Of a DNA stretch of 64,000 bases, positions 1 through 64,000 are shown one piece after another. The notes below the pieces were generated by a model. It worked only from the letters and a program-made list of their open reading frames with translations. It was not told the origin of the DNA and made no database searches. Position 1 is the stretch's first letter; each line of letters begins with the position of its first letter. Origin of the DNA: Terriglobales bacterium (lineage in GTDB: Bacteria > Acidobacteriota > Terriglobia > Terriglobales > Acidobacteriaceae); contig JAOAPE010000005.1 of NCBI GenBank assembly GCA_025462725.1, forward strand, positions 124,001-188,000, read 5' to 3'. The position numbers and the translations under genes were made by a program.

Positions 1-1244
1 CCGTTCTTGTATTTGTTCAACCCTGCGCCGGTGCCCACCCACAATGCACCGTCTTGGTCTTCATGCAATGCAAGAATGTAATCCGAAAGCAATCCATTCT
101 TCTGATTGAAAGAATGCGTCTGTCCGTTTTGGATCTGGCTCAACCCACCCGCGCCGCCGATCCAAACCGCACCGGATTTATCCTGATAAATCGTGCGGAC
201 GAAATCATCCAGCAATCCCTGCTTCGTAGTCAGCGTAGTGAACTTGCTGTCATTCAGGCGATTCAGGCCTGCATTCGTTCCGATCCAGAGACTGCCCTCG
301 CGGTCCTCATAGATGTAGCGAACGGAGTGATCGGAGAGCCCATCCTGTGTACCGAAGGTGCTGAAGCGTTCTCCGTCTAGTCTGCTCAGGCCGCCACCAT
401 AGGTTCCGACCCAAACCTTGCCGTCGCGGTCTTCAAAGATGGAAATCACGGCGCGATCTGCGAGACCGTCTTTAATATCGAAGTGGCGGATCGCGCCTTG
501 CGCATCCACACGGATAAGCCCATCCTGCGTGCCGACCCAAAGATTTTTCCGCTTATCGCGCTTCAAGACCCAAACGGTGCTGCTGTTCAGTGAGTTTGAG
601 ATTGGATGCCGGGAAAGTTTGCCGTCCTTGAATTCGTATAATCCCGCGCCTTCCGTCCCTACCCACAAACTGCCATCCGCATTCGCCACGACTGTCCGCA
701 CCATGAATGAAGAGCCCACATCCGCGCGGTAGGCAGTAATGTGTCCGTCTTTGTAGCGGGCAAGACCACTATCCGTGCCAATCCATACCGAGCCATCTGC
801 ACTAGTAGTGAGGGCGCGAATCGTGCCGTTGGGTAATCCATCCTCAACGCCGAACGTGATTATCTGGTTGTAGCTGAGCCTCGCTAATCCATCTTCGGTG
901 CCGATCCAAAGATTTCCGTTTTGGTCTTCGCACATCGCACGGACTGCGATGTTTTTCAGCGCTGGTGAACTTCGTTTATTCAGAACTTTGAAATTAACGC
1001 CATCAAATCTCGCAATTCCCTCGTAGGTGGCGATCCAGAGATAGCCGTCACGCGTTTGCACAATGGCATTGACGGAGTTTTGCGGAAGTCCATTCTCGGT
1101 TTTCCAAACAGCGTGCCCATATTGGGTGATCGCTTTGCTGGGATCCAGCGCCAATCCGAAGTTCGACAAAAAACAGCAAAGAAGAAAAACGAGGAATGTT
1201 TTTGCCGGGTTGTTGCAGCGCAGTGGATTCATTTGTTCTGTCAT
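1..1244 (-). CDS. Two-component-type beta-propeller sensor, 5' part
   Basis: The gene enters from the left edge, so only its first 414 codons are present. An ATG at 1244 is followed by a signal-peptide-like stretch (about residues 12-31) and then by a string of roughly 42-residue blades, each with a DG-x-LW-(V/I)-GT core (for example WIGTDSG, WVGTEGAG, WVGTQDG, WVGTYGGG). This is the Reg_prop repeat of periplasmic ligand-sensing propellers. In that family the propeller is normally followed by a Y_Y_Y domain, a membrane helix and a histidine kinase or GGDEF output, which would lie outside the window. I count about nine blades and no internal stop where I checked. Ligand and output domain cannot be seen. 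Confidence 0.85.
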   Translation of the reverse strand, partial: MTEQMNPLRCNNPAKTFLVFLLCCFLSNFGLALDPSKAITQYGHAVWKTENGLPQNSVNAIVQTRDGYLWIATYEGIARFDGVNFKVLNKRSSPALKNIAVRAMCEDQNGNLWIGTEDGLARLSYNQIITFGVEDGLPNGTIRALTTSADGSVWIGTDSGLARYKDGHITAYRADVGSSFMVRTVVANADGSLWVGTEGAGLYEFKDGKLSRHPISNSLNSSTVWVLKRDKRKNLWVGTQDGLIRVDAQGAIRHFDIKDGLADRAVISIFEDRDGKVWVGTYGGGLSRLDGERFSTFGTQDGLSDHSVRYIYEDREGSLWIGTNAGLNRLNDSKFTTLTTKQGLLDDFVRTIYQDKSGAVWIGGAGGLSQIQNGQTHSFNQKNGLLSDYILALHEDQDGALWVGTGAGLNKYKN

Positions 1245-1324
1245 CTTGCCTGCGGAATCTACTGCCAGAGGGACAATAAAAATGCAGCGGGGAATATTGG
1301 AACAACTTACCATGAACCCGTCAG

Positions 1325-1374
1325 GAATTCACACAAGAATCAAGGTACTGAATTCACACAAGAATCAAGGTACT
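1325..1374. repeat. Perfect 25-bp tandem duplication
   Basis: Two identical, directly adjacent 25-bp units (1325-1349 and 1350-1374), each beginning with GAATTC, lie between the propeller sensor start and the dnaG terminator hairpin. The exact identity suggests a recent slippage or repair duplication. Confidence 0.9.
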
Positions 1375-1397
1375 AAAGTGCCAGTCTGGGCACTTTT
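1375..1397 (-). terminator. Hairpin terminator after dnaG
   Basis: AAAGTGCC (1375-1382) and GGCACTTT (1389-1396) form a perfect 8-bp stem around a 6-base loop, 10 bases past the dnaG stop. The A/T-rich base of the stem gives a short U tract on the minus transcript. A weak to moderate intrinsic terminator. Confidence 0.55.
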
Positions 1398-1405
1398 GGG
1401 AATGC

Positions 1406-3217
1406 CTATCGTCCTTGCCCGGCGCGCATGGATTCGTCCAGCGCGCGCTTCAACTTCAGCTTTTCCGCCGAGAGCTGTGTCAGCTCTAAGGTATTCCCCT
1501 GACGACCCGCCTCGTCTATCTGTGGCTGTAGCTGCTGCAGTGCGCGTTCGATGTGGGGACGTCGCATCGCGGCCAGAGCAACGCGGACGGTAGTAGCAGT
1601 AAGGTCCTCTCGTTCATCAGATCCCATTAGCAGGGCCGCAAGACGACTGCGGTCTGAATCCGACAATGCCAATTGCAGCGGCTCGCGTAACTCTTCTACC
1701 GAAGCATGAAGCAACGCGTCGAAGATCGGCTCTGTTGTCCAGCCTTCATGCAAATGCTCCGAGGTAAGCACATCGTGAACATTGGACTGCACAGCAGCGT
1801 CCTCTTTCGACTGCGACAGCAAGACGTGGATAAGGATTTTTTCGGCAGGCGAAGTCTGCTGTGCAGGGGCATCCGCCTTTACTTTTTGTGTCCGTGACGA
1901 TGCTGCCGATTTCAACTCCTGGCGCAACACAGCCGAGTCGATGGAGAGCCGTTGTGCGATCTCCGAAGCCAACTCGTCACGAACTATTCGGCTGGGAACA
2001 CGCTGAATGTGTGGCAGCAAATAGTTCAGCGCTTTCACTTTGGAATCTGCTGTCCGCGACGGAAACTGCGCTTGAGCGCGGTCAATTAGGTAATGGAAGT
2101 ACTTGCGCGAATTTATGACTTCCTTCTGGTAAGCCTCAGCTCCGCGCTTGCGAATGAACAGGTCCGGATCGAGTCCCTGCTCCAGCGTGATCACCTTTAT
2201 GTTGAAGTCCTCTTCAACGAGCATCGCCAGCGAACGCTCCGTCGCGGCTGCCCCGGCGGTATCAGGATCGAAATTCACAATGATGTTCTTGCTGAAACGG
2301 CCGAGCAGTTTTACTTGTGCTTCGCCAAACGCAGTGCCCGAGCTGGCAATTACATTGTGCATGCCCGCCGTAAACACGGAGATGATGTCGAGATAACCCT
2401 CAACCACGATCGAGTAATCCAGCTTGCGAATGGCTTCCTTCGCGCGATCCAGGTTGTAGAGCACGCGGCCTTTGGAATAGATCGGGGTCTCCGGAGAGTT
2501 GAGATACTTCGGCCCGGCCTTCTCCTTCTCGACAGCTCCATCCATGATGCGTCCGCCGAACGCGATGACTTTGCCTTGCTCGTTCGCAATCGGAAACATG
2601 ATGCGATTGCGAAACTTGGAATACATCGCGGAGATACCGCCGGCCTCGTCCTTCCACGAGAACAGGCCGCTCTGCTTGAGCGCTGCTTCATCGAACTCCG
2701 ATTTCAACTTGTCGCGCAACGACGAACCGGAATCCGGTGCGTATCCGATGCGGAACTGCTTCATCACCTCATCAGTGATGCCGCGTCCAGTGAGATACTC
2801 GCGCGCGCCCGCAGCAGCCGGTGTCCGCATCTGCTGCTCGAAAAACAAGGTAGCCGCCTCGTGCAGGTTGAGAAGCTTTCCCCGAAGACTTGCTTCGTTG
2901 GCTTCGCCCGGAGAAAAATTCTGCTTCGGCAGCGGAATCCCAAGCTTCACGGCGACACTGCGCACCGCCTCCGGAAAGCTGCTGTTCTCGATCTTCTGCA
3001 CGAAGCTGAAGACATCGCCGGAGACGCCGCATCCGAAGCAGTGATAGAACTGCTTGGTCGCGTGCACGGAAAACGATGGCGATTTCTCGTTATGAAAAGG
3101 ACAGATACCGGAAAAATTCTGCGCGCCCGACTTCTTCAGCTTTACGTAGTCGCCCACAATGCGGACGATATCCGCCTGCTGCTTGACCGTGTATGCGAAG
3201 TCGCCGGGGTTAGACAT
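1406..3217 (-). CDS. dnaG: DNA primase DnaG
   Basis: Synthesises the RNA primers for replication at the fork. The 603 residues are the usual length. The N-terminal CHC2 zinc finger has C39-x2-H42 and C60-x2-C63. The Toprim catalytic domain shows the EGYLD glutamate (about E273) and the FDPDTAG aspartates (about D317 and D319). The C-terminal part is the usual variable helicase-binding region. It starts 10 bases after the stop of the upstream TPR gene on the same strand and so is probably the last gene of a mutS2 - TPR - dnaG transcript, rather than part of the common rpsU-dnaG-rpoD operon. No rpoD is seen next to it. Confidence 0.97.
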   Translation of the reverse strand: MSNPGDFAYTVKQQADIVRIVGDYVKLKKSGAQNFSGICPFHNEKSPSFSVHATKQFYHCFGCGVSGDVFSFVQKIENSSFPEAVRSVAVKLGIPLPKQNFSPGEANEASLRGKLLNLHEAATLFFEQQMRTPAAAGAREYLTGRGITDEVMKQFRIGYAPDSGSSLRDKLKSEFDEAALKQSGLFSWKDEAGGISAMYSKFRNRIMFPIANEQGKVIAFGGRIMDGAVEKEKAGPKYLNSPETPIYSKGRVLYNLDRAKEAIRKLDYSIVVEGYLDIISVFTAGMHNVIASSGTAFGEAQVKLLGRFSKNIIVNFDPDTAGAAATERSLAMLVEEDFNIKVITLEQGLDPDLFIRKRGAEAYQKEVINSRKYFHYLIDRAQAQFPSRTADSKVKALNYLLPHIQRVPSRIVRDELASEIAQRLSIDSAVLRQELKSAASSRTQKVKADAPAQQTSPAEKILIHVLLSQSKEDAAVQSNVHDVLTSEHLHEGWTTEPIFDALLHASVEELREPLQLALSDSDRSRLAALLMGSDEREDLTATTVRVALAAMRRPHIERALQQLQPQIDEAGRQGNTLELTQLSAEKLKLKRALDESMRAGQGR

Positions 3218-3227
3218 GGAGGGCTAG

Positions 3228-4190
3228 CTACTGCTGCATCGCCTTCACTTCTTTGACAAATGCCGGGTCTGAAACAAAGTTTCGGAACGAGTCGTCTGTC
3301 AATGGATCGGGCATCCTCTCGCCTTTGTTCACATTCTTCTTGCGCTCGAAAGCCTTCTTCAGAAATACGAGCGCATTGGTTTGATCCTTCTGCTCTCCAT
3401 ATCCACACGCGATGTTGTAGTAGAAAATCGGATAGCCCGGGTCCCTACTGATGCCGTACTCCAACACCTCTTTTGACTTTGCCCAGTCACCCGAAATCCC
3501 ATAAGACATACCGAGCTGGTCGATCAACACCCGGGAGAGCCGTTGGTCGAAGATAGGTTCCTGCTTCTCCAGATCTAGTGCTTTCTGATAGTGAACTGCG
3601 GCAGTCTTGTAGTCTTGCTTCTGATAAAACGTACTGGCGACGCCAAACTCGTCTCTGGCGTTGAGTGCATAATCGGGTAGAGATCTAACGCTTAGAAGAA
3701 AATCCTCAAACATCTTTTCATCTCGAGGGGTGAAGCTCACTTTGGAGATGTGGACCTCTGACCAGATCTCGTCGCCACCATAGTAGGCGTGAAGGCTTCT
3801 CTGTTCTGCGCGAACTCCCTGGAATTCGTGGACCGTGTACTCCGCGACCGCAGCACCATTGCTCTCGACGATCTTCTCGTCGTCTATTTTCATCTTCGAA
3901 TTCTTCTTCATGCCGCCATACCACTCGTCGCGCACCTGCGCGTTCGTGCCGGGATGAGGAGCAATCTCCACAAAAGCGGTCATATAAACGCCGTTCGGCC
4001 CCGTGGCGCTGATCTTGAACTGTTTACCGTCAGGTCGTAACCCACCCCCCTCAATCCGATAACCGGGAGGCATCTTTATCTCCAATGCACCTTTGCGGTC
4101 AGGCAGGAACATGTGGAGAGCCGTGAGCTCTTGGGCGAACGCAACGGTTGATACAAATAGCAACAGCACGAGAGCGAAATTCTTTCTCAC
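3228..4190 (-). CDS. Secreted TPR-repeat protein
   Basis: 320 residues. A clear signal peptide (basic MRKNF, hydrophobic core, VAFA cut site near residue 19) is followed by a beta-rich middle and, from about residue 175 to 290, three tetratricopeptide-like units (motifs such as AAVHYQKALDLE and YNIACGYGEQKDQTNALVFLKKAF). TPRs mediate protein-protein contacts, so it is probably a periplasmic scaffold or assembly factor. No enzymatic motif was recognised. It sits between mutS2 and dnaG in the same orientation, 10 bases before dnaG. No specific role can be assigned. Confidence 0.8.
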   Translation of the reverse strand: MRKNFALVLLLFVSTVAFAQELTALHMFLPDRKGALEIKMPPGYRIEGGGLRPDGKQFKISATGPNGVYMTAFVEIAPHPGTNAQVRDEWYGGMKKNSKMKIDDEKIVESNGAAVAEYTVHEFQGVRAEQRSLHAYYGGDEIWSEVHISKVSFTPRDEKMFEDFLLSVRSLPDYALNARDEFGVASTFYQKQDYKTAAVHYQKALDLEKQEPIFDQRLSRVLIDQLGMSYGISGDWAKSKEVLEYGISRDPGYPIFYYNIACGYGEQKDQTNALVFLKKAFERKKNVNKGERMPDPLTDDSFRNFVSDPAFVKEVKAMQQ

Positions 4191-4233
4191 AGGGGACCTC
4201 CTTGGGAAGCTATCTTATTGCATGTGACGACGA

Positions 4234-6708
4234 TTAGGCACGGAGTTCCACCACTGTCGCACCCGCTCCACCTTCATTCTGCGGAGGCTCGATCACTCCA
4301 GCCACATGCGGATGGCCCTTCAGAAACTGCCGCAGCGCTTTGCGCAGAATTCCCATCCCGCTGCCGTGAACGATGCGCACCCGCGGTAATCCTGCGAGGA
4401 ATGCGCGGTCGACGAATTTCTCCACTACTTCGGTCGCCTCGTCCACTGTTTGGCCGATCACGTTCACTTCCGACGGAGCATTGTCATCGCTCGACGCCAA
4501 TGAAACATTTATGCCCCGCGAGCGCGCTGCCTGCGCAGGTTTCTGTGCGGCTCCTAATTCGCGCTGTCTTGCCGCACTGACCACCACCTCTGCGATATCA
4601 TCCCGCGGGATCTTCATCTTCATCAATCCCATCTCGACTTCAAAGACATTGCCATCCAACTTGCGAAGCACTTTCGCATTCCTGCCCAGCGACTTTAGTT
4701 TTACCGTGTCGCCTTCTTCCACGAACTGCGCGCCGGAGCGCACCTGGTCAGGACGCGCATTCGGGTCACCGACATCCGCTCCCGTCTTATGCGCCACCAC
4801 TGCGGAATCAAATTGCTCTTTGAATTCGCGACGCAGCTTGGCAATACGCCTCTCCGCATCCTTCGTCAGCTTCTGCGCGGCGACCCGGTCCTGCATCGCC
4901 GAAACCGCCTCACGCGTGCGGTATTCAAAGTCGCGCAACAGCGATTCCAGCTTGGTCTCCAGCTCTTTGGTCTTCTTGCGCTGGTCGTTCATGCCTTCGA
5001 GCGCCAGCCTGTTCTTTTCGCGCGCGACTTCCTGTGATTTCGTCTTCAGCTCCGCGCGTTCATTCTCGATCTGGCCGACTTCTTCATTCAGCCGATCGAG
5101 AAAGTACGAGATATCGCGCTGTTGCGTGCCGATGCGCTCGCGAGCCGCAGCGATGATGACGGAATTCATACCCAGCTTCTGAGCGATGTTGATTCCCGCC
5201 GACGCTCCCGGCACTCCCACGCGCAATTGATACGTGGGCTGCAGCGTGGCTTCGTCGAATCCCACCGATGCATTCAGCACTCCCGTGTTGTTGGCCGCGT
5301 AAACTTTGAGCGCAGTGTGGTGAGTGGAGATGATTGTGATCGCCCCGATTCTTCGAAAGTGCTCCGCGATGGAAACGGCCAGCGCTGCGCCTTCTTCTGG
5401 ATCGGTCGCCGAACCGAGTTCGTCCAGCAACACCAGCGAATCCGCAGTTGCTGTCCTCGACATAAAATCAATGTTGGTCACGTGCGCTGAAAACGTTGAT
5501 AAATTCTGCTCGATTGATTGATAGTCCCCGATATCAGCGAGCACAGCATCGAAAATAGGAAATTGCGCGCGTTCCGCCGGAACCGGAATTCCCGCCTGCG
5601 CCATTAGCGCAAGCAGCCCAATCGTTTTCAAGCCTACCGTCTTACCGCCCGTGTTCGGACCACTGATGATGAGTTGTCGGGCTTCGCCGAGCATCTCCAC
5701 CGACAGCGGCACGACATTGCTGCCCTTCGCACGCAGATTCCGCTCGAGGACGGGATGGACCGCTTTGTGCACCACCAGTTCCTTGCTCTCGCTCAGTTCC
5801 GGAGCGATGCAGCCATAGTCCTCCGCGAAGCGTGCCTTCGCAAATTGCAGTTCTACCTCGGCAAGCACTTCCGTCGCAAGCGCCAGAGCGGGGGCATGCT
5901 CCCCAAGCCGACGCGTCATCTCCAGAAGAATGCGATGGATCTCAGCCATCTCTTCTTCGATCAGCCGGACAAGCTCGTTGTTTTGCTCGATGGTCTCCAT
6001 CGGCTCAACGTAAACCGTCTGTCCGCTGGAACTCGCGCCGTGCACAACGCCGTTTACCTTGCGCTTCTGCTCGATCTTTACTGGTATCACAAACCGCTCG
6101 CCGCGGATGGTGATCAGTTCATCCTGTACAGCACCGCCTTCGGCCAACCGCCGAAGATATCCTCGCAAGGACTCCTGTATCGCTCGCCGTTGCTTCTCTA
6201 TCTCGCGGCGGATGCGAGATAACTCCGGCGACGCTTTGTCATCAAGCGATCCATTAGGAAGTATTTTGTTTTTAAAATAGCCGAGTAGCACTGAAAAGTC
6301 ACCGATGTCGCGCGTCAACTCCTCCACTGCAGGCCAGGGCTCGTTGACGCTTACCGGAGGATGCAGTCCAATTTCGCGCCATTGTGCCGCGCGATCTGCA
6401 AGGAACAACACGTCGCGAATCTCTTCCAACTCCAGTGCGACACCGGAAATGCGCGTTTTCTCCAGCAGTGTACGAAGGTCAAGCAATCCGCCGAACTCGA
6501 ACCTGCCGCCTGCGCGGAAGTATCGCCTGATCTCATTTGTTAGTTGTTGCTGCCTAGCGATCCAGTTGCGTTCAGTACTCGGCTCTAGGGCCGCAACCTT
6601 GTCTTTTCCAAGCGGAGAGCTGGCATAGCTCAGCAGCATCTCGCGGACGGAGTCGAATTCCAGCACGCGTGCGCTTGTGTGTTTGAGGCTTTGATTTGCG
6701 GGAGCCAT
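4234..6708 (-). CDS. mutS2: Endonuclease MutS2
   Basis: 824 residues, typical of MutS2 rather than MutS1: there is no N-terminal mismatch-recognition domain. The core (helical clamp about 100-300) leads to the ABC-type ATPase with Walker A GPNTGGKT at about 350-357 and Walker B LVLLDELGSATDP near 430. A long charged coiled coil (about 520-640) follows, and a C-terminal Smr nuclease domain (about 745-824) with the HGSGMGILRKALRQFL signature. MutS2 is known for suppressing homologous recombination and, in some bacteria, for rescuing collided ribosomes. It is followed on the same strand by the TPR gene and dnaG. Confidence 0.96.
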   Translation of the reverse strand: MAPANQSLKHTSARVLEFDSVREMLLSYASSPLGKDKVAALEPSTERNWIARQQQLTNEIRRYFRAGGRFEFGGLLDLRTLLEKTRISGVALELEEIRDVLFLADRAAQWREIGLHPPVSVNEPWPAVEELTRDIGDFSVLLGYFKNKILPNGSLDDKASPELSRIRREIEKQRRAIQESLRGYLRRLAEGGAVQDELITIRGERFVIPVKIEQKRKVNGVVHGASSSGQTVYVEPMETIEQNNELVRLIEEEMAEIHRILLEMTRRLGEHAPALALATEVLAEVELQFAKARFAEDYGCIAPELSESKELVVHKAVHPVLERNLRAKGSNVVPLSVEMLGEARQLIISGPNTGGKTVGLKTIGLLALMAQAGIPVPAERAQFPIFDAVLADIGDYQSIEQNLSTFSAHVTNIDFMSRTATADSLVLLDELGSATDPEEGAALAVSIAEHFRRIGAITIISTHHTALKVYAANNTGVLNASVGFDEATLQPTYQLRVGVPGASAGINIAQKLGMNSVIIAAARERIGTQQRDISYFLDRLNEEVGQIENERAELKTKSQEVAREKNRLALEGMNDQRKKTKELETKLESLLRDFEYRTREAVSAMQDRVAAQKLTKDAERRIAKLRREFKEQFDSAVVAHKTGADVGDPNARPDQVRSGAQFVEEGDTVKLKSLGRNAKVLRKLDGNVFEVEMGLMKMKIPRDDIAEVVVSAARQRELGAAQKPAQAARSRGINVSLASSDDNAPSEVNVIGQTVDEATEVVEKFVDRAFLAGLPRVRIVHGSGMGILRKALRQFLKGHPHVAGVIEPPQNEGGAGATVVELRA

Positions 6709-6751
6709 GCAGAAAATATGTTACAGGAAGGTGCAACGCAGGGTAGCGGGA

Positions 6752-8524
6752 CTATGCGCTGGTTGTCTTCGCGGACGCATGGGCTTTCTCTGCACGCTGT
6801 CCTACCGCCACCGGGAACGAAACAGTGAATAATGCCCCGCCGCTTGCCTGGTTCTCGCACTTGATATCGCCACCGTGTTCGTTGACGATCCCGTAACACG
6901 CGCTTAGACCGAGTCCACTGCCTTTGCCGATTGCCTTCGTCGTATAGAACGGATCGAAAATATTATTCGGATTGGCGACTCCGGGGCCCGTATCCGCGCA
7001 ACGGAACACCACCTCACCGCCCTCATGCTTTGTGGAGACGGTCATTGTGCCGCGGCCATGTGCTTCCTGCATGGCTTCAACCGCGTTGTTCATGATGTGG
7101 AAACACATCTGCAATAGATGGTTCTGGTCCCCGAGTATCTGCGGAAGCTCAACTTCCAGGTCGCGGACGGTCTTAATATCTTTGTTCGCCTTGTCCAACT
7201 CGCGCAACTGCAGCGCGCTCGCAACGACCATGTTCATATCGATCAGTGAACGTTTCATCGGCGACTGCTTGGCAAACGTCAACAAGCTTGAGACAAGGGC
7301 CTTTGTGCGGCGCGCCTGCGTGCGTATCTTGTCCGCAATCTGCCGCAGGTCGTTGTCCACGGACGCATCATCCGCCAACAGGTCTGAATATCCGAGTATC
7401 GCCGTAAGAGGATTGTTGATCTCATGTGCCGCGCCGGCAACCAATCTGCCCAGCGAGGCCAGCTTCTCAGCTTGCAGCAGGTTTCCTTGAAGCCGATGGA
7501 ACTCATCAAGCGACTGGCGTGATTCACTTAACAGCCCTACCAGTCTGCGTTGCAGCATGTCTTGCTTTAAGAAGATCAGCAGCATGAGCCACAACATTGA
7601 GACCAGCGTGATTAGTACCCGATAACGCTGCACACCCGGTGCCACGCTGGAATCGATGGCTGCCCAGAGTGCGAAAATTGGCATTGAAAGCAATGCAAGC
7701 GTGGATAAACGCGAATGTCCATTGGTCTGTGCGCGCAAAGTTGCTTGTTCAGCCTCTGGTTCCAACTTGGTCTGTGACGCAGCATAACCTGCGAACGCGA
7801 ACCATCCCATTGAGGCTATCAATGGCACGTCGTAAACCGCTCCTGTTTCGTAAACGCCGCGAGTCAAGGCGAGGCTGATGAACCATGAAGCGAGCGCGTA
7901 CAAAGTTGAAGCACCAAGAAACTGCCCATAGATGCGCTTCCATGAGCCCGTTGTCCGGAACCACAGTATGAGGAATGAACCCGCCACCATGATGTTTTCA
8001 AGGGTGTAAAGAAGAATGAAGCTGAAGCTAAAGTTTTTCTTGTCCGGGAATATGAACTGCCACGGGCCAGCAATATAGGCGTAGAGAAATATCCACCAGA
8101 AAAGTAGCAATGCAAGATCTAGATAGCCCAACCGCAAGCCGCGATCGGCTTCGGGAACATCCACATGGGGCTGCGTTGCTGCGGCAGCAATCATCGGAAC
8201 CGCATGCAGGAATATCAGGACCGCGCCGATGTACGCATTCGGCACTTCAATGCCCAGATACGTCTCGTAGTAGGTCCAGGTGAATTGTGCTGTAAGCCAC
8301 AAAAAGGTGCCGAGTACCATGAGCACCCAGAAGGCATTCCCACCATTGCGACGGGTGAGATTCAGCCCGATGGTCACCACCATGGCTGCTTGAATGAGGC
8401 ACTGTGCAATGTTTCCGAAGTTGTGCAATGCGGCCCCAGGCTGCAGCAGGAAGGGGCCCGCCGCGTACACGCAGCAAAACGCGGCCATGGAAATCGCAAA
8501 CTTCTTAGGAGAGATCGAAAACAT
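6752..8524 (-). CDS. Membrane-bound sensor histidine kinase
   Basis: 590 residues. The first ~310 residues carry about eight hydrophobic helices without a large periplasmic loop, a membrane-embedded sensor of the 7TM/MASE kind. A short coiled linker leads to a HisKA domain with phospho-acceptor motif AHEINNPLTAILGYSDLL (His near 375) and a HATPase_c domain with N box (NNAVEAM), G1 box (DTGPGV) and G2 box (GKGSGLGLSACYG). All catalytic boxes look intact. No receiver gene is adjacent, so the partner is unknown. mutS2 starts about 43 bases downstream on the same strand. Confidence 0.92.
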   Translation of the reverse strand: MFSISPKKFAISMAAFCCVYAAGPFLLQPGAALHNFGNIAQCLIQAAMVVTIGLNLTRRNGGNAFWVLMVLGTFLWLTAQFTWTYYETYLGIEVPNAYIGAVLIFLHAVPMIAAAATQPHVDVPEADRGLRLGYLDLALLLFWWIFLYAYIAGPWQFIFPDKKNFSFSFILLYTLENIMVAGSFLILWFRTTGSWKRIYGQFLGASTLYALASWFISLALTRGVYETGAVYDVPLIASMGWFAFAGYAASQTKLEPEAEQATLRAQTNGHSRLSTLALLSMPIFALWAAIDSSVAPGVQRYRVLITLVSMLWLMLLIFLKQDMLQRRLVGLLSESRQSLDEFHRLQGNLLQAEKLASLGRLVAGAAHEINNPLTAILGYSDLLADDASVDNDLRQIADKIRTQARRTKALVSSLLTFAKQSPMKRSLIDMNMVVASALQLRELDKANKDIKTVRDLEVELPQILGDQNHLLQMCFHIMNNAVEAMQEAHGRGTMTVSTKHEGGEVVFRCADTGPGVANPNNIFDPFYTTKAIGKGSGLGLSACYGIVNEHGGDIKCENQASGGALFTVSFPVAVGQRAEKAHASAKTTSA

Positions 8525-8639
8525 GCGAATCAGAGCGCGATTCTATGCTGAATAGGGCCAATGCGGAAGTTACTCTGGTACTTCCCCATATGGGGGCTAA
8601 AACTCGTCAATTTCGCAATTTTGATAAGATTTCCCAACC

Positions 8640-9734
8640 ATGTCCTTCCCACGCACACGGATGCGGCGCCTTCGGCAAAATGAGACGCTGCGTTCAATGG
8701 TCCGCGAGACCCGGCTTACCCCTGAATCCTTCGTTTATCCCCTATTTGTTTGCCCCGGAAAAGGTGTTCGCAAAGCCATCGGATCCATGCCGGGCGTCTT
8801 TAATCTCTCCGTGGATGAAGCGGTAAAAGAGGCGCGAGAAGCAAAGTCACTGGGAATTCCCGCCATGATTCTTTTTGGATTACCCGAAACCAAGGACGAG
8901 ATCGCCACCGGAGCATGGGCGGAAGATGGAATTGTGCAACGCGCTGCCCGGGCGATCAAGTCGGAAGTAAAAGACCTGCTCGTCATCGCTGACGTCTGCC
9001 TTTGCGAATATATGTCGCACGGACACTGCGGCATCGTTGAGAAATCTGGTTCCACTCCCGCCAATGACGGCGGAAAGAAGCGCGTGATGCTTCCCGCTCA
9101 CACCTATGCGCAAGCCTCTACCGGAGCAAAAGCAGCAACGGAAAGCACACCCGGCGAAACTCCACATTACGAGATCATCAATGACGCAACGCTGGAAATA
9201 CTAGCCAAGACCGCTGTCTCGCTCGCCCGCGCCGGGGTGGACATCATCGCCCCCTCTGACATGATGGACGGCCGCGTCGCCGCGATTCGTACTGCCTTGG
9301 ACGCTGAGAACCTCACTAACACTCCTATCCTTTCTTATGCGGCGAAATTTGCTTCGGCTTTCTATGGCCCCTTCCGCGAGGCTGCTGATTCCGCTCCTCA
9401 GTTCGGAGACCGCCGCGCGTACCAAATGGATGGCGCCAACATGCGCGAAGCCATGCGTGAGATTGAACTCGACATTCAAGAGGGGGCAGACATGATCATG
9501 GTGAAACCAGCCATGCCTTATCTGGATGTTATCGCCGCCGCACGAGAGCGCTTCGACCTGCCGCTCGCTGCTTACCAGGTTTCCGGCGAATACGCGATGA
9601 TAAAGGCCGCTGCCGCAAATGGATGGGTGGATGGGGAGCGGGTGATGATGGAATCGCTGCTGTCGATTCGCCGTGCGGGTGCGGATTTCATCCTGACTTA
9701 CTTTGCGAAGGATGCGGCGAAGTTGTTGGGATGA
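8640..9734 (+). CDS. hemB: Delta-aminolevulinic acid dehydratase (porphobilinogen synthase)
   Basis: Condenses two 5-aminolevulinate molecules to porphobilinogen in tetrapyrrole synthesis. The Schiff-base lysines are in [14 protein letters not shown] (K236) and MVKPAMPYL (K289), and the metal site [11 protein letters not shown] supplies C120, C122 and C130. At 364 residues it is longer than the usual 320-335. The excess is a roughly 40-residue insertion (about 135-178) between the metal-site loop and the NDATLE motif, where most HemB proteins have only a short loop. It is transcribed divergently from the histidine kinase. A second copy of the last ~14 codons lies 0.5 kb downstream. Confidence 0.97.
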
Positions 9735-9776
9735 AGCTGAGAGACTTTGCCGCGAGTTTTTTCGGGCTTGCAGGCG

Positions 9777-10175
9777 TTAACGCCGAGGCGGAACGGCTTT
9801 TCCATCGGGCTGCAAGACTTTAGAAATAACAAAGACTACCAAGCCGCTTTCTTCCGGAATTTTTGATTTGTCACTTTGAGCGATAACATCTACTTTCCCC
9901 CCGTTGGGCAAGAAAACCGACACGAGATACATCTCGCGAGACCTTCGCGAAGAAAGCTTCTGGGACACGAGCAGCCTAGAAGTGGTCTTAACTTGACCGA
10001 CTTCCTCGGTTTGGATCAACCCCCCGGTCTTCAGCGCACCAATGGTCCCCGCGATCAATTCCTTTCGTACAGCGATTTTGGGACTTCCTATTGACTGTCC
10101 CTCCGCCGAGGCGCCGATCAACAAGAACACAATTGTCAGCATCGGTATGATCTTCATACTGCGGAATACTATCAT
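9777..10175 (-). CDS. Small secreted protein of unknown function
   Basis: 132 residues, with a second possible start at ATG 10157 (MKIIPM), which gives a cleaner signal peptide (hydrophobic core then GASAEG). The mature part is short, basic and beta-rich with no motif I recognise. It converges with hemB (43 bases between stops) and lies between hemB and a displaced copy of the hemB 3' end, so it may have arrived with the event that made that copy. Confidence 0.6.
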   Translation of the reverse strand: MIVFRSMKIIPMLTIVFLLIGASAEGQSIGSPKIAVRKELIAGTIGALKTGGLIQTEEVGQVKTTSRLLVSQKLSSRRSREMYLVSVFLPNGGKVDVIAQSDKSKIPEESGLVVFVISKVLQPDGKAVPPRR

Positions 10176-10209
10176 CCGCCGTTTGTATCACCTTCTTGTT
10201 TACACTCCT

Positions 10210-10260
10210 AAGTTCACTCTGGCTTACTTTGCAAAGGACGCGGCAAAGTTGTTGGGCTAG
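10210..10260 (+). pseudogene. Displaced copy of the hemB 3' end
   Basis: These 51 bases match the last 51 bases of hemB at most positions and encode the same C-terminus ([12 protein letters not shown], stop) in an open frame. Several of the differences are third-position changes (GCG/GCA, GAT/GAC), so the copy looks like a diverged hemB allele rather than a fresh duplication. There is no upstream hemB body. It overlaps the 3' end of tag by four bases. Confidence 0.75.
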
Positions 10261-10790
10261 GCTCGCGCTGACCTTCGGTGTTTCGCCAACTTCTTATACA
10301 CCGGACACCTCTCATGATGCGCTCCCGGCAAATACCCCAGACTCATCAAGAACTCTCCCACAATTTCTCCGCCGGTGAACAGAAACGTCTTCTTGAACAG
10401 CTTCACCCATTCTTCCTTGCTCTGCGGGTGATGGGCATCCAGCCAGTCAGCGAATGAGCCGTGAGTTTTGCGGATTTCCAGAATCCTCCGCGCATTCTCA
10501 ATGACCGCGTTTACCTTCAGACGATTGCGGATTATTCTTTCGTCAGCCAGTAGCCGCGCCACGTCGTTATCATTGAACCGCGCCACCTTCTTGGGATCGA
10601 AGTTCGCAAAAGCTTTGTTGAACGCTTCCCTTTTCTTCAGGACCGTCAACCATGACAGTCCGGCCTGATTGATCTCCAGCGCGAGCCGCTCGAACAGCAC
10701 GTTGTCTTCGCGCGCTGGAAATCCATACTCCGTCTCGTGATACGGGCCATGATAAGGATGGCCCGGAGCGACATCGCAATACCCTGACAT
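10257..10790 (-). CDS. tag: DNA-3-methyladenine glycosylase I
   Basis: Base-excision repair enzyme that removes 3-methyladenine from DNA. The 177 residues match the family length. The zinc-snap ligands are visible at both ends: C5 and H18 near the N-terminus (GYCDVAPG, YHETEYG) and the HxxxC of HHERC near the C-terminus. The substrate pocket motif ALEINQAGLSW is conserved, as is the helix-hairpin-helix-like centre. It lies alone between the displaced hemB end and the divergent lpd gene. Confidence 0.95.
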   Translation of the reverse strand: MSGYCDVAPGHPYHGPYHETEYGFPAREDNVLFERLALEINQAGLSWLTVLKKREAFNKAFANFDPKKVARFNDNDVARLLADERIIRNRLKVNAVIENARRILEIRKTHGSFADWLDAHHPQSKEEWVKLFKKTFLFTGGEIVGEFLMSLGYLPGAHHERCPVYKKLAKHRRSARA

Positions 10791-10907
10791 GAGTAGATTG
10801 TAATTGGCTCGGGCGCTGCGCGGTTTGTTCCCTCAGCGTGGCTGGTTTAGAATCTCTGGTTCACTTACAGCATCAATATCCTATCTGCACCCTCACGGAG
10901 TAAAACT

Positions 10908-12341
10908 TTGCCAGACACTATTTATGACCTTGCTATTATCGGCGCAGGCCCCGCCGGATACACCGCTGCAATCCGCGCCGCACAGTACGGATTGAAGACC
11001 GCTCTCATTGAAAAGGATGACAAACTCGGTGGCACCTGCCTGCACGTGGGCTGTATCCCCACCAAAGCGCTGCTCTTCAGCGCGGAGATCTTCGACCATC
11101 TCAAGCACGGAAAAGAGTTGGGCATCGAGGGCGTCGAGAAGGCAAGCATCAACTGGAAGGCCGTTCAGGACCGCAAAAACAAGATTGTCACCAAGCACAC
11201 TAAAGGCCTTGAGTTCCTCATGCGCAAGAACAAGGTCAACACCATTGAAGGATACGGACGTCTCACCGGCCCCGCCAAAGACGGCATACATACCATTGAA
11301 GTCCTCACCGAGGGCGGCGGTGGAGCAGCCGGCGAGTTCAGCTATATAAAGACCAAAGCTGTGATCATTGCCACCGGATCTGAGGCGCGCATGCTCCCCA
11401 ACTTGGAGCCTGACACCCGCGTTCTCACCAACATTGAAATTCTGAGCCTCAATGCCATTCCCAAATCGCTAGTCGTTATCGGCTCTGGGGCTGTCGGTTC
11501 TGAATTCGCTTCGATGTACAAGTCCTTCGGCACCGAAGTCACTCTTATCGAAATGCTGGATCGCCTTGTTCCCGTCGAGGACGAAGATGTCTCCAAGGAG
11601 TTGCTGCGACAATTCAAGAAGCGCGGCATCAACTGCGTGCTCTCCGCCAAGACTGAAAAAATCGAAAAGACCAAAGACGGCGTTGCGGTCACCTACACCG
11701 CTGAAGGCAAGCAGACCAAAGTGGAAGCCGAGAAAGTCCTTGTCGCCATCGGACGCGCTCCTCGCACCGACAACGTCGGCCTGGAAAAAACAAAGATTAA
11801 GCCTGATCGCGGATTCATCCCCGTGAACGAATGGATGGAAACTGCCGAGCCCGGCATCTACGCCATCGGAGACATCGTTGCCGGACTCCCACAACTCGCG
11901 CACGCAGGCTCCATGGAAGGTATGGTGGTGGCGGCAAAGCTCGCCGGCAAGTACGCTCGAGCGGTAAAGAAAAACCGCGTCCCCGGATGCACCTACACCG
12001 AACCCGAGATTGGCAGCGTTGGCCTGACGGAAGCCGCTGCCAAAGCGCAGGGCTTGCAAGTGAAAGTCGGCAAGTTCCCATTCGTCGGCAACTCCAAAGC
12101 CACGATCGTTGACAGCCATGACGGTTTCGTCAAAGTCATTGCCGATGCCAAGTACGGCGAAATCCTCGGTGTACACATCATTGGCCCCAAGGCGACCGAA
12201 CTCATCTCTGAAGCCGTTACCGCCATGGACATGGAAGCAACGGTAGACGAGATGATGTTTACCATCCACGCTCATCCAACGCTGTATGAGGCACTGCTCG
12301 ATGGCTTCGCCAGTGTGCACGGCATGCCGATTAACGTTTGA
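10908..12341 (+). CDS. lpdA: Dihydrolipoyl dehydrogenase (E3)
   Basis: FAD- and NAD-dependent E3 of 2-oxoacid dehydrogenase complexes, reoxidising dihydrolipoamide. The start is TTG at 10908, chosen because GGAG lies 8 bases upstream and the FAD-binding motif DLAIIGAGPAGY begins at residue 7. The redox disulfide is C44/C49 (GGTCLHVGCIPTK). The NAD site GSGAVGSEFAS and the C-terminal active-site HAHPTLYE are intact. It is followed by a strong terminator, so it is probably transcribed separately from lipB, but the E1 and E2 genes lie within 5 kb. Confidence 0.97.
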   Translation: MPDTIYDLAIIGAGPAGYTAAIRAAQYGLKTALIEKDDKLGGTCLHVGCIPTKALLFSAEIFDHLKHGKELGIEGVEKASINWKAVQDRKNKIVTKHTKGLEFLMRKNKVNTIEGYGRLTGPAKDGIHTIEVLTEGGGGAAGEFSYIKTKAVIIATGSEARMLPNLEPDTRVLTNIEILSLNAIPKSLVVIGSGAVGSEFASMYKSFGTEVTLIEMLDRLVPVEDEDVSKELLRQFKKRGINCVLSAKTEKIEKTKDGVAVTYTAEGKQTKVEAEKVLVAIGRAPRTDNVGLEKTKIKPDRGFIPVNEWMETAEPGIYAIGDIVAGLPQLAHAGSMEGMVVAAKLAGKYARAVKKNRVPGCTYTEPEIGSVGLTEAAAKAQGLQVKVGKFPFVGNSKATIVDSHDGFVKVIADAKYGEILGVHIIGPKATELISEAVTAMDMEATVDEMMFTIHAHPTLYEALLDGFASVHGMPINV

Positions 12342-12362
12342 CACCATAGTCTTCAATCAAAG

Positions 12363-12390
12363 ACCGGAGCTTCGGCTCCGGTTTGTTTTT
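12363..12390 (+). terminator. Intrinsic terminator after lpdA
   Basis: ACCGGAGC, a UUCG tetraloop and GCTCCGGT form an 8-bp GC-rich stem (12363-12382), followed by TTGTTTTT. Placed 21 bases after the lpdA stop. Confidence 0.92.
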
Positions 12391-12428
12391 GCTACATACA
12401 AAGCTCATATAATGGTGAGTAGTTCACA

Positions 12429-13256
12429 ATGCTGCTGCAAGTACTCCAACTCGGCACTCTTGACTACGCCACTGCGTTAAAACTTCAGGAAGCTCTCGTT
12501 GACCTGCGCAAAGCGCGACGCATCGCAGACACGCTCCTATTGCTCGAACACCCGCCAGTGATCACCCTTGGTCGCAATTCTGATTCACAGAATATTCTTG
12601 CCTCCCGCGAGGCTCTCGCCGCAAAGGGCGTTGAAATTTTCGAAACAAAGCGAGGCGGCGATGTCACTTTCCACGGTCCGGGACAGCTCGTCGGCTATCC
12701 CATTTGCGACCTCCGCGGATTCTCCCCGAAAATCGGCGCAGTCGAGTTCGTCCGCCGCTTGGAAGAAGTCCTCATCCGCGCCTGCACGGAATTCGGCATC
12801 GACACGCAGCGCGTTCCCGGGCTCACCGGCGTTTGGACGAACTCTGCCGATGGCGTCCGGAAGAAGATCGCCGCGATCGGCGTTCACATTTCTCGCGGCG
12901 TTACTTCACACGGTTTTGCGCTGAACGTCACCACCGATCTCGAATCCTTCAAGATGATCGTGCCTTGCGGCATCGCCGATAAGCCGGTCACCAGCATGGC
13001 ACAGGAGTGGGGCGGCTTGGAGAACAAGGAAAACGGAAAGAAGTTGGAGATGGAATCTGTCTCGCAATCGATCACGCGACAGTTCGGGCAGGTCTTCGGG
13101 ACGCAGATTCTCTGGCTCGAATCTCTCGAAAGCTTATTGAAGTACCAATCTGAGCCTCAGCCGAATCAAGACACCCCTTTGCGTGAGCCCGAGGACCTCA
13201 AGCGCATGCGCGAGGAACTAGAAATCACCCCGCGAGACGACATCCACTTCGCGTAA
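12429..13256 (+). CDS. lipB: Octanoyltransferase LipB
   Basis: Transfers octanoyl from acyl carrier protein to the lipoyl domains of E2 and related proteins, the first step of lipoate assembly. R75-G-G-D with the THFHGPGQ-like loop, K146 and the catalytic C180 (VPCGIADKPVTS) are all present. The 275 residues exceed the usual ~215-240 because of a charged C-terminal tail (about 225-275) ending in DDIHFA. A TATAAT-like -10 box lies just upstream (near 12408). Placement between E3 and E1 fits its role in lipoylating the E2 encoded at 16.5 kb. lipA is not in the window. Confidence 0.95.
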   Translation: MLLQVLQLGTLDYATALKLQEALVDLRKARRIADTLLLLEHPPVITLGRNSDSQNILASREALAAKGVEIFETKRGGDVTFHGPGQLVGYPICDLRGFSPKIGAVEFVRRLEEVLIRACTEFGIDTQRVPGLTGVWTNSADGVRKKIAAIGVHISRGVTSHGFALNVTTDLESFKMIVPCGIADKPVTSMAQEWGGLENKENGKKLEMESVSQSITRQFGQVFGTQILWLESLESLLKYQSEPQPNQDTPLREPEDLKRMREELEITPRDDIHFA

Positions 13257-13374
13257 GCGGCGCCCGCTAGGGAACAGCGCCAGCCTCGTTCATATAATGT
13301 AGAATATCTCGTTACGCCGACTCTTAAGATTCAAGCTGACGAAGTCCCGTCGCGAATCAACCCAGGTCTTATAG

Positions 13375-14715
13375 ATGAAATCGAAAACTGAGCAAAAGCC
13401 CGCCGCCAAAAACAACCAGGCCAGCAACGGACCAGCCAACTCTGGTCAAAAGAACGGCTCTGGTTCAGCGCCTGCCCAGACTAAAGGCAAGTTCACGCAG
13501 GTCGCTCCGCAGCGCAAGAATCCGCACGGCATCCCTGACTACCGTCTCGAGGTCCCGAATTTTCAGACCGTCGAAGAGTGGGCAGACGGCAAGCTCCGAT
13601 ACAACGTAAAAGGCGACTTCAGCGCTCCGGCTCCTTCGCTTTGCGAGTCGAAATATCTGAGCAAAGAGAAGTCCATTGAGATGTACCGCTTCATGCTGCT
13701 CAATCGCAAGATGGAGCAAGCGCTTGAGAATCTTTTCAAGCAGCAGAAAGTCATCGGTGGCGTCTATCTCGGGCTCGGACAAGAAGGCTGCTCAGTAGGC
13801 GCGGCGTTCGCGCTGAAAAAAGAAGATTGGGTCGGCCCCATGATCCGCAATCAGGGCGCGATGCTCGTCCGCGGATTTACTCCCGCTGACACCATGATGC
13901 AGTACATGGCCAAAGCTGGCGCTCCCACAAAGGGCCGCGACTCGGGTTCGCATTACGGCGACGTGCATATACATAATGTCGTCGCCCCCATCTCGCACTT
14001 GGGTGACAGCATTCCCGTGATGGCGGGTATCGCCATGGGCGCTCGTCTGCAGGGCAAGAACATCGCCTGCCTCACTTTCGTCGGTGACGGTGGACAATCC
14101 ACCGGCCCCTCGTACGAAGGATTCAACTTCGCCGCTGTGCAGCGTCTCGGCGTCATCCTTATTATGGAGCACAACCTCTGGGCGTACTCGACGCCGGTCG
14201 AGTTACAGTTTGCCTGCAAAGATCTTGCAGACCGCTCCATCGGATACGGTGTCCCCGGCGTTATCGTTGACGGCACTGATCCCAACCAGGTTTACGACGT
14301 CACATACGAAGCCGCTCAGCGCGCATATAAAGGTGAAGGCTCAACCCTGATCGAAGCCAAGATGATGCGCATGCGCGGACACGCCATGCATGATGCCGCT
14401 TCTTACGTGCCGAAGGAATACTTCGATTACTGGAAGCGTCGCGATTGCAATACGCGCATGGAAAAGTATTTGCTCGATCGCGGATGGCTGACCGAAAAGG
14501 ACAACAAAGACTTGATCGCGGATGTCGAAGCACAGATCAATCGCGACCGCGACATCGCCGATGCATCGCCCTTCCCGCAACCCGAAGACGCGACTACCGG
14601 AGTCTTCCTCGACAACTCCGTGAAGATCCCGTTCAAGTACGGCCCGCCGAAGGTGAAGGAAGTGCAAAAAGGCGTGAGGGTCGGCGAAGCTTCGAACGTA
14701 TCGCACTACAAATAG
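13375..14715 (+). CDS. pdhA: 2-oxoacid dehydrogenase E1 alpha (pyruvate dehydrogenase type)
   Basis: Thiamine-diphosphate subunit of the heterotetrameric E1 that decarboxylates pyruvate or a related 2-oxoacid. Residues 1-45 are a low-complexity K/N/G/S/P-rich extension not found in most E1 alpha chains. The conserved fold follows, with the ThDP motif beginning G237-D-G and ending at N267 (EHNLWA). The RGH phosphorylation-loop region (RMRGHAMHD) is present. 48 bases separate it from E1 beta, so the two are co-transcribed. Substrate (pyruvate versus branched-chain 2-oxoacid) cannot be fixed from sequence alone; the gene symbol follows the likeliest role. Confidence 0.9.
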   Translation: MKSKTEQKPAAKNNQASNGPANSGQKNGSGSAPAQTKGKFTQVAPQRKNPHGIPDYRLEVPNFQTVEEWADGKLRYNVKGDFSAPAPSLCESKYLSKEKSIEMYRFMLLNRKMEQALENLFKQQKVIGGVYLGLGQEGCSVGAAFALKKEDWVGPMIRNQGAMLVRGFTPADTMMQYMAKAGAPTKGRDSGSHYGDVHIHNVVAPISHLGDSIPVMAGIAMGARLQGKNIACLTFVGDGGQSTGPSYEGFNFAAVQRLGVILIMEHNLWAYSTPVELQFACKDLADRSIGYGVPGVIVDGTDPNQVYDVTYEAAQRAYKGEGSTLIEAKMMRMRGHAMHDAASYVPKEYFDYWKRRDCNTRMEKYLLDRGWLTEKDNKDLIADVEAQINRDRDIADASPFPQPEDATTGVFLDNSVKIPFKYGPPKVKEVQKGVRVGEASNVSHYK

Positions 14716-14763
14716 ATTCGGGTTACACGAGAAACTAGAAACGAGAAACTAAAAACCGAACTT

Positions 14764-15738
14764 ATGGCACCCGTCACCTACTTAGAAGCAATCCGACAAG
14801 GCATTTGGGAAGAGATGGAGCGCGACCCCTCAGTCTTTTGTATCGGCGAAGACATCGGCGTCTACGGCGGCGCGTTCAAGATCACTGAAGGATTTATCCA
14901 CCACTTTGGCAAAGAGCGCGTCGTGGATACACCCATCTCTGAAGCCGCCATCGTCAGTGCGGCATATGGTGCTTCGCTCACTGGCATGCGTCCCGTCGCG
15001 GAATTCCAGTTCATGGATTTCATCAGCTCCGCGCACACGCAGATCGTCAACGCTTGCGCCAAGAGTAACTGGCGATGGGGAGCTCCCGCGCCGATGGTCA
15101 TGCGCGGCCCTTCCGGCGGCGGAGTGAGCGGCGGTCCGTTCCACTCGCAGAATCCTGAGATGTGGTACGCACACACTCCCGGACTGAAAGTGATCTGCCC
15201 GGCCACAGCCACCGACGCAAAAGGACTGATCAAGTCCGCCATTCGCGACAACAATCCGTGTCTCTTCTTCGAGCACAAATATCTTTATCGCCGCGTGAAG
15301 GAAGAATTGCCTGAGGGCGATTACACCGTTGAGATCGGCAAAGCTCGCACGCACCGCGAAGGCAAAGATATCAGCATCATCACTTACGCGGCGATGGTCT
15401 ATGTCGCGCAAGAAGCCGCTGACATCCTCGCGAAAGAAGGCATTGACCTTGAGATCATTGATCTCCGCACCGTCGCACCTTTGGATGTGGATGCGATCGT
15501 CAACACGGTCAAGAAGACGAACAAAGTCATCGTGCTGCATGAGGACGTGAAGACCGGCGGCATCGCCGGCGAAATCGCAGCTATCATCAACGAGAACTGC
15601 TTTGACGACCTCGACGGCCCCATCGTCCGCATCACTGCGCTTGATACTCCTGTTCCCTTCTCGCCTCCGCTGGAAAAAGTTTTCCTGCCGAAGGTAGAAG
15701 ACGTGGTCCGCGAGGCGCGAAAACTCAAAGCGTACTGA
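14764..15738 (+). CDS. pdhB: 2-oxoacid dehydrogenase E1 beta
   Basis: 324-residue transketolase-like beta chain of E1, the usual length. The N-terminal pyrimidine-binding domain shows GEDIGVYGGAFKITEGF and the substrate-channel region RGPSGGGVSGGPFHSQ. The C-terminal transketolase domain ends with the typical RITALDTPVPFSPPLEKVFLP. It forms the active sites together with the E1 alpha chain immediately upstream and is followed by a strong terminator. Confidence 0.95.
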   Translation: MAPVTYLEAIRQGIWEEMERDPSVFCIGEDIGVYGGAFKITEGFIHHFGKERVVDTPISEAAIVSAAYGASLTGMRPVAEFQFMDFISSAHTQIVNACAKSNWRWGAPAPMVMRGPSGGGVSGGPFHSQNPEMWYAHTPGLKVICPATATDAKGLIKSAIRDNNPCLFFEHKYLYRRVKEELPEGDYTVEIGKARTHREGKDISIITYAAMVYVAQEAADILAKEGIDLEIIDLRTVAPLDVDAIVNTVKKTNKVIVLHEDVKTGGIAGEIAAIINENCFDDLDGPIVRITALDTPVPFSPPLEKVFLPKVEDVVREARKLKAY

Positions 15739-15757
15739 CCTAAGTTACAGCTCAACA

Positions 15758-15786
15758 AAACCCGCCCTTCATCAGGCGGGTTTCTC
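15758..15786. terminator. Bidirectional terminator after E1 beta
   Basis: AAACCCGCC (15758-15766) and GGCGGGTTT (15775-15783) form a 9-bp stem with an 8-base loop and T-rich flanks on both strands. It sits between the convergent E1 beta gene and the secreted SnoaL-like gene and can serve both. Confidence 0.9.
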
Positions 15787-15793
15787 ATTTCAG

Positions 15794-16330
15794 CTACGAT
15801 GGCTTCTTTGCCATCGCCGTCGATTGCGTTGCTACCGCTTTCCATTGTCCGCCTTCTTTGACGAAAGTATCGGTGAAGCGCTCGGTTGCCTGAAAGGGCT
15901 TGCCATCCGCATCAGTGCCGCTGCCGCTCCATACTCCGGTGACCACGGCCGTATCCGGATCGATCATGTGTACCTCGATATCGCTCACTGCTGAGCGCGT
16001 GACCTTCGATTTCTTCATGCGGTCGACCGTTTCGGACTTCGTCCGCACAGTACCATCCGCTTCCGTGTTGACATATTTGTCTGACAACATGGAATTCACG
16101 GCGCTTGTATCGCCGCTTTTCGCGGCATCGGCCCACTTGTTTTCCATGTCCTTCAACTGTTGCTCGTCACCGCCTTGGGCGGGCTGCGTCTGTGAGCTCT
16201 GACCGGACTGTGAGCTTTGCGGGTATTGTGAACTTTGACTGGATTGTGAATTTTGGGAACTCTGCGCAATCGCAAGACACGACAACGCCAGGATTCCTAG
16301 CAGAGTAGCTAATACGTTTCTTCGCTTCAT
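15794..16330 (-). CDS. Secreted SnoaL/DUF4440-like protein with Q/S repeats
   Basis: 178 residues. A signal peptide (residues 1-22, cut near AIAQ) is followed by a low-complexity stretch of SSQ/SQ repeats (about 23-50). The rest (55-170) resembles the NTF2-like SnoaL/DUF4440 fold: an N-terminal helix LKDMENKWADAAKSGD, then DAxxxNSMLSDKYVN and a C-terminal GGQWKAVATQST strand. Proteins of this fold bind small ligands in a cone-shaped pocket; no catalytic residues can be named here. It interrupts the dehydrogenase cluster on the opposite strand. Confidence 0.8.
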   Translation of the reverse strand: MKRRNVLATLLGILALSCLAIAQSSQNSQSSQSSQYPQSSQSGQSSQTQPAQGGDEQQLKDMENKWADAAKSGDTSAVNSMLSDKYVNTEADGTVRTKSETVDRMKKSKVTRSAVSDIEVHMIDPDTAVVTGVWSGSGTDADGKPFQATERFTDTFVKEGGQWKAVATQSTAMAKKPS

Positions 16331-16514
16331 AGGGGATCTCCTGAGTTCTTAGGTTTCCCATCCTGATATCGGGATGCCACGTTTAATGCACCTTTCCAGC
16401 TCCGGGCCATGCTGCTCCGTGACGCACTTCCCTCTCAGGCTTTATAATTACGGGTTGCTGTCAGCGTCATTTTCCATACAGTCTAACTAGAGCTCATTAA
16501 GAAAAGGAATACGA

Positions 16515-17927
16515 ATGCCTACCGACGTAATCATGCCCCAGATGGGCGAATCGATCTTTGAAGGCACACTCACCAAGTGGCTCAAGAAGCCCGGCGATAA
16601 AGTCTCCCGCGACGAACCTCTCTTTGAGATCTCCACTGACAAGGTGGACGCTGAGATCCCGTCGCCCGCCGCCGGCGTGCTCGTCGAACAAAAAGTTTCC
16701 GAAGGAACTACTGTCCAGGTGAATACCGTCGTCGGCGTGATCGACGCAGAAGGCTCCGCCGTTTCAGCTCCTGCGAAACCCGCTGCCGCCCCTGCTGCAC
16801 AAGCGCCTGCTCCGGCCGCGCGCCCCAGCAACACCGAGACAGAGATCGATACCAAGCGCGGTAGCCAAATCGTTGACAAGCAACCCGGCGGAACCACAGC
16901 CGTTCAGCCCACGGCGCAACAGCCGCCCCGCGCGCCCGCACCCTCGGCTCCCGCAGGCGACGGCGCTCGTGGAGAAGTCCGCAGCAGCCCGCTCGTCCGC
17001 AAGATCGCCAAAGACAAAAACATCAATCTGCAGCAAGTCTCCGGCACCGGCATGGGCGGACGCATCACCAAAGATGACATCCTGAACTTCATTGACACGC
17101 ACGGCGCAGGCGCATCAGCACCCGCCGCAGCTCCGGCGCGTCCATCGGCTCCAGTTCCGACCTACGCACCCGCGGCACCATCCGCGCCTGCAGCGCCAAT
17201 GGTTCCCGGCGCTCACTCACTCTCCGGCGACTTGGTTCCCATGTCGAAGATGCGCTCCATCATTGCCCAACGCATGGTCGAATCCAAGCACACCAGCGCT
17301 CACGTTCATACCGTCTTCAAAGTGGACATGACGCGCGTGGTCAAGATCCGCGAGAAGCAGAAAGCCAGCTTCGAACAGCGCAATGGCGTGAAGCTCACTT
17401 ATATGCCGTTCGTCGCTCGCGCCGTGATCGCCGGCATCAAGCAAATGCCGATCGTGAACTCGTCAGTCGAAGGCGAGGCCATTCGATATCACAAGAACAT
17501 CAATCTCGGCATCGCCGTCGCGCTCGATTGGGGATTGATCGTCCCTGTGATCAAGCAGACCGAAGAGCGCAGCTTCCTCGGCATTCAACGCGCCATCAAT
17601 GACGTTGCCGAGCGCGCCCGCGGCAAGAAGCTGCAACCGGACGAGATCTCCGGCGGCACTTTCACCATCACCAATCCCGGCGCATTCGGTCCGCAGTTCG
17701 GACTGCCGATCATCAACCAGCCGCAGGTTGCGATCCTCGGCATGGGCGGAATGTTCAAAGAACCTGTCGTCATGACGGACAAAGATGGCAATGACTCCAT
17801 CGCCATCCGCAGCATCATCCGCCTCACTTTGGGATACGACCATCGCATCATCGACGGCGCAGATGCCGACAAGTTCATGGTCGCAGTCCGCAATTACCTG
17901 GAGAACTGGAACGAAGAGATCGGGTAA
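16515..17927 (+). CDS. pdhC: 2-oxoacid dehydrogenase E2 (dihydrolipoamide acyltransferase)
   Basis: Core acyltransferase of the complex. One N-terminal lipoyl domain (residues 3-78) carries the lipoylated lysine K43 in STDKVDAEI. An Ala/Pro-rich linker (about 80-150), the peripheral-subunit binding domain (about 155-195, SSPLVRKIAKDKN) and a second Ala/Pro linker follow. The catalytic domain (about 235-470) has the HxxxDG motif in YDHRIIDGADADKF. The lipoyl domain resembles those of branched-chain and 2-oxoglutarate E2s as well as pyruvate E2s, so the substrate is not certain. It is separated from E1 by the secreted SnoaL-like gene and has its own terminator. Confidence 0.95.
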   Translation: MPTDVIMPQMGESIFEGTLTKWLKKPGDKVSRDEPLFEISTDKVDAEIPSPAAGVLVEQKVSEGTTVQVNTVVGVIDAEGSAVSAPAKPAAAPAAQAPAPAARPSNTETEIDTKRGSQIVDKQPGGTTAVQPTAQQPPRAPAPSAPAGDGARGEVRSSPLVRKIAKDKNINLQQVSGTGMGGRITKDDILNFIDTHGAGASAPAAAPARPSAPVPTYAPAAPSAPAAPMVPGAHSLSGDLVPMSKMRSIIAQRMVESKHTSAHVHTVFKVDMTRVVKIREKQKASFEQRNGVKLTYMPFVARAVIAGIKQMPIVNSSVEGEAIRYHKNINLGIAVALDWGLIVPVIKQTEERSFLGIQRAINDVAERARGKKLQPDEISGGTFTITNPGAFGPQFGLPIINQPQVAILGMGGMFKEPVVMTDKDGNDSIAIRSIIRLTLGYDHRIIDGADADKFMVAVRNYLENWNEEIG

Positions 17928-17950
17928 CGTCCAACCAGCATAAGCAAATA

Positions 17951-17979
17951 AAAAGCGAGCCTTCGGGCTCGCTTTTTTT
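17951..17979 (+). terminator. Intrinsic terminator after E2
   Basis: An 11-bp stem (17951-17961 with 17966-17976) whose core is AGCGAGCC-TTCG-GGCTCGCT, followed by a run of T. Very similar hairpins occur at 18579 and 19129. Confidence 0.93.
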
Positions 17980-18005
17980 GCGAGCATTTATTTTCCAAAT
18001 CGCTA

Positions 18006-18518
18006 TCAGCGATTTGGCTGCGTTCCGAAACCGTGCGCACTTCGCACTTCTGCCTCCTCCGCCAAAATCTGCACTGCAAAACGAGTCTCGCGGACCATCA
18101 TGATGCATCCATAAGACAATCCAAAAACTGCTGAAGCGCCGGTCACAAGTGCCAGGCCTGCAGCCAGTTGAAACACGATCTGCTGGCCGTAATATGTCGC
18201 GAGCGATCCTCCCACGGATATCAGGGCGGCAGCAGCAAAAAGGCCGACCGAGGCATACATTGCACGCAGCGCTTTGAGAAGAAGTTGCGCGCGGATCTGT
18301 AGTCCCTCTAGTTGTCTCGTCCACGCTTCGTGAGCGGCGGAGTTTGGATCGCACCGTGCCAGTTCATCAGCAACAATGCGCGTCCGGTCCACCACGCGGG
18401 CAAGCCGGTTACTCGTCCCCAGCGACAGGATCGAACAAGCATTGGTCAAAATAGCCGGAGCTACAATAGCCGTTAACACCCCAAAGGGATTGCTTCCTGC
18501 CGGCGCGCCGTATTGCAT
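18006..18518 (-). CDS. DUF2721 membrane protein
   Basis: 170 residues from ATG 18518, which has GAGG five bases upstream. A longer frame to 18650 would translate through a hairpin and gives an unconvincing N-terminus. The pattern matches DUF2721: an N-terminal hydrophobic helix (PFGVLTAIVAPAILTNACSIL), a polar helical stretch with RVVDRTRIVADEL, and two further membrane helices (about 95-145). The family has no known function. It is convergent with E2. Confidence 0.8.
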   Translation of the reverse strand: MQYGAPAGSNPFGVLTAIVAPAILTNACSILSLGTSNRLARVVDRTRIVADELARCDPNSAAHEAWTRQLEGLQIRAQLLLKALRAMYASVGLFAAAALISVGGSLATYYGQQIVFQLAAGLALVTGASAVFGLSYGCIMMVRETRFAVQILAEEAEVRSAHGFGTQPNR

Positions 18519-18578
18519 GAAAACCTCGAACTCAGAGGGATTGGATGTCCATACCTTAATCGAAGTCAGGGTGAACAA

Positions 18579-18606
18579 ACAGCGAGCCTTCGGGCGCGCT
18601 GTTTTT
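18579..18606. terminator. Orphan UUCG hairpin upstream of the DUF2721 gene
   Basis: ACAGCGAGCC, TTCG, GGCGCGCTGT with one mismatch, then TTTTT on the plus strand. It resembles the terminators at 17951 and 19129, but no plus-strand gene ends before it, and on the minus strand it lies in the leader of the DUF2721 gene. It may be a leftover terminator or an attenuator. Confidence 0.5.
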
Positions 18607-18676
18607 ATGCATTGCGAACACATGTAACTCCTGCTTCCACAACTCCACACAAATCCACATTTTTCCCGTGAGCTAA

Positions 18677-19066
18677 ATGCTTGTTTTCTTTTGTATAATT
18701 TTCATTCCTGATGTCAGCAATGTTGACCAACCAAATCCGGGAACTCTGCTTCTAATTGTCGAGCGAAAGTGTCTCACCGGGCCCCGCATTTTGAAGTTAA
18801 GAAATCCACGGCATTTGACCCTCGTAGCAAGGCTAGGTGACAAAGTGGTGCCTGCAAGATCGGCCGTACCTCATACCCGCATTGAACGCCACGGATACAT
18901 AGCGGACATCCTCGTCAGCAAGAATGGCGACGGCGACCTATTTCATTACATCATTCAGCGTTCAGGCTCCGCCGAGGTCCTCCATTGGGGACAAGAACTG
19001 TCGTTTCAACGCGCCATGGAGTGCGTCGAAGAGCACTTAAACGACCTGAAGCAGAAATTCGCGTAA
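18677..19066 (+). CDS. Hypothetical protein
   Basis: 129 residues with an uncertain start; the first ~12 residues are hydrophobic. The middle (RHLTLVARLGDKVVPARSAVPHTRIERHGYIADI) and the C-terminal amphipathic helix (FQRAMECVEEHLNDLKQKFA) look like a small cytoplasmic domain. I do not recognise the family. It ends before a short direct repeat of its own 3' end and then a terminator. Confidence 0.5.
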   Translation: MLVFFCIIFIPDVSNVDQPNPGTLLLIVERKCLTGPRILKLRNPRHLTLVARLGDKVVPARSAVPHTRIERHGYIADILVSKNGDGDLFHYIIQRSGSAEVLHWGQELSFQRAMECVEEHLNDLKQKFA

Positions 19067-19113
19067 CATCCCCCGACTTCAACCCTTCGCGTAACATCCC
19101 CAACTTCAATCTT
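19057..19113. repeat. Imperfect direct repeat of a gene 3' end
   Basis: TTCGCGTAACATCCCC followed by a near-identical ACTTCAAY tail occurs twice in succession: first as the last codons and stop of the 129-residue protein (from about 19058), then again just downstream (from about 19086). It is a partial 3'-end duplication like the one at hemB, but much shorter. Confidence 0.75.
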
Positions 19114-19128
19114 TGAGGTAAACAACAG

Positions 19129-19155
19129 AGCGGGCCTTCGGGCTCGCTTTTTATT
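19129..19155 (+). terminator. Intrinsic terminator with UUCG loop
   Basis: AGCGGGCC, TTCG, GGCTCGCT (one G-T pair) and a T-rich tail, 60 bases after the stop of the hypothetical protein and just before the convergent SRAP gene. Confidence 0.88.
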
Positions 19156-19179
19156 TTCCGTGACTCTTAAAATGCGGCC

Positions 19180-19899
19180 CTAACCTGCGGCCGCTGCGCA
19201 GGCGGCCACTTCATTCTTTGGACTATTCACCGTCTCGCTCACCGGATACTTCTTCATCTCGTCCGCCGGAAACGGCACCAGCAGATCGCGCAACTGCTCA
19301 GCGCGTTGCGGCTCGGCCGTCAGCCACAAGTGATATTGCGAAGCCGGCAGTATCACTGGCATGCGGTCGTGGACATCACCCACCAGCTCATTCGGCGTGG
19401 TGGTCAAGATCGCGCGAGTCTCAAGCAGCGCGCCTTCAGCACCATCTGGCGCGTTGGGCGCTTTCCATTGTTCCCATATTCCTGCAAACGCGAACAGCGA
19501 ATCGTCATTCATGCCAAAGTGGAATGGCTGCTTGGCTGCGCCTTCATGCTTCCATTCGTAAAATCCATTCGCGGGGATAAGGCATCGCCGCTTCTTGAAA
19601 GCGTCGCGGAAGGCTGGCTTTTCCAGGATGGTCTCTGAGCGCGCGTTGATCATCTTGTATCCGATCTTGATGTCCTTCGCCCAGAAGGGGACGAGCCCCC
19701 ATCGTTGGATGTGCATTTGCATCGGCGGTACGCTGAGCTTCGCGGATTCGACCGCTTCCGCACCGCCAGCAAGTTTCAACACGCGCACCTGTTGCGACGG
19801 CGATATGTTGTACCGCGGCGAGTAGTCGGGATCGATCTCCACGCCAAACTGCTTCATCACTTCTTTGTCGGTCTTGGATAACCGGAAACGTCCGCACAT
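19180..19899 (-). CDS. SOS response-associated peptidase (YedK/HMCES family)
   Basis: SRAP proteins covalently trap abasic sites in single-stranded DNA through the N-terminal cysteine. Here Met1 is followed directly by Cys2 (MCGRF), as the thiazolidine chemistry requires. The other signatures are present: YNISPSQ, INARSETI, the glutamate in NGFYEWK and the histidine in HDRMPVIL. The 239 residues match the family. It is encoded alone and convergent with the upstream hypothetical gene; no lexA or umuC is adjacent. Confidence 0.94.
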   Translation of the reverse strand: MCGRFRLSKTDKEVMKQFGVEIDPDYSPRYNISPSQQVRVLKLAGGAEAVESAKLSVPPMQMHIQRWGLVPFWAKDIKIGYKMINARSETILEKPAFRDAFKKRRCLIPANGFYEWKHEGAAKQPFHFGMNDDSLFAFAGIWEQWKAPNAPDGAEGALLETRAILTTTPNELVGDVHDRMPVILPASQYHLWLTAEPQRAEQLRDLLVPFPADEMKKYPVSETVNSPKNEVAACAAAAG

Positions 19900-20021
19900 G
19901 AATCTGCCTCGGTCAACTTGGGTGAGAGCTGGATTATACGGCCAATGCGACGAGTTTCCGCAGAGCTAGGCATCTCTCAAGCTATGTTCCTGCATCTCAG
20001 CTTCTTACCTCTCTGTCCCTC

Positions 20022-21972
20022 ATGTCAAAATCCTCACAGAAATTTCCTGAGCTGGCTCTGATCGCACATCGCAGCGATTCGTTGAGACGTTTTTCAACTC
20101 TCATGTCGGCGCTCGTCATCACCGGTGGGGTTTTGGCTTGCATAGGTTGGCAGTTCCGCATCCCGCTTTTGCGCGGAGACTTCAAGGGTACCTTCATCGC
20201 TCCCAATACCGCGCTTCTATCCGTCCTTTTTGGAACGTCGTTGCTTTTGCAGCTCAAGGGATTGCTTAGAGCCTCGCGAATAGGGAAAATTCTCGCGTAC
20301 TGCTGTTTTTGCGTTAGCGGCAATCATCTTCGCCGAACACCTCACTGGGTATGATCTCTACGTCGACCGATTGTTTCTCGGCCACAGGCTTTCGGACTGG
20401 TATGTCGAATACCCGGTCGGAAAGATTGCTTTCCCCACCGCCTTTTCTTTTTTGTTCGCAGGAATCGCACTTCTCACCTTCAAAGACTCCCGGATTCCGT
20501 GGATCTCCGACGCTTGCGCTGCGGTCATCCTGTCCGTTTGTTACCTGTCGTTGACTGGTTACGCATACAACATTGCCAGATTTTACGGAAGGGTGATGGC
20601 GCTTCCCACAACTCTGCTTTTGTTGTTCGCGGCGCTTGCGATCTTTTCTGCCCGACAGCGTGGCGGCATCGAGGCAACGGTCGTCGGCGATCACGCTGGT
20701 AGCGTCGTGCTTCGACGTGTACTCCCGCCAGTCGTCTTGCTGCTCCCGATCTTAGGCGTTCTTCGTTCCCGGGCAGAGACCTTGGGGTGGTCAGACGCAA
20801 TGGCCACAGCCGTTTTTGTGCTGGCATCCGTGGCTTTATTTACCGGGATCATTTTGCAAACATCCTCCATCCTGAACAAGGTTGATGCGGCGAGAAAAAA
20901 GAAGCAGCAAGAATTGCAAGACTTCTTCGAGAACGCAGTCGTCGGATTGCACTGGGTAGGTCCCGACGGAACGATTCTGTGGGCCAACGCCGCAGAGCTG
21001 GCGTTGCTTGGATACAGCGCCGACGAGTACATCGGCAAGAACATCACCGAGTTTCACGCCGACGCAGACACTATTTGCGACATCCTGAATCGTCTCTCCG
21101 CCGGCGAAACGCTGCGTAGCTATTCAGCCAGGCTGAAGTGCAAAGACGGATCCATCAAGCATGTCGCCATTCATTCCAGCGTGCTCTTTGATGAAGATGA
21201 GTTCGTCCACACGCGATGTTTCACCTTCGACGTTTCGGCTGAGGTCGAAGCCAAGAACAAGCTCGAACTGCGCGAAAAAATGCTGCGCGAAAGCGAGAAG
21301 CTGGCCGTGACCGGAAAGCTGGCAGCGTCGCTCGCGCACGAGATTAATAACCCTCTCGAGGCCGTAACTAATCTTTTGTATTTGGCTTCACAGGACGCTG
21401 ACATCTCGCCTGCGTCTCGCAACTTCTTGGAACTGGCTGATAAAGAATTACAGCGCATGGCGCATGTGGCCAAGCACACATTGGCATTTCATAAAGGCAG
21501 CACCAGTGAGACGGAATTCAGTCTTGTAGATCTTTCAGATCAAATACTCTCTGTCCTGAGTAGCCGGATAAATGCAAAAGAGATTCAGGTCTGTCGGAAC
21601 TATCAGGCAGATTCCAAAGTTTCGGCCATCGAGACTGAAGCGAGACAAGTGATCTCGAACCTTTTGCTGAATGCGCTGGATGCCGCTCCCATTGGCTCCG
21701 CCGTGAAGGTTCACATCATCGAATCGTCACCTGGGCTCGTGAATTTTGCGGTGGAGGATATGGGGGCGGGTATTTCTAAAGAGGTTGAGGAAAAGATTTT
21801 CGAACCATTCTTTACAACACAACCGACCGGCACAGGATTGGGCTTGTGGGTCAGCCAAGAGATTATGCGCCGTAACGGCGGCGCTCTGAAGCTTGAACAC
21901 AACCAGAATCCGACTCGCTTCAATGCCTATTTCAAAGAGAGTTCTCGACTCACAACAGTCGTGTCCGCCTAA
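20022..21972 (+). pseudogene. PAS-containing membrane histidine kinase split by a frameshift
   Basis: Two overlapping frames together make one kinase. The first (20022 to about 20288) encodes membrane helices ending ...LLRASRIGK. The second, open from 20284 to 21972, continues with ...AIIFAEHLTGYDLYVDRLF, more membrane helices to about 20860, a PAS domain (FFENAVVGLHWVGPDGTILWANAA), HisKA with AHEINNPLEAVTNLLYLAS and HATPase_c with DMGAGI and GTGLGLWVSQEI. Removing one base from the GGGAAAA run at 20283-20289 restores a single frame of about 650 codons. If the shift is real, only the part after a TTG at 20371 could be made, with a truncated membrane sensor. A homopolymer sequencing error is equally possible. 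Confidence 0.8.
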
Positions 21973-22008
21973 AATGTTCTGCCCCTAAAACCTAAGGAAT
22001 AGGCTCGC

Positions 22009-22040
22009 AAAAAGCCCAGCCGAATGCTGGGCTTTTTTGC
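22009..22040 (+). terminator. Intrinsic terminator after the histidine kinase
   Basis: AAAAAGCCCAGC and GCTGGGCTTTTTT form a 12-bp stem with a 5-base loop, 36 bases after the kinase stop. Confidence 0.93.
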
Positions 22041-22119
22041 GCCTCAGATTCCACTTTTCTGTTGCTTTATATTGTGCATTGCGATAGACTACTTTATTGT
22101 ATTAGCTTTAAGTTGATTC

Positions 22120-22656
22120 ATGTTTCCTCGCCAGTCCGTTCCAGCACCCTCCCGCAACTCCTTTGTTTTGTCATTTTTACCTCTAAGTCCTTTGTTATGT
22201 CATTTCAATTACGGTGATGATTATAGGCAGCGATTTCTAGAGGCGGTCTGCGAGTTCGATTTCTTCCACCTGTCTTTCATTCTCAACCAAGCGAAGATTT
22301 ACGGACCCGGATTCTCCTATAAGGAACCGTTCTATAAGTTCACCGCCAAACTCCTGTTTGAGAATGCCAAGCCATATCTAAAAGAAGCTATCGTTATGAT
22401 TGATCGCAACGGTAATCGAGAATTTAGGATTCAATTAGAAAAGTATTTGAAGGGCAAAATGAACGGGGATCGAGAGACTATCAAGAAGGTTAAGACAGAA
22501 TCCTCTCATTCCAATAATCTCTTGCAGCTCGCGGACATGGTTGGTGGAGCTGTCGCAAGGTCTTATAGGACAGATAAGGAAAAGCCAATGGTTTTTCGGA
22601 GGATGGTTCGGAGGCGGGAGATGGGTGTGCAGGTATGGCCAAGAGGCCTAAAATAG
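22120..22656 (+). pseudogene. C-terminal half of a DUF3800 protein
   Basis: From about 22205 the frame encodes the second half of a DUF3800 domain: HFNYGDDYRQRFLEAVCEF, KIYGPGFSYKEPFYKF, LLFENAKPYLKEAIVMIDRNG with a conserved acidic residue, and the C-terminal HSNNLLQLADMVGGAVARSY and VQVWPR motifs. The first ~28 residues of the open frame are not DUF3800-like. The N-terminal half, with (Y)ESGD and GSSDLFVITAVVF, is missing here and lies 0.8 kb downstream. DUF3800 proteins have an RNase H-like fold and often travel with mobile or defence genes; their biochemical role is unsettled. Confidence 0.7.
22152..22207. repeat. Two imperfect direct repeats left of the scrambled DUF3800 gene
   Basis: TCCTTTGTT-T-TGTCATTT (about 22158-22176) and TCCTTTGTT-A-TGTCATTT (about 22189-22207) lie 31 bases apart. 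A third, more diverged relative (ACTCCTTATTTTTGTCAT) lies at about 23202-23220, just right of the segment. They flank the 22214-23184 element and may mark its ends. Confidence 0.55.
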
Positions 22657-23184
22657 CAAACCCGCTAACCTATCCCTTGCGGGCACGCACACCATACGGT
22701 GACAGTTCGGTCAGCGGGCAATTCCAGTTAGTATGATGCCTTGTTTGCCGTAGGGATGCAACGTATTTATTAGCGTAGTAATCAGCGTATGAATCGTCGT
22801 ATAAACATATCGTTGCTACCCCTGCACTAATTCCTGCACGTTATCCTAAAGTTCTGACAATACCCCCTACTACGAAGCTAATGATCACGTGCTAGCACGT
22901 TTCTGGCGCGTTTTCAGAGACGTAGCAATCTGTCGCTTTTTCCTGTCGCTAACAGTAAGATTCAAAGGGACTTTAACCTCTGGGTTTGCTTTGTACCCAA
23001 TTACGAATCAGGTGACAACGGGATGAAGAAGAAGGTCGGTTCATCCGACTTGTTTGTCATTACTGCCGTAGTTTTCGTAGACCACGATGATGCACAGGCT
23101 TGTGATGCGAAGATTTGCGAGATCCGCCAAAAATGCTTCCGAAACGATACGACCGAGTTTCACTTTAACAAGTGCTGTGATGAT
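22214..23184 (+). mobile_element. 963-bp segment bounded by 8-bp repeats, permuting DUF3800
   Basis: GTGATGAT occurs at 22214-22221 and 23177-23184. Each copy sits at the same codons (Asp-Asp) of the same protein, at the start of the C-terminal half and at the end of the N-terminal half. Joining the right end to the left end across this repeat gives ...FHFNKCCDDYRQRFLEAV... in frame, an uninterrupted DUF3800 sequence. The segment contains no recombinase. Whether it is a real circularising unit or the remains of two eroded copies cannot be decided from one sequence. Confidence 0.5.
22657..23022. other. Intergenic region of the DUF3800 segment with iteron-like repeats
   Basis: No credible gene is seen in these 366 bases. 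They contain three adjacent 12-bp repeats (22772-22807: AGCGTAGTAATC, AGCGTATGAATC, GTCGTATAAACA) and a perfect 14-bp palindrome ACGTGCTAGCACGT (22887-22900), and end with AGGTGA and CGGG before ATG 23023. The A/T-rich iteron-like array would fit an operator or a replication or recombination site. Confidence 0.6.
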
Positions 23185-23226
23185 GCGGATCATCGACCCG
23201 TAACTCCTTATTTTTGTCATATTTGC
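22981..23226 (+). pseudogene. N-terminal half of a DUF3800 protein
   Basis: The ATG at 23023 opens MKKKVGSSDLFVITAVVF, then DHDDAQACDAKICEIRQKC and TEFHFNKCCDD, which is the first half of a DUF3800 domain. Upstream in the same frame (from 22981) the codons read WVCFVPNYESGDNG, a recognisable but altered version of the family's Y-x-DESGD start, and no start codon precedes it closely. After GATGAT at 23184 the similarity ends and the frame runs into unrelated sequence. AGGTGA lies 8 bases before ATG 23023. Together with the 22.1-22.7 kb half it makes one protein. Confidence 0.65.
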
Positions 23227-23282
23227 ATTTTTTGGGGGGAGGGGGGGTACCCCTTTCAGTGCCAATTCAACTCCGCCAGCCT

Positions 23283-23326
23283 CATTCTCTATGGACTCCA
23301 GATCCATTCTCTATGGACTCCAGATC
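23283..23326. repeat. Perfect 22-bp tandem duplication
   Basis: Units 23283-23304 and 23305-23326 are identical (start CATTCTCTATGG, end GATC). As 22 is not a multiple of three, the duplication shifts any frame that crosses it. Confidence 0.9.
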
Positions 23327-23461
23327 GCCAGCCAGAATCTCGAGCGCATGCAGAAGACCGCTGCAACGGGTGCAGAACTGGCCGTGAGTGATCCGAATCC
23401 GGTGATTGCGGATCCGAATGCGCCTCCGGATCCCGCACCGGCCGAGTCCAATGCCGGGTAA
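23291..23461 (+). CDS. Possible small protein or C-terminal gene fragment
   Basis: An open frame of 56 residues beginning MDSRSILYGLQIASQNLERMQ and ending in a Pro/Asp/Ala-rich tail (DPNAPPDPAPAESNAG). Its third-position GC bias looks like real coding sequence. There is no ribosome-binding site before the ATG, and the first ten codons come from the 22-bp tandem duplication, so this may be the tail of a gene whose start was shifted by it. The PilZ gene starts 68 bases later. No family recognised. Confidence 0.35.
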   Translation: MDSRSILYGLQIASQNLERMQKTAATGAELAVSDPNPVIADPNAPPDPAPAESNAG

Positions 23462-23528
23462 CCAGCTTGATTCCGAATAAGCCTAGTAACTTCCCACTGG
23501 TTACCGTGGTCACTAAGATTCGGACATT

Positions 23529-24578
23529 ATGGCTACTCAGTCCTTAGTTGTAAGTCGAGACCCAGAGATATTGGGCGTGCTTCGTCCGCTGTTGAACGAA
23601 CTTGGAATGGGCGTGCAGGTTTGCCCGGTGTCCCACGCCATGAGCACACTGGCCAAAGAGAAATTCGATACCGTGATCGTGGATTGCGATGACGACATTG
23701 ACGCCGAACATTGCGGCGCGGACCTGCTGGCCAGTCTGCGGCAACATCAGACCCACTCGAAAGCAGTGGCGGTGGGCATAACCAGCGACGTGGGCAACAT
23801 GCAGAACCTCTTTAACAGTGGCGCAACATTCGTGTTGAGCAAGCCGCTGCCGGTGGAAGATGCGCGGCGCATCCTGAGGATATCGAAAGGGATCATCACC
23901 AAGGTGGTGCGGCGGTTCCTGCGGCTCGAGCCCGGCAACATGGCCACGGCCACGCTGGGCGACCATCAGGAAAGCATTATCCTGAACATCAGCCAGCGTG
24001 GTGTCGCGGTGCAAGCAGCCGAAGCGCTGACGCAAGGGCAAATGATCTATGTCTCATTCCTGCTGCCGGACACCTTTGACCTGGTGGAAGGCATGGCGGA
24101 AGTGATGTGGGCAGACGGCATTGGACGAGCCGGAGTGGAGTTCCGCTCGCTTTCAGAAGAGATGCAGCAGATGATGAGTCGCTGGGTGTTCGCGCAAGCG
24201 CGGGCACAGAATCTTGTCCTCAGCGAACCGATTCCGGAATTTGCGGCTGCGTTTGAAGACGGTGATATGTCGCCGGTGGAGACGCATGGCAGTCCAAAGC
24301 TCACTCGGATCTATCTGCCGTTCATCAAGCACCATCACGCGAAAGCCAAAGCCATTGGGACGATCTTTCTTGTCATGCTTTTAGACCTGCTGGTTGTGGC
24401 CGCAGGGACAATGTTGTTCTTCGGCTTTGGAGTAGTCACGGGCGCGGAGCATGTTTCCAGCGCAATCGCGTTGGGAGTAGGCATTGCGTTCTGGGCGATC
24501 TATCGCTTCCTGTTCTTCTTCTTTAATGTGTCGTCGCCGGGAGAGAAGGCAGTGCAGACGTTGGTGGATGTGAGGTAG
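23529..24578 (+). CDS. Receiver-like - PilZ membrane protein
   Basis: 349 residues. Residues 1-125 have a receiver-like fold (VIVDCDDD in the phospho-acceptor position, LSKPL in the conserved-Lys position). Residues ~128-225 form a PilZ domain with the c-di-GMP motifs RRFLR and NISQRG (R-x3-R, then N-x-S-x2-G). Two C-terminal membrane helices (about 280-330) anchor it. It probably converts a phosphorylation or c-di-GMP signal into an effect at the membrane. Its neighbour 1.5 kb away is an HD-GYP phosphodiesterase, suggesting a local c-di-GMP theme. Confidence 0.85.
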   Translation: MATQSLVVSRDPEILGVLRPLLNELGMGVQVCPVSHAMSTLAKEKFDTVIVDCDDDIDAEHCGADLLASLRQHQTHSKAVAVGITSDVGNMQNLFNSGATFVLSKPLPVEDARRILRISKGIITKVVRRFLRLEPGNMATATLGDHQESIILNISQRGVAVQAAEALTQGQMIYVSFLLPDTFDLVEGMAEVMWADGIGRAGVEFRSLSEEMQQMMSRWVFAQARAQNLVLSEPIPEFAAAFEDGDMSPVETHGSPKLTRIYLPFIKHHHAKAKAIGTIFLVMLLDLLVVAAGTMLFFGFGVVTGAEHVSSAIALGVGIAFWAIYRFLFFFFNVSSPGEKAVQTLVDVR

Positions 24579-24589
24579 AGGCGAGTGGG

Positions 24590-24670
24590 TAGTGGCTTGT
24601 GGCTAGTGGGTAGTGGCTAGGGATCAGGTTTCAGAAAAAGGCACAGCTTTCGGCTGTGCCATTTGCATTC
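24590..24670. repeat. GTAGTGGCTAGTGG simple repeats and terminator
   Basis: After the PilZ gene come several degenerate copies of GTGGGTAGTGGCT (24590-24622), then a hairpin GGCACAGC-TTTCG-GCTGTGCC (24640-24660) with a modest T tract. The hairpin is a plausible terminator; the simple repeats have no apparent function. Confidence 0.6.
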
Positions 24671-24798
24671 TTACCTCAGGGGCTAAAGCCCGCGTCTAAG
24701 GCGAGCTCAATGCAGGCCTGAAGGCCTGCGCCACCCAAGTGAATTGGCCAGGCTTCGACTCCGCGCTTACGCGCTCCGCTCAGGGTGACAGATGGAAA

Positions 24799-26076
24799 CT
24801 AGTTCAGGAATTTTTTGTCGAGCGCTTCGGGAGTGAAGCCGAGCATCTGCCGCATTCCGGCGAAGAGGTCGAGGATCTGAAGCGGCTTCTTCACGTGCGC
24901 GACGCCGAGTTTCTCGATCATCTCGCGGATGTCGTCTTTGGGCATCGCCGAGATGGTGAGCAGTAAACGGTTGCTGAGGTCAGGACGATTCTCCTGGATC
25001 CAACTGAGCAGCTTTTTGCCGCGCCATTCGCCTTCGAGTTCGTCGTCGAGAATGACAGCGTGGATGTCGGCCGATTGAAGCATGGTCAAGGCTTCGACGC
25101 CTGAAGCAGCGGTGACGACTTCCGCGTTCAGTGCTGAGAGAACGCTCTTTTCAAATTCGGCAACGGCATCGCTCTTCTGCACGATGAGCACGCGGGAACG
25201 TCCCGTGGCTGAGCGCTGAATGGCGGGCCGAGCTGTGGAGCTGGAGATAGGAATCGGTGGAACGAGAGTGATGGGCAAGGGCATCTCGTGTTCCGGCTCA
25301 GTCTCAATGGCGCGCACTCTGGTCGGCGCGGAGTTCAAGGCGACGACGATGTCCTGCATCTTTTCCGTTTGCGCTTGTATTTTCTGGATGTATTGCGAAC
25401 AACGCTCGTTCAGGCCTTCGGCCTTGAGCAGATCAATGTATCCGATGATGGCAGTGAGCGGATTGATGAGGTCGCGAGAGACGTTTCCGATGAGTTTTGT
25501 CGACTCGATGTAGCGGTTGATCTCAGAAGACGAACTCTTCTTCCGCGGCTGCTGGTTGGTTTGTGTCCGCGAAAGGAAACTTTTTAGCGCGTACGAAAGC
25601 TGCAGCGCGAATGTGCGAACGACTTGCTGCTCGACGCGTCCGAACTCGCGGGATTGCGGATCGATGATGGCGATGGCGCCGAAATCCGTTTCGCCGGAGG
25701 GGACGGTTGCCCACATCGAAGATGCTGTGGCGATGGAACCTGGCAGCGCGCGAAGGTGTCCGAGCATGAATGCGGGATCGAGATTGGTCGTGGTCTGATG
25801 CGATGAGCTGCGGATGAAAGCTTCCATGGCCGGCTTGATGGCTAAAGGAACGTCGAAGTTTGCATCCGGGCGTTGCAGTTTGATCACTGGCAGCGGTGAC
25901 TGTGAGGATTCGCAACCGTAGAAGATGACGCAATCCGCCTGAAGAACGTTTTGCAAAGGCGTGAGATAGCCGCGGATGATCTGCTGCTCGTCATGGCTAT
26001 TGGCCGCGACCGAGCCCGCGCCGATCAAGGCGTCTGATATTGCCTCAATGGAGTACAGGTTTGCTCCTCCACCCAT
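24799..26076 (-). CDS. GAF - degenerate HisKA - receiver protein
   Basis: 425 residues. An N-terminal GAF-like domain (about 10-170) is followed by a HisKA-like helical pair (about 190-245) in which the phospho-acceptor His is replaced by Arg (SRDLINPLTAIIGYIDLL, where kinases have SHELxNPL). No HATPase domain follows. A C-terminal receiver (about 300-420) keeps an acidic phospho-site (VILDDELEG) and the lysine (HVKKPL). It cannot be an active histidine kinase; it may dimerise with a real kinase or act as a phosphate-accepting scaffold. It starts 48 bases after the HD-GYP gene on the same strand, so both are likely co-transcribed. Confidence 0.85.
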   Translation of the reverse strand: MGGGANLYSIEAISDALIGAGSVAANSHDEQQIIRGYLTPLQNVLQADCVIFYGCESSQSPLPVIKLQRPDANFDVPLAIKPAMEAFIRSSSHQTTTNLDPAFMLGHLRALPGSIATASSMWATVPSGETDFGAIAIIDPQSREFGRVEQQVVRTFALQLSYALKSFLSRTQTNQQPRKKSSSSEINRYIESTKLIGNVSRDLINPLTAIIGYIDLLKAEGLNERCSQYIQKIQAQTEKMQDIVVALNSAPTRVRAIETEPEHEMPLPITLVPPIPISSSTARPAIQRSATGRSRVLIVQKSDAVAEFEKSVLSALNAEVVTAASGVEALTMLQSADIHAVILDDELEGEWRGKKLLSWIQENRPDLSNRLLLTISAMPKDDIREMIEKLGVAHVKKPLQILDLFAGMRQMLGFTPEALDKKFLN

Positions 26077-26124
26077 GCTTTCTCCCGGCCCTTGCGAGCC
26101 CTGTTACGAAAATTGCGCTACGAA

Positions 26125-27393
26125 CTATGCAGAGTAAACCCGGTTTCCCGTGAGCCTGTTAACAAGATTCATGGACAAACGGTCCAATTCAGCAGGTGGA
26201 ATCTGTGGGCCGTGCAAAACTGGCGCGGTGCGTTGCGAACCGTTGCCCTGGAAATTCCAGCGCAATTGCACGAGCAGAGCTTGCACAACGTTGGAATCGA
26301 ATTTGGTCGGCGTCAAGCGCACGAGTTCTTCGGCCGCTTGCAGCGAACCGAGTCCTTTGCGATACGGTCGCTCACTGGTCATCGCGTCAAAAGTATCGGC
26401 CACGCCGATGATGCGGACTGCGAGGGTGACGTCGTCCTGGCGAAGATTGTCGGGATATCCGGAACCATCAGAGCGTTCATGATGCGAGCGAACGACCTCT
26501 GGTATCTGCGGCCACGGAAAACGCACGGAGGAGACGATCTGATGTCCCATGATTGTGTGGTCGGCGATCTCGCGAAACTCTTCCGGACGCAATGCTGATG
26601 GTTTGTTGGAGAGACCTTTGTCGACGGTGACTTTGCCGATGTCATGCAATTGTCCGGCGGCACGAATGCCCGTGATCTCAGTGTCACTCATGCCGAGACT
26701 CGATGCCATTCCGGCAGCGTATCGGCCGACGCGCATGGAGTGTCCGCGCATGTGCTGGTCTTTGGCGTCGATTGTGGTCGCAAAAGCTTCGAGCGCGTCG
26801 TCGTAAGAATGGTTCAGCGATGACAGTAAGCGCAGATTGTCAGCGACTTGGACTCGCAGCGATTCAGTCAGCGTGTGGTTCTGGAGAAGAAGAGCGAGGT
26901 GTCCGGAAAGCAAGCCGAGGGCTTCGCGCTCGCCATCACCGTAGTTGGCGTTTCCGGTGCGGTCACCGAGGCAAAGGCCTCCGACAAAACTGGTGCTGAC
27001 GCGAAGCGGCATCACGCACTTCAACGCGGATGTGACTGGAGAAACTGTATCGCCGAAGAGGATCTTGCGGTCATCCGGCTGAATGATCTTGGCGCCGCGC
27101 ATCTGTGTCCATGCCTGGGCTTGAGCGCGGCCGAGTTGCAGATAAGAGCTGGTGGTCAGGGAATCGAATCCCGCAGTGGCAACACAATTCAGTCGGACGG
27201 AACTGTGGTCAAACAGAAATAGGGCGCCCTGGACGGAGTCCAGCGCCTGCAAAGTCTTGTCCAAAACGTCAGTCGCCGTGTCAGAAAAATCCCGTTCCGC
27301 CGTGGCCGCAGGGCCGAGGTCAGCAAGAGTTTTCAACACGCCGAAGAGCCGGACGAGGTTGTCGTTGCGATCCGCCACAATCGTGAGGGTCAC
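26125..27393 (-). CDS. GAF - HD-GYP cyclic-di-GMP phosphodiesterase
   Basis: 422 residues. The N-terminal half is a GAF-type sensory domain (about 35-200). The C-terminal half is HD-GYP with GHSMRVGRYA, the metal-binding LHDIGK, the second HD region ADHTIMGHQI and HHERSDGSGYP, which carries the full GYP signature. VADTFDAMTSERPYRKG closes the domain. All catalytic residues look intact, so it should hydrolyse c-di-GMP. It heads a two-gene minus-strand unit with the degenerate GAF-HisKA-receiver protein. Confidence 0.93.
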   Translation of the reverse strand: MTLTIVADRNDNLVRLFGVLKTLADLGPAATAERDFSDTATDVLDKTLQALDSVQGALFLFDHSSVRLNCVATAGFDSLTTSSYLQLGRAQAQAWTQMRGAKIIQPDDRKILFGDTVSPVTSALKCVMPLRVSTSFVGGLCLGDRTGNANYGDGEREALGLLSGHLALLLQNHTLTESLRVQVADNLRLLSSLNHSYDDALEAFATTIDAKDQHMRGHSMRVGRYAAGMASSLGMSDTEITGIRAAGQLHDIGKVTVDKGLSNKPSALRPEEFREIADHTIMGHQIVSSVRFPWPQIPEVVRSHHERSDGSGYPDNLRQDDVTLAVRIIGVADTFDAMTSERPYRKGLGSLQAAEELVRLTPTKFDSNVVQALLVQLRWNFQGNGSQRTAPVLHGPQIPPAELDRLSMNLVNRLTGNRVYSA

Positions 27394-27576
27394 GCGAGAG
27401 CACTAACAATGTAGCATCGGTGGTGCAATCAAGGCCAGAATTAGATGTTCCGCTTATTACCTTTTTGGTTCAGGTAACTTCTGGTTTCTTCCCTGTTTTG
27501 TCGGGAGGAGCGACAGCTCGTTTTCGGGACATTTATACTCGTTGAGATCAGCCACTCACATATTAAGGAGAGCAAC

Positions 27577-29037
27577 TTGCGCTCTATTTCATCATCCAGA
27601 GTTTTAAGAAGTGTCGCTGCTGCGACTTTGCTGGTTTGTTTATCTGCTGGGAGTCTTGCTCAGACTGCGAAAACCGCAGCGGTTCAGGAAGCGAATGTCC
27701 GGGCAGAGATGGAATCGCTTGCCGGTGATGCGGCGCGCGGTCGCGGAAGCGCCACCGAAGATGAACTCAAAGCGGGCGAGTACATCGCCTCGCAGTTTAA
27801 GAAGTTCGGGATTGCGCCGGCAGGGGAGAAAGATTCCAGCGGCAAGCCCGGATACATCCAGACTGTCACGCTTTCACGGCAAGAGTTCGCGGCGCCTCCG
27901 GTCGTGTCGGTGGGAACCAAAGGGCAGCCGGGATATTGGGAAGGAACGCACGGCAAAGAATTGGCAGTGCTACGCACGAGCAGCCCAAAGCTCAGCGGCC
28001 CATTGCAAAAACTTCAGCCCGGAGACAAGGTGAAGGCCGGTGCGATCGTTTACATCCACATTACAGAGGGAAAGTCTGATCCTCCGCTGCGCGCACAGAT
28101 GAACAGGCCGATCGCTGAAGGCGCGCTGGGGGTCATCATTGCTGACAGCCCGCAGATTCGTCCGCGTTTTACGGCAGCGGCGGCGCAAATGCCTCAGCTC
28201 CCTATCAAGCTTGGCAACGTGGACGCGCCCCTTGCAAATCTTCTTGGGAACACGTCCGTAGCCGTGGTGCTTAACGAAGAATCCACAAAACATTTTGACC
28301 AGGCCGCAGACGGCATGGTTGTTCAATTTAATGGAGAGCCGAAGCAGGCTGAGCCCGGGAAGACATGGAATGTGCTGGGCGTGATTCCGGGCACTGATCC
28401 TGTGCTTTCGAAACAGGCGATTCTTCTGACCGCGCACATGGACCACCTCGGTGTGGATCCTAAAAAGAGTGGCGACAAAATTTACAACGGTGCGGATGAT
28501 GACGCATCTGGGGTGACCGCAGTACTGGAGATGGCTCGTGCTCTCGGTGCTGGTCCGAAGCCGAAGCGCACAATCTATTTTGTTACGTTCGGTAGCGAAG
28601 AGAAAGGCGGATACGGCGCGCAGTACTTCTTGCAGAATCCGCCGCTGCCGCTCGCGGACATTGCCGCGAATCTGGAATTCGAGATGATCGGGCGACCGGA
28701 CACTGCGGTTGCCGCGCAGACTCTGTGGCTAACGGGTTACGATCGCAGCAATCTTGGTCCGGAGTTGGCGAAACACGGAGCGCGGCTTGTGGCTGATCCG
28801 CATCCACCGGAAAACTTCTTCATGCGCTCTGACAATTACGCCCTGGCGCGCAAGGGAGTAGTGGCACACACGGTTTCCAGCTTTGGACTGCATAAGGACT
28901 ACCACCAGGTGTCGGACGATAACTCGACCATTGATTTCGCGCACATGACGCGGTCGATCAACTCAATGGTGGAACCGGTGATCTGGCTGGCGAATTCGGA
29001 TTTCACTCCGCAGTGGTTGGAGGGGAAGAAGCCGTAG
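27577..29037 (+). CDS. Secreted M28-family zinc peptidase
   Basis: 486 residues from a TTG start at 27577, chosen for the AAGGAGA eight bases upstream and the signal peptide that follows (LLVCLSAGSLAQ). A PA-type insert lies at about 120-250. The M28 metal ligands are visible: AHMDHLG, NGADDDASG, FVTFGSEEKGGYGA with the catalytic Glu pair, and a late histidine (HTVSSFGLHKDYHQVSDD). Such enzymes are exported aminopeptidases or carboxypeptidases. No partner genes are adjacent. Confidence 0.93.
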   Translation: MRSISSSRVLRSVAAATLLVCLSAGSLAQTAKTAAVQEANVRAEMESLAGDAARGRGSATEDELKAGEYIASQFKKFGIAPAGEKDSSGKPGYIQTVTLSRQEFAAPPVVSVGTKGQPGYWEGTHGKELAVLRTSSPKLSGPLQKLQPGDKVKAGAIVYIHITEGKSDPPLRAQMNRPIAEGALGVIIADSPQIRPRFTAAAAQMPQLPIKLGNVDAPLANLLGNTSVAVVLNEESTKHFDQAADGMVVQFNGEPKQAEPGKTWNVLGVIPGTDPVLSKQAILLTAHMDHLGVDPKKSGDKIYNGADDDASGVTAVLEMARALGAGPKPKRTIYFVTFGSEEKGGYGAQYFLQNPPLPLADIAANLEFEMIGRPDTAVAAQTLWLTGYDRSNLGPELAKHGARLVADPHPPENFFMRSDNYALARKGVVAHTVSSFGLHKDYHQVSDDNSTIDFAHMTRSINSMVEPVIWLANSDFTPQWLEGKKP

Positions 29038-29105
29038 GTCGTAGTTCGTGATTCGTGATTCGTAGTTTGTAGTTCGTGATTCGTAGTTCGTGATTCGTTT
29101 CGATT
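29038..29105. repeat. GTAGTTCGTGATTC simple-sequence repeats
   Basis: About five degenerate copies of GTAGTTCGTGATTC fill the gap between the peptidase and SDR stop codons. They are contiguous, without unique spacers. Confidence 0.85.
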
Positions 29106-29110
29106 GCGAA

Positions 29111-29920
29111 CTACTTGCCCATCAGCGCTTGTGTCCAGACGCCGGAGCCTACTAGTGATTGACCGCCGTCGCAGAGCACGACCGCTCCGGTGATGTAGGC
29201 GGCGGCATCGGAGCAGAGGAAGACCGCTAAGTCTGCTAGTTCATCCTTTGTTCCGAAGCGTTGAAGCGGGACAAACTGTTTCAGTTTTTCCGCGGATTCT
29301 GGGGACGGTGCGAGCCGTCGCATTCCCTCGGTGTCGGCAGTCGGTCCGGGGACGATGGAGTTGACGCGTACGCCTGTCGGTCCCCATTCCATCGCCAGGG
29401 TGCGGGTGATCATGTCCACCCCGGCTTTGGCCGCACAAACATGCGATTGAAAGAGCATAGGCGCGAGCGCCTGTGGCGCAGAAATGTTGATGATGGATGC
29501 GCCGGGCTTACGTAGGTGCTCATATGCAGCGCGGCAGGTGTTGAATGTGCCGAGGAGGTCAATGTCCACGACTGCCTTGAATGCATTGGCTGACATCCCG
29601 ATGGCGGGCGCAGGGAAATTTCCGGCAGCGCCGCAAATCACGATGTCGATTTCTCCGTAGGCTTCTCGCGTTTTGGCAAAGACAATTCCCAGCGCGGCGA
29701 AGTCGCGGACATCCGCCGAAAGTCCCATCGCAACACCACCAGCGGCTGTGATCTCGGCTATGGCGGCATCGAGTTTCTCCTGCTTGCGTCCGATCAGGAC
29801 GACTCTCGCCTTGTGCTCGGCAAAGCGTTTTGCTATTCCGAGATTGATACCGCTGCCACCGCCAGTGATGACCGCGACCTTGCCACCGAGCAGCGAGTCG
29901 CGAAATATTGATGAAGACAT
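29111..29920 (-). CDS. SDR oxidoreductase, 2,4-dienoyl-CoA reductase-like
   Basis: 269 residues from ATG 29920 (MSSSIFRDSLLGGK); the longer frame upstream is not protein-like. The Rossmann motif is ITGGGSGINLG (G-x3-G-x-G). The sequence follows the DECR branch: GNFPAPAIGMSANAFKAVVDIDLLGTFN and CAAKAGVDMITRTLAMEWGPTGVRVNSIVPGP. The lysine of the active site is present, but the classical Tyr four residues before it is Val, as expected for dienoyl-CoA reductases, which use a different tyrosine. It probably reduces 2,4-dienoyl-CoA in unsaturated fatty-acid breakdown. Confidence 0.85.
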   Translation of the reverse strand: MSSSIFRDSLLGGKVAVITGGGSGINLGIAKRFAEHKARVVLIGRKQEKLDAAIAEITAAGGVAMGLSADVRDFAALGIVFAKTREAYGEIDIVICGAAGNFPAPAIGMSANAFKAVVDIDLLGTFNTCRAAYEHLRKPGASIINISAPQALAPMLFQSHVCAAKAGVDMITRTLAMEWGPTGVRVNSIVPGPTADTEGMRRLAPSPESAEKLKQFVPLQRFGTKDELADLAVFLCSDAAAYITGAVVLCDGGQSLVGSGVWTQALMGK

Positions 29921-30195
29921 TTGAGGATTGTACAGATGCCTCTCAGACGGGTAGTGGACCAGTTTACGAATAGCCCGTGACTCGGGAGGAACCGGTGCCG
30001 GAACCGGATCGCTTCCGCTATGGCGACTTGCGACAAGCGACCTGCTCCGGTAGGTCCTTGGCCCTCTCTTCGAGCAAGTACCGCCCTTTCCGTGGAAATA
30101 TTTTTGGAAACGTCCTGTTGCGTGATATCTTCCGCATTCCGGTGAATCCATCTCCGGTGGTCCCGCAGCATCCAACCTTGCAATCGGAGAAGGAC

Positions 30196-30966
30196 ATGGC
30201 AACAGACTCCATCTTTGTGGCTGCATCCCGCCAGGAACCCACGTACAGGCCTGTCAATCGAACCGTCGAACGTGTCTTCTACAGCGGCATGGCGATCCTG
30301 CTGTGCGTCTGCACCTTCATCGGCTTCTCGCCAACTTACTTCCAGGCCGGCATGATGCGGGCGCCGCTTCCTAGCCCCATCCTTCACATCCATGGCGCGG
30401 TTTTCACGCTCTGGATGCTGCTATTCGTTGTGCAGGCGGCCCTCATCTCCGCTCGCCGGGTTAGATGGCATCGCTCCTTCGGCACCATCGCCTTCTGCCT
30501 TCCGCCCATCATGATCGTGCTCGGCGTGATGGCGGCCATTGACGCGCTCCACCGTGGCGTGAAGATTGGCCCGCTCGACCCCGCTGTCTCCGCTGCCATC
30601 CCACTGATCGGCATCGTCGGTTTCGCCATCGTCATCTACGCTTCCTGGCGCGCCCGGCGCAGGCCTGACGCTCACAAGCGTCTCATCCTGATCGCCACCT
30701 CGGGTCTCGTCGCCGCCGCCTTCGGCCGCTTTCCCTGGGATCGCATCGGATTGCCGCCCGCCGCTGGAGCCATCTCCGGCCTCGGCATCCTGCTTCTCAT
30801 TCTCGTCATATACGAACTCATCTCTCTCCGTCGCATCCACCGCTCCACCATGTGGGCCGCACCGGTTGTTTTCGCTACCGTCGCCCTGGCCGTCCCCATT
30901 GGAATGACCCCCGCCTGGCACGCCTTCGCCGCATTGCTCAACCGAATCATCGGGCCACACATCTAG
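30196..30966 (+). CDS. Integral membrane protein (DUF2306-like)
   Basis: 256 residues from ATG 30196, which has GGAGAAGG just upstream; the open frame extends further but that part is not protein-like. About seven membrane helices with conserved histidines in HIHGAVFTLWMLLF and RWHRSFG and in RPDAHKRL, a pattern shared with DUF2306-type proteins that may bind haem or a quinone. It is noticeably more GC-rich at third positions than its neighbours. Function unknown. Confidence 0.7.
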   Translation: MATDSIFVAASRQEPTYRPVNRTVERVFYSGMAILLCVCTFIGFSPTYFQAGMMRAPLPSPILHIHGAVFTLWMLLFVVQAALISARRVRWHRSFGTIAFCLPPIMIVLGVMAAIDALHRGVKIGPLDPAVSAAIPLIGIVGFAIVIYASWRARRRPDAHKRLILIATSGLVAAAFGRFPWDRIGLPPAAGAISGLGILLLILVIYELISLRRIHRSTMWAAPVVFATVALAVPIGMTPAWHAFAALLNRIIGPHI

Positions 30967-31185
30967 CAAGCAACACGAACTCGGCCAGGTTCTTTGCCGG
31001 TCTCGGCGCGCCACAACTGGCAAGAAGAAGCATCGAGGCTACGCATGGCTTTTTCATGACTTAAACAGAACTTTGCACGTGCTGAAGACGTTCGGTCAAC
31101 GAACGGGCGAACCCCAGGATGGTCGGCAATCCGCAAACTGAGCCACTACTTTGAAATAGAAGTAATAGAATTGCAGCGAGGGAAC

Positions 31186-31635
31186 ATGCGGATCGCAATC
31201 GGAGCTGACCACGGGGGCTGGCCTCTGTACCGCAGCGTAATAGAAGAAGTCGGGCGACTGGGCCATGATGCTGTCGGTGTAAATCCCCAAGAGTCGATCC
31301 AGCCCGGTGACGACTATCCCGATTACGCGGTACTTATCGGCGAGCGGATTGAACGTGGAGATTGTGAGCGCGGAATCCTCATCTGCGGCAGCGGCGTGGG
31401 AGCATCAGTCGCGGCGAACAAGCTGGTTGGAATCCGCGCAGCCCTATGCCATGACACGTACTCCGCACATCAGGGCGTTGAGCACGACAACATGAACGTT
31501 CTTTGTTTGGGAGCACGAGTGGTTGGGATTGAGCTTGCGCTAGAACTGGTGCGTGCTTATGTGAATGCCAATTTCAGCGGAGAAGAGCGACACAAAAGAA
31601 GATTAGAAAAGATTCGCAAGCTGGAAACGGGCTAA
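31186..31635 (+). CDS. rpiB: Ribose-5-phosphate isomerase B
   Basis: Interconverts ribose-5-phosphate and ribulose-5-phosphate in the pentose phosphate pathway. 149 residues from ATG 31186, preferred over an in-frame TTG at 31171 because GAGGG precedes it. RpiB/LacAB signatures: IGADHGGWPL at the start, DDYPDYA, ILICGSGVGASVAANK with the catalytic Cys, and the phosphate-binding HDTYSAHQGVEHDNMNVLCLG. Monocistronic as far as can be seen. Confidence 0.95.
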   Translation: MRIAIGADHGGWPLYRSVIEEVGRLGHDAVGVNPQESIQPGDDYPDYAVLIGERIERGDCERGILICGSGVGASVAANKLVGIRAALCHDTYSAHQGVEHDNMNVLCLGARVVGIELALELVRAYVNANFSGEERHKRRLEKIRKLETG

Positions 31636-31638
31636 AGC

Positions 31639-32277
31639 TCAGCATGATTTACAGGCGGACGGTGCGACAGTCAAGCGAATCCTAAACTGCATTTTTACTA
31701 TGCCCGCATTCTTCCCTTCCTCCATCTTGGTCAAATCCATATCGGTGATCTCCAAAACACCGCGTCCATCTTGAGCAATTCCCTTGGAACTCCTGCAGCG
31801 GTTCCATCTTGGCGAGAAGGTAAAAACCCGGCGCTCGTCCGGTGCATTCATGCCGCCAGTATTCGGGCCGGTGTTGTTGGCATTCCTGAAATGCCAGCCC
31901 TCAATCTCAGTGGCGATTGGAACAAAATGCGCGGGGCCAGTCATGTTCGCCAGATAGTGACGTTCGCCTTGGACAATATCAATGTCCCAGCCAAATGCGG
32001 TGGGTTCAAGACGAAAGACGAATCCGCCGAATTGGCGGGAGAAGGTCTCGCCCTGCAGGACAGTGCCGCTGAATTTATAAGTGCCTGGATGACACGAGGA
32101 CGTGGATTGTGTTTGGGCAACGAGCTGCGATACGCAGGATAGCGCTAGAAATGAAAGGATTGGAATCCGCAGGAATCGAGTCGCTTCGATCAGTTCGGAC
32201 GCTCCGGCTTTTCTTTTTTGTCGAGCAGGGTTGCAATCGGCTTGCGACCGGCGAATCCCTCTTCGGTCCCATGCCAA
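31639..32277 (-). CDS. Secreted hypothetical protein
   Basis: The mature part (CHPGTYKFSGTVLQGETF..., RHYLANMTGPAHFVPIATEIEGWHFRN) is a compact, Cys-containing secreted protein; family not recognised. The only ATG in frame is at 32277, giving 212 residues and an 88-base overlap with the DUF2203 gene. A signal peptide (ATRFLRIPILSFLALSCVSQLVAQ) begins much later, right at the DUF2203 stop (about 32192), where no ATG, GTG or TTG exists but CTG and ATC do. A non-AUG start coupled to the DUF2203 stop is therefore likely. Confidence 0.6.
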   Translation of the reverse strand: MAWDRRGIRRSQADCNPARQKRKAGASELIEATRFLRIPILSFLALSCVSQLVAQTQSTSSCHPGTYKFSGTVLQGETFSRQFGGFVFRLEPTAFGWDIDIVQGERHYLANMTGPAHFVPIATEIEGWHFRNANNTGPNTGGMNAPDERRVFTFSPRWNRCRSSKGIAQDGRGVLEITDMDLTKMEEGKNAGIVKMQFRIRLTVAPSACKSC

Positions 32278-32633
32278 TGTTGGATATCAAGCGGCTCACC
32301 TAACTTCCAGCAGAGCAACACGGTCTCGCCATCCACTTCATGGGGGAAGTCCAGAAGGCCGACCTCGATATCTTTTACTTGCACTCCGGTGGCGAGAATC
32401 TCTGAGATAGCGTCTTTGATGCGCTGAATCGCGTTCTCGCGTTCAGACTTGCTCTTTGAGACTGTTGCGACATCTACGAGCAGACCGCCGGAAAGAAAAA
32501 TCTTGTGGCCGAGATTCTGCAGCAACTCGTCAATGTCTTCCATCAGCGCCTTGCTCTTTATTGCCTGCTTGAGCAGTGATTCGAGAATCGGGAGCAGCGA
32601 ATTGGCTTCTTGCAATGTGAAAAGCTTGTCCAT
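32190..32633 (-). CDS. DUF2203 family protein
   Basis: 147 residues matching DUF2203: N-terminal FTLQEANSLLPILESLL, a helical middle and a C-terminal GLLDFPHEVDGETVLLCWKLGEP..HWHG..EGFAGRKPI. The family is widespread in Acidobacteriota, Chloroflexota and Bacillota and has no established function. It overlaps the start of the secreted protein downstream. Confidence 0.85.
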   Translation of the reverse strand: MDKLFTLQEANSLLPILESLLKQAIKSKALMEDIDELLQNLGHKIFLSGGLLVDVATVSKSKSERENAIQRIKDAISEILATGVQVKDIEVGLLDFPHEVDGETVLLCWKLGEPLDIQHWHGTEEGFAGRKPIATLLDKKEKPERPN

Positions 32634-32744
32634 TATGTTTGTGCCGTCCCTACGGGACTCTCAATCTATTTGCATGCTACCCACCACTCACGTGTTGGGC
32701 TAAGCGCTTCGCTTTCCGCGCCTCCGGCGCTGGCCCGAGTTCCA

Positions 32745-34025
32745 CTAGTCCTGCAGGGTGCCGTGTGCGGCAACCATTGCTGCCGGAGCGGGCACGTGTC
32801 CGCCGGTCTTGATGTCCAGCATGCGGTTCAGCGCGACCCTGGCCCAATGTTTAACGTCTTTCTCAACTTTGATGCGATTGACGACGTTTCCATCCACTAA
32901 GTTTTCGAGCGCCCAGCACAAATGCTGCGGCGAGATGCGGAACATAGTGGTGCATAGACATCCGGAATCGTCGAGAGTAATGACCATTTTGTCCTGGTCG
33001 GCAAACTGTTTGCCAAGACGATTCACCAAGTGAATCTCAGTTCCGACTGCGAACTTCGTTCCACGCGGAGCTTTTTCGATGACTTGGATCAGGCGCTCGG
33101 TCGAGCCGATGGCGTCAGCCTTTTGGCAGACCTCCCAACGACATTCCGGATGCACGACGACCTGAATCCCGGGATGACGGGCGCGAACTTTGTCCACGTG
33201 CTCCGGCAAGAACCGTTGATGAACGGAGCAATGGCCCTTCCACAAGATCAGTTTGGCTTTGCGCAGACGGTCAGGAGTGTTGCCTCCCATGATGAGGAAC
33301 GGGTCCCAAACGACCATATCCGACATGGGTACGCCCATAGCGAAAGCGGTGTTTCGTCCTAAGTGTTGGTCGGGCAAAAAGAGCAGCTTCGGAGATTTCG
33401 CAAATCCCCAATCGAAAGCTCCGGGCGCATTCGAGGATGTGCAAACGACTCCGCCGCGCTCCCCGCAAAATGCTTTGATCGCGGCCGTGGAATTCATGTA
33501 GGTGATGGGAGTGATGCCTTCGCCGGCTTCGTCGGTCAAGCCAAGCTTCACCAACTGCTCCCAGCAGTCTTCCACCTGGCCGATCTCAGCCATGTCAGCC
33601 ATGGAGCATCCGGCATTCAAATCTGGGAGGATCACGTTCTGAAAATCATTGCCGAGCACGTCAGCGCTTTCAGCCATGAAATGCACGCCACAAAAAATGA
33701 TGTGATCGGCTTTGCTCTGGGAAGAGATCTTGGCGAGTTTATAGCTGTCGCCGGTAAAGTCAGCGAAACGGATCACTTCATCGCGTTGGTAGTGATGCCC
33801 AAGAATCACGGCCGTAGAGCCGAGCTTGGCGCGCGCCGCAGCAATGCGGGCATCCATGGTTTGGTCCGGGAGAACCAAATAGTTCTCAAGCGGACATATC
33901 TCTGTCGCAGCAGCAGTAGTCACTTTGTCTTCCGCCTTCAGCTTCGGACCATCTGTTGATGTCCCGAAACGGGGATGTTGAAAGCATTTTGCCCGGCTCC
34001 AGTGGTTCCACTGCGCATGAAACAC
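32745..34025 (-). CDS. nadA: Quinolinate synthase A
   Basis: Condenses iminoaspartate with dihydroxyacetone phosphate to quinolinate for NAD synthesis, using a 4Fe-4S cluster. The three cluster cysteines are recognisable in NAGCSMADM, GGVVCTSSNAPGA and DDSGCLCTT. The substrate motifs GHHYQRDEV, HFMAESA, TYMNSTA and HPECRWEVC are intact. The first ~35 residues from ATG 34025 are unlike NadA; a GTG at 33923 preceded by GGCGGA would give 392 residues and may be the true start. nadB and nadC are not adjacent. Confidence 0.95.
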   Translation of the reverse strand: MFHAQWNHWSRAKCFQHPRFGTSTDGPKLKAEDKVTTAAATEICPLENYLVLPDQTMDARIAAARAKLGSTAVILGHHYQRDEVIRFADFTGDSYKLAKISSQSKADHIIFCGVHFMAESADVLGNDFQNVILPDLNAGCSMADMAEIGQVEDCWEQLVKLGLTDEAGEGITPITYMNSTAAIKAFCGERGGVVCTSSNAPGAFDWGFAKSPKLLFLPDQHLGRNTAFAMGVPMSDMVVWDPFLIMGGNTPDRLRKAKLILWKGHCSVHQRFLPEHVDKVRARHPGIQVVVHPECRWEVCQKADAIGSTERLIQVIEKAPRGTKFAVGTEIHLVNRLGKQFADQDKMVITLDDSGCLCTTMFRISPQHLCWALENLVDGNVVNRIKVEKDVKHWARVALNRMLDIKTGGHVPAPAAMVAAHGTLQD

Positions 34026-34266
34026 CGATCATTCCTGATCGGTCGCGCCCGAACCACGGGGTTGTTGAAGCCGTCTCTTAATACATACGATGTTTTGCCA
34101 GCGGATAAGACTCACAATAGATGAGCCCTGCCAGACGACACCGTAAAACTATTGTTACACCTGTAGAACACACGTGCAACAGAATTGATGCAAAGCCGCC
34201 ATGTCACCGGGTGCGCCTGATTGTTTGCACCGAATGGGATGATAGTGCAATCTATAGCCCACGATC

Positions 34267-35226
34267 ATGGACCACAATCTTCAATTCGTTGCACATCACG
34301 GATACTCCGTCCTGTTTCTTTGGGTGTTGGCCGAACAATCTGGATTGCCGATTCCCTCGCTGCCGATCCTGTTAGCTACGGGAGCGATGGCGGCGAGCGG
34401 CGAGTTGAGTTTCTCTTTGACGCTGGCGATCGCTCTGGTCGCGACGCTTATTGCCGATATGGGATGGTACGAACTGGGGCGTCACAAAGGGATGAAAGTG
34501 TTGAACTTCCTTTGCAAAATGTCACTCGAACCAGACTCTTGCGTGCGACAGACGGAGTTGGCATTTTCCAAACAGGGGCTTCGATCACTGCTGATCGCAA
34601 AATTTATTCCCGGGTTAAGCACCGCGGCTCCGCCGTTGGCAGGTATTTTCGGATTGTCTCGATGGCGCTTTCTCCTCTATGACGCGATAGGCACGCTTGC
34701 ATGGGCGGGGCTGTTCATTGGATTGGGCGCGGCGTTCAACAAACAGATCAAGGAGATAGAGCAAGCCATATCGCGCTTCGGAGCGTCGTTGCTGACAACT
34801 GCCATCGTGGCACTCGCGCTTTACTTAGGGTGGAAATTCATTAAGCGCGAAATGTTCATCCGCGAATTGCGGATTGCGCGCCTACAGCCAAGCGAACTGA
34901 AAGAAATGATGGATGCGGGCGAAGAGGTGGTCGTACTTGATCTGCGGCATCCCGTGGAATTTGAAGCTGACCCTTACTCGATCGTTGGCGCTTTGCGGAT
35001 CTCTCCGGAGGAACTCGCGACCCGGCACGACCTGATCCCACGCGACCGCGATGTGATTCTCTACTGCACTTGACCAAACGAAGCGACCAGCGCCCGTGTG
35101 GCGCTGCAACTGAAGAAGCGTGGGATCAAGAGCGTGCGTCCGCTTGCAGGTGGGCTCGCCGCTTGGCGAGTATTGAATTATCCGGTGCAAGCTCCAGCGC
35201 TGGTCAACATTACTACGGCAAAGTGA
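34267..35226 (+). CDS. DedA membrane protein fused to rhodanese, with in-frame TGA (candidate selenoprotein)
   Basis: Residues 1-205 are a DedA/SNARE-associated membrane protein (EQSGLPIPSLPILLATGAMAASG, FIPGLSTAAPPLAG, about five helices). From about 215 a rhodanese domain begins (ELKEMMDAGEEVVVLDLRHPVEFEADPYSIVGALRISPEELA). The frame reads RDRDVILYCT, TGA (35071-35073), then PNEATSARVALQLKKRGIKSVRPLAGGLAAWRVL and stops at 35226. Related proteins read YC-x-CPNEAT, so TGA stands where the catalytic Cys is expected. Either it is decoded as selenocysteine (a SECIS-like hairpin follows), or the gene is truncated at 268 residues with a dead rhodanese domain. Confidence 0.8.
35088..35106 (+). promoter_or_regulatory. 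SECIS-like hairpin after the in-frame TGA
   Basis: CAGCGCC (35088-35094) and GGCGCTG (35100-35106) form a perfect 7-bp stem with loop CGTGT. The loop G (35096) is the second loop base and is separated from the TGA by 22 bases. The published bacterial SECIS model asks for a stem, a small apical loop with G in its first two positions and a loop distance of roughly 16-37 bases. The stem is also coding sequence, as bacterial SECIS elements are. Confidence 0.5.
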
Positions 35227-35228
35227 AG

Positions 35229-35255
35229 GACGACGGCGGCGCGTCGTCTCTCTTA
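35229..35255 (+). terminator. Terminator after the DedA-rhodanese gene
   Basis: GACGACG and CGTCGTC form a 7-bp stem with a 6-base loop followed by TCTCTT. It starts 3 bases after the stop that ends the TGA-read-through frame, not after the TGA, which supports the longer frame as the transcribed unit. Confidence 0.65.
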
Positions 35256-35261
35256 TATGTT

Positions 35262-35675
35262 TTACTTGCCTGTTGGTACGCCTACGTTGACATTTTGCCG
35301 ATTCGGCGCAGCGCCCTTCGGAACTGTTTTTAGTTCATAGATTGGACTGTCAACGGAAGTGCCGGTTCCCTGCGCTTCACCCGAATGAACACGGAAGTAG
35401 TAAGTCGTGTTCGGCTGAAGGTTCTTAAGGAAGACGCGATGCGGCTTGCCTCCCCAGGGAGCTTCAGCTTTCTGACTCAAGTTGTTGCGATCAGTGCCGT
35501 AGTCCAGGATGCTGCTGGATTTCGCATTCGTTGACCACGCGACCACAGCGGAGTGGTCGCTAACAGATTCGATCACCGGACCACCAGTGATGCGGTCCGC
35601 AGCAGACTTGGCCTGCGCGATAGCGGAGGTGCTGGCGAGAGCTAATGCCAGCGCGATTGTTAATATTTTGTTCAT
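35262..35675 (-). CDS. Secreted fibronectin-III-like protein
   Basis: 137 residues. A signal peptide (residues 1-20, TSAIAQA) precedes one Fn3/purple-acid-phosphatase-N-like domain: VIESVSDHSAVVAWSTNAKSSSILDYGTD, then HRVFLKNLQPNTTYYFRVHS. Such domains bind carbohydrate or protein surfaces; no enzyme domain is attached. Convergent with the DedA-rhodanese gene. Confidence 0.8.
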   Translation of the reverse strand: MNKILTIALALALASTSAIAQAKSAADRITGGPVIESVSDHSAVVAWSTNAKSSSILDYGTDRNNLSQKAEAPWGGKPHRVFLKNLQPNTTYYFRVHSGEAQGTGTSVDSPIYELKTVPKGAAPNRQNVNVGVPTGK

Positions 35676-35765
35676 GTTCAGTGCCTCACGTGCTTAATTT
35701 CAAGTGCACTGATTGGGATGCAGAGCTGTCCAGAAAAGAGGGCTTTCAGCGGGCAGCCACTCTGG

Positions 35766-37433
35766 TCAGGCGACCTTCTTCGGCTTTTCACCCGTGATGT
35801 CGACAACTCCCTCGAGTTCCCCATAGTGGTACGGACCATGAGTTACGACCGGCGTCTCTTCAAAGTTGTAAACGGGTGGAGGCGAAGACGTCTGCCACTC
35901 AAGGCCGGTTGCATGGAATGGATTCGCGCCTGCGAGTGCTCCCTTTTGCAGCGACCAGAGCAGGTAGATCATTGGTAACACCAGTCCGACGCCGAGTATT
36001 GAGGCGCCTGCGGTCGAGAGCACGTGGTAGACCTGATACTCAGGCGGATACGCAGCATAGCGTCGCGGCATTCCGAGATATCCCATTACGAACTGCGGGA
36101 AAAACGTCAGGTTGAATCCCGCAAATACCATCAGCGCAGAGAGCTTGCCCCAAATCTCGGGATACATCCTTCCTGTCATCTTCGGCCACCAGAAGTGAAG
36201 TCCTCCTAGATAGGCGAGGAGCGTTCCGCCGACCATGATGTAGTGGAAATGCGCGACGATGAAATATGTTTCCGTGAGATGGACGTCGAGTCCGAGCGCA
36301 GCCAGGAAGAGGCCGGTCATTCCACCGATCGTGAACAATCCGATGAAGCCCATGGCGTAGAGCATCGGTGTGTCCCAGATTACGGACCCCTTGTACATTG
36401 TGGCCGACCAATTAAAGACCTTAATCGCGGAGGGGATGGCCACCAGGTAGGTCATGAACGAGAAGATCAGGGCCGAATAGACCGATATCCCCGTGATGAA
36501 CATGTGGTGTCCCCAGACGAAAAATCCGTAGATGGCGATGCCGAGGCTGGAGAATGCGACGGCTTTGTATCCGAAGAGGCGCTTTCGGCTGAAGCATGGA
36601 ATGATCTCGCTGATCGCGGCCATTCCCGGTAGCACCATGATGTAAACGGCAGGGTGCGAATAAAACCAAAACAGATGTTGGAACAGGAGCGGATCACCGC
36701 CGAGTCGTGGGTCGAAGATTCCGATGTGAATGGTTCGTTCGAGTGCGAGCAGGGTCAAGGTGATCGCCAGAACCGGCGTTCCCAGCACCATGATGATTGA
36801 GGTGGCGTAGTGAGTCCAGATGAATATCGGGAGTTGGAACCAGCCCATTCCGGGCGCCCGCATACGGTGGATAGTGACTATGAAATTCAGCCCAGTAAGG
36901 ATGGATGAGAATCCAGCAATGATCACGCCCAGAGCGGTTGTGGTGACTCCTGTATTCAAGTATGTGGAACTCAATGGCGTGTAGAAAGTCCATCCCGTGT
37001 CCACTCCACCAGTGATCATCGCCGTGATCGCTAGCGTTCCTCCAATGATGAATAAGTACCAGCTCAGCAGATTGATTCGCGGAAAAGCAAGGTCTTTGGC
37101 GCCCAGCATCATGGGAATCAGAAAATTTCCCAGGGTGGTAGGAATCGAAGGGATCAAAAAGAAAAAAACCATGATCACGCCGTGCAGCGTGAACATCTTG
37201 TTGTAGGTATCCACTTCGAGCAGGTCAGCGGCAGGCGTCAACAGTTCCAATCGCAACAGCAATGCGAAGAATCCGCCAATGAAAAAGAAAAAGGTAATGG
37301 TGATGAGATATAGGATTGCAATGCGCTTGTGGTCTCTTGTCAGGAGCCAGGACTTAAGACCGTACTCCGCATTGATGTAGTTTTCTTCAGGGGCCTGCGT
37401 GACCCCCACGGTAGGAGTGAGACTGAGCGACAC
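35766..37433 (-). CDS. ctaD: Cytochrome c oxidase subunit I, A2-type
   Basis: 555 residues with twelve membrane helices. Haem and copper ligands are all visible: [11 protein letters not shown] (low-spin haem His), the CuB/tyrosine motif [19 protein letters not shown] (two CuB His) and [11 protein letters not shown] (haem a3 and haem a His). The D-channel region reads WFYSHPAVY instead of GHPEVY, the YSHP signature of A2-type haem-copper oxidases. No subunit II, III or assembly gene is adjacent: ada lies upstream and a secreted Fn3 protein downstream. It is therefore an orphan subunit I or relies on partners elsewhere. Confidence 0.96.
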
Positions 37434-37472
37434 TCCCTGTTAGAACGGGGCACTTACGGCGTTGTTGCCTTT

Positions 37473-38531
37473 TCAGGCACTTTGGCGCGAAACGGCAGAC
37501 TTCTTACGGCGTTCCTTTTTCAGCAATTCCGTTTTGCGTTCGATGCCCCAGCGATATCCACCATTGGTTCTGCCGTCGCCGTGAACGACGCGGTGACACG
37601 GGATTGCGAGTGCCACAGGATTACTGGCGCAAGCACGTGCGACGGCGCGATGTCCGCGCGGGTTCCCGATCTGCTTGGCGATTTCGCCGTAGCTCTGTGT
37701 TTTACCCCTGGGAATCTGACGAAGATAGTTCCAGACTTGTGATTGAAACGCCGTGGCTTGGATGTCGAGCGGAAACTTCAGCGCTGTCTGACGGCCGTCG
37801 ATGTAGCTGACCAGCTTTTCCGATACTGCAGCTAAAGCAGAGTCGTTGCGCGTGATCTCCGCCGAGCAGAATTCAGAGAGTAGTGCTGCCTTCAACGCCG
37901 CTGAGCTTTTCCCAAACTGAATACTGCAAACTCCTTGCTGCGTTCCGGCGAGCAGTACTTTTCCCAAAGCTGTATCAAAGATCGTGAAATGGATCTTCGC
38001 GCCCTTTCCTGTTTTCTGATACGAGCATGGACTCATCCCCAACTTGTTTGTCACGTTCTCGTACAAGCGACTGCTGGACCCGTAGCCGGCATGGTAAATG
38101 GCATCGGTGATTTTGTCCGACTTGCGAAGGTTGGTCTTGAATCGTGCGAGACGCTGTGCTGACTGGTACCGCTGCGGCGAAATCCCAAGCGCCTTCTTGA
38201 ATTGGCGCTGCAGGTGAAACGGACTGAATCCAAGATGCTTGCTGATGGCTGCCAACGTTACGCGCTCATCCAGATGGTCGTCAATGAATTTGCACATTGC
38301 ACGTATGATCGTCGTCTGATGAGGCGGTGATTTCGGTTGGCAGCGGTGGCAGGCGCGGAATCCAGCACGTTCCGCAATCGCCGGCTTCGCAAAGAAATCA
38401 ACATTCTCGCGGCGGGGGCGACGGCTGGGGCAAGTGGGCCGACAATATATTCCGGTGGATCTCACCGCATAGACAAACTTGCCCTCCGCTTGGACGTCGC
38501 GAGCCAAGACCTGCTGCCATTGTTGTTCCAT
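37473..38531 (-). CDS. ada: Ada methylated-DNA repair protein and transcriptional activator
   Basis: Start at ATG 38531, as AAGGAGA lies eight bases before it inside a longer open frame. The N-terminal zinc domain has C30-x3-C34 and C61-x2-C64, with C30 in the position of the methyl-phosphotriester acceptor. An AraC-type DNA-binding domain (about 75-175) and a methylguanine methyltransferase domain with the active-site IPCHRVV follow. Known Ada proteins repair methyl damage and, once methylated, activate their own regulon. All three modules look intact. tag, a common member of this response, lies 27 kb away. Confidence 0.95.
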   Translation of the reverse strand: MEQQWQQVLARDVQAEGKFVYAVRSTGIYCRPTCPSRRPRRENVDFFAKPAIAERAGFRACHRCQPKSPPHQTTIIRAMCKFIDDHLDERVTLAAISKHLGFSPFHLQRQFKKALGISPQRYQSAQRLARFKTNLRKSDKITDAIYHAGYGSSSRLYENVTNKLGMSPCSYQKTGKGAKIHFTIFDTALGKVLLAGTQQGVCSIQFGKSSAALKAALLSEFCSAEITRNDSALAAVSEKLVSYIDGRQTALKFPLDIQATAFQSQVWNYLRQIPRGKTQSYGEIAKQIGNPRGHRAVARACASNPVALAIPCHRVVHGDGRTNGGYRWGIERKTELLKKERRKKSAVSRQSA

Positions 38532-38694
38532 GGTGGCGTTCTCCTTGGCTTTCATATTACGAATTGCCTCCGGCCCACTCTATCCGAAGATTGCGGTTGA
38601 AGTAGCGAGACCATTTGTATTGGGAATGATCTGCTGCTGTTTTTCCGTCTTCGCGAAAACAACTCTCATACCATAGACTCTCTGAATACCTCAA

Positions 38695-39504
38695 ATGTCA
38701 AAATCAAGAAATATTTTAGCCGTCATCGCGATTGTCTTCCTGTTGATGATAACGGGCGAAGCTTTCGCGCAAGCCAACTACGAGATTCAGGTATATCCGT
38801 CTGACACCGTCGAACCGCATTCCACCATGGTTGAGTTGCACAGCAACTTTACCGTTGACGGACGTCGAACTGTTGAAAACGGAGAACTTCCCACACACCA
38901 CCAGCTTCATGAGACGTTGGAAATCACCCATGGCTTCAACAAGTGGTTTGAGACCGGCTTTTACGTTTTCACCTCGGCGCAATCTTCGAACGGATGGCAA
39001 TGGGTGGGTGACCATATCCGGCCTAGAGTACGCGTTCCTGAGGATTGGCACTGGCCTGTTGGATTGAGCCTCTCGACAGAGTTCGGCTATGCCCGGCCAA
39101 ATTTCTCCGCCGACACTTGGACTTGGGAGATACGCCCCGTCGTGGATAAGAAGATAGGGCCGTGGTATCTGGCGTTCAATCCTTCTGTTGAGAAATCATT
39201 CCGCGGGCCCTCGGAGTCGAGAGGGTACGAATTCTCTCCGAACGTAAAGGTCAGCTATGACGTATCAAAGGTAGTCACCGTCGGAATGGAGTATTACGGC
39301 TCAATGGGGCCCGTAGGGAATTTCGATCCGCTGCGGGAGCAAGAGCAGCAGATACTTCCCGCAATTGACTTAAATCTCTCGCCTAAATGGGAGGTCAATT
39401 TCGGAGTGGGAATTGGAACTACCAACAGCACGGACCGGTTAATCGTAAAAAGTATTGTCGGTTACCGATTCGACAGAATCAATTTCAGACGGCAGAGGAA
39501 ATAG
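38695..39504 (+). CDS. Outer-membrane beta-barrel-like protein
   Basis: 269 residues with a signal peptide (cut near EAFAQA). The mature part alternates short amphipathic strands rich in W, Y and G (ETGFYVFTSAQ, RVRVPEDWHWPVGLSLSTEFGY, VVTVGMEYYGSMGP, KWEVNFGVGIGTT) and ends in a strand-like IVGYRFDRINFR. This is typical of small porin-like or MetA-type barrels. The next gene starts 7 bases downstream, so the two form an operon. Substrate unknown. Confidence 0.75.
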   Translation: MSKSRNILAVIAIVFLLMITGEAFAQANYEIQVYPSDTVEPHSTMVELHSNFTVDGRRTVENGELPTHHQLHETLEITHGFNKWFETGFYVFTSAQSSNGWQWVGDHIRPRVRVPEDWHWPVGLSLSTEFGYARPNFSADTWTWEIRPVVDKKIGPWYLAFNPSVEKSFRGPSESRGYEFSPNVKVSYDVSKVVTVGMEYYGSMGPVGNFDPLREQEQQILPAIDLNLSPKWEVNFGVGIGTTNSTDRLIVKSIVGYRFDRINFRRQRK

Positions 39505-39510
39505 TTAAAT

Positions 39511-40434
39511 TTGAATCGAATTGTCAGCGCGCTAGTAACAACATTGATATTGAACGCAATGTTGTTGGCACAAACAGCGGACACGACTGGTCCCGCCAAA
39601 GTGGCACCCAAGGCACCAGCGCTTTCCGCTCAGTCAAGCGACGCCGCGCCCATTCCTGATATCGCTTCGCTGTTCAAAGACGTTGAGGCGCACCAGAGAC
39701 AGATTCGGAGTTTGAGAAGAAAGTACATGTTTCGCGAGGTCCAAACTGAAGACGAACTCGACGGCAACGGGCAGGTAAAACACAGTCAGACCGAAGAGCG
39801 GGAAGTATTTTTCATTGGCCGCAGCAGCGTGAGCCGTCTGATCAAAAAGGACGGCGTGGAGCTCACAGCGTCCGAACAGAAAAAGGAACAACAGCGCGTT
39901 GACAAAGTGATCGAAGAGCGAAAGAAGCGCGAAGTCAAACGCGAGAAGAACGAGGAAGAAGGCAAACAATCAGAAAACGAGATCACGCTGGATACATTCC
40001 TTCGCATTGCGAAGTTTGAGAACCCTCGTCGAATCTCTTTCAAAGGACGCAACGCACTCGTATTTGATTTCAGCGGGGATCCCGATGCCAAGACACACGG
40101 CATGGCCGAAAATACAGTGAAAAAGGTCGCTGGCACCGTTTGGGTGGATGAAGCCGACCGGGAGGTCATCCGCATGGAGGTCAAACTGAACGAGCCGTTC
40201 AAAATTGCCGGAGGGTTGTTGGCGACGATACAAAAAGGTACGACCTTCACCTATGAGCAAGCTCTCATAAACGGAGAGATCTGGCTGCCTACCTATGTTG
40301 AATCGAATGTGACAGCCCGCGTGATGTTGTTCAAAGGCCTCAGGCAACATTCAATCGCCCACTACAGCGACTACCGGAAATTTCAAGTAGCGACAAAAAT
40401 GGAAGTGGTAGGTCAGGAAGTACCGAAGAAATAG
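39511..40434 (+). CDS. Secreted hypothetical protein
   Basis: 307 residues from a TTG start (AGAGGA overlaps the end of the preceding gene). A signal peptide (to about LLAQTA) is followed by a helical, strongly charged segment (about 100-165, rich in E/K/R) and a beta-rich C-terminal half (GTVWVDEADREVIRMEVKLNEPFKI, GTTFTYEQALINGEIWLPTYVE) reminiscent of LolA/LolB-like or outer-membrane lipoprotein-sorting folds seen in secreted acidobacterial proteins. Co-transcribed with the barrel protein. Confidence 0.7.
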   Translation: MNRIVSALVTTLILNAMLLAQTADTTGPAKVAPKAPALSAQSSDAAPIPDIASLFKDVEAHQRQIRSLRRKYMFREVQTEDELDGNGQVKHSQTEEREVFFIGRSSVSRLIKKDGVELTASEQKKEQQRVDKVIEERKKREVKREKNEEEGKQSENEITLDTFLRIAKFENPRRISFKGRNALVFDFSGDPDAKTHGMAENTVKKVAGTVWVDEADREVIRMEVKLNEPFKIAGGLLATIQKGTTFTYEQALINGEIWLPTYVESNVTARVMLFKGLRQHSIAHYSDYRKFQVATKMEVVGQEVPKK

Positions 40435-40440
40435 TCGCTT

Positions 40441-40794
40441 TCAACGCAGATAGGCATCGTCTTTGGCCAGCCAGTCAGCGCGCGGCGGAGTGAACACATC
40501 CACATCGACAGTGTCTTCTACTGCTTCAGCACTGTGCGGCACATTCGGCGGAATGCACAACACCTCTCCTGTACGAACAAGTATCTCCCTCCCATCGACT
40601 GTGAACTTCAACGCTCCTGAAACCACAAATGCGATCTGCTCGTTGGGATGATGGTGCGTGGGAACCACGACACCCTTCTTCAGCACAAATCGCGCAACGG
40701 TAACGTGTTCAGTGCTGACGAACTGGCGCTCAATCTGGGGATTGAGCGTCTCGGTTGGGATGGACGTCCAGTCCAGATGCTGGATGGGAATCAT
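40441..40794 (-). CDS. Single-domain cupin
   Basis: 117 residues forming one cupin barrel. Metal ligands are in motif 1 (PTHHHPNEQIAFVVSG) and motif 2 (PPNVPHSAEA): three or four His and one Glu/Gln. No signal peptide. Small stand-alone cupins act as isomerases, dioxygenases or sensors; nothing here distinguishes them. Convergent with the secreted protein at 39.5 kb. Confidence 0.85.
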   Translation of the reverse strand: MIPIQHLDWTSIPTETLNPQIERQFVSTEHVTVARFVLKKGVVVPTHHHPNEQIAFVVSGALKFTVDGREILVRTGEVLCIPPNVPHSAEAVEDTVDVDVFTPPRADWLAKDDAYLR

Positions 40795-40816
40795 GCAGGG
40801 ATTATGGCAGGAAAAC

Positions 40817-40841
40817 GGAGTCGCGGGTGAGAATCGAACTC
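40817..40841 (-). repeat. Short third copy of the tRNA-Cys 3' end
   Basis: 25 bases matching the 3' end and T arm of the tRNA-Cys at 56.7 kb with one mismatch (24 of 25), in the same orientation. No tRNA 5' half is present, so it is not a gene. It may be an older attachment-site remnant. Confidence 0.7.
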
Positions 40842-41042
40842 GATCTCAGATAAGGCAAATGCGCAGGGCCGATGCGTCCACAGACGAGAGACAGTTGCGA
40901 TCGCAACATTCCATACCATTTCAATGCTTGGATCTAATTCGAATGTGCGCTTGCATGTAATTTGCAGGAAATTCGTGAGCCGGGCGGCAGTTTATAATTT
41001 TCGGCTGCTTCCCAGCACAGTTCCTTTGAGGAGTTGTAGCCC

Positions 41043-42386
41043 ATGCTGAAACGGCTTGCTATCCCATTTTGTTTGTTCGCGCTGCTGTCTGGATTCGCGC
41101 TTGCCCAAAACATCGCAGACGACGCAGACAACGCTCCGCGTCCGGTAAAACTGGTTCCGGCGGCCACTGGGACGGTGTACATCCGTTGCGGTGCGCTGTT
41201 CGACGGTAAGTCGAATCAACTCGACCGGGACGTGCTCATCACGGTGGAGCGTGACCGGATCAAGCAGGTGGGCAAGCTTTCGCCACCAGCTGGGGCACAA
41301 GTCATCGATCTCACAAAGCTGACGTGCCTGCCCGGCATGGTGGAATCGCACACCCACGTTTTTCTTCAGGGTGACCGCAAGCCCAGCCAGTATGATGCGC
41401 AATTGCTAAAGCAGTCAGTCGCCTATCGCACAATCGAAGCGACAACCGCTGCGCATGCAGCCTTGGATTGGGGCTTCACTTCTATCCGCGATCTCGAAAC
41501 CGAGGGCGCCGGCTACGCCGATGTTGACGTACGCAATGCCATTAATGCCAGGTTGGTTTGGGGACCGCGCATGCAGGTGGTAGGGCGTGCGATGGACGTA
41601 ACTGGTTCTTATCCCCTGCAACCGGCCTATGCCTGGGATGTAACGGTACCGATCGGTGTGGAGACGGTGGACGGGGTGGAGGGTGCGCGCAAGGCAGTGC
41701 GGGAACAGCTTTCGCATGGCATCGATTGGGTCAAGGTCTATGCCGACCGTGGTGGCCGGATTCATGACAACATCCTTGATACCATTCCAACGTTTACGCT
41801 CGACGAGCTTCGCGCCATTGTGGACGAAACTCACCGTGAACGCCGCCGTGTGGCGGCACATGCGACAGGACTGCTGGGCGTACACAACGCTGTTGAAGCC
41901 GGAGTCGACACTGTCGAGCATGGCAACTACATCGCGCCGGAAGATATGAAGACGATGGTCGCCAAGGGCATCTGGTTCGTACCGACGCCGTACGTCGCCG
42001 AGTACGACGCTCAGTGGCGGGCGCAACGCGCTGGCACGCAGCCGAAGGAATCGCCTGGGCTGAAGATCGAGGAGGACACGTTCCGTCGCGCACTGCAATC
42101 TGGAGTGAAGATCGCGTTTGGCACCGACGTGGGTGCGTTCGAGTGGGACATGAGTCCCGCCCGACAGCTCGTCACCATGGTCAAGTGGGGCATGACGCCA
42201 GCGCAGGCCCTGCGTTCTGCAACTATCAGCGGCGCGGAACTGATGAACATGCAGAACGACATCGGAACAATTGATGCAGGCAAATACGCCGACATCATCG
42301 CGGTCCAGGGGAATCCGCTGGAGGACATCTCAGTCATGCAGAAGATCACCTTCGTGATGAAGGGCGGCGTGGTGTTTAAGAAATAG
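41043..42386 (+). CDS. Secreted amidohydrolase
   Basis: 447 residues with a signal peptide (LFALLSGFALAQ). Amidohydrolase superfamily metal sites: VESHTHVFLQG (H-x-H), the histidines in AAHATG and VEHGN, and FGTDVGAFEW (Asp). The C-terminal KYADIIAVQGNPLEDI is typical of the imidazolonepropionase/prolidase-like branch. Probably hydrolyses a dipeptide or cyclic amide outside the cytoplasm. It lies between two tRNA-Cys 3'-end copies and may itself be part of an accreted segment. Confidence 0.9.
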   Translation: MLKRLAIPFCLFALLSGFALAQNIADDADNAPRPVKLVPAATGTVYIRCGALFDGKSNQLDRDVLITVERDRIKQVGKLSPPAGAQVIDLTKLTCLPGMVESHTHVFLQGDRKPSQYDAQLLKQSVAYRTIEATTAAHAALDWGFTSIRDLETEGAGYADVDVRNAINARLVWGPRMQVVGRAMDVTGSYPLQPAYAWDVTVPIGVETVDGVEGARKAVREQLSHGIDWVKVYADRGGRIHDNILDTIPTFTLDELRAIVDETHRERRRVAAHATGLLGVHNAVEAGVDTVEHGNYIAPEDMKTMVAKGIWFVPTPYVAEYDAQWRAQRAGTQPKESPGLKIEEDTFRRALQSGVKIAFGTDVGAFEWDMSPARQLVTMVKWGMTPAQALRSATISGAELMNMQNDIGTIDAGKYADIIAVQGNPLEDISVMQKITFVMKGGVVFKK

Positions 42387-42397
42387 CTGAGGAGAAT

Positions 42398-42442
42398 TGG
42401 AGGCGCGGGTGAGAATCGAACTCACGCATAAAGGTTTTGCAG
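42398..42442 (-). repeat. 45-bp attachment-like copy of the tRNA-Cys 3' end
   Basis: Identical over 45 bases to 56698-56742, covering the tRNA-Cys from the encoded CCA through the anticodon. Outside the block the two sites differ completely. An intact tRNA at one end and its 3' half at the other is the classic layout of an element integrated by a tyrosine recombinase at a tRNA gene. This would be the far end (attL or attR) of a 14.3-kb island. Confidence 0.85.
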
Positions 42443-42495
42443 TTGAGACAATAACTCTAACTAGTTGATAAATCGTGCGATTCGCGTTGGCCTTC

Positions 42496-43777
42496 TTACC
42501 GTGGCGTGACCACAAGCTTGTCCTTTGGGATCTCGTCATAAGTCGTCCGGTCAATATTTAGATGTGCCGTCACTAGTTCCGGAGGAGTGTGCGACAGCCA
42601 CTCTGAAAGTGAGATGTCTTATTTGAGATGTCCTCTGAGATGTCCTCATAGTGGTCAGCTCTGAACATTTCCAGAAAACGCAAGTCCGTGTCTCCGGTAT
42701 TTTCAATGTAGTGTGGCAGGGTTTGCGGCACGTACCCCACGTCACCGGTCTCGAAATCCATGGTACGGGAACGAGAACCAGTAGCGACCACCGTCATTCT
42801 TCCTTTGCCGCTGATATAGTACTGCCACTCGTCGGCATTTTGGTGCCAGTGAAGCTCTCTCGGTCCGCCCGGATGTATTGTGACGATCGCAGCAGCTATA
42901 TTTGCAGAGGCTTTGAAATTGCCGGAATCTACGATCAGCACTTCGCCCCCTTTCGTGCTTTTTGTCGGTCGTTGACCCGCAGTACGGAAAGAGAAGTCCT
43001 GGGGCGATCGCCCCAGCACTCCCGCAGCTGTCCTTTGGTCAACAGCCAGCGGACCGGGCACTGCCGTCTGAAATATGAAGAGCTCCTGGCGACGCATTTT
43101 CGCAAGCGATTGCTGTGGAACCCCGAAGTTTCTTGGAAACCACTTCCGAAGGCGTATGCGCCATCAGATCAGACAACAGAACGGTGTCAAATTCAGAAAA
43201 GTTTCCATCGTCGAAGAGCGAGTAGGAACTCTGCTCCATCAGGACCGAGTCCCTGGATCGAATGCGGGATGCCAGTAGGAAAGTACCAAAGATCGCCCAC
43301 GCCAGTATCGGCGACAAAACTGCGGCCGTTGGCATCGACGGCGGTGATTCGAGCGGTTCCGTACAGCATGATCGCCCACGCTGCGGCTGTATGCCAATGC
43401 AACTCGCGAACACCGCCAGCAGTGAGGCGCATATTTACTCCCGCCATTGTTTTTGATATTGGCAGCTCACGGACAGTCACCTCCCGCGACCAACCACCTT
43501 CGAAGACACGCTTGTTTGAAAGCGAAAAGGGATACTTGAATACCGTGAATCCACCGGCATCCGTTATCGGTGGTACGTTCGAATCCGGATTCGCGAGATC
43601 GAGCGTGCGGTTGGTTGGCCCGGGATCCGTAATCCTATTTGTCCGGCCCTTGGCGACGGGCACTGAACTATTTTGCACTTCGAGGCTGGCTGCAGCCAAA
43701 GTCACCGCAGTAGCGGCGAGAGTAGCTGAAGTAGCGGCGAGAAATCGGCGTCTGGAGACATCACTCTGTTCCGGCAT
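42496..43777 (-). pseudogene. oxdC: Oxalate decarboxylase-like bicupin, broken
   Basis: Three frames together give one bicupin. A Tat signal begins the gene ([20 protein letters not shown] 43777). Cupin 1 has [15 protein letters not shown] and [22 protein letters not shown]. One extra base near 43214-43221 shifts the frame into [29 protein letters not shown] second extra base near 43126-43134 leads to FGVPQQSLAKMRRQELFIF and cupin 2 (RELHWHQNADEWQYYISG, VPQTLPHYIENTG). A 26-base expansion of a GAGGACATCTCA repeat breaks the tail, which in the right frame reads LSEWLSHTPPELVTAHLNIDR. Known enzymes convert oxalate to formate and CO2. Three lesions point to decay rather than sequencing error. 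Confidence 0.85.
42610..42647. repeat. Triple 12-14-bp repeat inside the oxdC remnant
   Basis: TGAGATGTC recurs at 42610, 42624 and 42636 within near-identical 12-14-bp units. An intact gene would have only one; the added 26 bases shift the frame. Confidence 0.85.
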
Positions 43778-43808
43778 TTTCTTGTGCTTTCCCGAAACGG
43801 TCATCAAC

Positions 43809-44381
43809 TCATGCATCCATGGATGCAAAAGAGTCAACGGCCCCAATGAGATCACTCGTGAGATGTTGCAACGCGCTGATCCTTGTTTCCACGATCTCCT
43901 CGACGTTGCTGTCCAGCAGAATCGCGCACTCCATGTCCGCAAAGCGCTCCAACACCGAAAGAACGAAGACACATCGTTCCATTGCCGCCAGACCTGTGAC
44001 GGCATTGATCAGATCCGCCAATTCAGGGTTTGAGTCCTCAGCGGACCACGTGTCAAGCTCATCGTCATCCGTTTCTACTCGCAGGGCGCTCACAGCGTTC
44101 AGCGCAACTATCCGGATATTCCAGGAACATAAGTCTGTGTCAAAGGAGTCGTCGCACAGAATGTGGTCAACAGCGCTAACCAATGTGCGCTCGGCCAATT
44201 CACGACTCGCCGTGAGCATGTAAGCCAGCACATAAAGAGACTCTAGTTGTGTGCGGATGACTTCGCAGCGCTGGGGATCGCTTGATTTCGTCTCGAAAAG
44301 GCTGCTGACACATTCCACTGGTTTTTTGATTCCCGCTGTTAAAGCGTAAGGATTGCAATCATCGGATAACAGGTCTGACAT
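43809..44381 (-). CDS. Sigma-factor-like protein with an eroded region 4
   Basis: 190 residues from ATG 44381, which has GGAGG six bases upstream. Acidic overall. The C-terminal part ([52 protein letters not shown] in outline) follows the pattern of sigma region 4 (LPxxxRxVFLL..x..YxEIAxxLxxxxxxVxxRxxRAxxxL), but the basic DNA-contacting residues are mostly lost. The N-terminal helices could correspond to region 2. It may be an anti-sigma-like decoy or a degenerate ECF sigma factor. It sits 30 bases after the secreted protein gene and just before oxdC, all on one strand. Confidence 0.65.
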
Positions 44382-44411
44382 AAGAACCTCCAAGCCGTCA
44401 TTCCATTTTTT

Positions 44412-44825
44412 TCACTTGTAAAGCACAGCCACTTCAATGCGTTTGCTGCCACTTGATGGCGGATCAGGGATCTCTGCTGTGACCACGCGCTTGCCTCTGA
44501 CACCCCAGAACTCGTAAAGATATTTATTGCCCCCACGGTCCAGAAATACGACCTTCGAGTTATTCGGACTTACTGCATCATCATTCAGTGGCATCATGTA
44601 TGCCTCTGATAACCGAGTGCCGTCGTTATTGCGAATCAGAACCGTGGTTGTGGATTCCACGTGTTCGAAGCGGTATTCTCCCGCCGGCAGCTTCGTTCCA
44701 GTTACCCAAAACTCGAACGGGATATTGGCATAGGCAGCCTTCGGCTGATCTTGGGCAGCCATGGCAATGTTTGCTGCTACGGTGCACGCCAATGCGATCA
44801 CTAGACTGAACCTTGAGATCTTCAT
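44412..44825 (-). CDS. Small secreted protein
   Basis: 137 residues. A signal peptide (residues 1-23, IAMAAQ) is followed by a compact beta-rich domain: ANIPFEFWVTGTKLPAGEYRFEHVESTTTVLIRNNDGTR...NSKVVFLDRGGNKYLYEFWG when read through. This type is common in Acidobacteriota and has no assigned function. It is the first gene of the unit that also holds the sigma-like gene and oxdC and has a good sigma-54 promoter upstream. Confidence 0.75.
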   Translation of the reverse strand: MKISRFSLVIALACTVAANIAMAAQDQPKAAYANIPFEFWVTGTKLPAGEYRFEHVESTTTVLIRNNDGTRLSEAYMMPLNDDAVSPNNSKVVFLDRGGNKYLYEFWGVRGKRVVTAEIPDPPSSGSKRIEVAVLYK

Positions 44826-44866
44826 TGCTTCCTCCTGAACTGGCTTCCGTCACACATCCTTAATTA

Positions 44867-44881
44867 GCAATGTGGTTGCCA
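44867..44881 (-). promoter_or_regulatory. Sigma-54 promoter of the secreted protein - sigma-like - oxdC unit
   Basis: On the minus strand TGGCAACCACATTGC matches the -24/-12 consensus (TGGCAC-N5-TTGC) at the invariant GG and GC with the exact spacing. It lies 42-56 bases upstream of the ATG at 44825. Confidence 0.75.
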
Positions 44882-44964
44882 AACTGGTTGCTACTTGCGA
44901 CAGTCAAGATTCTCTAATTCGAAAAGACTTAGCGTTATCTCTAGCTCCATAACACCGAGCGGTA

Positions 44965-44985
44965 GTGTCGAACGGCATCGACGAT
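44965..44985 (-). promoter_or_regulatory. Upstream activator palindrome
   Basis: GTGTCGAAC-N4-TCGACGAT, an inverted repeat about 84-104 bases upstream of the sigma-54 promoter, with a further half-site ATTGTCGAA overlapping its right end. The same TGTCGAAC-N4-TCGAC core occurs before the RND operon. Confidence 0.65.
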
Positions 44986-45039
44986 TGTCGAATGACGGTT
45001 TCTTGGAGGACGCTAATACGGTTCTTCGAAGGAGGTACT

Positions 45040-46566
45040 TCACTCAAAGAGGACCTTTGCCATCATTCCTTTATCTTCATGGTTCAGAAGATGACAGTGG
45101 AAGAGCGACATTCCCCGTATCACCGGATCAGTAAAGTCCATGATCACATCAACGCTGCCACCGACCGGAACATTGACTGTATCGAGCCAGACTGGATCTT
45201 TGAGATACATGTCGTTCATTGAAAAGACCAGAAAATGAACCTGGTGAATATGCATTGGATGAAGTTCTTGAGTGCTGTTAGTGATCCGCCAGTGCTGATA
45301 GGAACCGACTTTTACGCGAACCATTTCTTTGCTGTCTGTTTGGTATTTCTGCTGATTGATGTAAAAACCTTTTTTGTCTTCAGTAAAGTCAACGACGAAT
45401 TGGGGTCTGGTTTTTTCTGCCTGCAGAATTGCTGTGCTGTCGTAACGTGACATTGGTTTATTGGAGTTCATCATCGGTCTAGGCACAAAGTGCTTTCCCG
45501 ATAGGGCGATATCGGCAAGTACCATTCCGGCATTCGGATCGCCGGCCGGGCCCGTATTCACGCATCGTGTCCGCAGAGCATGGACTCCACTTGAGCTTGG
45601 GGCAGAAACAATCGCTTCGACACGCCCAGCCGGCGGCACCAATACATGGTCGGCCTGCAAAAAACGCCGATTTGGATCGTGATAGGCAAAGGGCATTCCA
45701 TCGAGAGCAACTATGTGCCATGAGGATCCGTCAACTTGCATGTCAGCATATTGGTCCGGTGATGCGTTCACGATCCGCCAGAATTGCTTTTCTCCCGGTG
45801 CCATGTCGATAGCCGGGCGGAGAGACGAATTAACAGTGAATACGCGCTCAGGTGTCTCGTGTTCACCGCCGCAACCGCTGTAGGCCCCCACTTTTTCTCT
45901 TAGCTCAGCCGCCGCGGGTTCATGTTCTAGATCGCGACTTCGCAATATCAGCACGCGTTCTCTAAGGCTTCGCAGCTCTGGAACATACTGTTCAATACCT
46001 TCGATCACAATTGCTCCGGACATGCCATCGAGGACCTGGCGATGGCTTTCCCCATGAGGATGAGTGTGGTACCAGTAGAGGCCTGGAGAATGTCCCTTCG
46101 GAATATGGATTAAGTAGTGCAGCGATTCGCCCGGCATCGCCATCATGGATAAGACATCATCCTGGGGAGCATGCGGGGAGACACTCAGGCCGTGGAAGTG
46201 CAAGTTCGACATGTTCCTGCATGGGCTGATGGCGCATGATTCTGCGGAATTTGCAGACATGTCATTGCGGTAGTCAATCTCGATGGACTGACCTGGCAAT
46301 GCACGGATCAATGGGGCTGTCGTATGACCTTGAAACGAGAACGAATCGCGCCCCTGCGCATCAGTGACGGCGTGCAATTCCAGATTTACAGTGTTTCCTG
46401 TCGACTGAACTTCCGGAGGATCCTCAACAAGTCTCTGCGACGCCGGTGTTGCGAAACCCGGACTCCGCGAACGGCTGAGCTCTGCTGCACCAAAGACTCC
46501 GGCGAGGATCATTAGAATCAGCGCCCAAGAAGCGACTGCGGAACGTAAGGCAGGCGGCGACATCAT
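45040..46566 (-). CDS. Multicopper oxidase
   Basis: 508 residues with an N-terminal signal anchor (about 10-30). All copper motifs are present: HFHG near 125, YWYHTHPHGE near 165, HPMHIHQVHF near 440 and the type 1 site HCHLLNHEDKGM at the end, with the axial Met. It belongs to the three-domain CueO/CotA/laccase group; no Met-rich copper-binding insert is obvious. Its ATG overlaps the stop of the outer-membrane efflux gene by four bases, so it is translationally coupled to the RND operon, an unusual place for a laccase-type enzyme. Confidence 0.93.
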   Translation of the reverse strand: MMSPPALRSAVASWALILMILAGVFGAAELSRSRSPGFATPASQRLVEDPPEVQSTGNTVNLELHAVTDAQGRDSFSFQGHTTAPLIRALPGQSIEIDYRNDMSANSAESCAISPCRNMSNLHFHGLSVSPHAPQDDVLSMMAMPGESLHYLIHIPKGHSPGLYWYHTHPHGESHRQVLDGMSGAIVIEGIEQYVPELRSLRERVLILRSRDLEHEPAAAELREKVGAYSGCGGEHETPERVFTVNSSLRPAIDMAPGEKQFWRIVNASPDQYADMQVDGSSWHIVALDGMPFAYHDPNRRFLQADHVLVPPAGRVEAIVSAPSSSGVHALRTRCVNTGPAGDPNAGMVLADIALSGKHFVPRPMMNSNKPMSRYDSTAILQAEKTRPQFVVDFTEDKKGFYINQQKYQTDSKEMVRVKVGSYQHWRITNSTQELHPMHIHQVHFLVFSMNDMYLKDPVWLDTVNVPVGGSVDVIMDFTDPVIRGMSLFHCHLLNHEDKGMMAKVLFE

Positions 46567-48062
46567 TTACATCCGGTCGCAGGGCACCTTGCGCTTACCG
46601 ATTTCATCGAGGGCAGTTGCGAAGCATCCCATCCACCACCGAGGGCCTGCACCAGCTGGACTGCGGCCACCATGCGACGTCCCAGAATATTTACCGCAGT
46701 CACTTCGTCAGAAAGAGCCGCGGTCTGAGCGGTTGTCACTTCCAAGTAACTAGTCACGCCACCCCTGTAGCGTTGAAGGGAAAGTTCGAGGGACCTCCGG
46801 GCGGCAACAACTGCTTCATTCTGAACCTGCGCCTCATGTTCCAGAATATGCAATGCGGCTAAATTGTCCTCCACTTGCTGGAAACCAGAAAGCACGGTTT
46901 GACGATACGTAGCGACCGACTGATCGTAAGCCGCCATTGCCTGGTCTGAGGCGGCGCGCCGGCGCCCTACGTCGAAAATGGTGAGAACCGCGGACGGTCC
47001 AGCAGACCAGAGAATGCTTGGGCCGGAGAGCAAGGTGGTGATGACGCTGCTTTCAAAGCCGCCGCTCGCAGTCAAGTTGACGGAAGGATAATACGCGGCC
47101 TTAGCGACCCCGATCTGGGCGTTCGAAGACTGCATCAATCGTTCGGAAGCCGCAATATCAGGCCGGCGTTCGAGGAGTTCTGAAGGCACTCCCGGCGGAA
47201 TCAGAGGAGGCGGCGCGGTGAGGGGGAGAGGTGGAAGATCGAAGGAGGAGGGAGGTTTCCCGATCAGAGTTGCTACCGCATGCTCGAACTGTGCACGCTG
47301 CACGCCCACATCTATTGCTTCCGCCTCGGTTGTCTTCAGCTGCGTTTTTGCCTGTTGGACATCCACCTCGGAAGCGATTCCTCCGGCAAAGCGGCTCTCT
47401 GTTAATTGCAAGAACTTCTCATACTCCCTGACCGTTGACTTCAGAAGCTGCTCTTGGGCATCCAGGCTGCGCGCCTCAAAGTAAAACAAAGCAAGTTGGG
47501 TGTGCATACTCAAATTGACGGTTGCTAGATCGGCTGCGCTGGCTTGTGCCTGCGCGCGAAAAGACTCAACGCCGCGTCGCACGCGACCAAACGCGTCGAC
47601 TTGATAGGACAATTCGAAAGGGATTTGGAAGTCACTGGAAGTGATTCCGTTAAATGTGGAGGTATTAGGTGCACGATTCGAAGACGTCCTGCTGCGGGTT
47701 GCGGTCGCACCGGCTGTGACGGTGGGAAACAAATCGGCCCGGCTATAGCGAACCAGCGCGCGGGCTTGCCCATATTGAGCCTGCGCAACTTTCAAGTTCT
47801 CGTTCGAGACATTGACCTGCTGCTCCAGAGAGTTCAGCTGCGGATCTTGAAATATCTCCCACCAGTTACCACCGACGAACTGATCACTCGGCTGGGCAGT
47901 CTTCCAATTGCCGATCTCCTTGTATGCTGGCGGAACTGAATATGGAGCATCTACCGCTGCGGGACGTCTATACGTTGGTCCGACAGTGCAGCCGCTGAAC
48001 TGGAGCACGCCGAGCGCGAGAAATAGAAATGTCCAAGTTGGCTTTCGAGCAGAGCGCTTCAT
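46563..48062 (-). CDS. RND efflux outer-membrane lipoprotein (NodT/OprM type)
   Basis: 499 residues. The lipobox LQFSGC (Cys about 25) marks a lipoprotein, followed by VGPTYRRP, the typical start of mature NodT-family proteins. Two repeats of the TolC-like alpha-helical barrel follow (LNSLEQQVNVSNENLKVAQAQYGQARA; LPPGVPSELLERRPDIAASERLM). It overlaps its neighbours by 4 bases on both sides in an RND operon. Confidence 0.93.
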   Translation of the reverse strand: MKRSARKPTWTFLFLALGVLQFSGCTVGPTYRRPAAVDAPYSVPPAYKEIGNWKTAQPSDQFVGGNWWEIFQDPQLNSLEQQVNVSNENLKVAQAQYGQARALVRYSRADLFPTVTAGATATRSRTSSNRAPNTSTFNGITSSDFQIPFELSYQVDAFGRVRRGVESFRAQAQASAADLATVNLSMHTQLALFYFEARSLDAQEQLLKSTVREYEKFLQLTESRFAGGIASEVDVQQAKTQLKTTEAEAIDVGVQRAQFEHAVATLIGKPPSSFDLPPLPLTAPPPLIPPGVPSELLERRPDIAASERLMQSSNAQIGVAKAAYYPSVNLTASGGFESSVITTLLSGPSILWSAGPSAVLTIFDVGRRRAASDQAMAAYDQSVATYRQTVLSGFQQVEDNLAALHILEHEAQVQNEAVVAARRSLELSLQRYRGGVTSYLEVTTAQTAALSDEVTAVNILGRRMVAAVQLVQALGGGWDASQLPSMKSVSARCPATGCK

Positions 48063-49303
48063 TGCGAATCTCCCGGCAATGACGCTTTGACTATCTGCAC
48101 AGCTTGTCCGGTAACAAGGGAGTCAGGCGGATTGACGACGATTTGATCATCGGCATTCAATCCGGTAACGATTTCTATCGTATTGCCGAAATCGCGGCCC
48201 GCAGTAACTGGCGTCACTACCGCCTTCCCGTCCTTCACCAGACCCACATGTAAACCTTGTGCGCGAAATATAAGAGTGTTGACCGGAATCAGAAAGGTGG
48301 GATTCGCATCCGGAATTTTCAGGTGCACCTCTGCATAAGAGCCGGCAAGCAGTGTGCCCGTAGGATTATCAACAGAAATCTCGATGAGTAAGGTACGCGT
48401 GGTCAAATTGATAGCTTCAGCGGTGCGGGCGAGCGTGCCTTGAAACTGCCGACCAGGAAACTCGGCCAGTGCCAACTGTGCGCTCATTCCCGGTTTCACA
48501 CCACGAGAGTATTCTTCTGGAACGTTGACATACACGCGCAATCTACCGGGTTGGGAAATATGAAAGAGATCGGTTTTCGAACCATTAGCGCCAGTGTTGC
48601 CGGAACTGATGAGGTCTCCAATATCGGTGTTGCGGGCCGTGATCACACCATCGAACGGGGCGTAGACCTTTTCAAAATTCTTCAGTTCCTGAAACTGCTG
48701 TACATTGGCCCGATTTGCATCGACGGTGGCTTTGTTCGCATTGTAGGTACCCACAGCGTTGTCCGCGTCCTGCTGAGCAACAGCATGGGTCTTCAGCAGT
48801 CCCAAGTATCGATTCTTGGTGATCTCTGCAAGCCGGAGGTTGGCCAGCGCCGTTGACAAGTTGCTGCGCGCTTGTGAGTATTGCTGATCGATTGCTGGGC
48901 TGTCGATCACAGCGAGCAGTTGCCCCTTCTTGACGTGTGCCCCGATATCGAAATACCACTTTCTGAGATAGCCGGTTGTTTGGGCGTATATAGGTGAAGT
49001 AATAAACGGTTGCACGTTTCCCGGCAGAATGATGTCCTGCGCCGGCGCAGCTTGCTTCGGAAGCACCACCGATACCGGAGGTACGGCTGTCTTCGCGGTC
49101 TCCTTGCTTAACGCGGCCTTTGCGCGAGTGCGAGAGACAATCCCGTAGGCCAAAACGCCGGCCACCAGGAGCAAAACAATTCCTGCGGCTATCCAGCCTT
49201 TACGCGACTTTTTCTGCTCTGCTGCATGATCCCATGGTCGCGAGTCCTGGACACCGGGCTGCTTCTCGACCTCTGACTTATATTGCATGCTGATTCCAGA
49301 CAT
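48059..49303 (-). CDS. RND efflux periplasmic adaptor (membrane fusion protein)
   Basis: 414 residues. One N-terminal membrane helix (about 37-55) is followed by a lipoyl/barrel-sandwich domain (FDIGAHVKKGQLLAVIDSPAIDQQ), an alpha-hairpin (about 145-215), the second lipoyl half (YAPFDGVITARNTDIGDL) and beta-barrel and membrane-proximal domains. Links the inner-membrane pump to the outer-membrane channel encoded next. Confidence 0.94.
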   Translation of the reverse strand: MSGISMQYKSEVEKQPGVQDSRPWDHAAEQKKSRKGWIAAGIVLLLVAGVLAYGIVSRTRAKAALSKETAKTAVPPVSVVLPKQAAPAQDIILPGNVQPFITSPIYAQTTGYLRKWYFDIGAHVKKGQLLAVIDSPAIDQQYSQARSNLSTALANLRLAEITKNRYLGLLKTHAVAQQDADNAVGTYNANKATVDANRANVQQFQELKNFEKVYAPFDGVITARNTDIGDLISSGNTGANGSKTDLFHISQPGRLRVYVNVPEEYSRGVKPGMSAQLALAEFPGRQFQGTLARTAEAINLTTRTLLIEISVDNPTGTLLAGSYAEVHLKIPDANPTFLIPVNTLIFRAQGLHVGLVKDGKAVVTPVTAGRDFGNTIEIVTGLNADDQIVVNPPDSLVTGQAVQIVKASLPGDSQ

Positions 49304-49312
49304 ATTCCTCTC

Positions 49313-52300
49313 CTATTGCTCGCTCTTGGTTTGGGTTCGATTTAGCCGGAAGCCGTGCAGGAGGCTGAAGACAGTGGGAACGAAGAACAGAGTGGAAACG
49401 GTTGCAAACAGCAGTCCGCCGATTACAGCACGGCCAAGCGGAGCATTCTGTTCACCACCGTCGCCGAGTCCCAGGGCCATGGGGACCATGCCGATCATCA
49501 TCGCAAGGGCGGTCATCAGCACAGGTCGAAAGCGGGTGAAGCCTGCTTCCGACGCGGCGGCCAGGGGATCCTTGCCTGCCGCCATTTGCTCCGTCGCAAA
49601 ACTCACTACCAATATGCTGTTCGCGGTTGCCACCCCCATGCACATGATGGACCCCGTAAGCGCGGGTACGCTCAAATGCGTGTTAGTCACGAACAGCATC
49701 CAGGCGATTCCAGCGAGTGCCGCAGGTAATGCAGTAATGATGATGAACGGATCCAGCCAAGACTGGAAGTTCACTACTATCAGCAGGTACACGAGGAGAA
49801 TGGCAAAGACCAGGCCTGCCATAAGGCCGATGTAGGAAGACCGCATCGTTTGCACTTGCCCACGAACAACTACTCGAGAACCCCGTGGTACTTCTTTGCT
49901 CGTGGCATCAATTATTTTGTTGATGTCAGTAGACACTCCACCCAGGTCGCGTCCTGCGACCGAGCCGTAAATATCAATGACGGGCGCGATGTTGTATTGA
50001 GAGACCGTAGCCATCCCCTCCCCGCGCTTCAGGGCCACCAGACTGGCCATGATCGAAGGAGGGACAGGAGCCGCCGAGGTTGTTCCAGAGACTGGAATAT
50101 TTACAAGATCCTGAAGCTTATCGATACGGTACTGCGGAGTCTGGGTGGCGATCTGATAACTCACACGATTTTTTGGATCGATCCAGAAGCTTGGAGATGT
50201 CTGAAAGCTGCCGCTGAGTGAGATCAGGAGGTTTTGGGCTATGTTTTGCGCGGAGAAGCCAAGCTGCTGTGCCTTTGTGCGTTCCACTTGGAGGTGCAAA
50301 TAGGGCTGATCGAAGGGCTGTTGGATCCGCAGGTCAGCCGTTCCTGTAACGTACCTGACCTTCTCGAGCAATGTGTCCGCGTAGCGCCGATTACCCTGAA
50401 TGTCATTCCCGATCACTTGAATGTCAATGGGGGCGGGCAATCCAAAGTTCAAGATCTGACCCACCATGTCAGAAGGTAGGAAATAAAAGCTTGCTCCCGG
50501 GAATTCTGACGGAAGTGTCAGGCGAAGTTTGCGGACAAAGTCTGCCGTCGGCTGATGCTTAGGAGTTAAAGTAACCAGAATATCGGCATCCATAGTCCCG
50601 ACCGGCGCGGAGTTGCTGTAAGAAAGGTTAATGCCGCTATAGGGCAAACCTATGTTGTCGATAATGCTGGAAAGTTGGTCTGCCGGGACCTGTCGTCGAA
50701 TCGATTGTTCAACCAGGTCGCAAAGATGGGCAGTCTGTTCTATACGCATCCCCGTGGGACCGCGAAGATGCAGCTTGAAACTCCCGCCGTCTACACTGGG
50801 AAAGAAGTCCTCACCTAGCCAAGGATATAGGATCGCCAGAGAGCCCAGGCATGCTGCGAAGAACGCGATCAGGAAAAAACGCCGGCGATGAAGTGCTTTT
50901 TCCAGCAGCCGGTGATAGTTCTCACGGAACTTGTCGAAAGCTTCCTCAAAACGCTGCTGCATTCTGACCAGCGGATTGCGACTCGTCTCCCGGGCCTCCG
51001 CAGTCTCCGGTTTCTGGCCCGGCAACAGGTACTTGGCCATCGTAGGAACGATCGTACGGGAGAGCAGGTATGAGGCCAGCATTGCGAACACTACCCCTTC
51101 CGCGAGTGGCAAGAAAAGGTACCGCGCCACTCCGGACAGCAAGAACATGGGAGCAAATACAATACATATCGAGAGTGTGGACACCAATGCCGGCACGGCT
51201 ATCTGAGAGGCGCTCTCCAATACGACGTCGTTCATATTCTTGTCTGGCGTAAGAGCCCGGTTTCTGTTGATGTTTTCGACTTCCACAGTGGCATCGTCGA
51301 CCAGGATGCCGACGGCCAGAGCCAGTCCACCCAACGTCATGATGTTGATTGTTTCTCCGATCGCGCTCAGCGTTATCAAGGAGGTCAGAATCGCCAACGG
51401 GATGGAAGTTGCGATGATAAGTGTGCTGCGCCAACTCCCGAGAAAGATTAAGACCATAAGTGCCGTAAGGAACGCAGCAATCACGGCCTCCCTGACTACA
51501 CCACTGATCGCGCCTTTGACAAAAATGCTCTGATCGGCAAGAGGTTCGACCTTTAGCGACGATGGAAGCGTCTTTGCGATCTGCGGCAAAAGAGCCTTTA
51601 TGCCCCCTATCACGGTCAACGTTGATGCACTTCCGGCCTTTTCTATCGTCAGCAATACTGATCGTTGGCCGTTCACTCTGACGATATTCGTCTGCGGAGG
51701 GAAGCCGTCCCGTACCCAGGCAACATCTTTCATGTAAATCGTAGTACTACCTATCGTCTTTATCGGGACGCGGTTTAGATCATCGATCGTCTGAGGTGCG
51801 GCGTTGGGGATGTCAACGTCGTATTCCGTCGAACCGATCTTGGCCGTGCCTGTGGGCAGAATGAGATTGTTCACGCTGATCGCATTGACCACGTCCAGCG
51901 CAGAGAGACCCTTTGACTGTAGGGCGGAAGTATTCAGGTCCACCTGCACCTGGCGTTGTTTCCCGCCGTAGGGGTAAGGTACTGACGCTCCCGGAACAGT
52001 GATGAGCTGAGTACGAACGAAGTTGAGTGCGTAGTCGTTGAGCTGTTGCTCTGAGAGACCTTGGCCAGAGAGGGCGAGCTGCAAAATGGGCACAGTCGAC
52101 GCGCTATAACTGATTATGAGCGGCGACGTAGTTCCTAACGGCAACTGCTTGAGTTGGGTCTGCGAAACCGCAGTGATCTGTGCAATCGCTTGCTGAAGGT
52201 TCGCTGTCGGCTGCAAGAAAACTTTAACCACACCGATTCCATATAGCGACTGCGCTTCGATGTGCTCAATGTTGTCTACAGTGGTGGTAAGGGCCCGCTC

Positions 52301-52501
52301 TGTGACTGTGATGATTCGGTCATTCATGTCCTCTGGCGGCAGGCCGTTGAAGTTCCAAATAATACTGACAACCGGAATGTTGATATTCGGGAAAATGTCT
52401 GTGGGTGTGCGAAAAATGGCCAGCACACCCATGAGCAGGATCAGGATGGCCAGCACGACAAACGTGTATGGACGCCTGAGCGCAAGCTGAACGATCCACA
52501 T
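49313..52501 (-). CDS. RND efflux pump, inner-membrane subunit
   Basis: 1062 residues, the normal length for HAE-type RND pumps. Starts with the typical MWIVQLALRRPYTFVVLAILILL helix and TDIFPNINIPVV. Twelve membrane helices with the usual duplicated layout; the helix 4 proton-relay acidic pair is visible in VGILVDDATVEVENI. It is the first gene of the pump - adaptor - outer-membrane channel - multicopper oxidase unit (9-base gap, then 4-base overlaps). Substrate cannot be told from sequence; the oxidase at the end hints at phenolic or metal stress. Confidence 0.96.
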   Translation of the reverse strand: MWIVQLALRRPYTFVVLAILILLMGVLAIFRTPTDIFPNINIPVVSIIWNFNGLPPEDMNDRIITVTERALTTTVDNIEHIEAQSLYGIGVVKVFLQPTANLQQAIAQITAVSQTQLKQLPLGTTSPLIISYSASTVPILQLALSGQGLSEQQLNDYALNFVRTQLITVPGASVPYPYGGKQRQVQVDLNTSALQSKGLSALDVVNAISVNNLILPTGTAKIGSTEYDVDIPNAAPQTIDDLNRVPIKTIGSTTIYMKDVAWVRDGFPPQTNIVRVNGQRSVLLTIEKAGSASTLTVIGGIKALLPQIAKTLPSSLKVEPLADQSIFVKGAISGVVREAVIAAFLTALMVLIFLGSWRSTLIIATSIPLAILTSLITLSAIGETINIMTLGGLALAVGILVDDATVEVENINRNRALTPDKNMNDVVLESASQIAVPALVSTLSICIVFAPMFLLSGVARYLFLPLAEGVVFAMLASYLLSRTIVPTMAKYLLPGQKPETAEARETSRNPLVRMQQRFEEAFDKFRENYHRLLEKALHRRRFFLIAFFAACLGSLAILYPWLGEDFFPSVDGGSFKLHLRGPTGMRIEQTAHLCDLVEQSIRRQVPADQLSSIIDNIGLPYSGINLSYSNSAPVGTMDADILVTLTPKHQPTADFVRKLRLTLPSEFPGASFYFLPSDMVGQILNFGLPAPIDIQVIGNDIQGNRRYADTLLEKVRYVTGTADLRIQQPFDQPYLHLQVERTKAQQLGFSAQNIAQNLLISLSGSFQTSPSFWIDPKNRVSYQIATQTPQYRIDKLQDLVNIPVSGTTSAAPVPPSIMASLVALKRGEGMATVSQYNIAPVIDIYGSVAGRDLGGVSTDINKIIDATSKEVPRGSRVVVRGQVQTMRSSYIGLMAGLVFAILLVYLLIVVNFQSWLDPFIIITALPAALAGIAWMLFVTNTHLSVPALTGSIMCMGVATANSILVVSFATEQMAAGKDPLAAASEAGFTRFRPVLMTALAMMIGMVPMALGLGDGGEQNAPLGRAVIGGLLFATVSTLFFVPTVFSLLHGFRLNRTQTKSEQ

Positions 52502-52580
52502 AGATTACCCCTTCAAGGATTCGGAACTTCATTGACGGTGCGAGCACATTCCCGCTACGCATTCGTCGTTATCAATCAAT

Positions 52581-52595
52581 GCACTTCGGTTGCCA
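52581..52595 (-). promoter_or_regulatory. Sigma-54 promoter of the RND - multicopper oxidase operon
   Basis: On the minus strand TGGCAACCGAAGTGC has GG and GC at the required spacing and differs from the consensus mainly by G for T in the -12 box. It lies about 80 bases upstream of the pump ATG at 52501. Confidence 0.65.
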
Positions 52596-52695
52596 CGTAC
52601 GATCCGGGCCCGGCGCATGCCAAATTGTTGATTCAGAATGACGACTCAAAATGCCAGCGTTGCGGAGGGAGCGATTCATCGGCGGATGCCGACAG

Positions 52696-52715
52696 TTGTC
52701 GAACTATTTCGACAA
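52696..52715 (-). promoter_or_regulatory. Upstream activator palindrome of the RND operon
   Basis: TTGTCGA-N6-TCGACAA is a perfect inverted repeat about 100-120 bases upstream of the sigma-54 promoter, the usual place for an enhancer-binding protein. It shares TGTCGAAC-N4-TCGAC with the site at 44965. Confidence 0.75.
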
Positions 52716-53116
52716 TCGAATCGCAGCCAGGGAAAGCGCGCACGCGGCGAGTCAGCAAAAACGCGCAGCAGGCAAAACGTGCTGCGCCATAGTAGTACTT
52801 TGTGCATGCCCTGCTCTGGGAATTGGATGCTGTCAGTCAACATCGCGCCAGCCCGCACCGGGATGTGAGTCATTGCTTTCATGATTTTTGCAGTATTAAG
52901 ACCGGTTGTCTTGATTGACAAGGAACGTCATCACAACTGCCATACTCCGCAAGAAATGCGACGAATGCGAAGCTGCCAGTCAGCATTCCGTCTTTGGCGC
53001 AATATTTCGGGCCGCCTACAGCATCTTTGTCCTGCTGAGTCAGGAAGAAGCGTGAACCGGGTCCACGCGAGTTTGTTAAGCTTGTAGGAGACGGACTTGG
53101 AGCATGGAGCATCATT

Positions 53117-54934
53117 ATGTCCCAATTCAAAAATCCGTTGTCCAAGCTCAATCCGTTTCTGTGGCACAATCCACATCCGCTCTGGAGCTACGGACTCGCA
53201 ATTTTATCCGTCGGAATTGCACTGCTCCTCACCTCGTGGCCCGCTACCCATCTTCACGAGTCTCCCGTGACACTGTTCCTGTGCGCCATCATGTTGAGTG
53301 CCTGGTTTGGTGGTGTTGGGCCCGGATCGCTCGCCGTATGCCTGGCGATTGTCGTCTTCGACTATTTCTTCATTCCCCCCATCTTCTCCTTGACTCCAAC
53401 TGCAAATGAGATTCCGCGTTTCATAGCATTCATATTGTCGGCTTCGTTCATAGGCTTTCTCAGCGTTGCCCAACGAAGCGTTACAGAATCACTGAGAACC
53501 GCGCGGGATAAGTTGAGCGCAACCGTGAACGAACTCAGAGCGAGCGAAGAAAAGATCCGGCAAGATGAAAGGGAACTCCGCCAGATCGTGGATCTTACGC
53601 CACAACACGTCCAAGTGTTGGGCCCCGATCTGAGGACCCAGCTTTTTGCGAGCGAGTCGGCGCTGAATTACTACGGCATCACTCTGGAGGATTGGCAAAG
53701 AGCCGATCCAAGAACTCTCTTTCATCTCGATGATCTCGAACAGGCGACCAAAGTCGACGCTCCAACTGCCCAAGGACTGCCCTATGAGAGAGAGTTGCGC
53801 CTGCGCAGACGAGACGGTAAATATCGGTGGTTCCTCTTCCGTTTCTGCCCGCTTGTTGATGAACAAGGGCATATCACCCGATGGTATGCCGCCGCTACCG
53901 ACATTGAGGACCGAAAGCAGGCGGAAGAGAGACTTCAACTGGAAAACGTCGCCTTACGCGAAGAGATTGACAGCACTTCGATGTTTGAAGAGATCGTAGG
54001 TTCTTCTCCGGCGTTGCAATCGGTATTATTGCGCGTCTCCAAGGTCGCCCCTACTGAATCGACAGTCTTGATTACCGGAGAAACAGGCACCGGCAAAGAG
54101 CTGATCGCCCGTGCGATCCACAGAAGATCTTCGCGATCAGATCGAGCTTTTGTCAGCGTTAACTGCGCCGCGATCCCGCGGGACCTAATCGCCTCGGAAT
54201 TGTTTGGACACGAGAAAGGTGCATTCACGGGCGCCGCTCACCGTCGCTTGGGCCGCTTTGAACTGGCTGCAGGTGGCACGATCTTTCTTGACGAAGTGGG
54301 TGAGTTGCCGGCAGAGACCCAAATCGCGCTTCTGCGCGTGCTCCAGGAACATGAATTCGAACGCGTTGGCGGAGAGCGGCCGATCGCCGCAGATGTTCGC
54401 CTTTTGGCCGCCACCAATCGCGATCTGCAGGATGCCATCCAGTCTGGTGCATTCCGCAGCGACTTGTTCTACAGGCTAAATGTCTTTCCGATTGAAATGC
54501 CAGCGCTCCGGGAACGAAAAGAGGATATTCCCATTCTGGTGGAATATTTCATCGATCGCTATGCAAGTAAGACGGGCAAGAAAATACGATCCATGGACAA
54601 GAGAACTCTCAATCTCTTGGAAGCTTACGGCTGGCCTGGGAATATTCGTGAGCTGCAGAATGTGATCGAGCGCTCAGTGATCGTGTGTGAATCGGAAAAC
54701 TTCTCGGTGGACGAGAGTTGGCTTTCAAGACAACCAGTCCAGGTTGATTCGGTGTCACAGCCGCTGTCGCAAAAACTTACCGCGCAGGAGAAGGATCTGA
54801 TCGAGACAGCGTTGGCTGCGAGTAAAGGCAAAGTTTCTGGTCCTTTAGGTGCAGCTGCTAAGCTCGGCATTCCCCAATCGACACTCGATTCTAAAATCCG
54901 GTCACTTAGGATTAACAAACACCGCTTCAAATAA
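53117..54934 (+). CDS. Membrane-anchored sigma-54 activator (DUF4118 - PAS - AAA - Fis)
   Basis: 605 residues. Residues ~20-120 have four short membrane helices of the KdpD-type DUF4118 sensor. A coiled linker and a PAS/PAC domain (about 145-275) follow. The AAA+ domain has Walker A GETGTGKE, the sigma-54 contact loop GAFTGA (GHEKGAFTGAAHRR), Walker B GGTIFLDEVGELP and the R-finger region. The end carries a helix-turn-helix (LGAAAKLGIPQSTLDSKIRSL). There is no receiver domain: input and output are in one polypeptide, so it looks like a one-component membrane regulator. Divergent from the RND operon, whose activator site it probably binds. Confidence 0.93.
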   Translation: MSQFKNPLSKLNPFLWHNPHPLWSYGLAILSVGIALLLTSWPATHLHESPVTLFLCAIMLSAWFGGVGPGSLAVCLAIVVFDYFFIPPIFSLTPTANEIPRFIAFILSASFIGFLSVAQRSVTESLRTARDKLSATVNELRASEEKIRQDERELRQIVDLTPQHVQVLGPDLRTQLFASESALNYYGITLEDWQRADPRTLFHLDDLEQATKVDAPTAQGLPYERELRLRRRDGKYRWFLFRFCPLVDEQGHITRWYAAATDIEDRKQAEERLQLENVALREEIDSTSMFEEIVGSSPALQSVLLRVSKVAPTESTVLITGETGTGKELIARAIHRRSSRSDRAFVSVNCAAIPRDLIASELFGHEKGAFTGAAHRRLGRFELAAGGTIFLDEVGELPAETQIALLRVLQEHEFERVGGERPIAADVRLLAATNRDLQDAIQSGAFRSDLFYRLNVFPIEMPALRERKEDIPILVEYFIDRYASKTGKKIRSMDKRTLNLLEAYGWPGNIRELQNVIERSVIVCESENFSVDESWLSRQPVQVDSVSQPLSQKLTAQEKDLIETALAASKGKVSGPLGAAAKLGIPQSTLDSKIRSLRINKHRFK

Positions 54935-54985
54935 ACCTTGAAACCGCCATTCTCGCGCTAGAAACATTCAAAAATAACCTTCGAA

Positions 54986-55005
54986 TTCTCGGAAATTTAC
55001 GAGAA
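54986..55005 (+). promoter_or_regulatory. Upstream palindrome before the STAS operon
   Basis: TTCTCG-N8-CGAGAA, nearly symmetrical throughout its 20 bases and about 50-70 bases upstream of the sigma-54 motif at 55056. It differs from the TGTCGA sites, suggesting a different activator, possibly the one encoded in this operon. Confidence 0.55.
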
Positions 55006-55055
55006 CTTGTGTCTCCGTTTTCGATCAAATGCCTTTTGCTTCAACTGTTTAGGTT

Positions 55056-55070
55056 TGGCAGGCCGAATGC
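55056..55070 (+). promoter_or_regulatory. Sigma-54 promoter of the STAS - EBP operon
   Basis: TGGCAGGCCGAATGC has GG and GC at the exact spacing (TGGCA...TGC). Transcription would begin near 55081, which favours ATG 55100 over ATG 55079 as the STAS start. Confidence 0.6.
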
Positions 55071-55078
55071 TCTATTAG

Positions 55079-55390
55079 ATGTCAGCGAGACAAATATCAA
55101 TGACACTAAAAGTCCAACGCTCACTCGATAACGATGTAGTGGTTTACACCTTGGCTGGACGGATCAAAGAAGAACAATTGGAATGCCTCCAAGACATTCT
55201 CACAACCAACGCTGAAGCAACAAAAGTTGTATTCGATCTCACGGAAATCAGGCTCATCGATCAGATTGCCGTCAAGTTTCTCGCGAGCTGCGAGGAAGAC
55301 GGGGTGCGCCTGAGGAATTGCCCACCGTACATCCGGGAATGGATCTCACAAGAACGCGGAAACTTGCTTATTGACGGGAGTTCTCGATGA
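55079..55390 (+). CDS. STAS-like domain protein
   Basis: 103 residues (96 if it starts at ATG 55100). The pattern is a STAS fold: VVYTLAGRI, then KVVFDLTEIRLIDQIAVKFLASCEEDGVRLRNCPPYIREWI. The usual phosphorylatable Ser of anti-anti-sigma factors is not in its normal position (LIDQIAV instead of xIDSSGL), so it is likely a phosphorylation-independent partner-binding module. Its stop overlaps the start of a 58-residue gene (ATGA). Confidence 0.75.
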   Translation: MSARQISMTLKVQRSLDNDVVVYTLAGRIKEEQLECLQDILTTNAEATKVVFDLTEIRLIDQIAVKFLASCEEDGVRLRNCPPYIREWISQERGNLLIDGSSR

Positions 55391-55563
55391 CGAACCAATC
55401 ACTATTTGCGCGAAAGATCAGCGTCAGCGACGAATTGATCCTGTCTGCCGCGCACTGCGATACGACATGGCGAGAGTTGCACGTCGTGATACAGGAGCAT
55501 CTCCGGATTGCAATAGATACGGACCCTCTGGAAAAGGAAGAAGGACAATGGAGACCAGCATAG
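55387..55563 (+). CDS. Small 58-residue protein in the STAS - EBP operon
   Basis: Starts with ATG overlapping the STAS stop (ATGA) and ends 16 bases inside the following sigma-54 activator gene, so all three are translationally coupled. Sequence begins MTNQSLFARKISVSDELILS and contains CDTTWRELHVVIQEHLRIAI. No hydrophobic segment. Not a known family. The overlaps at both ends are the main evidence that it is a gene. Confidence 0.6.
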   Translation: MTNQSLFARKISVSDELILSAAHCDTTWRELHVVIQEHLRIAIDTDPLEKEEGQWRPA

Positions 55564-56570
55564 CAAACATAAGCGCAACAAATATTCAGCCCGATTGGGG
55601 GATTGATATCCGCAGTGGATCGGTATTTGAACGGATCGTGGGTGAAAGTCCGGCTCTATTGAAAGTTCTCGAGATGGTGGAGATGGTTGCGGAAAGTGAC
55701 TCCACTGTGTTGCTGCTTGGGGAGACTGGAACGGGAAAAGAACTGGTGGCACGCGCCATCCACGACCGGAGTGGCCGGAACAAGCAAGCATTTGTGAAGC
55801 TGAACTGCGCTGCCATTCCCAGCGGCCTGTTGGAAAGCGAACTCTTCGGCCACGAACGGGGCGCCTTCACCGGTGCCGTTATCCAGCGGATCGGGCGATT
55901 CGAACTGGCAAGCGAAGGCACAGCATTTCTGGATGAGATTGGGGAATTGCCGCTTGAACTCCAGCCAAAGTTGCTTCGAGTACTGCAGGAGCGCGAATTT
56001 GAACGCTTAGGAAGCGCGCGCACTCAGCGCACTAACGCCAGGCTCATTGCGGCTACGAACCGCAACCTGGAAAAGATGATAGGTTCAGACGAATTTCGAA
56101 GTGATCTTTACTATCGGCTGAGCGTGTTTCCCATCTACGTCCCGGCATTGCGCGAACGTCCGGAGGATATTCCCCTGTTAGTGCGGTATTTCACAGAAAA
56201 ATATGCGCGGCGCATGAACAAGCAGATTGACATCATTCCAGCGGACACAATCCGTAGTTTGACTCGGAGGCCCTGGCCAGGAAATATTCGCGAACTCGAG
56301 AACGTAATAGAACGCGCCGTGATCCTCACCCGCGGCAACACCCTTCAAGTCGCGATGGAACACTCGGGCCCAACTATTCCAACAGTGCCCTCTCGCGAGA
56401 GAGGCGCCAATATTGAACGGGAGGAGATTCTTCGCGTGTTGCGAGCAACTAAAGGCCGTGTTGACGGGCCGGGCGGTGCTGCTGCTCGAATGGCCGTCAA
56501 ACGGACGACGCTGATCTCAAGAATGAAGAAACTCGGCATAGTAAGTCGGCGAGAAATAGAGGTTGTGTGA
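55548..56570 (+). CDS. Sigma-54 activator without an N-terminal sensor domain
   Basis: 340 residues from ATG 55548 (AAGG five bases upstream); the longer open frame reads through the small gene in another frame. It consists of the AAA+ domain (Walker A GETGTGKE, GAFTGA in GHERGAFTGAVIQR, Walker B GTAFLDEIGELP) and a C-terminal helix-turn-helix (GGAAARMAVKRTTLISRMKKLG). There is no receiver, GAF or PAS domain, as in PspF and HrpR-type activators that are controlled by a separate partner. The STAS protein and the 58-residue protein just upstream are the obvious candidates. Confidence 0.92.
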   Translation: METSIANISATNIQPDWGIDIRSGSVFERIVGESPALLKVLEMVEMVAESDSTVLLLGETGTGKELVARAIHDRSGRNKQAFVKLNCAAIPSGLLESELFGHERGAFTGAVIQRIGRFELASEGTAFLDEIGELPLELQPKLLRVLQEREFERLGSARTQRTNARLIAATNRNLEKMIGSDEFRSDLYYRLSVFPIYVPALRERPEDIPLLVRYFTEKYARRMNKQIDIIPADTIRSLTRRPWPGNIRELENVIERAVILTRGNTLQVAMEHSGPTIPTVPSRERGANIEREEILRVLRATKGRVDGPGGAAARMAVKRTTLISRMKKLGIVSRREIEVV

Positions 56571-56697
56571 ACGAGGATTGCCCCGCCTTCTGATAGACGG
56601 AACGTATGAATTGTTCCGCTATTTTTTCGCAGTGCCTCCTAGTGCATACGTGAATGGCAAGGAGATGGCGCAGACTCCAGCTATGCAATTGAAAGGA

Positions 56698-56772
56698 TGG
56701 AGGCGCGGGTGAGAATCGAACTCACGCATAAAGGTTTTGCAGACCTCTCCCTTACCGCTTGGGTACCGCGCC
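56698..56772 (-). tRNA. tRNA-Cys (GCA)
   Basis: Folds as a cloverleaf on the minus strand: acceptor GGCGCGG/CCGCGCC, anticodon loop CTGCAAA with anticodon GCA, T arm GTGAG-TTCGATT-CTCAC, discriminator U73 (the tRNA-Cys identity base) and encoded CCA. Its 3' 45 bases are repeated at 42398. Confidence 0.95.
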
Positions 56773-56792
56773 GTTTGTTGCTGACAAAGAAC

Positions 56793-56815
56793 AAAGCCCC
56801 TCACGCCTGAGGGGC
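56793..56815 (-). terminator. Hairpin between tRNA-Gly and tRNA-Cys
   Basis: GCCCCTCA and TGAGGGGC form an 8-bp stem with a 4-base loop; on the minus strand TTTGTT follows. It can terminate the tRNA-Gly transcript, so tRNA-Cys may need its own promoter. Confidence 0.75.
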
Positions 56816-56849
56816 CAAATCTGCGCACTCAGAATGTGTGCGGCGAATA

Positions 56850-56924
56850 TGGAGCGGGAGACGGGGGTCGAACCCGCGACTTCGACCTTGGCAAGGTCGC
56901 GCTCTACCACTGAGCTACTCCCGC
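56850..56924 (-). tRNA. tRNA-Gly (GCC)
   Basis: Cloverleaf on the minus strand: acceptor GCGGGAG/CTCCCGC, D arm with AGCTCAGTGGTAGAGC, anticodon loop TTGCCAA (anticodon GCC), T arm CGGGTTCGACCCCCG, and encoded CCA. Confidence 0.97.
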
Positions 56925-57004
56925 TTGATTAGCTGCTCTTGATTATACGAAGCCCGGAAAATGCAGTCAAACCAGCGCTGCAGATGGCTGAATTGCCGCG
57001 GCAA

Positions 57005-57757
57005 TCACTCGTTGCCGTGTCCTGTAGTTTCGGTGGTGTCTGATTCTGCGGCTACCTTCTGAGTGATCTGATTTCTTACATCCCACAGCTCTTTGTAAAA
57101 GAAGTGCTCTTGCCGCTGGCGAAGGATGTCCACCGGGTTACCGCCTGTGCCGATGACGTTGTTGCCGATGATCCGCTGCGCCAACTTCAAGTGGTGGAAC
57201 CGAAACGCCTGGAGCTTCTGGTCGAAGACGACGAGCAGTTCTGCGACTTCGTGCAGTCCGAAGAACTCGGCATTGCGGCGATAGAGCTCTTCCAAGGTGA
57301 CGTCAGCTTTTTTTACTTGCGCGAAGAATGCCTCACCCAATTGCGGAGCGATATGCAGCATCGATAAAAATCCCGGTGACTGCAATCCACTGCCGTGCCC
57401 CAAGCCAGCGCGAATCTTGTGGTAGTCGTATGGAGTGAGTGTGTCGAGTACATGGAGCAGATCAATCGGGTAATCGAGAAACTGGAGTGCCCGCCGCATC
57501 AGACGCGCCGAGTTTTGCAAGTCGCCTTCGATGATGTACAGCCTCGCGCGCTCGAGTTCGTTGTGCGCGCCGCGAAGCAGAAGCTCCGAGCTTTGGTGAA
57601 CGATCTGGAATGTGTGCTCATCCGGATGAAGCCGCTCGGCTGCGGGCTTCTGCAGTGAAAGCAATTCGTCAGTCCGCAGGTAGCGTTCGTAATCGGTGTT
57701 GCCTTTACCCGGGAGTATGGGCTTGAGGAAATCGCCGGGCTGAGGAGGTGGCTTCAT
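57005..57757 (-). CDS. kynA: Tryptophan 2,3-dioxygenase
   Basis: Haem enzyme that opens the indole ring of L-tryptophan to N-formylkynurenine. 250 residues, slightly short for the family. Conserved substrate residues lie in FQIVHQSSELLLR (Phe, His) and RAGLGHGSGLQSPGF; the proximal haem His is in FRFHHLKLAQRIIG and the C-terminal GTGG loop is present. It immediately follows the ABC ATPase gene with no gap. kynB and kynU are not adjacent. In bacteria the pathway leads to anthranilate or to quinolinate for NAD. Confidence 0.94.
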   Translation of the reverse strand: MKPPPQPGDFLKPILPGKGNTDYERYLRTDELLSLQKPAAERLHPDEHTFQIVHQSSELLLRGAHNELERARLYIIEGDLQNSARLMRRALQFLDYPIDLLHVLDTLTPYDYHKIRAGLGHGSGLQSPGFLSMLHIAPQLGEAFFAQVKKADVTLEELYRRNAEFFGLHEVAELLVVFDQKLQAFRFHHLKLAQRIIGNNVIGTGGNPVDILRQRQEHFFYKELWDVRNQITQKVAAESDTTETTGHGNE

Positions 57758-58492
57758 CTATTTCGAATCCTGAAGCGGCGCAGTTTGCGCAGAATGCAAC
57801 CACTGCGGATCCGCTTCGGCGGGAACAATCTGTCCGTCACGCATATGAATGATGCGGTCGCCGTATCTTGCCGCTTCGGGATTGTGCGTGATCATCAAAA
57901 CAGTCTGCCCGAATTCCTTATTTGATTGCCGCAACATGGAAAGCACCAGATCGGAATTCTTGGTGTCCAGATTTCCCGTTGGTTCATCTGCGAGGATAAT
58001 GCTGGGACGGTTCACCAGCGCTCGCGCCAAGGCAACACGTTGTTGCTGTCCGCCGGAGAGTTCTGATGGCCGATGATCGAGGCGATCTTCAATCCCTAAC
58101 ATCGACGCGACTTTCTTCAGGTGCGCTTCGTCCACGGGCCCTTTCTTGCCGGCAATGTCATGGGCAATGGCGATGTTGTCCCGCGCGGTCAGTGTGGGAA
58201 GCAAATTGAATTTCTGGAAGACGAATCCGATCTTCTGTTTGCGCATCTCGGTGCGCTCGGCGTCAGACAACTTGGCGAAGTCTGCCCCATCGATGACCAC
58301 ACGACCCGAAGTCGCTCGCGTCAATCCGCCCAATAAATAAAAAAGAGTTGATTTGCCGCTGCCAGACGGCCCGACAATAGAAACGAATTCGCCATGCTCC
58401 ACTGAAAAAGAAATCCCCTGCAAAGCAGGGACTTCCACTTTTCCAACGTGGTAGACCTTGGTGAGGTTCTCGGCTTGGATGATGGGCGGCAT
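57758..58492 (-). CDS. ABC transporter ATP-binding protein (LolD/MacB type)
   Basis: 244 residues from ATG 58492; a TTG at 58504 is possible. Walker A GPSGSGKST, the signature LSGGQQQRVALARAL, Walker B IILADEPTGNLD and the H loop MITHNPEAA are intact. The GNLD sequence after Walker B and the length are typical of the LolD/MacB/FtsE group, which works with MacB-like permeases. No permease gene is adjacent; kynA follows directly. Confidence 0.92.
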   Translation of the reverse strand: MPPIIQAENLTKVYHVGKVEVPALQGISFSVEHGEFVSIVGPSGSGKSTLFYLLGGLTRATSGRVVIDGADFAKLSDAERTEMRKQKIGFVFQKFNLLPTLTARDNIAIAHDIAGKKGPVDEAHLKKVASMLGIEDRLDHRPSELSGGQQQRVALARALVNRPSIILADEPTGNLDTKNSDLVLSMLRQSNKEFGQTVLMITHNPEAARYGDRIIHMRDGQIVPAEADPQWLHSAQTAPLQDSK

Positions 58493-58561
58493 GTGAACTT
58501 TCAATTATTACACGCCGGAAGCAGACCGCTGCCTCTGCCTATCGTTCATGCGGAATTCTAT

Positions 58562-58990
58562 TTAGGACGCAGCTTCGGCTTTTGCGGCCAGTTTGGCTTC
58601 GACCGATTGCGGAGCTTTCTTCGGTCCGCGCTTGCGCACAAGCAACAAACGGATGCGCTCCAGCAGTTCGGAAGGTGCATGCGAACCCTTCGGCAGGAAA
58701 AGGTCGGCATGGAGTTCGCGGTCGTACATTTTTATTTTCCCGGAAAAAATGATCGCGGGAGTTTCCGGCGACAGCGCTTTGATCTTCTGCACCAGATCTG
58801 CACCATCAACCCCGGGCATCATCAGGTCGGTCAGCACGAGGTCCGCGCCTTTGCGGGAGAAAGCAAGGAATGCATCCTGGCCGTTGGTGCTGGTGATCAC
58901 GGCGTAACCACGCGTCTCCAGCATGAATTTTCTGATTGAAAGCGACTGCTCATTGTCATCGACACACAAGATCGTCTTCTTGGGACGCAC
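58562..58990 (-). CDS. Single-domain response regulator
   Basis: 142 residues from a GTG at 58990 (GGGGA seven bases upstream); an ATG at 59059 would add 23 untypical residues. Receiver with acidic pocket CVDDN, phospho-Asp in VLTDLMMPGVDG, the Ser/Thr in IIFSGK and Lys in LFLPKGSHAPSEL. A basic and Ala-rich tail (about 115-142) replaces an output domain. It would act through protein contact. No kinase is adjacent. Confidence 0.85.
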   Translation of the reverse strand: MRPKKTILCVDDNEQSLSIRKFMLETRGYAVITSTNGQDAFLAFSRKGADLVLTDLMMPGVDGADLVQKIKALSPETPAIIFSGKIKMYDRELHADLFLPKGSHAPSELLERIRLLLVRKRGPKKAPQSVEAKLAAKAEAAS

Positions 58991-59120
58991 GATAATTCCC
59001 CGAATCGAGGCAAAGAAAGCTCGCGGCGAATGCGTAAGGCCGTTCGTCCGCAGGGACAAACGGCACCGGCAGATTCACCGTGCCTCATCTATCCAATTTT
59101 TAGGTTCGTTTAGGGCGAAG

Positions 59121-59140
59121 AGTTTCTGATGTCAGAAACT
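59121..59140. promoter_or_regulatory. Perfect inverted repeat upstream of the response regulator
   Basis: AGTTTCTGA-TG-TCAGAAACT, a 9-bp perfect inverted repeat about 130 bases upstream of the response-regulator start. There is no T tract, so an operator is likelier than a terminator. Confidence 0.45.
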
Positions 59141-59291
59141 TTCTGAAAACGTTCTCGCATACTACGGAGAAACTGCTCGTCTGTAAAGTGCAAGATGAGT
59201 TATCAGCAAAAGAAAAATTTCATCGCTTGAAGAAAATTTGAATCCGTGATTCACCATCAATTTGCTGGGAATTTTGCAATGTGAGATCCGC

Positions 59292-60173
59292 TCACGGAAG
59301 TCTGAACTCACCGCCGCCAACTACCACAGCATGGCCGCCGACGCGAACATTTATTACTTCGTCACCACTCTTGTCCGCGCGAACGTAAATCTCGCTGGGA
59401 CGTCCCATCTCGATTCCCTGCTCGATCATCACTCTTTCGTTCGATTCCGCCACACCGTACTTCACCATCCACGCGGTGGCGCATCCGGATGCTGAACCCG
59501 TGGCCGGATCTTCACCGTTGTAAAAAATCATGCGCGCGTGCAATCGCGCAGATTTGCTAACCGTCTCTGTGCATACGAAGAAAATAAACTTCGCGTCGGA
59601 ATCCTTCAGGTATTCGTCCGCAAACTTCGCCTGAAAATTCAACGCCTGAATGCTTGAGAGTTTTTTTACGGGAGCGATCATGAACGCCATGCCGGTGGAG
59701 ACAGTCTGAATGGGAAGCTTGTCGTCAAAATCTTCAGGCCGCAGCCCCGCAATGGGCGCAATATTACTCGCTTTGTGAGTGGCACCGAAGGTGGGATCGC
59801 GCTGCACCATCTCCGCGAAGGCGGGCCCTTGCGGGCGGTCTTCAAAGGTGACGGGGATTTTCCCTACCCGAAGATCAAGCTCGACTTTGGACTCACCGTT
59901 CTTGCGCAGCACCGTCGCAGTGCCAAGTGTTGGATGTCCGGCGAACTCCAACTCCTCTGCTGTGGTGAATATCCGAACCTTGGTTCCATGTTCCTTCTCT
60001 ATTGCCGCTTCGCGCGGAAGAACAAACGTGGTTTCCGAAAGGTTTGTCTCTTTCGCGAGCTTCTGCATCTCTACATCGCTCAGTCCGCGACCGTCATTGA
60101 ACACAGCCAGTTGGTTTCCCTCGAGCGCGCGCGAGGTAAACACATCGAGAAGTACGTAAGAAAAATTTCGCAT
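59292..60173 (-). CDS. PhzF-family isomerase/epimerase
   Basis: 293 residues from ATG 60173, chosen for the AGGA eight bases upstream. PhzF fold signatures: the N-terminal DVFTSRALEGNQLAVF, the catalytic Glu region ETNLSETTFVL, EFAGHPTLGTA and GEDPATGSASGC in the second half. PhzF enzymes belong to the diaminopimelate epimerase superfamily; most members outside phenazine clusters, such as this one with no phz genes nearby, have unknown substrates. Confidence 0.93.
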   Translation of the reverse strand: MRNFSYVLLDVFTSRALEGNQLAVFNDGRGLSDVEMQKLAKETNLSETTFVLPREAAIEKEHGTKVRIFTTAEELEFAGHPTLGTATVLRKNGESKVELDLRVGKIPVTFEDRPQGPAFAEMVQRDPTFGATHKASNIAPIAGLRPEDFDDKLPIQTVSTGMAFMIAPVKKLSSIQALNFQAKFADEYLKDSDAKFIFFVCTETVSKSARLHARMIFYNGEDPATGSASGCATAWMVKYGVAESNERVMIEQGIEMGRPSEIYVRADKSGDEVINVRVGGHAVVVGGGEFRLP

Positions 60174-60446
60174 GGTCTTATTCCTTTTCGGAGGAGTGAA
60201 CAAGGCATCACCAGAATACTCCGACTGCTTTGTTAGACTGAATCATTGCGGAAGCGAATGGGATCCGGTGATCCTCACGGTCTTCAAAACCGTCGGGAGG
60301 CAGGCTCGTCTTGTCTTCGGTGTGTTCGACTCGCACACGCTTCCGCCAACTTCCTTCAGTTAGTCAGCGACGAACTTTCCTCTTGGCCTACAATTAAGAT
60401 AGAAACCTGACTGAATCCGGATCCGCGCCCCAGGAGTCCAATCACC

Positions 60447-61106
60447 ATGTCACTACGCATTAACGACGAAGCACCGAATTTCACCGCTCAAACCACGCAA
60501 GGCGAGATTGACTTCCACAAATGGATCGGCGACGGATGGGCGATACTCTTCTCGCATCCGAAGGACTTCACTCCGGTTTGTACAACGGAGCTCGGGTACA
60601 TGGCGAAGCTCGAACCCGACTTCGCGGCGCGGAATTGCAAGGTGATCGGCTTGAGCGTTGACCCTGTAACCAGCCATGGCAAGTGGGCCTCGGACATCGA
60701 GGAAACCCAAGGTTATAAAGTGAAGTTTCCGATGATCGGCGACCCGACTCTGGAGGTCGCCAAGCTCTACAACATGCTGCCGTCTGACGCCGGCGATACC
60801 TCCGAAGGCCGCACTGCCGCTAACAATGCCACCGTTCGCACCGTCTTCATCATCGGTCCGGATAAGAAGATAAAGCTAATGCTTGCGTATCCAATGACTA
60901 CCGGGCGCAATTTCGATGAGATTCTTCGCGTTCTGGATTCCATGCAGCTTACTTCCAAACACAAGGTGGCGACGCCAGTCAATTGGAAGAAAGGCGAGGA
61001 CGTGATCATTGTTCCCGCTGTATCAGACGATGAAGCGAAGCAGAAATATCCCGGTGGATGGAAGACCCTGAAGCCCTATCTTCGAGTAGTGGCCGAACCA
61101 AAGTAA
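60447..61106 (+). CDS. 1-Cys peroxiredoxin (Prx6 family)
   Basis: 219 residues. The peroxidatic Cys is C45 in DFTPVCTTELGYMAKL; the C-terminal extension (GWKTLKPYLRVVAEP) is the Prx6 type. No resolving cysteine is seen, so it should use an external thiol. It reduces hydrogen peroxide and organic hydroperoxides. Monocistronic, convergent with the alcohol dehydrogenase. Confidence 0.95.
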   Translation: MSLRINDEAPNFTAQTTQGEIDFHKWIGDGWAILFSHPKDFTPVCTTELGYMAKLEPDFAARNCKVIGLSVDPVTSHGKWASDIEETQGYKVKFPMIGDPTLEVAKLYNMLPSDAGDTSEGRTAANNATVRTVFIIGPDKKIKLMLAYPMTTGRNFDEILRVLDSMQLTSKHKVATPVNWKKGEDVIIVPAVSDDEAKQKYPGGWKTLKPYLRVVAEPK

Positions 61107-61125
61107 ATGCGTTCGACTGTCACGC

Positions 61126-62139
61126 TCACATCGGGAGCACCACGCGGAATTGCGCTTTGCCGCTCATCATACGTGCGTAGGCTTCGCCGGCTTTCGCGAG
61201 CGGATACTTCTCGATCATAGGCCGCACGTCTGTAAGTTCCGCGAACCGAAGCGTGTCTTCTGAGTCAGTGGGAATCCCTGACGACCAGCCTTGAATCCTC
61301 TTCATGCCCCGGATAAGTTGGAACGGGGAGACCTCGATCGGGTCTGGTGTGGCTCCAACGACGACGAGGCAGCCGTTGTCTCCCAATCCATCAATCAGCG
61401 CGGACATTGATTTCGCATTTGGTGCAGTGGCGAGGATCACGCGAGCGCCACCAAGCTTTTGCAATTCCTCAGCAGCATTTGTTGCGCTACTGTCGATATA
61501 CAGGGCCGCGCCCAACTTCTTTGCGAGAGTACCGTTTTCCGGTCCGCGTCCGATCGCGGCCACCTTGTAGCCGAACTTTCGTGCGAATTGGATTCCCAAA
61601 TGTCCAAGCCCGCCGATTCCTTGTATCGCAACCAGGTCGCTGGGCATTGCGCCGCTGTGGCGCAAGGCGTTGAAAGTCGTGATGCCTGCGCACATCAGTG
61701 GTGCGGCTTCCGCGACGTCGAGCGATTCCGGCATACGTGCCAGCGCTTCAACCGGGGCGATCATGTACTCCTGATAACCGCCGTCAAAACTGATTCCCGA
61801 GATTTTGAGGTTCGCGCAGTTTCCGAGGTCGCCACGTCTGCATGCCAAGCAGGTGCCGTCCTGACCGCCATGCCAGCCGACTCCCACTCTTTGGCCCTTC
61901 GTCCACTGCGTGACGCCGGAGCCAACGTCGTCGATGACGCCAGCTACTTCATGGCCTGGCACTCGCGGATACACAATTCCCGGCCAAATTCCTTCCTTGG
62001 TTAACACATCACTGTGACAGACTCCGCAAGCGAGCACGCGGATCCTTACTTGTCCTGCTGCCGGGTTCGGGATGTCCCGCTCGACGATCTCAATGTCCGC
62101 TCCTGCCTTGGGTACGACTGCGGCTTTCATTCTTGCCAT
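61126..62139 (-). CDS. Zinc-dependent alcohol dehydrogenase
   Basis: 337 residues. Catalytic zinc: C41-H-S-D and H63-E64 (PGHEVAGVIDDVG). Structural zinc: C97, C100 and C108 (DGTCLACRRGDLGNC), with Asp94 in the place of the first Cys. The coenzyme site is GIGGLGHLGIQFARKFG, and the residues after it suggest NAD(P)H binding. The subfamily resembles AdhP/CAD-type enzymes that interconvert primary alcohols and aldehydes. Monocistronic. Confidence 0.92.
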   Translation of the reverse strand: MARMKAAVVPKAGADIEIVERDIPNPAAGQVRIRVLACGVCHSDVLTKEGIWPGIVYPRVPGHEVAGVIDDVGSGVTQWTKGQRVGVGWHGGQDGTCLACRRGDLGNCANLKISGISFDGGYQEYMIAPVEALARMPESLDVAEAAPLMCAGITTFNALRHSGAMPSDLVAIQGIGGLGHLGIQFARKFGYKVAAIGRGPENGTLAKKLGAALYIDSSATNAAEELQKLGGARVILATAPNAKSMSALIDGLGDNGCLVVVGATPDPIEVSPFQLIRGMKRIQGWSSGIPTDSEDTLRFAELTDVRPMIEKYPLAKAGEAYARMMSGKAQFRVVLPM

Positions 62140-62176
62140 TGCATTTCTCCGCTCACGCTAAAGCCAAGTAAGTGTA

Positions 62177-64000
62177 CTAACTTCCGGTCCCGCTCAGGCT
62201 TACCTTCTGAGGACTCGCGCCTCCGTCGTCAAAGATGCTGAGTGTTCCGGCCTTGCTTCCCTTCCCCGTGGGCTTGAAGCGGACTGATATCGAGCAATTC
62301 GATCCCGGCGCGATTCCCGTGGATGCAGAGACACAATTGTTCGATTGCAAGAAGCTTGAACCGCTCATGCTCACGCTGGACACGTTTAACCTGACGCTGC
62401 CTCGGTTCCACACTGTGATGGTTTGCGCGGCACTGGTTGTGCCAGTCCTCGTGGTTGGGAAGACGAGGCTTGTCGTTGATAGTGCAACAATCGTTCCGGT
62501 TCCCATCAGCGAAACAGTCTGCGGACTCCCGGCGGCATTGTCGTTCACGGTCAACGTGCCCGTCCGTGTCCCAGCGGCAGTGGGAGTAAATTTCACGAAT
62601 ATCGAACAGCTGCCCGAAGCAGCAAGGCTTGTACCGCAAGAATTCGTTTGCGAGAAGTTTCCCGAAGTCGCAATGCTGGCAATATTTAGTGGTGCAGTTC
62701 CGGTATTTCTCAGCGTGACTGTTTGCGACCCGCTAGTCGTATTCACTAGTCGGGTGCTGAACGAAAGAGTCGTGGGTGAAACAGAAGCGTTGGGCTGAGC
62801 TGTCCCGACAGAATACGCAACGGGATCTGACATGTGGTTCTGAATCGAAGGCAGTCCAACTGCTTGCACAAACAAGGTGTGATTCCCCTGTGAGAGATTC
62901 AGGGTGCTCAAGTTGATCGAGTGCGTGCCGGATGCGAGCGTGCTCTTAGACGTCAGGTTCTGGCCATCAGTCGAATCGTAAACAATGTAGCCGCTGATCG
63001 TAGATTCACTTCCAGCGGTGGAAGAGAAGGTTGGATTCCACGACAGTGTGCTTCCAACCACTGTCGCGTTTAAACTGGAAACGCAGTTGTCGATTCCTGT
63101 CTCGACTTCCGTTCCCTCTTCGTAATCGTTCCAAGTAACAACTCCAAAGAATGGCAATTGATTACTCGTGCCGTAATTTGCATTGTTGGTTATCTGATTA
63201 AAAGTTTGGATCCAGGTATTCCCGCACTGCTGTCCATAGACACGTGGCGGAGTCGGCTTCCATGCGGCGTTAGTTTCATCGAATCCCTTCCACGCAGCTC
63301 CCCAAGTCAGCAAGCTGCTGTTGCTGCCGGTCACGGAAGTGTCATAGAAGTTGTCGAGGTAAGCGAGTCCGTAAGGATCAGAACTATCAGTGCCGTAACG
63401 ATTCACCCAGGCGAAGGCGCCATCGCTTTCAGTGTGTGTGAATCCTGGTGCATTTCGGAAGATGAATAACCCGTTTCCATGCGCATACGGCTGAACGTGC
63501 GCGCGAACGTTGCCCCAGATCTGTCCCCAATTCGGCACAGGATTAACGAAACACTCTTCGCAGAAGAAATAAAATACGACCGGGCGCCCGTCCGCTGAAG
63601 GCTGCTTCGTAACCTTATCCACCTTTAAATAGGCGGGAGCGGTGAAGTACTTCGCATTCATGTCATCCAAGTCATTCTCGATGGCAGTAGTGATGCAAGC
63701 AGTTTGATCAACACCGCCGCCATCCCGCGGACACTGCGTCCACTTGAATGAGCCGTCGTCTTCCATTAATGCAAACGTCAGCGGACATGCCGTCCCGCTG
63801 CATCGGGCATTGAGATCATCTCTAACCTTCTGAGTGACGCTGTCATAGAAATTCAGGTTGGCGCCGTAGGAATCTATGACTAGCCCGTCGAATCCGCGAC
63901 TCTTCATGTCGTCTATCTGCCCGTGGACAGTAGCTACATCATTCGAGTTGTAACCCACTTGGATGTGGCCGGTGCACATCGATCCACTGCCTGCAAATCC
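62177..64000 (-). CDS. Secreted glycoside-hydrolase-like protein with anchor-D domains, 3' part
   Basis: The frame is open to the right edge, so the start lies outside. The N-terminal part in view (GHIQVGYNSNDVATVHGQIDDMKSRGFDGLVIDSYG...) resembles GH71/GH99-type alpha-glycan hydrolases, including a WNDYEEGTEVE motif where such enzymes place acidic residues. A fibronectin-like stretch follows (about 330-400 of the visible part). Two choice-of-anchor D/ASPM-like repeats end the protein (SVSPTTLSFSTRLVNTTSGSQ; GSCSIFVKFTPTAAGTRTGTLTVND). Probably an exported polysaccharide-degrading enzyme. Confidence 0.8.
   Translation of the reverse strand, partial: GFAGSGSMCTGHIQVGYNSNDVATVHGQIDDMKSRGFDGLVIDSYGANLNFYDSVTQKVRDDLNARCSGTACPLTFALMEDDGSFKWTQCPRDGGGVDQTACITTAIENDLDDMNAKYFTAPAYLKVDKVTKQPSADGRPVVFYFFCEECFVNPVPNWGQIWGNVRAHVQPYAHGNGLFIFRNAPGFTHTESDGAFAWVNRYGTDSSDPYGLAYLDNFYDTSVTGSNSSLLTWGAAWKGFDETNAAWKPTPPRVYGQQCGNTWIQTFNQITNNANYGTSNQLPFFGVVTWNDYEEGTEVETGIDNCVSSLNATVVGSTLSWNPTFSSTAGSESTISGYIVYDSTDGQNLTSKSTLASGTHSINLSTLNLSQGNHTLFVQAVGLPSIQNHMSDPVAYSVGTAQPNASVSPTTLSFSTRLVNTTSGSQTVTLRNTGTAPLNIASIATSGNFSQTNSCGTSLAASGSCSIFVKFTPTAAGTRTGTLTVNDNAAGSPQTVSLMGTGTIVALSTTSLVFPTTRTGTTSAAQTITVWNRGSVRLNVSSVSMSGSSFLQSNNCVSASTGIAPGSNCSISVRFKPTGKGSKAGTLSIFDDGGASPQKVSLSGTGS

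Follow-up and report, generated by a model that had tools for sequence, protein, structure and literature searches.

Structure of the DedA/VTT-rhodanese gene

The window analysed here is a 64,000-nucleotide stretch of a Terriglobales genome (phylum Acidobacteriota, contig JAOAPE010000005.1). On its forward strand, positions 34267-35226 hold the coding sequence of a putative DedA/VTT-rhodanese selenoprotein of 319 residues, counting a selenocysteine (Sec) at residue 269, with the stop codon at 35224-35226. The VTT (DedA) membrane domain (Pfam PF09335, 51.5 bits, cut-off 33.9) occupies residues 29-155 (34351-34731) and is followed by a rhodanese domain (PF00581, 43.2 bits, cut-off 22.2), also matched by rhodaneses in the PDB, at residues 208-301 (34888-35169). 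The Pfam rhodanese match extends across an in-frame TGA at 35071-35073 (codon 269), which stands in register with the rhodanese catalytic cysteine and would be read as Sec269; it is followed by 50 sense codons and the final stop, again TGA. We confirmed from the sequence the frame described in the initial annotation, with its TGA at 35071 and its continuation to 35226; a mechanical listing of open reading frames terminates it at residue 268. A bacterial SECIS-type hairpin (35088-35106) lies between the two TGA codons, and 3' of the final stop an apparent second hairpin is visible by eye at about 35230-35249. The codons of Cys83 (34513-34515), Cys92 (34540-34542) and Cys267 (35065-35067), the last being the C of a C-x-U motif, are kept in 114, 113 and 115 of 115 fusion proteins, respectively.

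Codon 269 in related genomes

We searched 100 genomes, the organism's own and 99 relatives, and obtained matches in all of them, DedA and rhodanese domains being common. As listed, the genomes divide into 44 in which a long match contains an in-frame TGA, 23 with TGA-free long matches only and 33 without such a fusion. Across 123 loci, the window's own gene included, codon 269 is TGA in 48, TGC or TGT in 74 (a form that may be over-sampled, one contig scan having been queried with a single peptide with Cys at the site) and TCT (Ser) in one, so that Trp or Gly never occurs in the 75 non-TGA loci. The TGA loci span all 44 TGA genomes, and among the 23 Cys-only genomes, 21 were classed by reading the codon itself and the remaining two (G046 and G049) by stop count. 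The initial annotation had called for a comparison of TGA with TGC/TGT at this codon and had predicted that Cys-type relatives would read YC-x-CPNEAT; apart from the one Ser, they mostly read YCTCPNEAT or near it (YCT-C-P(N/S)EA), with the Cys at exactly codon 269. Stem counts, tree and residue conservation are based on 115 full-length genes, a set from which eight partial loci (L085, L089-L093, L124 and L125; one TGA and seven Cys codons) were left out, and the Ser gene was excluded from the 67 Cys genes. The 14 newly fetched TGA genes (L138-L151, four from one genus) all have the TGA at the same codon. In a sample of 396 genomes of the phylum, own genome included and with no more than five candidates per genome scored, 71 gave a match at E 1e-40 and 30, by row count, a TGA-bearing match.

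The TGA genes share 32-80% identity with the window gene, and in the 47 full-length ones the frame stays open for 35-68 sense codons past the TGA, the shortest being L054, which has a further stop early. Over the 40 codons past the TGA, five pairs of TGA genes gave a dN of 0.03-0.18, a dS of 0.37-1.05 and a dN/dS of 0.09-0.23, a constraint about equal to that of the rhodanese part before the TGA. The alternative offered in the initial annotation, a recent loss of the rhodanese function, is at odds with the retention of the frame in such divergent genes and a dN well below dS. A sequencing error at the TGA is excluded in practice by the 47 other TGA loci.

A conserved SECIS-type hairpin follows the TGA

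Bacterial SECIS elements are hairpins downstream of the UGA whose loop has a G as its first or second base, at a distance of 16-37 nt. The minimum free energy structure in the window (-12.5 kcal/mol) is the perfect 7-bp stem that had been noted initially (35088-35094 paired with 35100-35106), with the loop CGUGU (35095-35099), the G of which, at 35096, lies 22 nt past the TGA and so within the bacterial range. By itself, this hairpin does not exceed what GC-rich DNA of this kind would form by chance (z = -0.97 and -1.24; 32 and 24 of 200 shuffled sequences folded equally well), and its significance comes only from comparison with the relatives. Folding energy, being equal to that of shuffles, was dropped as evidence for the hairpin; the energy z-scores against synonymous codons were modest (median -0.87 in TGA genes and -0.16 in Cys genes).

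The five inner pairs (35090-35094/35100-35104) are all formed in 45 of the 47 TGA genes versus 6 of the 67 Cys genes and, when G at loop position 2 is included, in 45 versus 3 (Fisher p 1.4e-25). After synonymous redrawing of codons, the 5-bp stem was retained in a mean of 3.0 and a maximum of 11 of the 47 genes. RNAalifold recovered the very same helix from the TGA genes (-8.8) and next to nothing from the Cys genes (-0.1), and in genes held out from the definition of the stem, both stem and loop G were intact in 14/14 TGA and 0/3 Cys genes. The lack of a conserved hairpin, which the initial annotation had named as evidence against selenocysteine, is therefore not what the relatives display. 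In three related TGA genes (L106, L109, L123), the central G-C pair is replaced by A-U through changes on both sides that replace one Ala by Thr and another by Val, and in this clade the two residues seem to have been changed to preserve the RNA stem; in L144, a different pair, C-G, became U-A through two silent changes. This covariation is thin, consisting of one event common to relatives and of isolated ones, and two of the five pairs never vary.

Exceptions occur on both sides. The TGA genes L018 and L095 each miss one of the five pairs, and six Cys genes retain all of them. Of the latter, three are placed as recent Sec-to-Cys changes would be: the gene nearest to L055, as to L059, is a Sec gene at close distance, and the one second nearest to L044 is also Sec. 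The nearest gene to L052 is a distant Sec gene, and L127 and L129 lie among Cys genes. A covariance model built from 43 TGA genes, the window's own included, recovered its own site by construction (E 1.2e-15 in the window, 8.3e-14 in the genome) and no second strong site in either, the next matches having E 0.23 and 0.95 (150 of 3250 genome candidates scored). Held-out TGA genes scored 30.6 to 61.9 bits, the lowest of them (L145) below some Cys/Ser loci. This model, which scores sequence too, was rejected as a classifier of TGA and Cys genes, since 8 of 48 Cys or Ser loci reached E < 1e-5 at the site (best 36.6 bits).

Distribution of the Sec and Cys forms and of the Sec machinery

A quick maximum-likelihood tree of the 115 proteins, built with the site masked, implied that Sec and Cys were exchanged an estimated 14 times, with eight or more of these events forced by well-supported branches, against 36-37 for shuffled labels; these counts do not give direction. 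The proteins fall into two deep clades: clade A, with PNEATSA, PSEATSA and the like, contains the window gene, and clade B, with mostly xREATSA, has Sec in 24 of 25 members, its single Cys member (L118) coming from G059, a genome with no detected selB. The Ser gene (L134, G043:C13) is a fusion paralogue with a longer C-terminus on a long branch.

The search for selA, selB, selD and selC proposed in the initial annotation found all four in the organism's own genome. Matches exceeded the cut-offs for selB (400.4 bits, cut-off 242), selA (535.9, cut-off 268) and selD (363.5, cut-off 125), which itself has an in-frame TGA, and selC, the tRNA-Sec with UCA anticodon, lies inside the window on the forward strand at 60250-60348 (ARAGORN; Rfam RF01852, 65.6 bits, cut-off 47). 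The second-best Rfam tRNA-Sec match in the genome is barely over the cut-off (47.8 bits), and the same model passes in 5 of 14 control genomes. At E 1e-60, selB was detected in 39 of the 44 genomes with TGA and in 7 of the 23 with Cys only (Fisher p 2e-6). The five TGA genomes in which it was not detected at this threshold (G004, G027, G032, G039 and G040, of which G032 is 96% complete) all have selA over the cut-off, a gene that passed in none of 12 tested among the 16 Cys-only selB-negative genomes. The seven Cys-only genomes that retain selB would fit a loss of Sec at the DedA-rhodanese gene only. One genome (G079) has two selB matches over the cut-off.

The rhodanese active site

The site reads Y-C267-T-U269-P-N-E-A-T. 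When the family profile is aligned to the rhodanese structure 6mxv, residue 269 falls, without a gap, on the Cys of the CGGGFR loop, and it likewise falls on the loop Cys of the second domain of 1yt8. In this register, Sec would occupy the catalytic place and C267, two positions ahead, would be an additional Cys that never varies, in support of the initial assignment of the TGA to the catalytic Cys, although in the predicted structure (pLDDT 85 overall and 69-70 between residues 81 and 100) residue 266 is the last of the strand, C267 comes directly after it and the helix starts at 270, right after U269, so that C267 would be the catalytic Cys if counted from the strand of this model. Both residues are strongly conserved, C267 in 115/115 and Sec or Cys at 269 in 114/115. 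The classical rhodanese active loop is CxxGxR, the Gly and Arg of which are missing from UPNEAT. Sequence matches to solved structures lie in the C-terminal domain and mostly bear the names of rhodaneses or rhodanese fusions. So do most of the 50 listed Foldseek matches (of 324 in all), none of these 50 being named DedA.

The membrane domain

Two Arg of the second re-entrant helix, R130 and R136 in YghB of E. coli K-12, are described as essential in COG0586 DedA proteins in the available text of PMC10127716. The fusion protein has the VTT/DedA domain of COG0586, at the score given above, and does not have the two Arg: the position of R130 is K112 in 115/115 proteins, and the equivalent of R136 (residue 118) is never Arg in the 115, whereas both Arg are present in YghB and in ten acidobacterial DedAs of the ordinary kind. 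The UptA model gave 69.8 bits against a cut-off of 250. The pair C83/C92, conversely, is absent at the aligned positions of the ten ordinary DedAs and of YghB. Its exceptions within the family are L086, with an unread base there, and L131, with Ala at 92. Five relatives that match in the DedA part only have both Cys (two), His at both places (two) or Cys and Leu (one), while L231 gave no alignment in this comparison. Given the His pairs, C83/C92 may as possibly form a metal site as a thiol relay.

Genomic neighbourhood and other candidate Sec rhodaneses

Gene neighbourhoods were compared in 39 fetched regions and a stretch of the window, and no partner emerged. In clade A, to which the window gene belongs, neighbour families are found in at most 3 of 21 regions; the clusters of three are confined to a genus or consist of what we take to be a glycogen-phosphorylase-like and a large TonB/Oar-like protein, and others occur in two. 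In the more divergent clade B, five neighbour gene families, presumably metG-, CYTH-, TatD-, polyprenyl-synthase- and YajQ-like, are each found in 9-11 of 19 regions. Elsewhere in the window, two tandem nadA riboswitch matches (RF03013) on the reverse strand (33934-34072) overlap the 5' end of a nadA-like ORF (32745-34025, reverse strand), and a DUF3800-IX RNA (RF02968, 64.7 bits) was matched at 22656-22719, also in reverse.

Further rhodaneses with an in-frame TGA came to light. The organism's own genome has a second one (L194, G000:C40:213069-213377; Pfam rhodanese 61.2 bits), reading ...VVYCASPHUHASENAAREL..., with the TGA five residues after the Cys of YC. Five related genomes (G084, G076, G090, G073 and G063) hold rhodaneses with VTYCWGHD-TGA-(Q/P)LSAK(A/V)ALQL (L195-L199), two of which (L195, L196) have a hairpin of the type TCTGC-AGTTG-GCAGA after the TGA; this C-x4-U form is a candidate for a further selenoprotein family absent from the table in PMC13188914. 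Stand-alone CxU rhodaneses with TGA were also seen (L200-L207), near the NCBIfam model NF041203 but under its cut-off, one of them (L205) with a GCACC/GGTGC version of the stem. In L208 (G019:C7:377032-378943, TGA at 1511), an Na+/H+ exchanger domain (PF00999, 127.9 bits) is fused to a CxU rhodanese with the same type of SECIS (E 3e-13), and the Sec rhodanese thus appears to be attached to another transporter type as well.

Relation to known families

The best NCBIfam match of the window protein is NF041203 (rhodanese_LYCAU, rhodanese-related (seleno)protein; 87.3 bits, residues 201-308), the common feature being a rhodanese domain with C-x-U. The protein nevertheless stays below the curated cut-off of 115, and the model, of 126 positions, has no membrane part, whereas our protein has DedA/VTT fused in front; the representative of NF041203 is TKB26178.1. 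A match over 115 was found in 0 of the 100 genomes. TsoA and TsoB, a further point of comparison, were reportedly defined by Haft and Tolstoy in 2025. TsoB (NF045694), entered in the table of PMC13188914 as rhodanese/DsbD fusion-like, is also a rhodanese-containing fusion selenoprotein but has UxxxxU with two Sec, and the window protein reaches only 11.3 bits against its cut-off of 805. The YeeE/YedE thiosulfate transporter selenoprotein (GUxSG), judged by its catalogue entry alone (PMC13188914, Table 1), is also a Sec-containing membrane transporter of sulfur compounds, yet it belongs to another Pfam family (PF04143) with another Sec motif and is thus an analogy, not a relative.

The same architecture with Cys instead of Sec exists in fusions of COG0586 and PF00581 from Pseudomonas aeruginosa (PA1209), Dyella and betaproteobacterial MAGs. 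Cys homologues from Dyella and other Pseudomonadota align over nearly the full length with 37-45% identity, and none of them is among the six Cys genes that retain the five-pair stem; PA1209 is named as a DedA-rhodanese fusion in the accessible part of PMC12893004. In the consulted text of PMC10127716, the connection of the rhodanese domain to undecaprenyl phosphate (UndP) is called unclear, and the only occurrence of "selen" in the available portions of these two papers on DedA fusions is a cited title on selenite.

The 2026 review (PMC13188914), in its accessible sections, lists 119 prokaryotic selenoprotein families with five rhodanese forms, NF041203 being "rhodanese form 3, CxU" of Table 1, and its 119-family table contains no DedA/VTT fusion. 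Rhodanese selenoproteins, including the CxU form of COG0607, are named in the available parts of PMC1088965 and PMC9312934, the latter of which makes no mention of DedA there; the accessible text of PMC1794560 was also consulted. Neither rhodanese nor DedA nor VTT occurs in the main text on deep-Sep (PMC12013277), and the listings obtained from open-licence literature on selenoproteins, rhodanese, DedA and Acidobacteria show no report of a Sec form of the DedA-rhodanese. The CxU rhodanese selenoprotein domain is thus already known, and its union with DedA in the Sec form is absent from the catalogue as far as its table goes (PMC13188914). Gene calling with UGA as stop cuts the protein at residue 268, and the gene is therefore probably annotated as a DedA with a broken end.

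Decoding of the UGA

SelB binds such hairpins and inserts Sec. In the mechanism we propose, the cell's own SelA, SelB, SelC and SelD would decode the UGA at 35071 as Sec, directed by the hairpin at 35088-35106, and the product would be a membrane-anchored selenoprotein with a DedA/VTT domain followed by a rhodanese with Sec as catalytic residue. On comparative grounds, we regard it as near certain that this UGA is decoded as selenocysteine in a functional protein. A truncating mutation, in which the TGA is a real stop and leaves a DedA protein without a complete rhodanese, would agree with the mechanical reading of the frame up to residue 268, but is hardly credible for a TGA that recurs at one and the same codon in 48 of 123 loci and is accompanied by a retained downstream frame, purifying selection past it, a hairpin nearly specific to the TGA genes and co-occurring Sec machinery. 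Readthrough or recoding of the UGA as Trp, Gly or Cys without selenium would account for a frame that must be translated somehow, Cys filling the column in the non-TGA homologues; it is just as improbable, given that Trp and Gly are never found at the 75 non-TGA loci, that UGA also terminates the DedA-rhodanese gene itself and that the downstream hairpin and the link to selA/selB fit Sec. Judged from the sequences, the gene looks like a member of an unlisted selenoprotein family common to dozens of related bacteria and not like a broken gene.

Possible function

What the selenoprotein does can be proposed only tentatively. Membrane-coupled sulfane-sulfur or selenium chemistry is a quite possible function, and, with a similar degree of reserve, Sec269 and its partner C267 might take up and pass on sulfane sulfur (as persulfide or perselenide) or reduce a chalcogen or disulfide substrate. 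The DedA part, with its own C83/C92 pair and without the second of the Arg described as essential for UndP flippases, would then be the transporting or membrane-bound partner, with a different substrate. A thiol peroxidase or disulfide reductase that uses the C267-U269 pair for no sulfur transfer is a somewhat weaker candidate: it would suit the near-invariance of both residues, a loop without the Gly and Arg of the classical rhodanese motif and the expectation, expressed in the available text of PMC13188914, that most uncharacterized selenoproteins are redox enzymes, but the structural matches of the C-terminal domain, as well as most of the 50 fold matches listed of 324, bear the names of rhodaneses or rhodanese fusions. 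COG0586 DedAs are regarded as UndP flippases, some with rhodanese fusions, in the accessible text of PMC10127716, and a redox-regulated flippase with the Sec rhodanese as sensor would make use of the DedA/VTT domain; we consider this unlikely, as K112 and the non-Arg residue 118 stand where essential Arg are reported, both are retained by YghB and by the ten DedAs of ordinary type from acidobacteria, and the UptA score is far below its cut-off.

Extending the proposed chalcogen chemistry of Sec269 and C267 to the whole protein, one could envisage a new family of selenoproteins that join a membrane domain of transporter type (DedA and, once, an Na+/H+ exchanger) to a Sec rhodanese. The two would form a membrane-coupled chalcogen relay, running from C83/C92 to C267/U269, by which sulfur or selenium species are moved or detoxified, an idea about which we remain rather doubtful. 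If true, the relay would be a selenium-dependent, transport-coupled sulfurtransferase and, going by the 119-family table (PMC13188914), the first selenoprotein in the DedA/VTT superfamily. The swaps of Sec and Cys on the tree provide natural matched pairs for testing what Sec confers. Furthermore, the finding adds a DedA/VTT-rhodanese form to the selenoproteome, one that is widespread in the phylum, with a TGA-bearing match in 30 of 396 genomes, and the Sec form offers a handle on DedA-rhodanese fusions, the purpose of which is unexplained.
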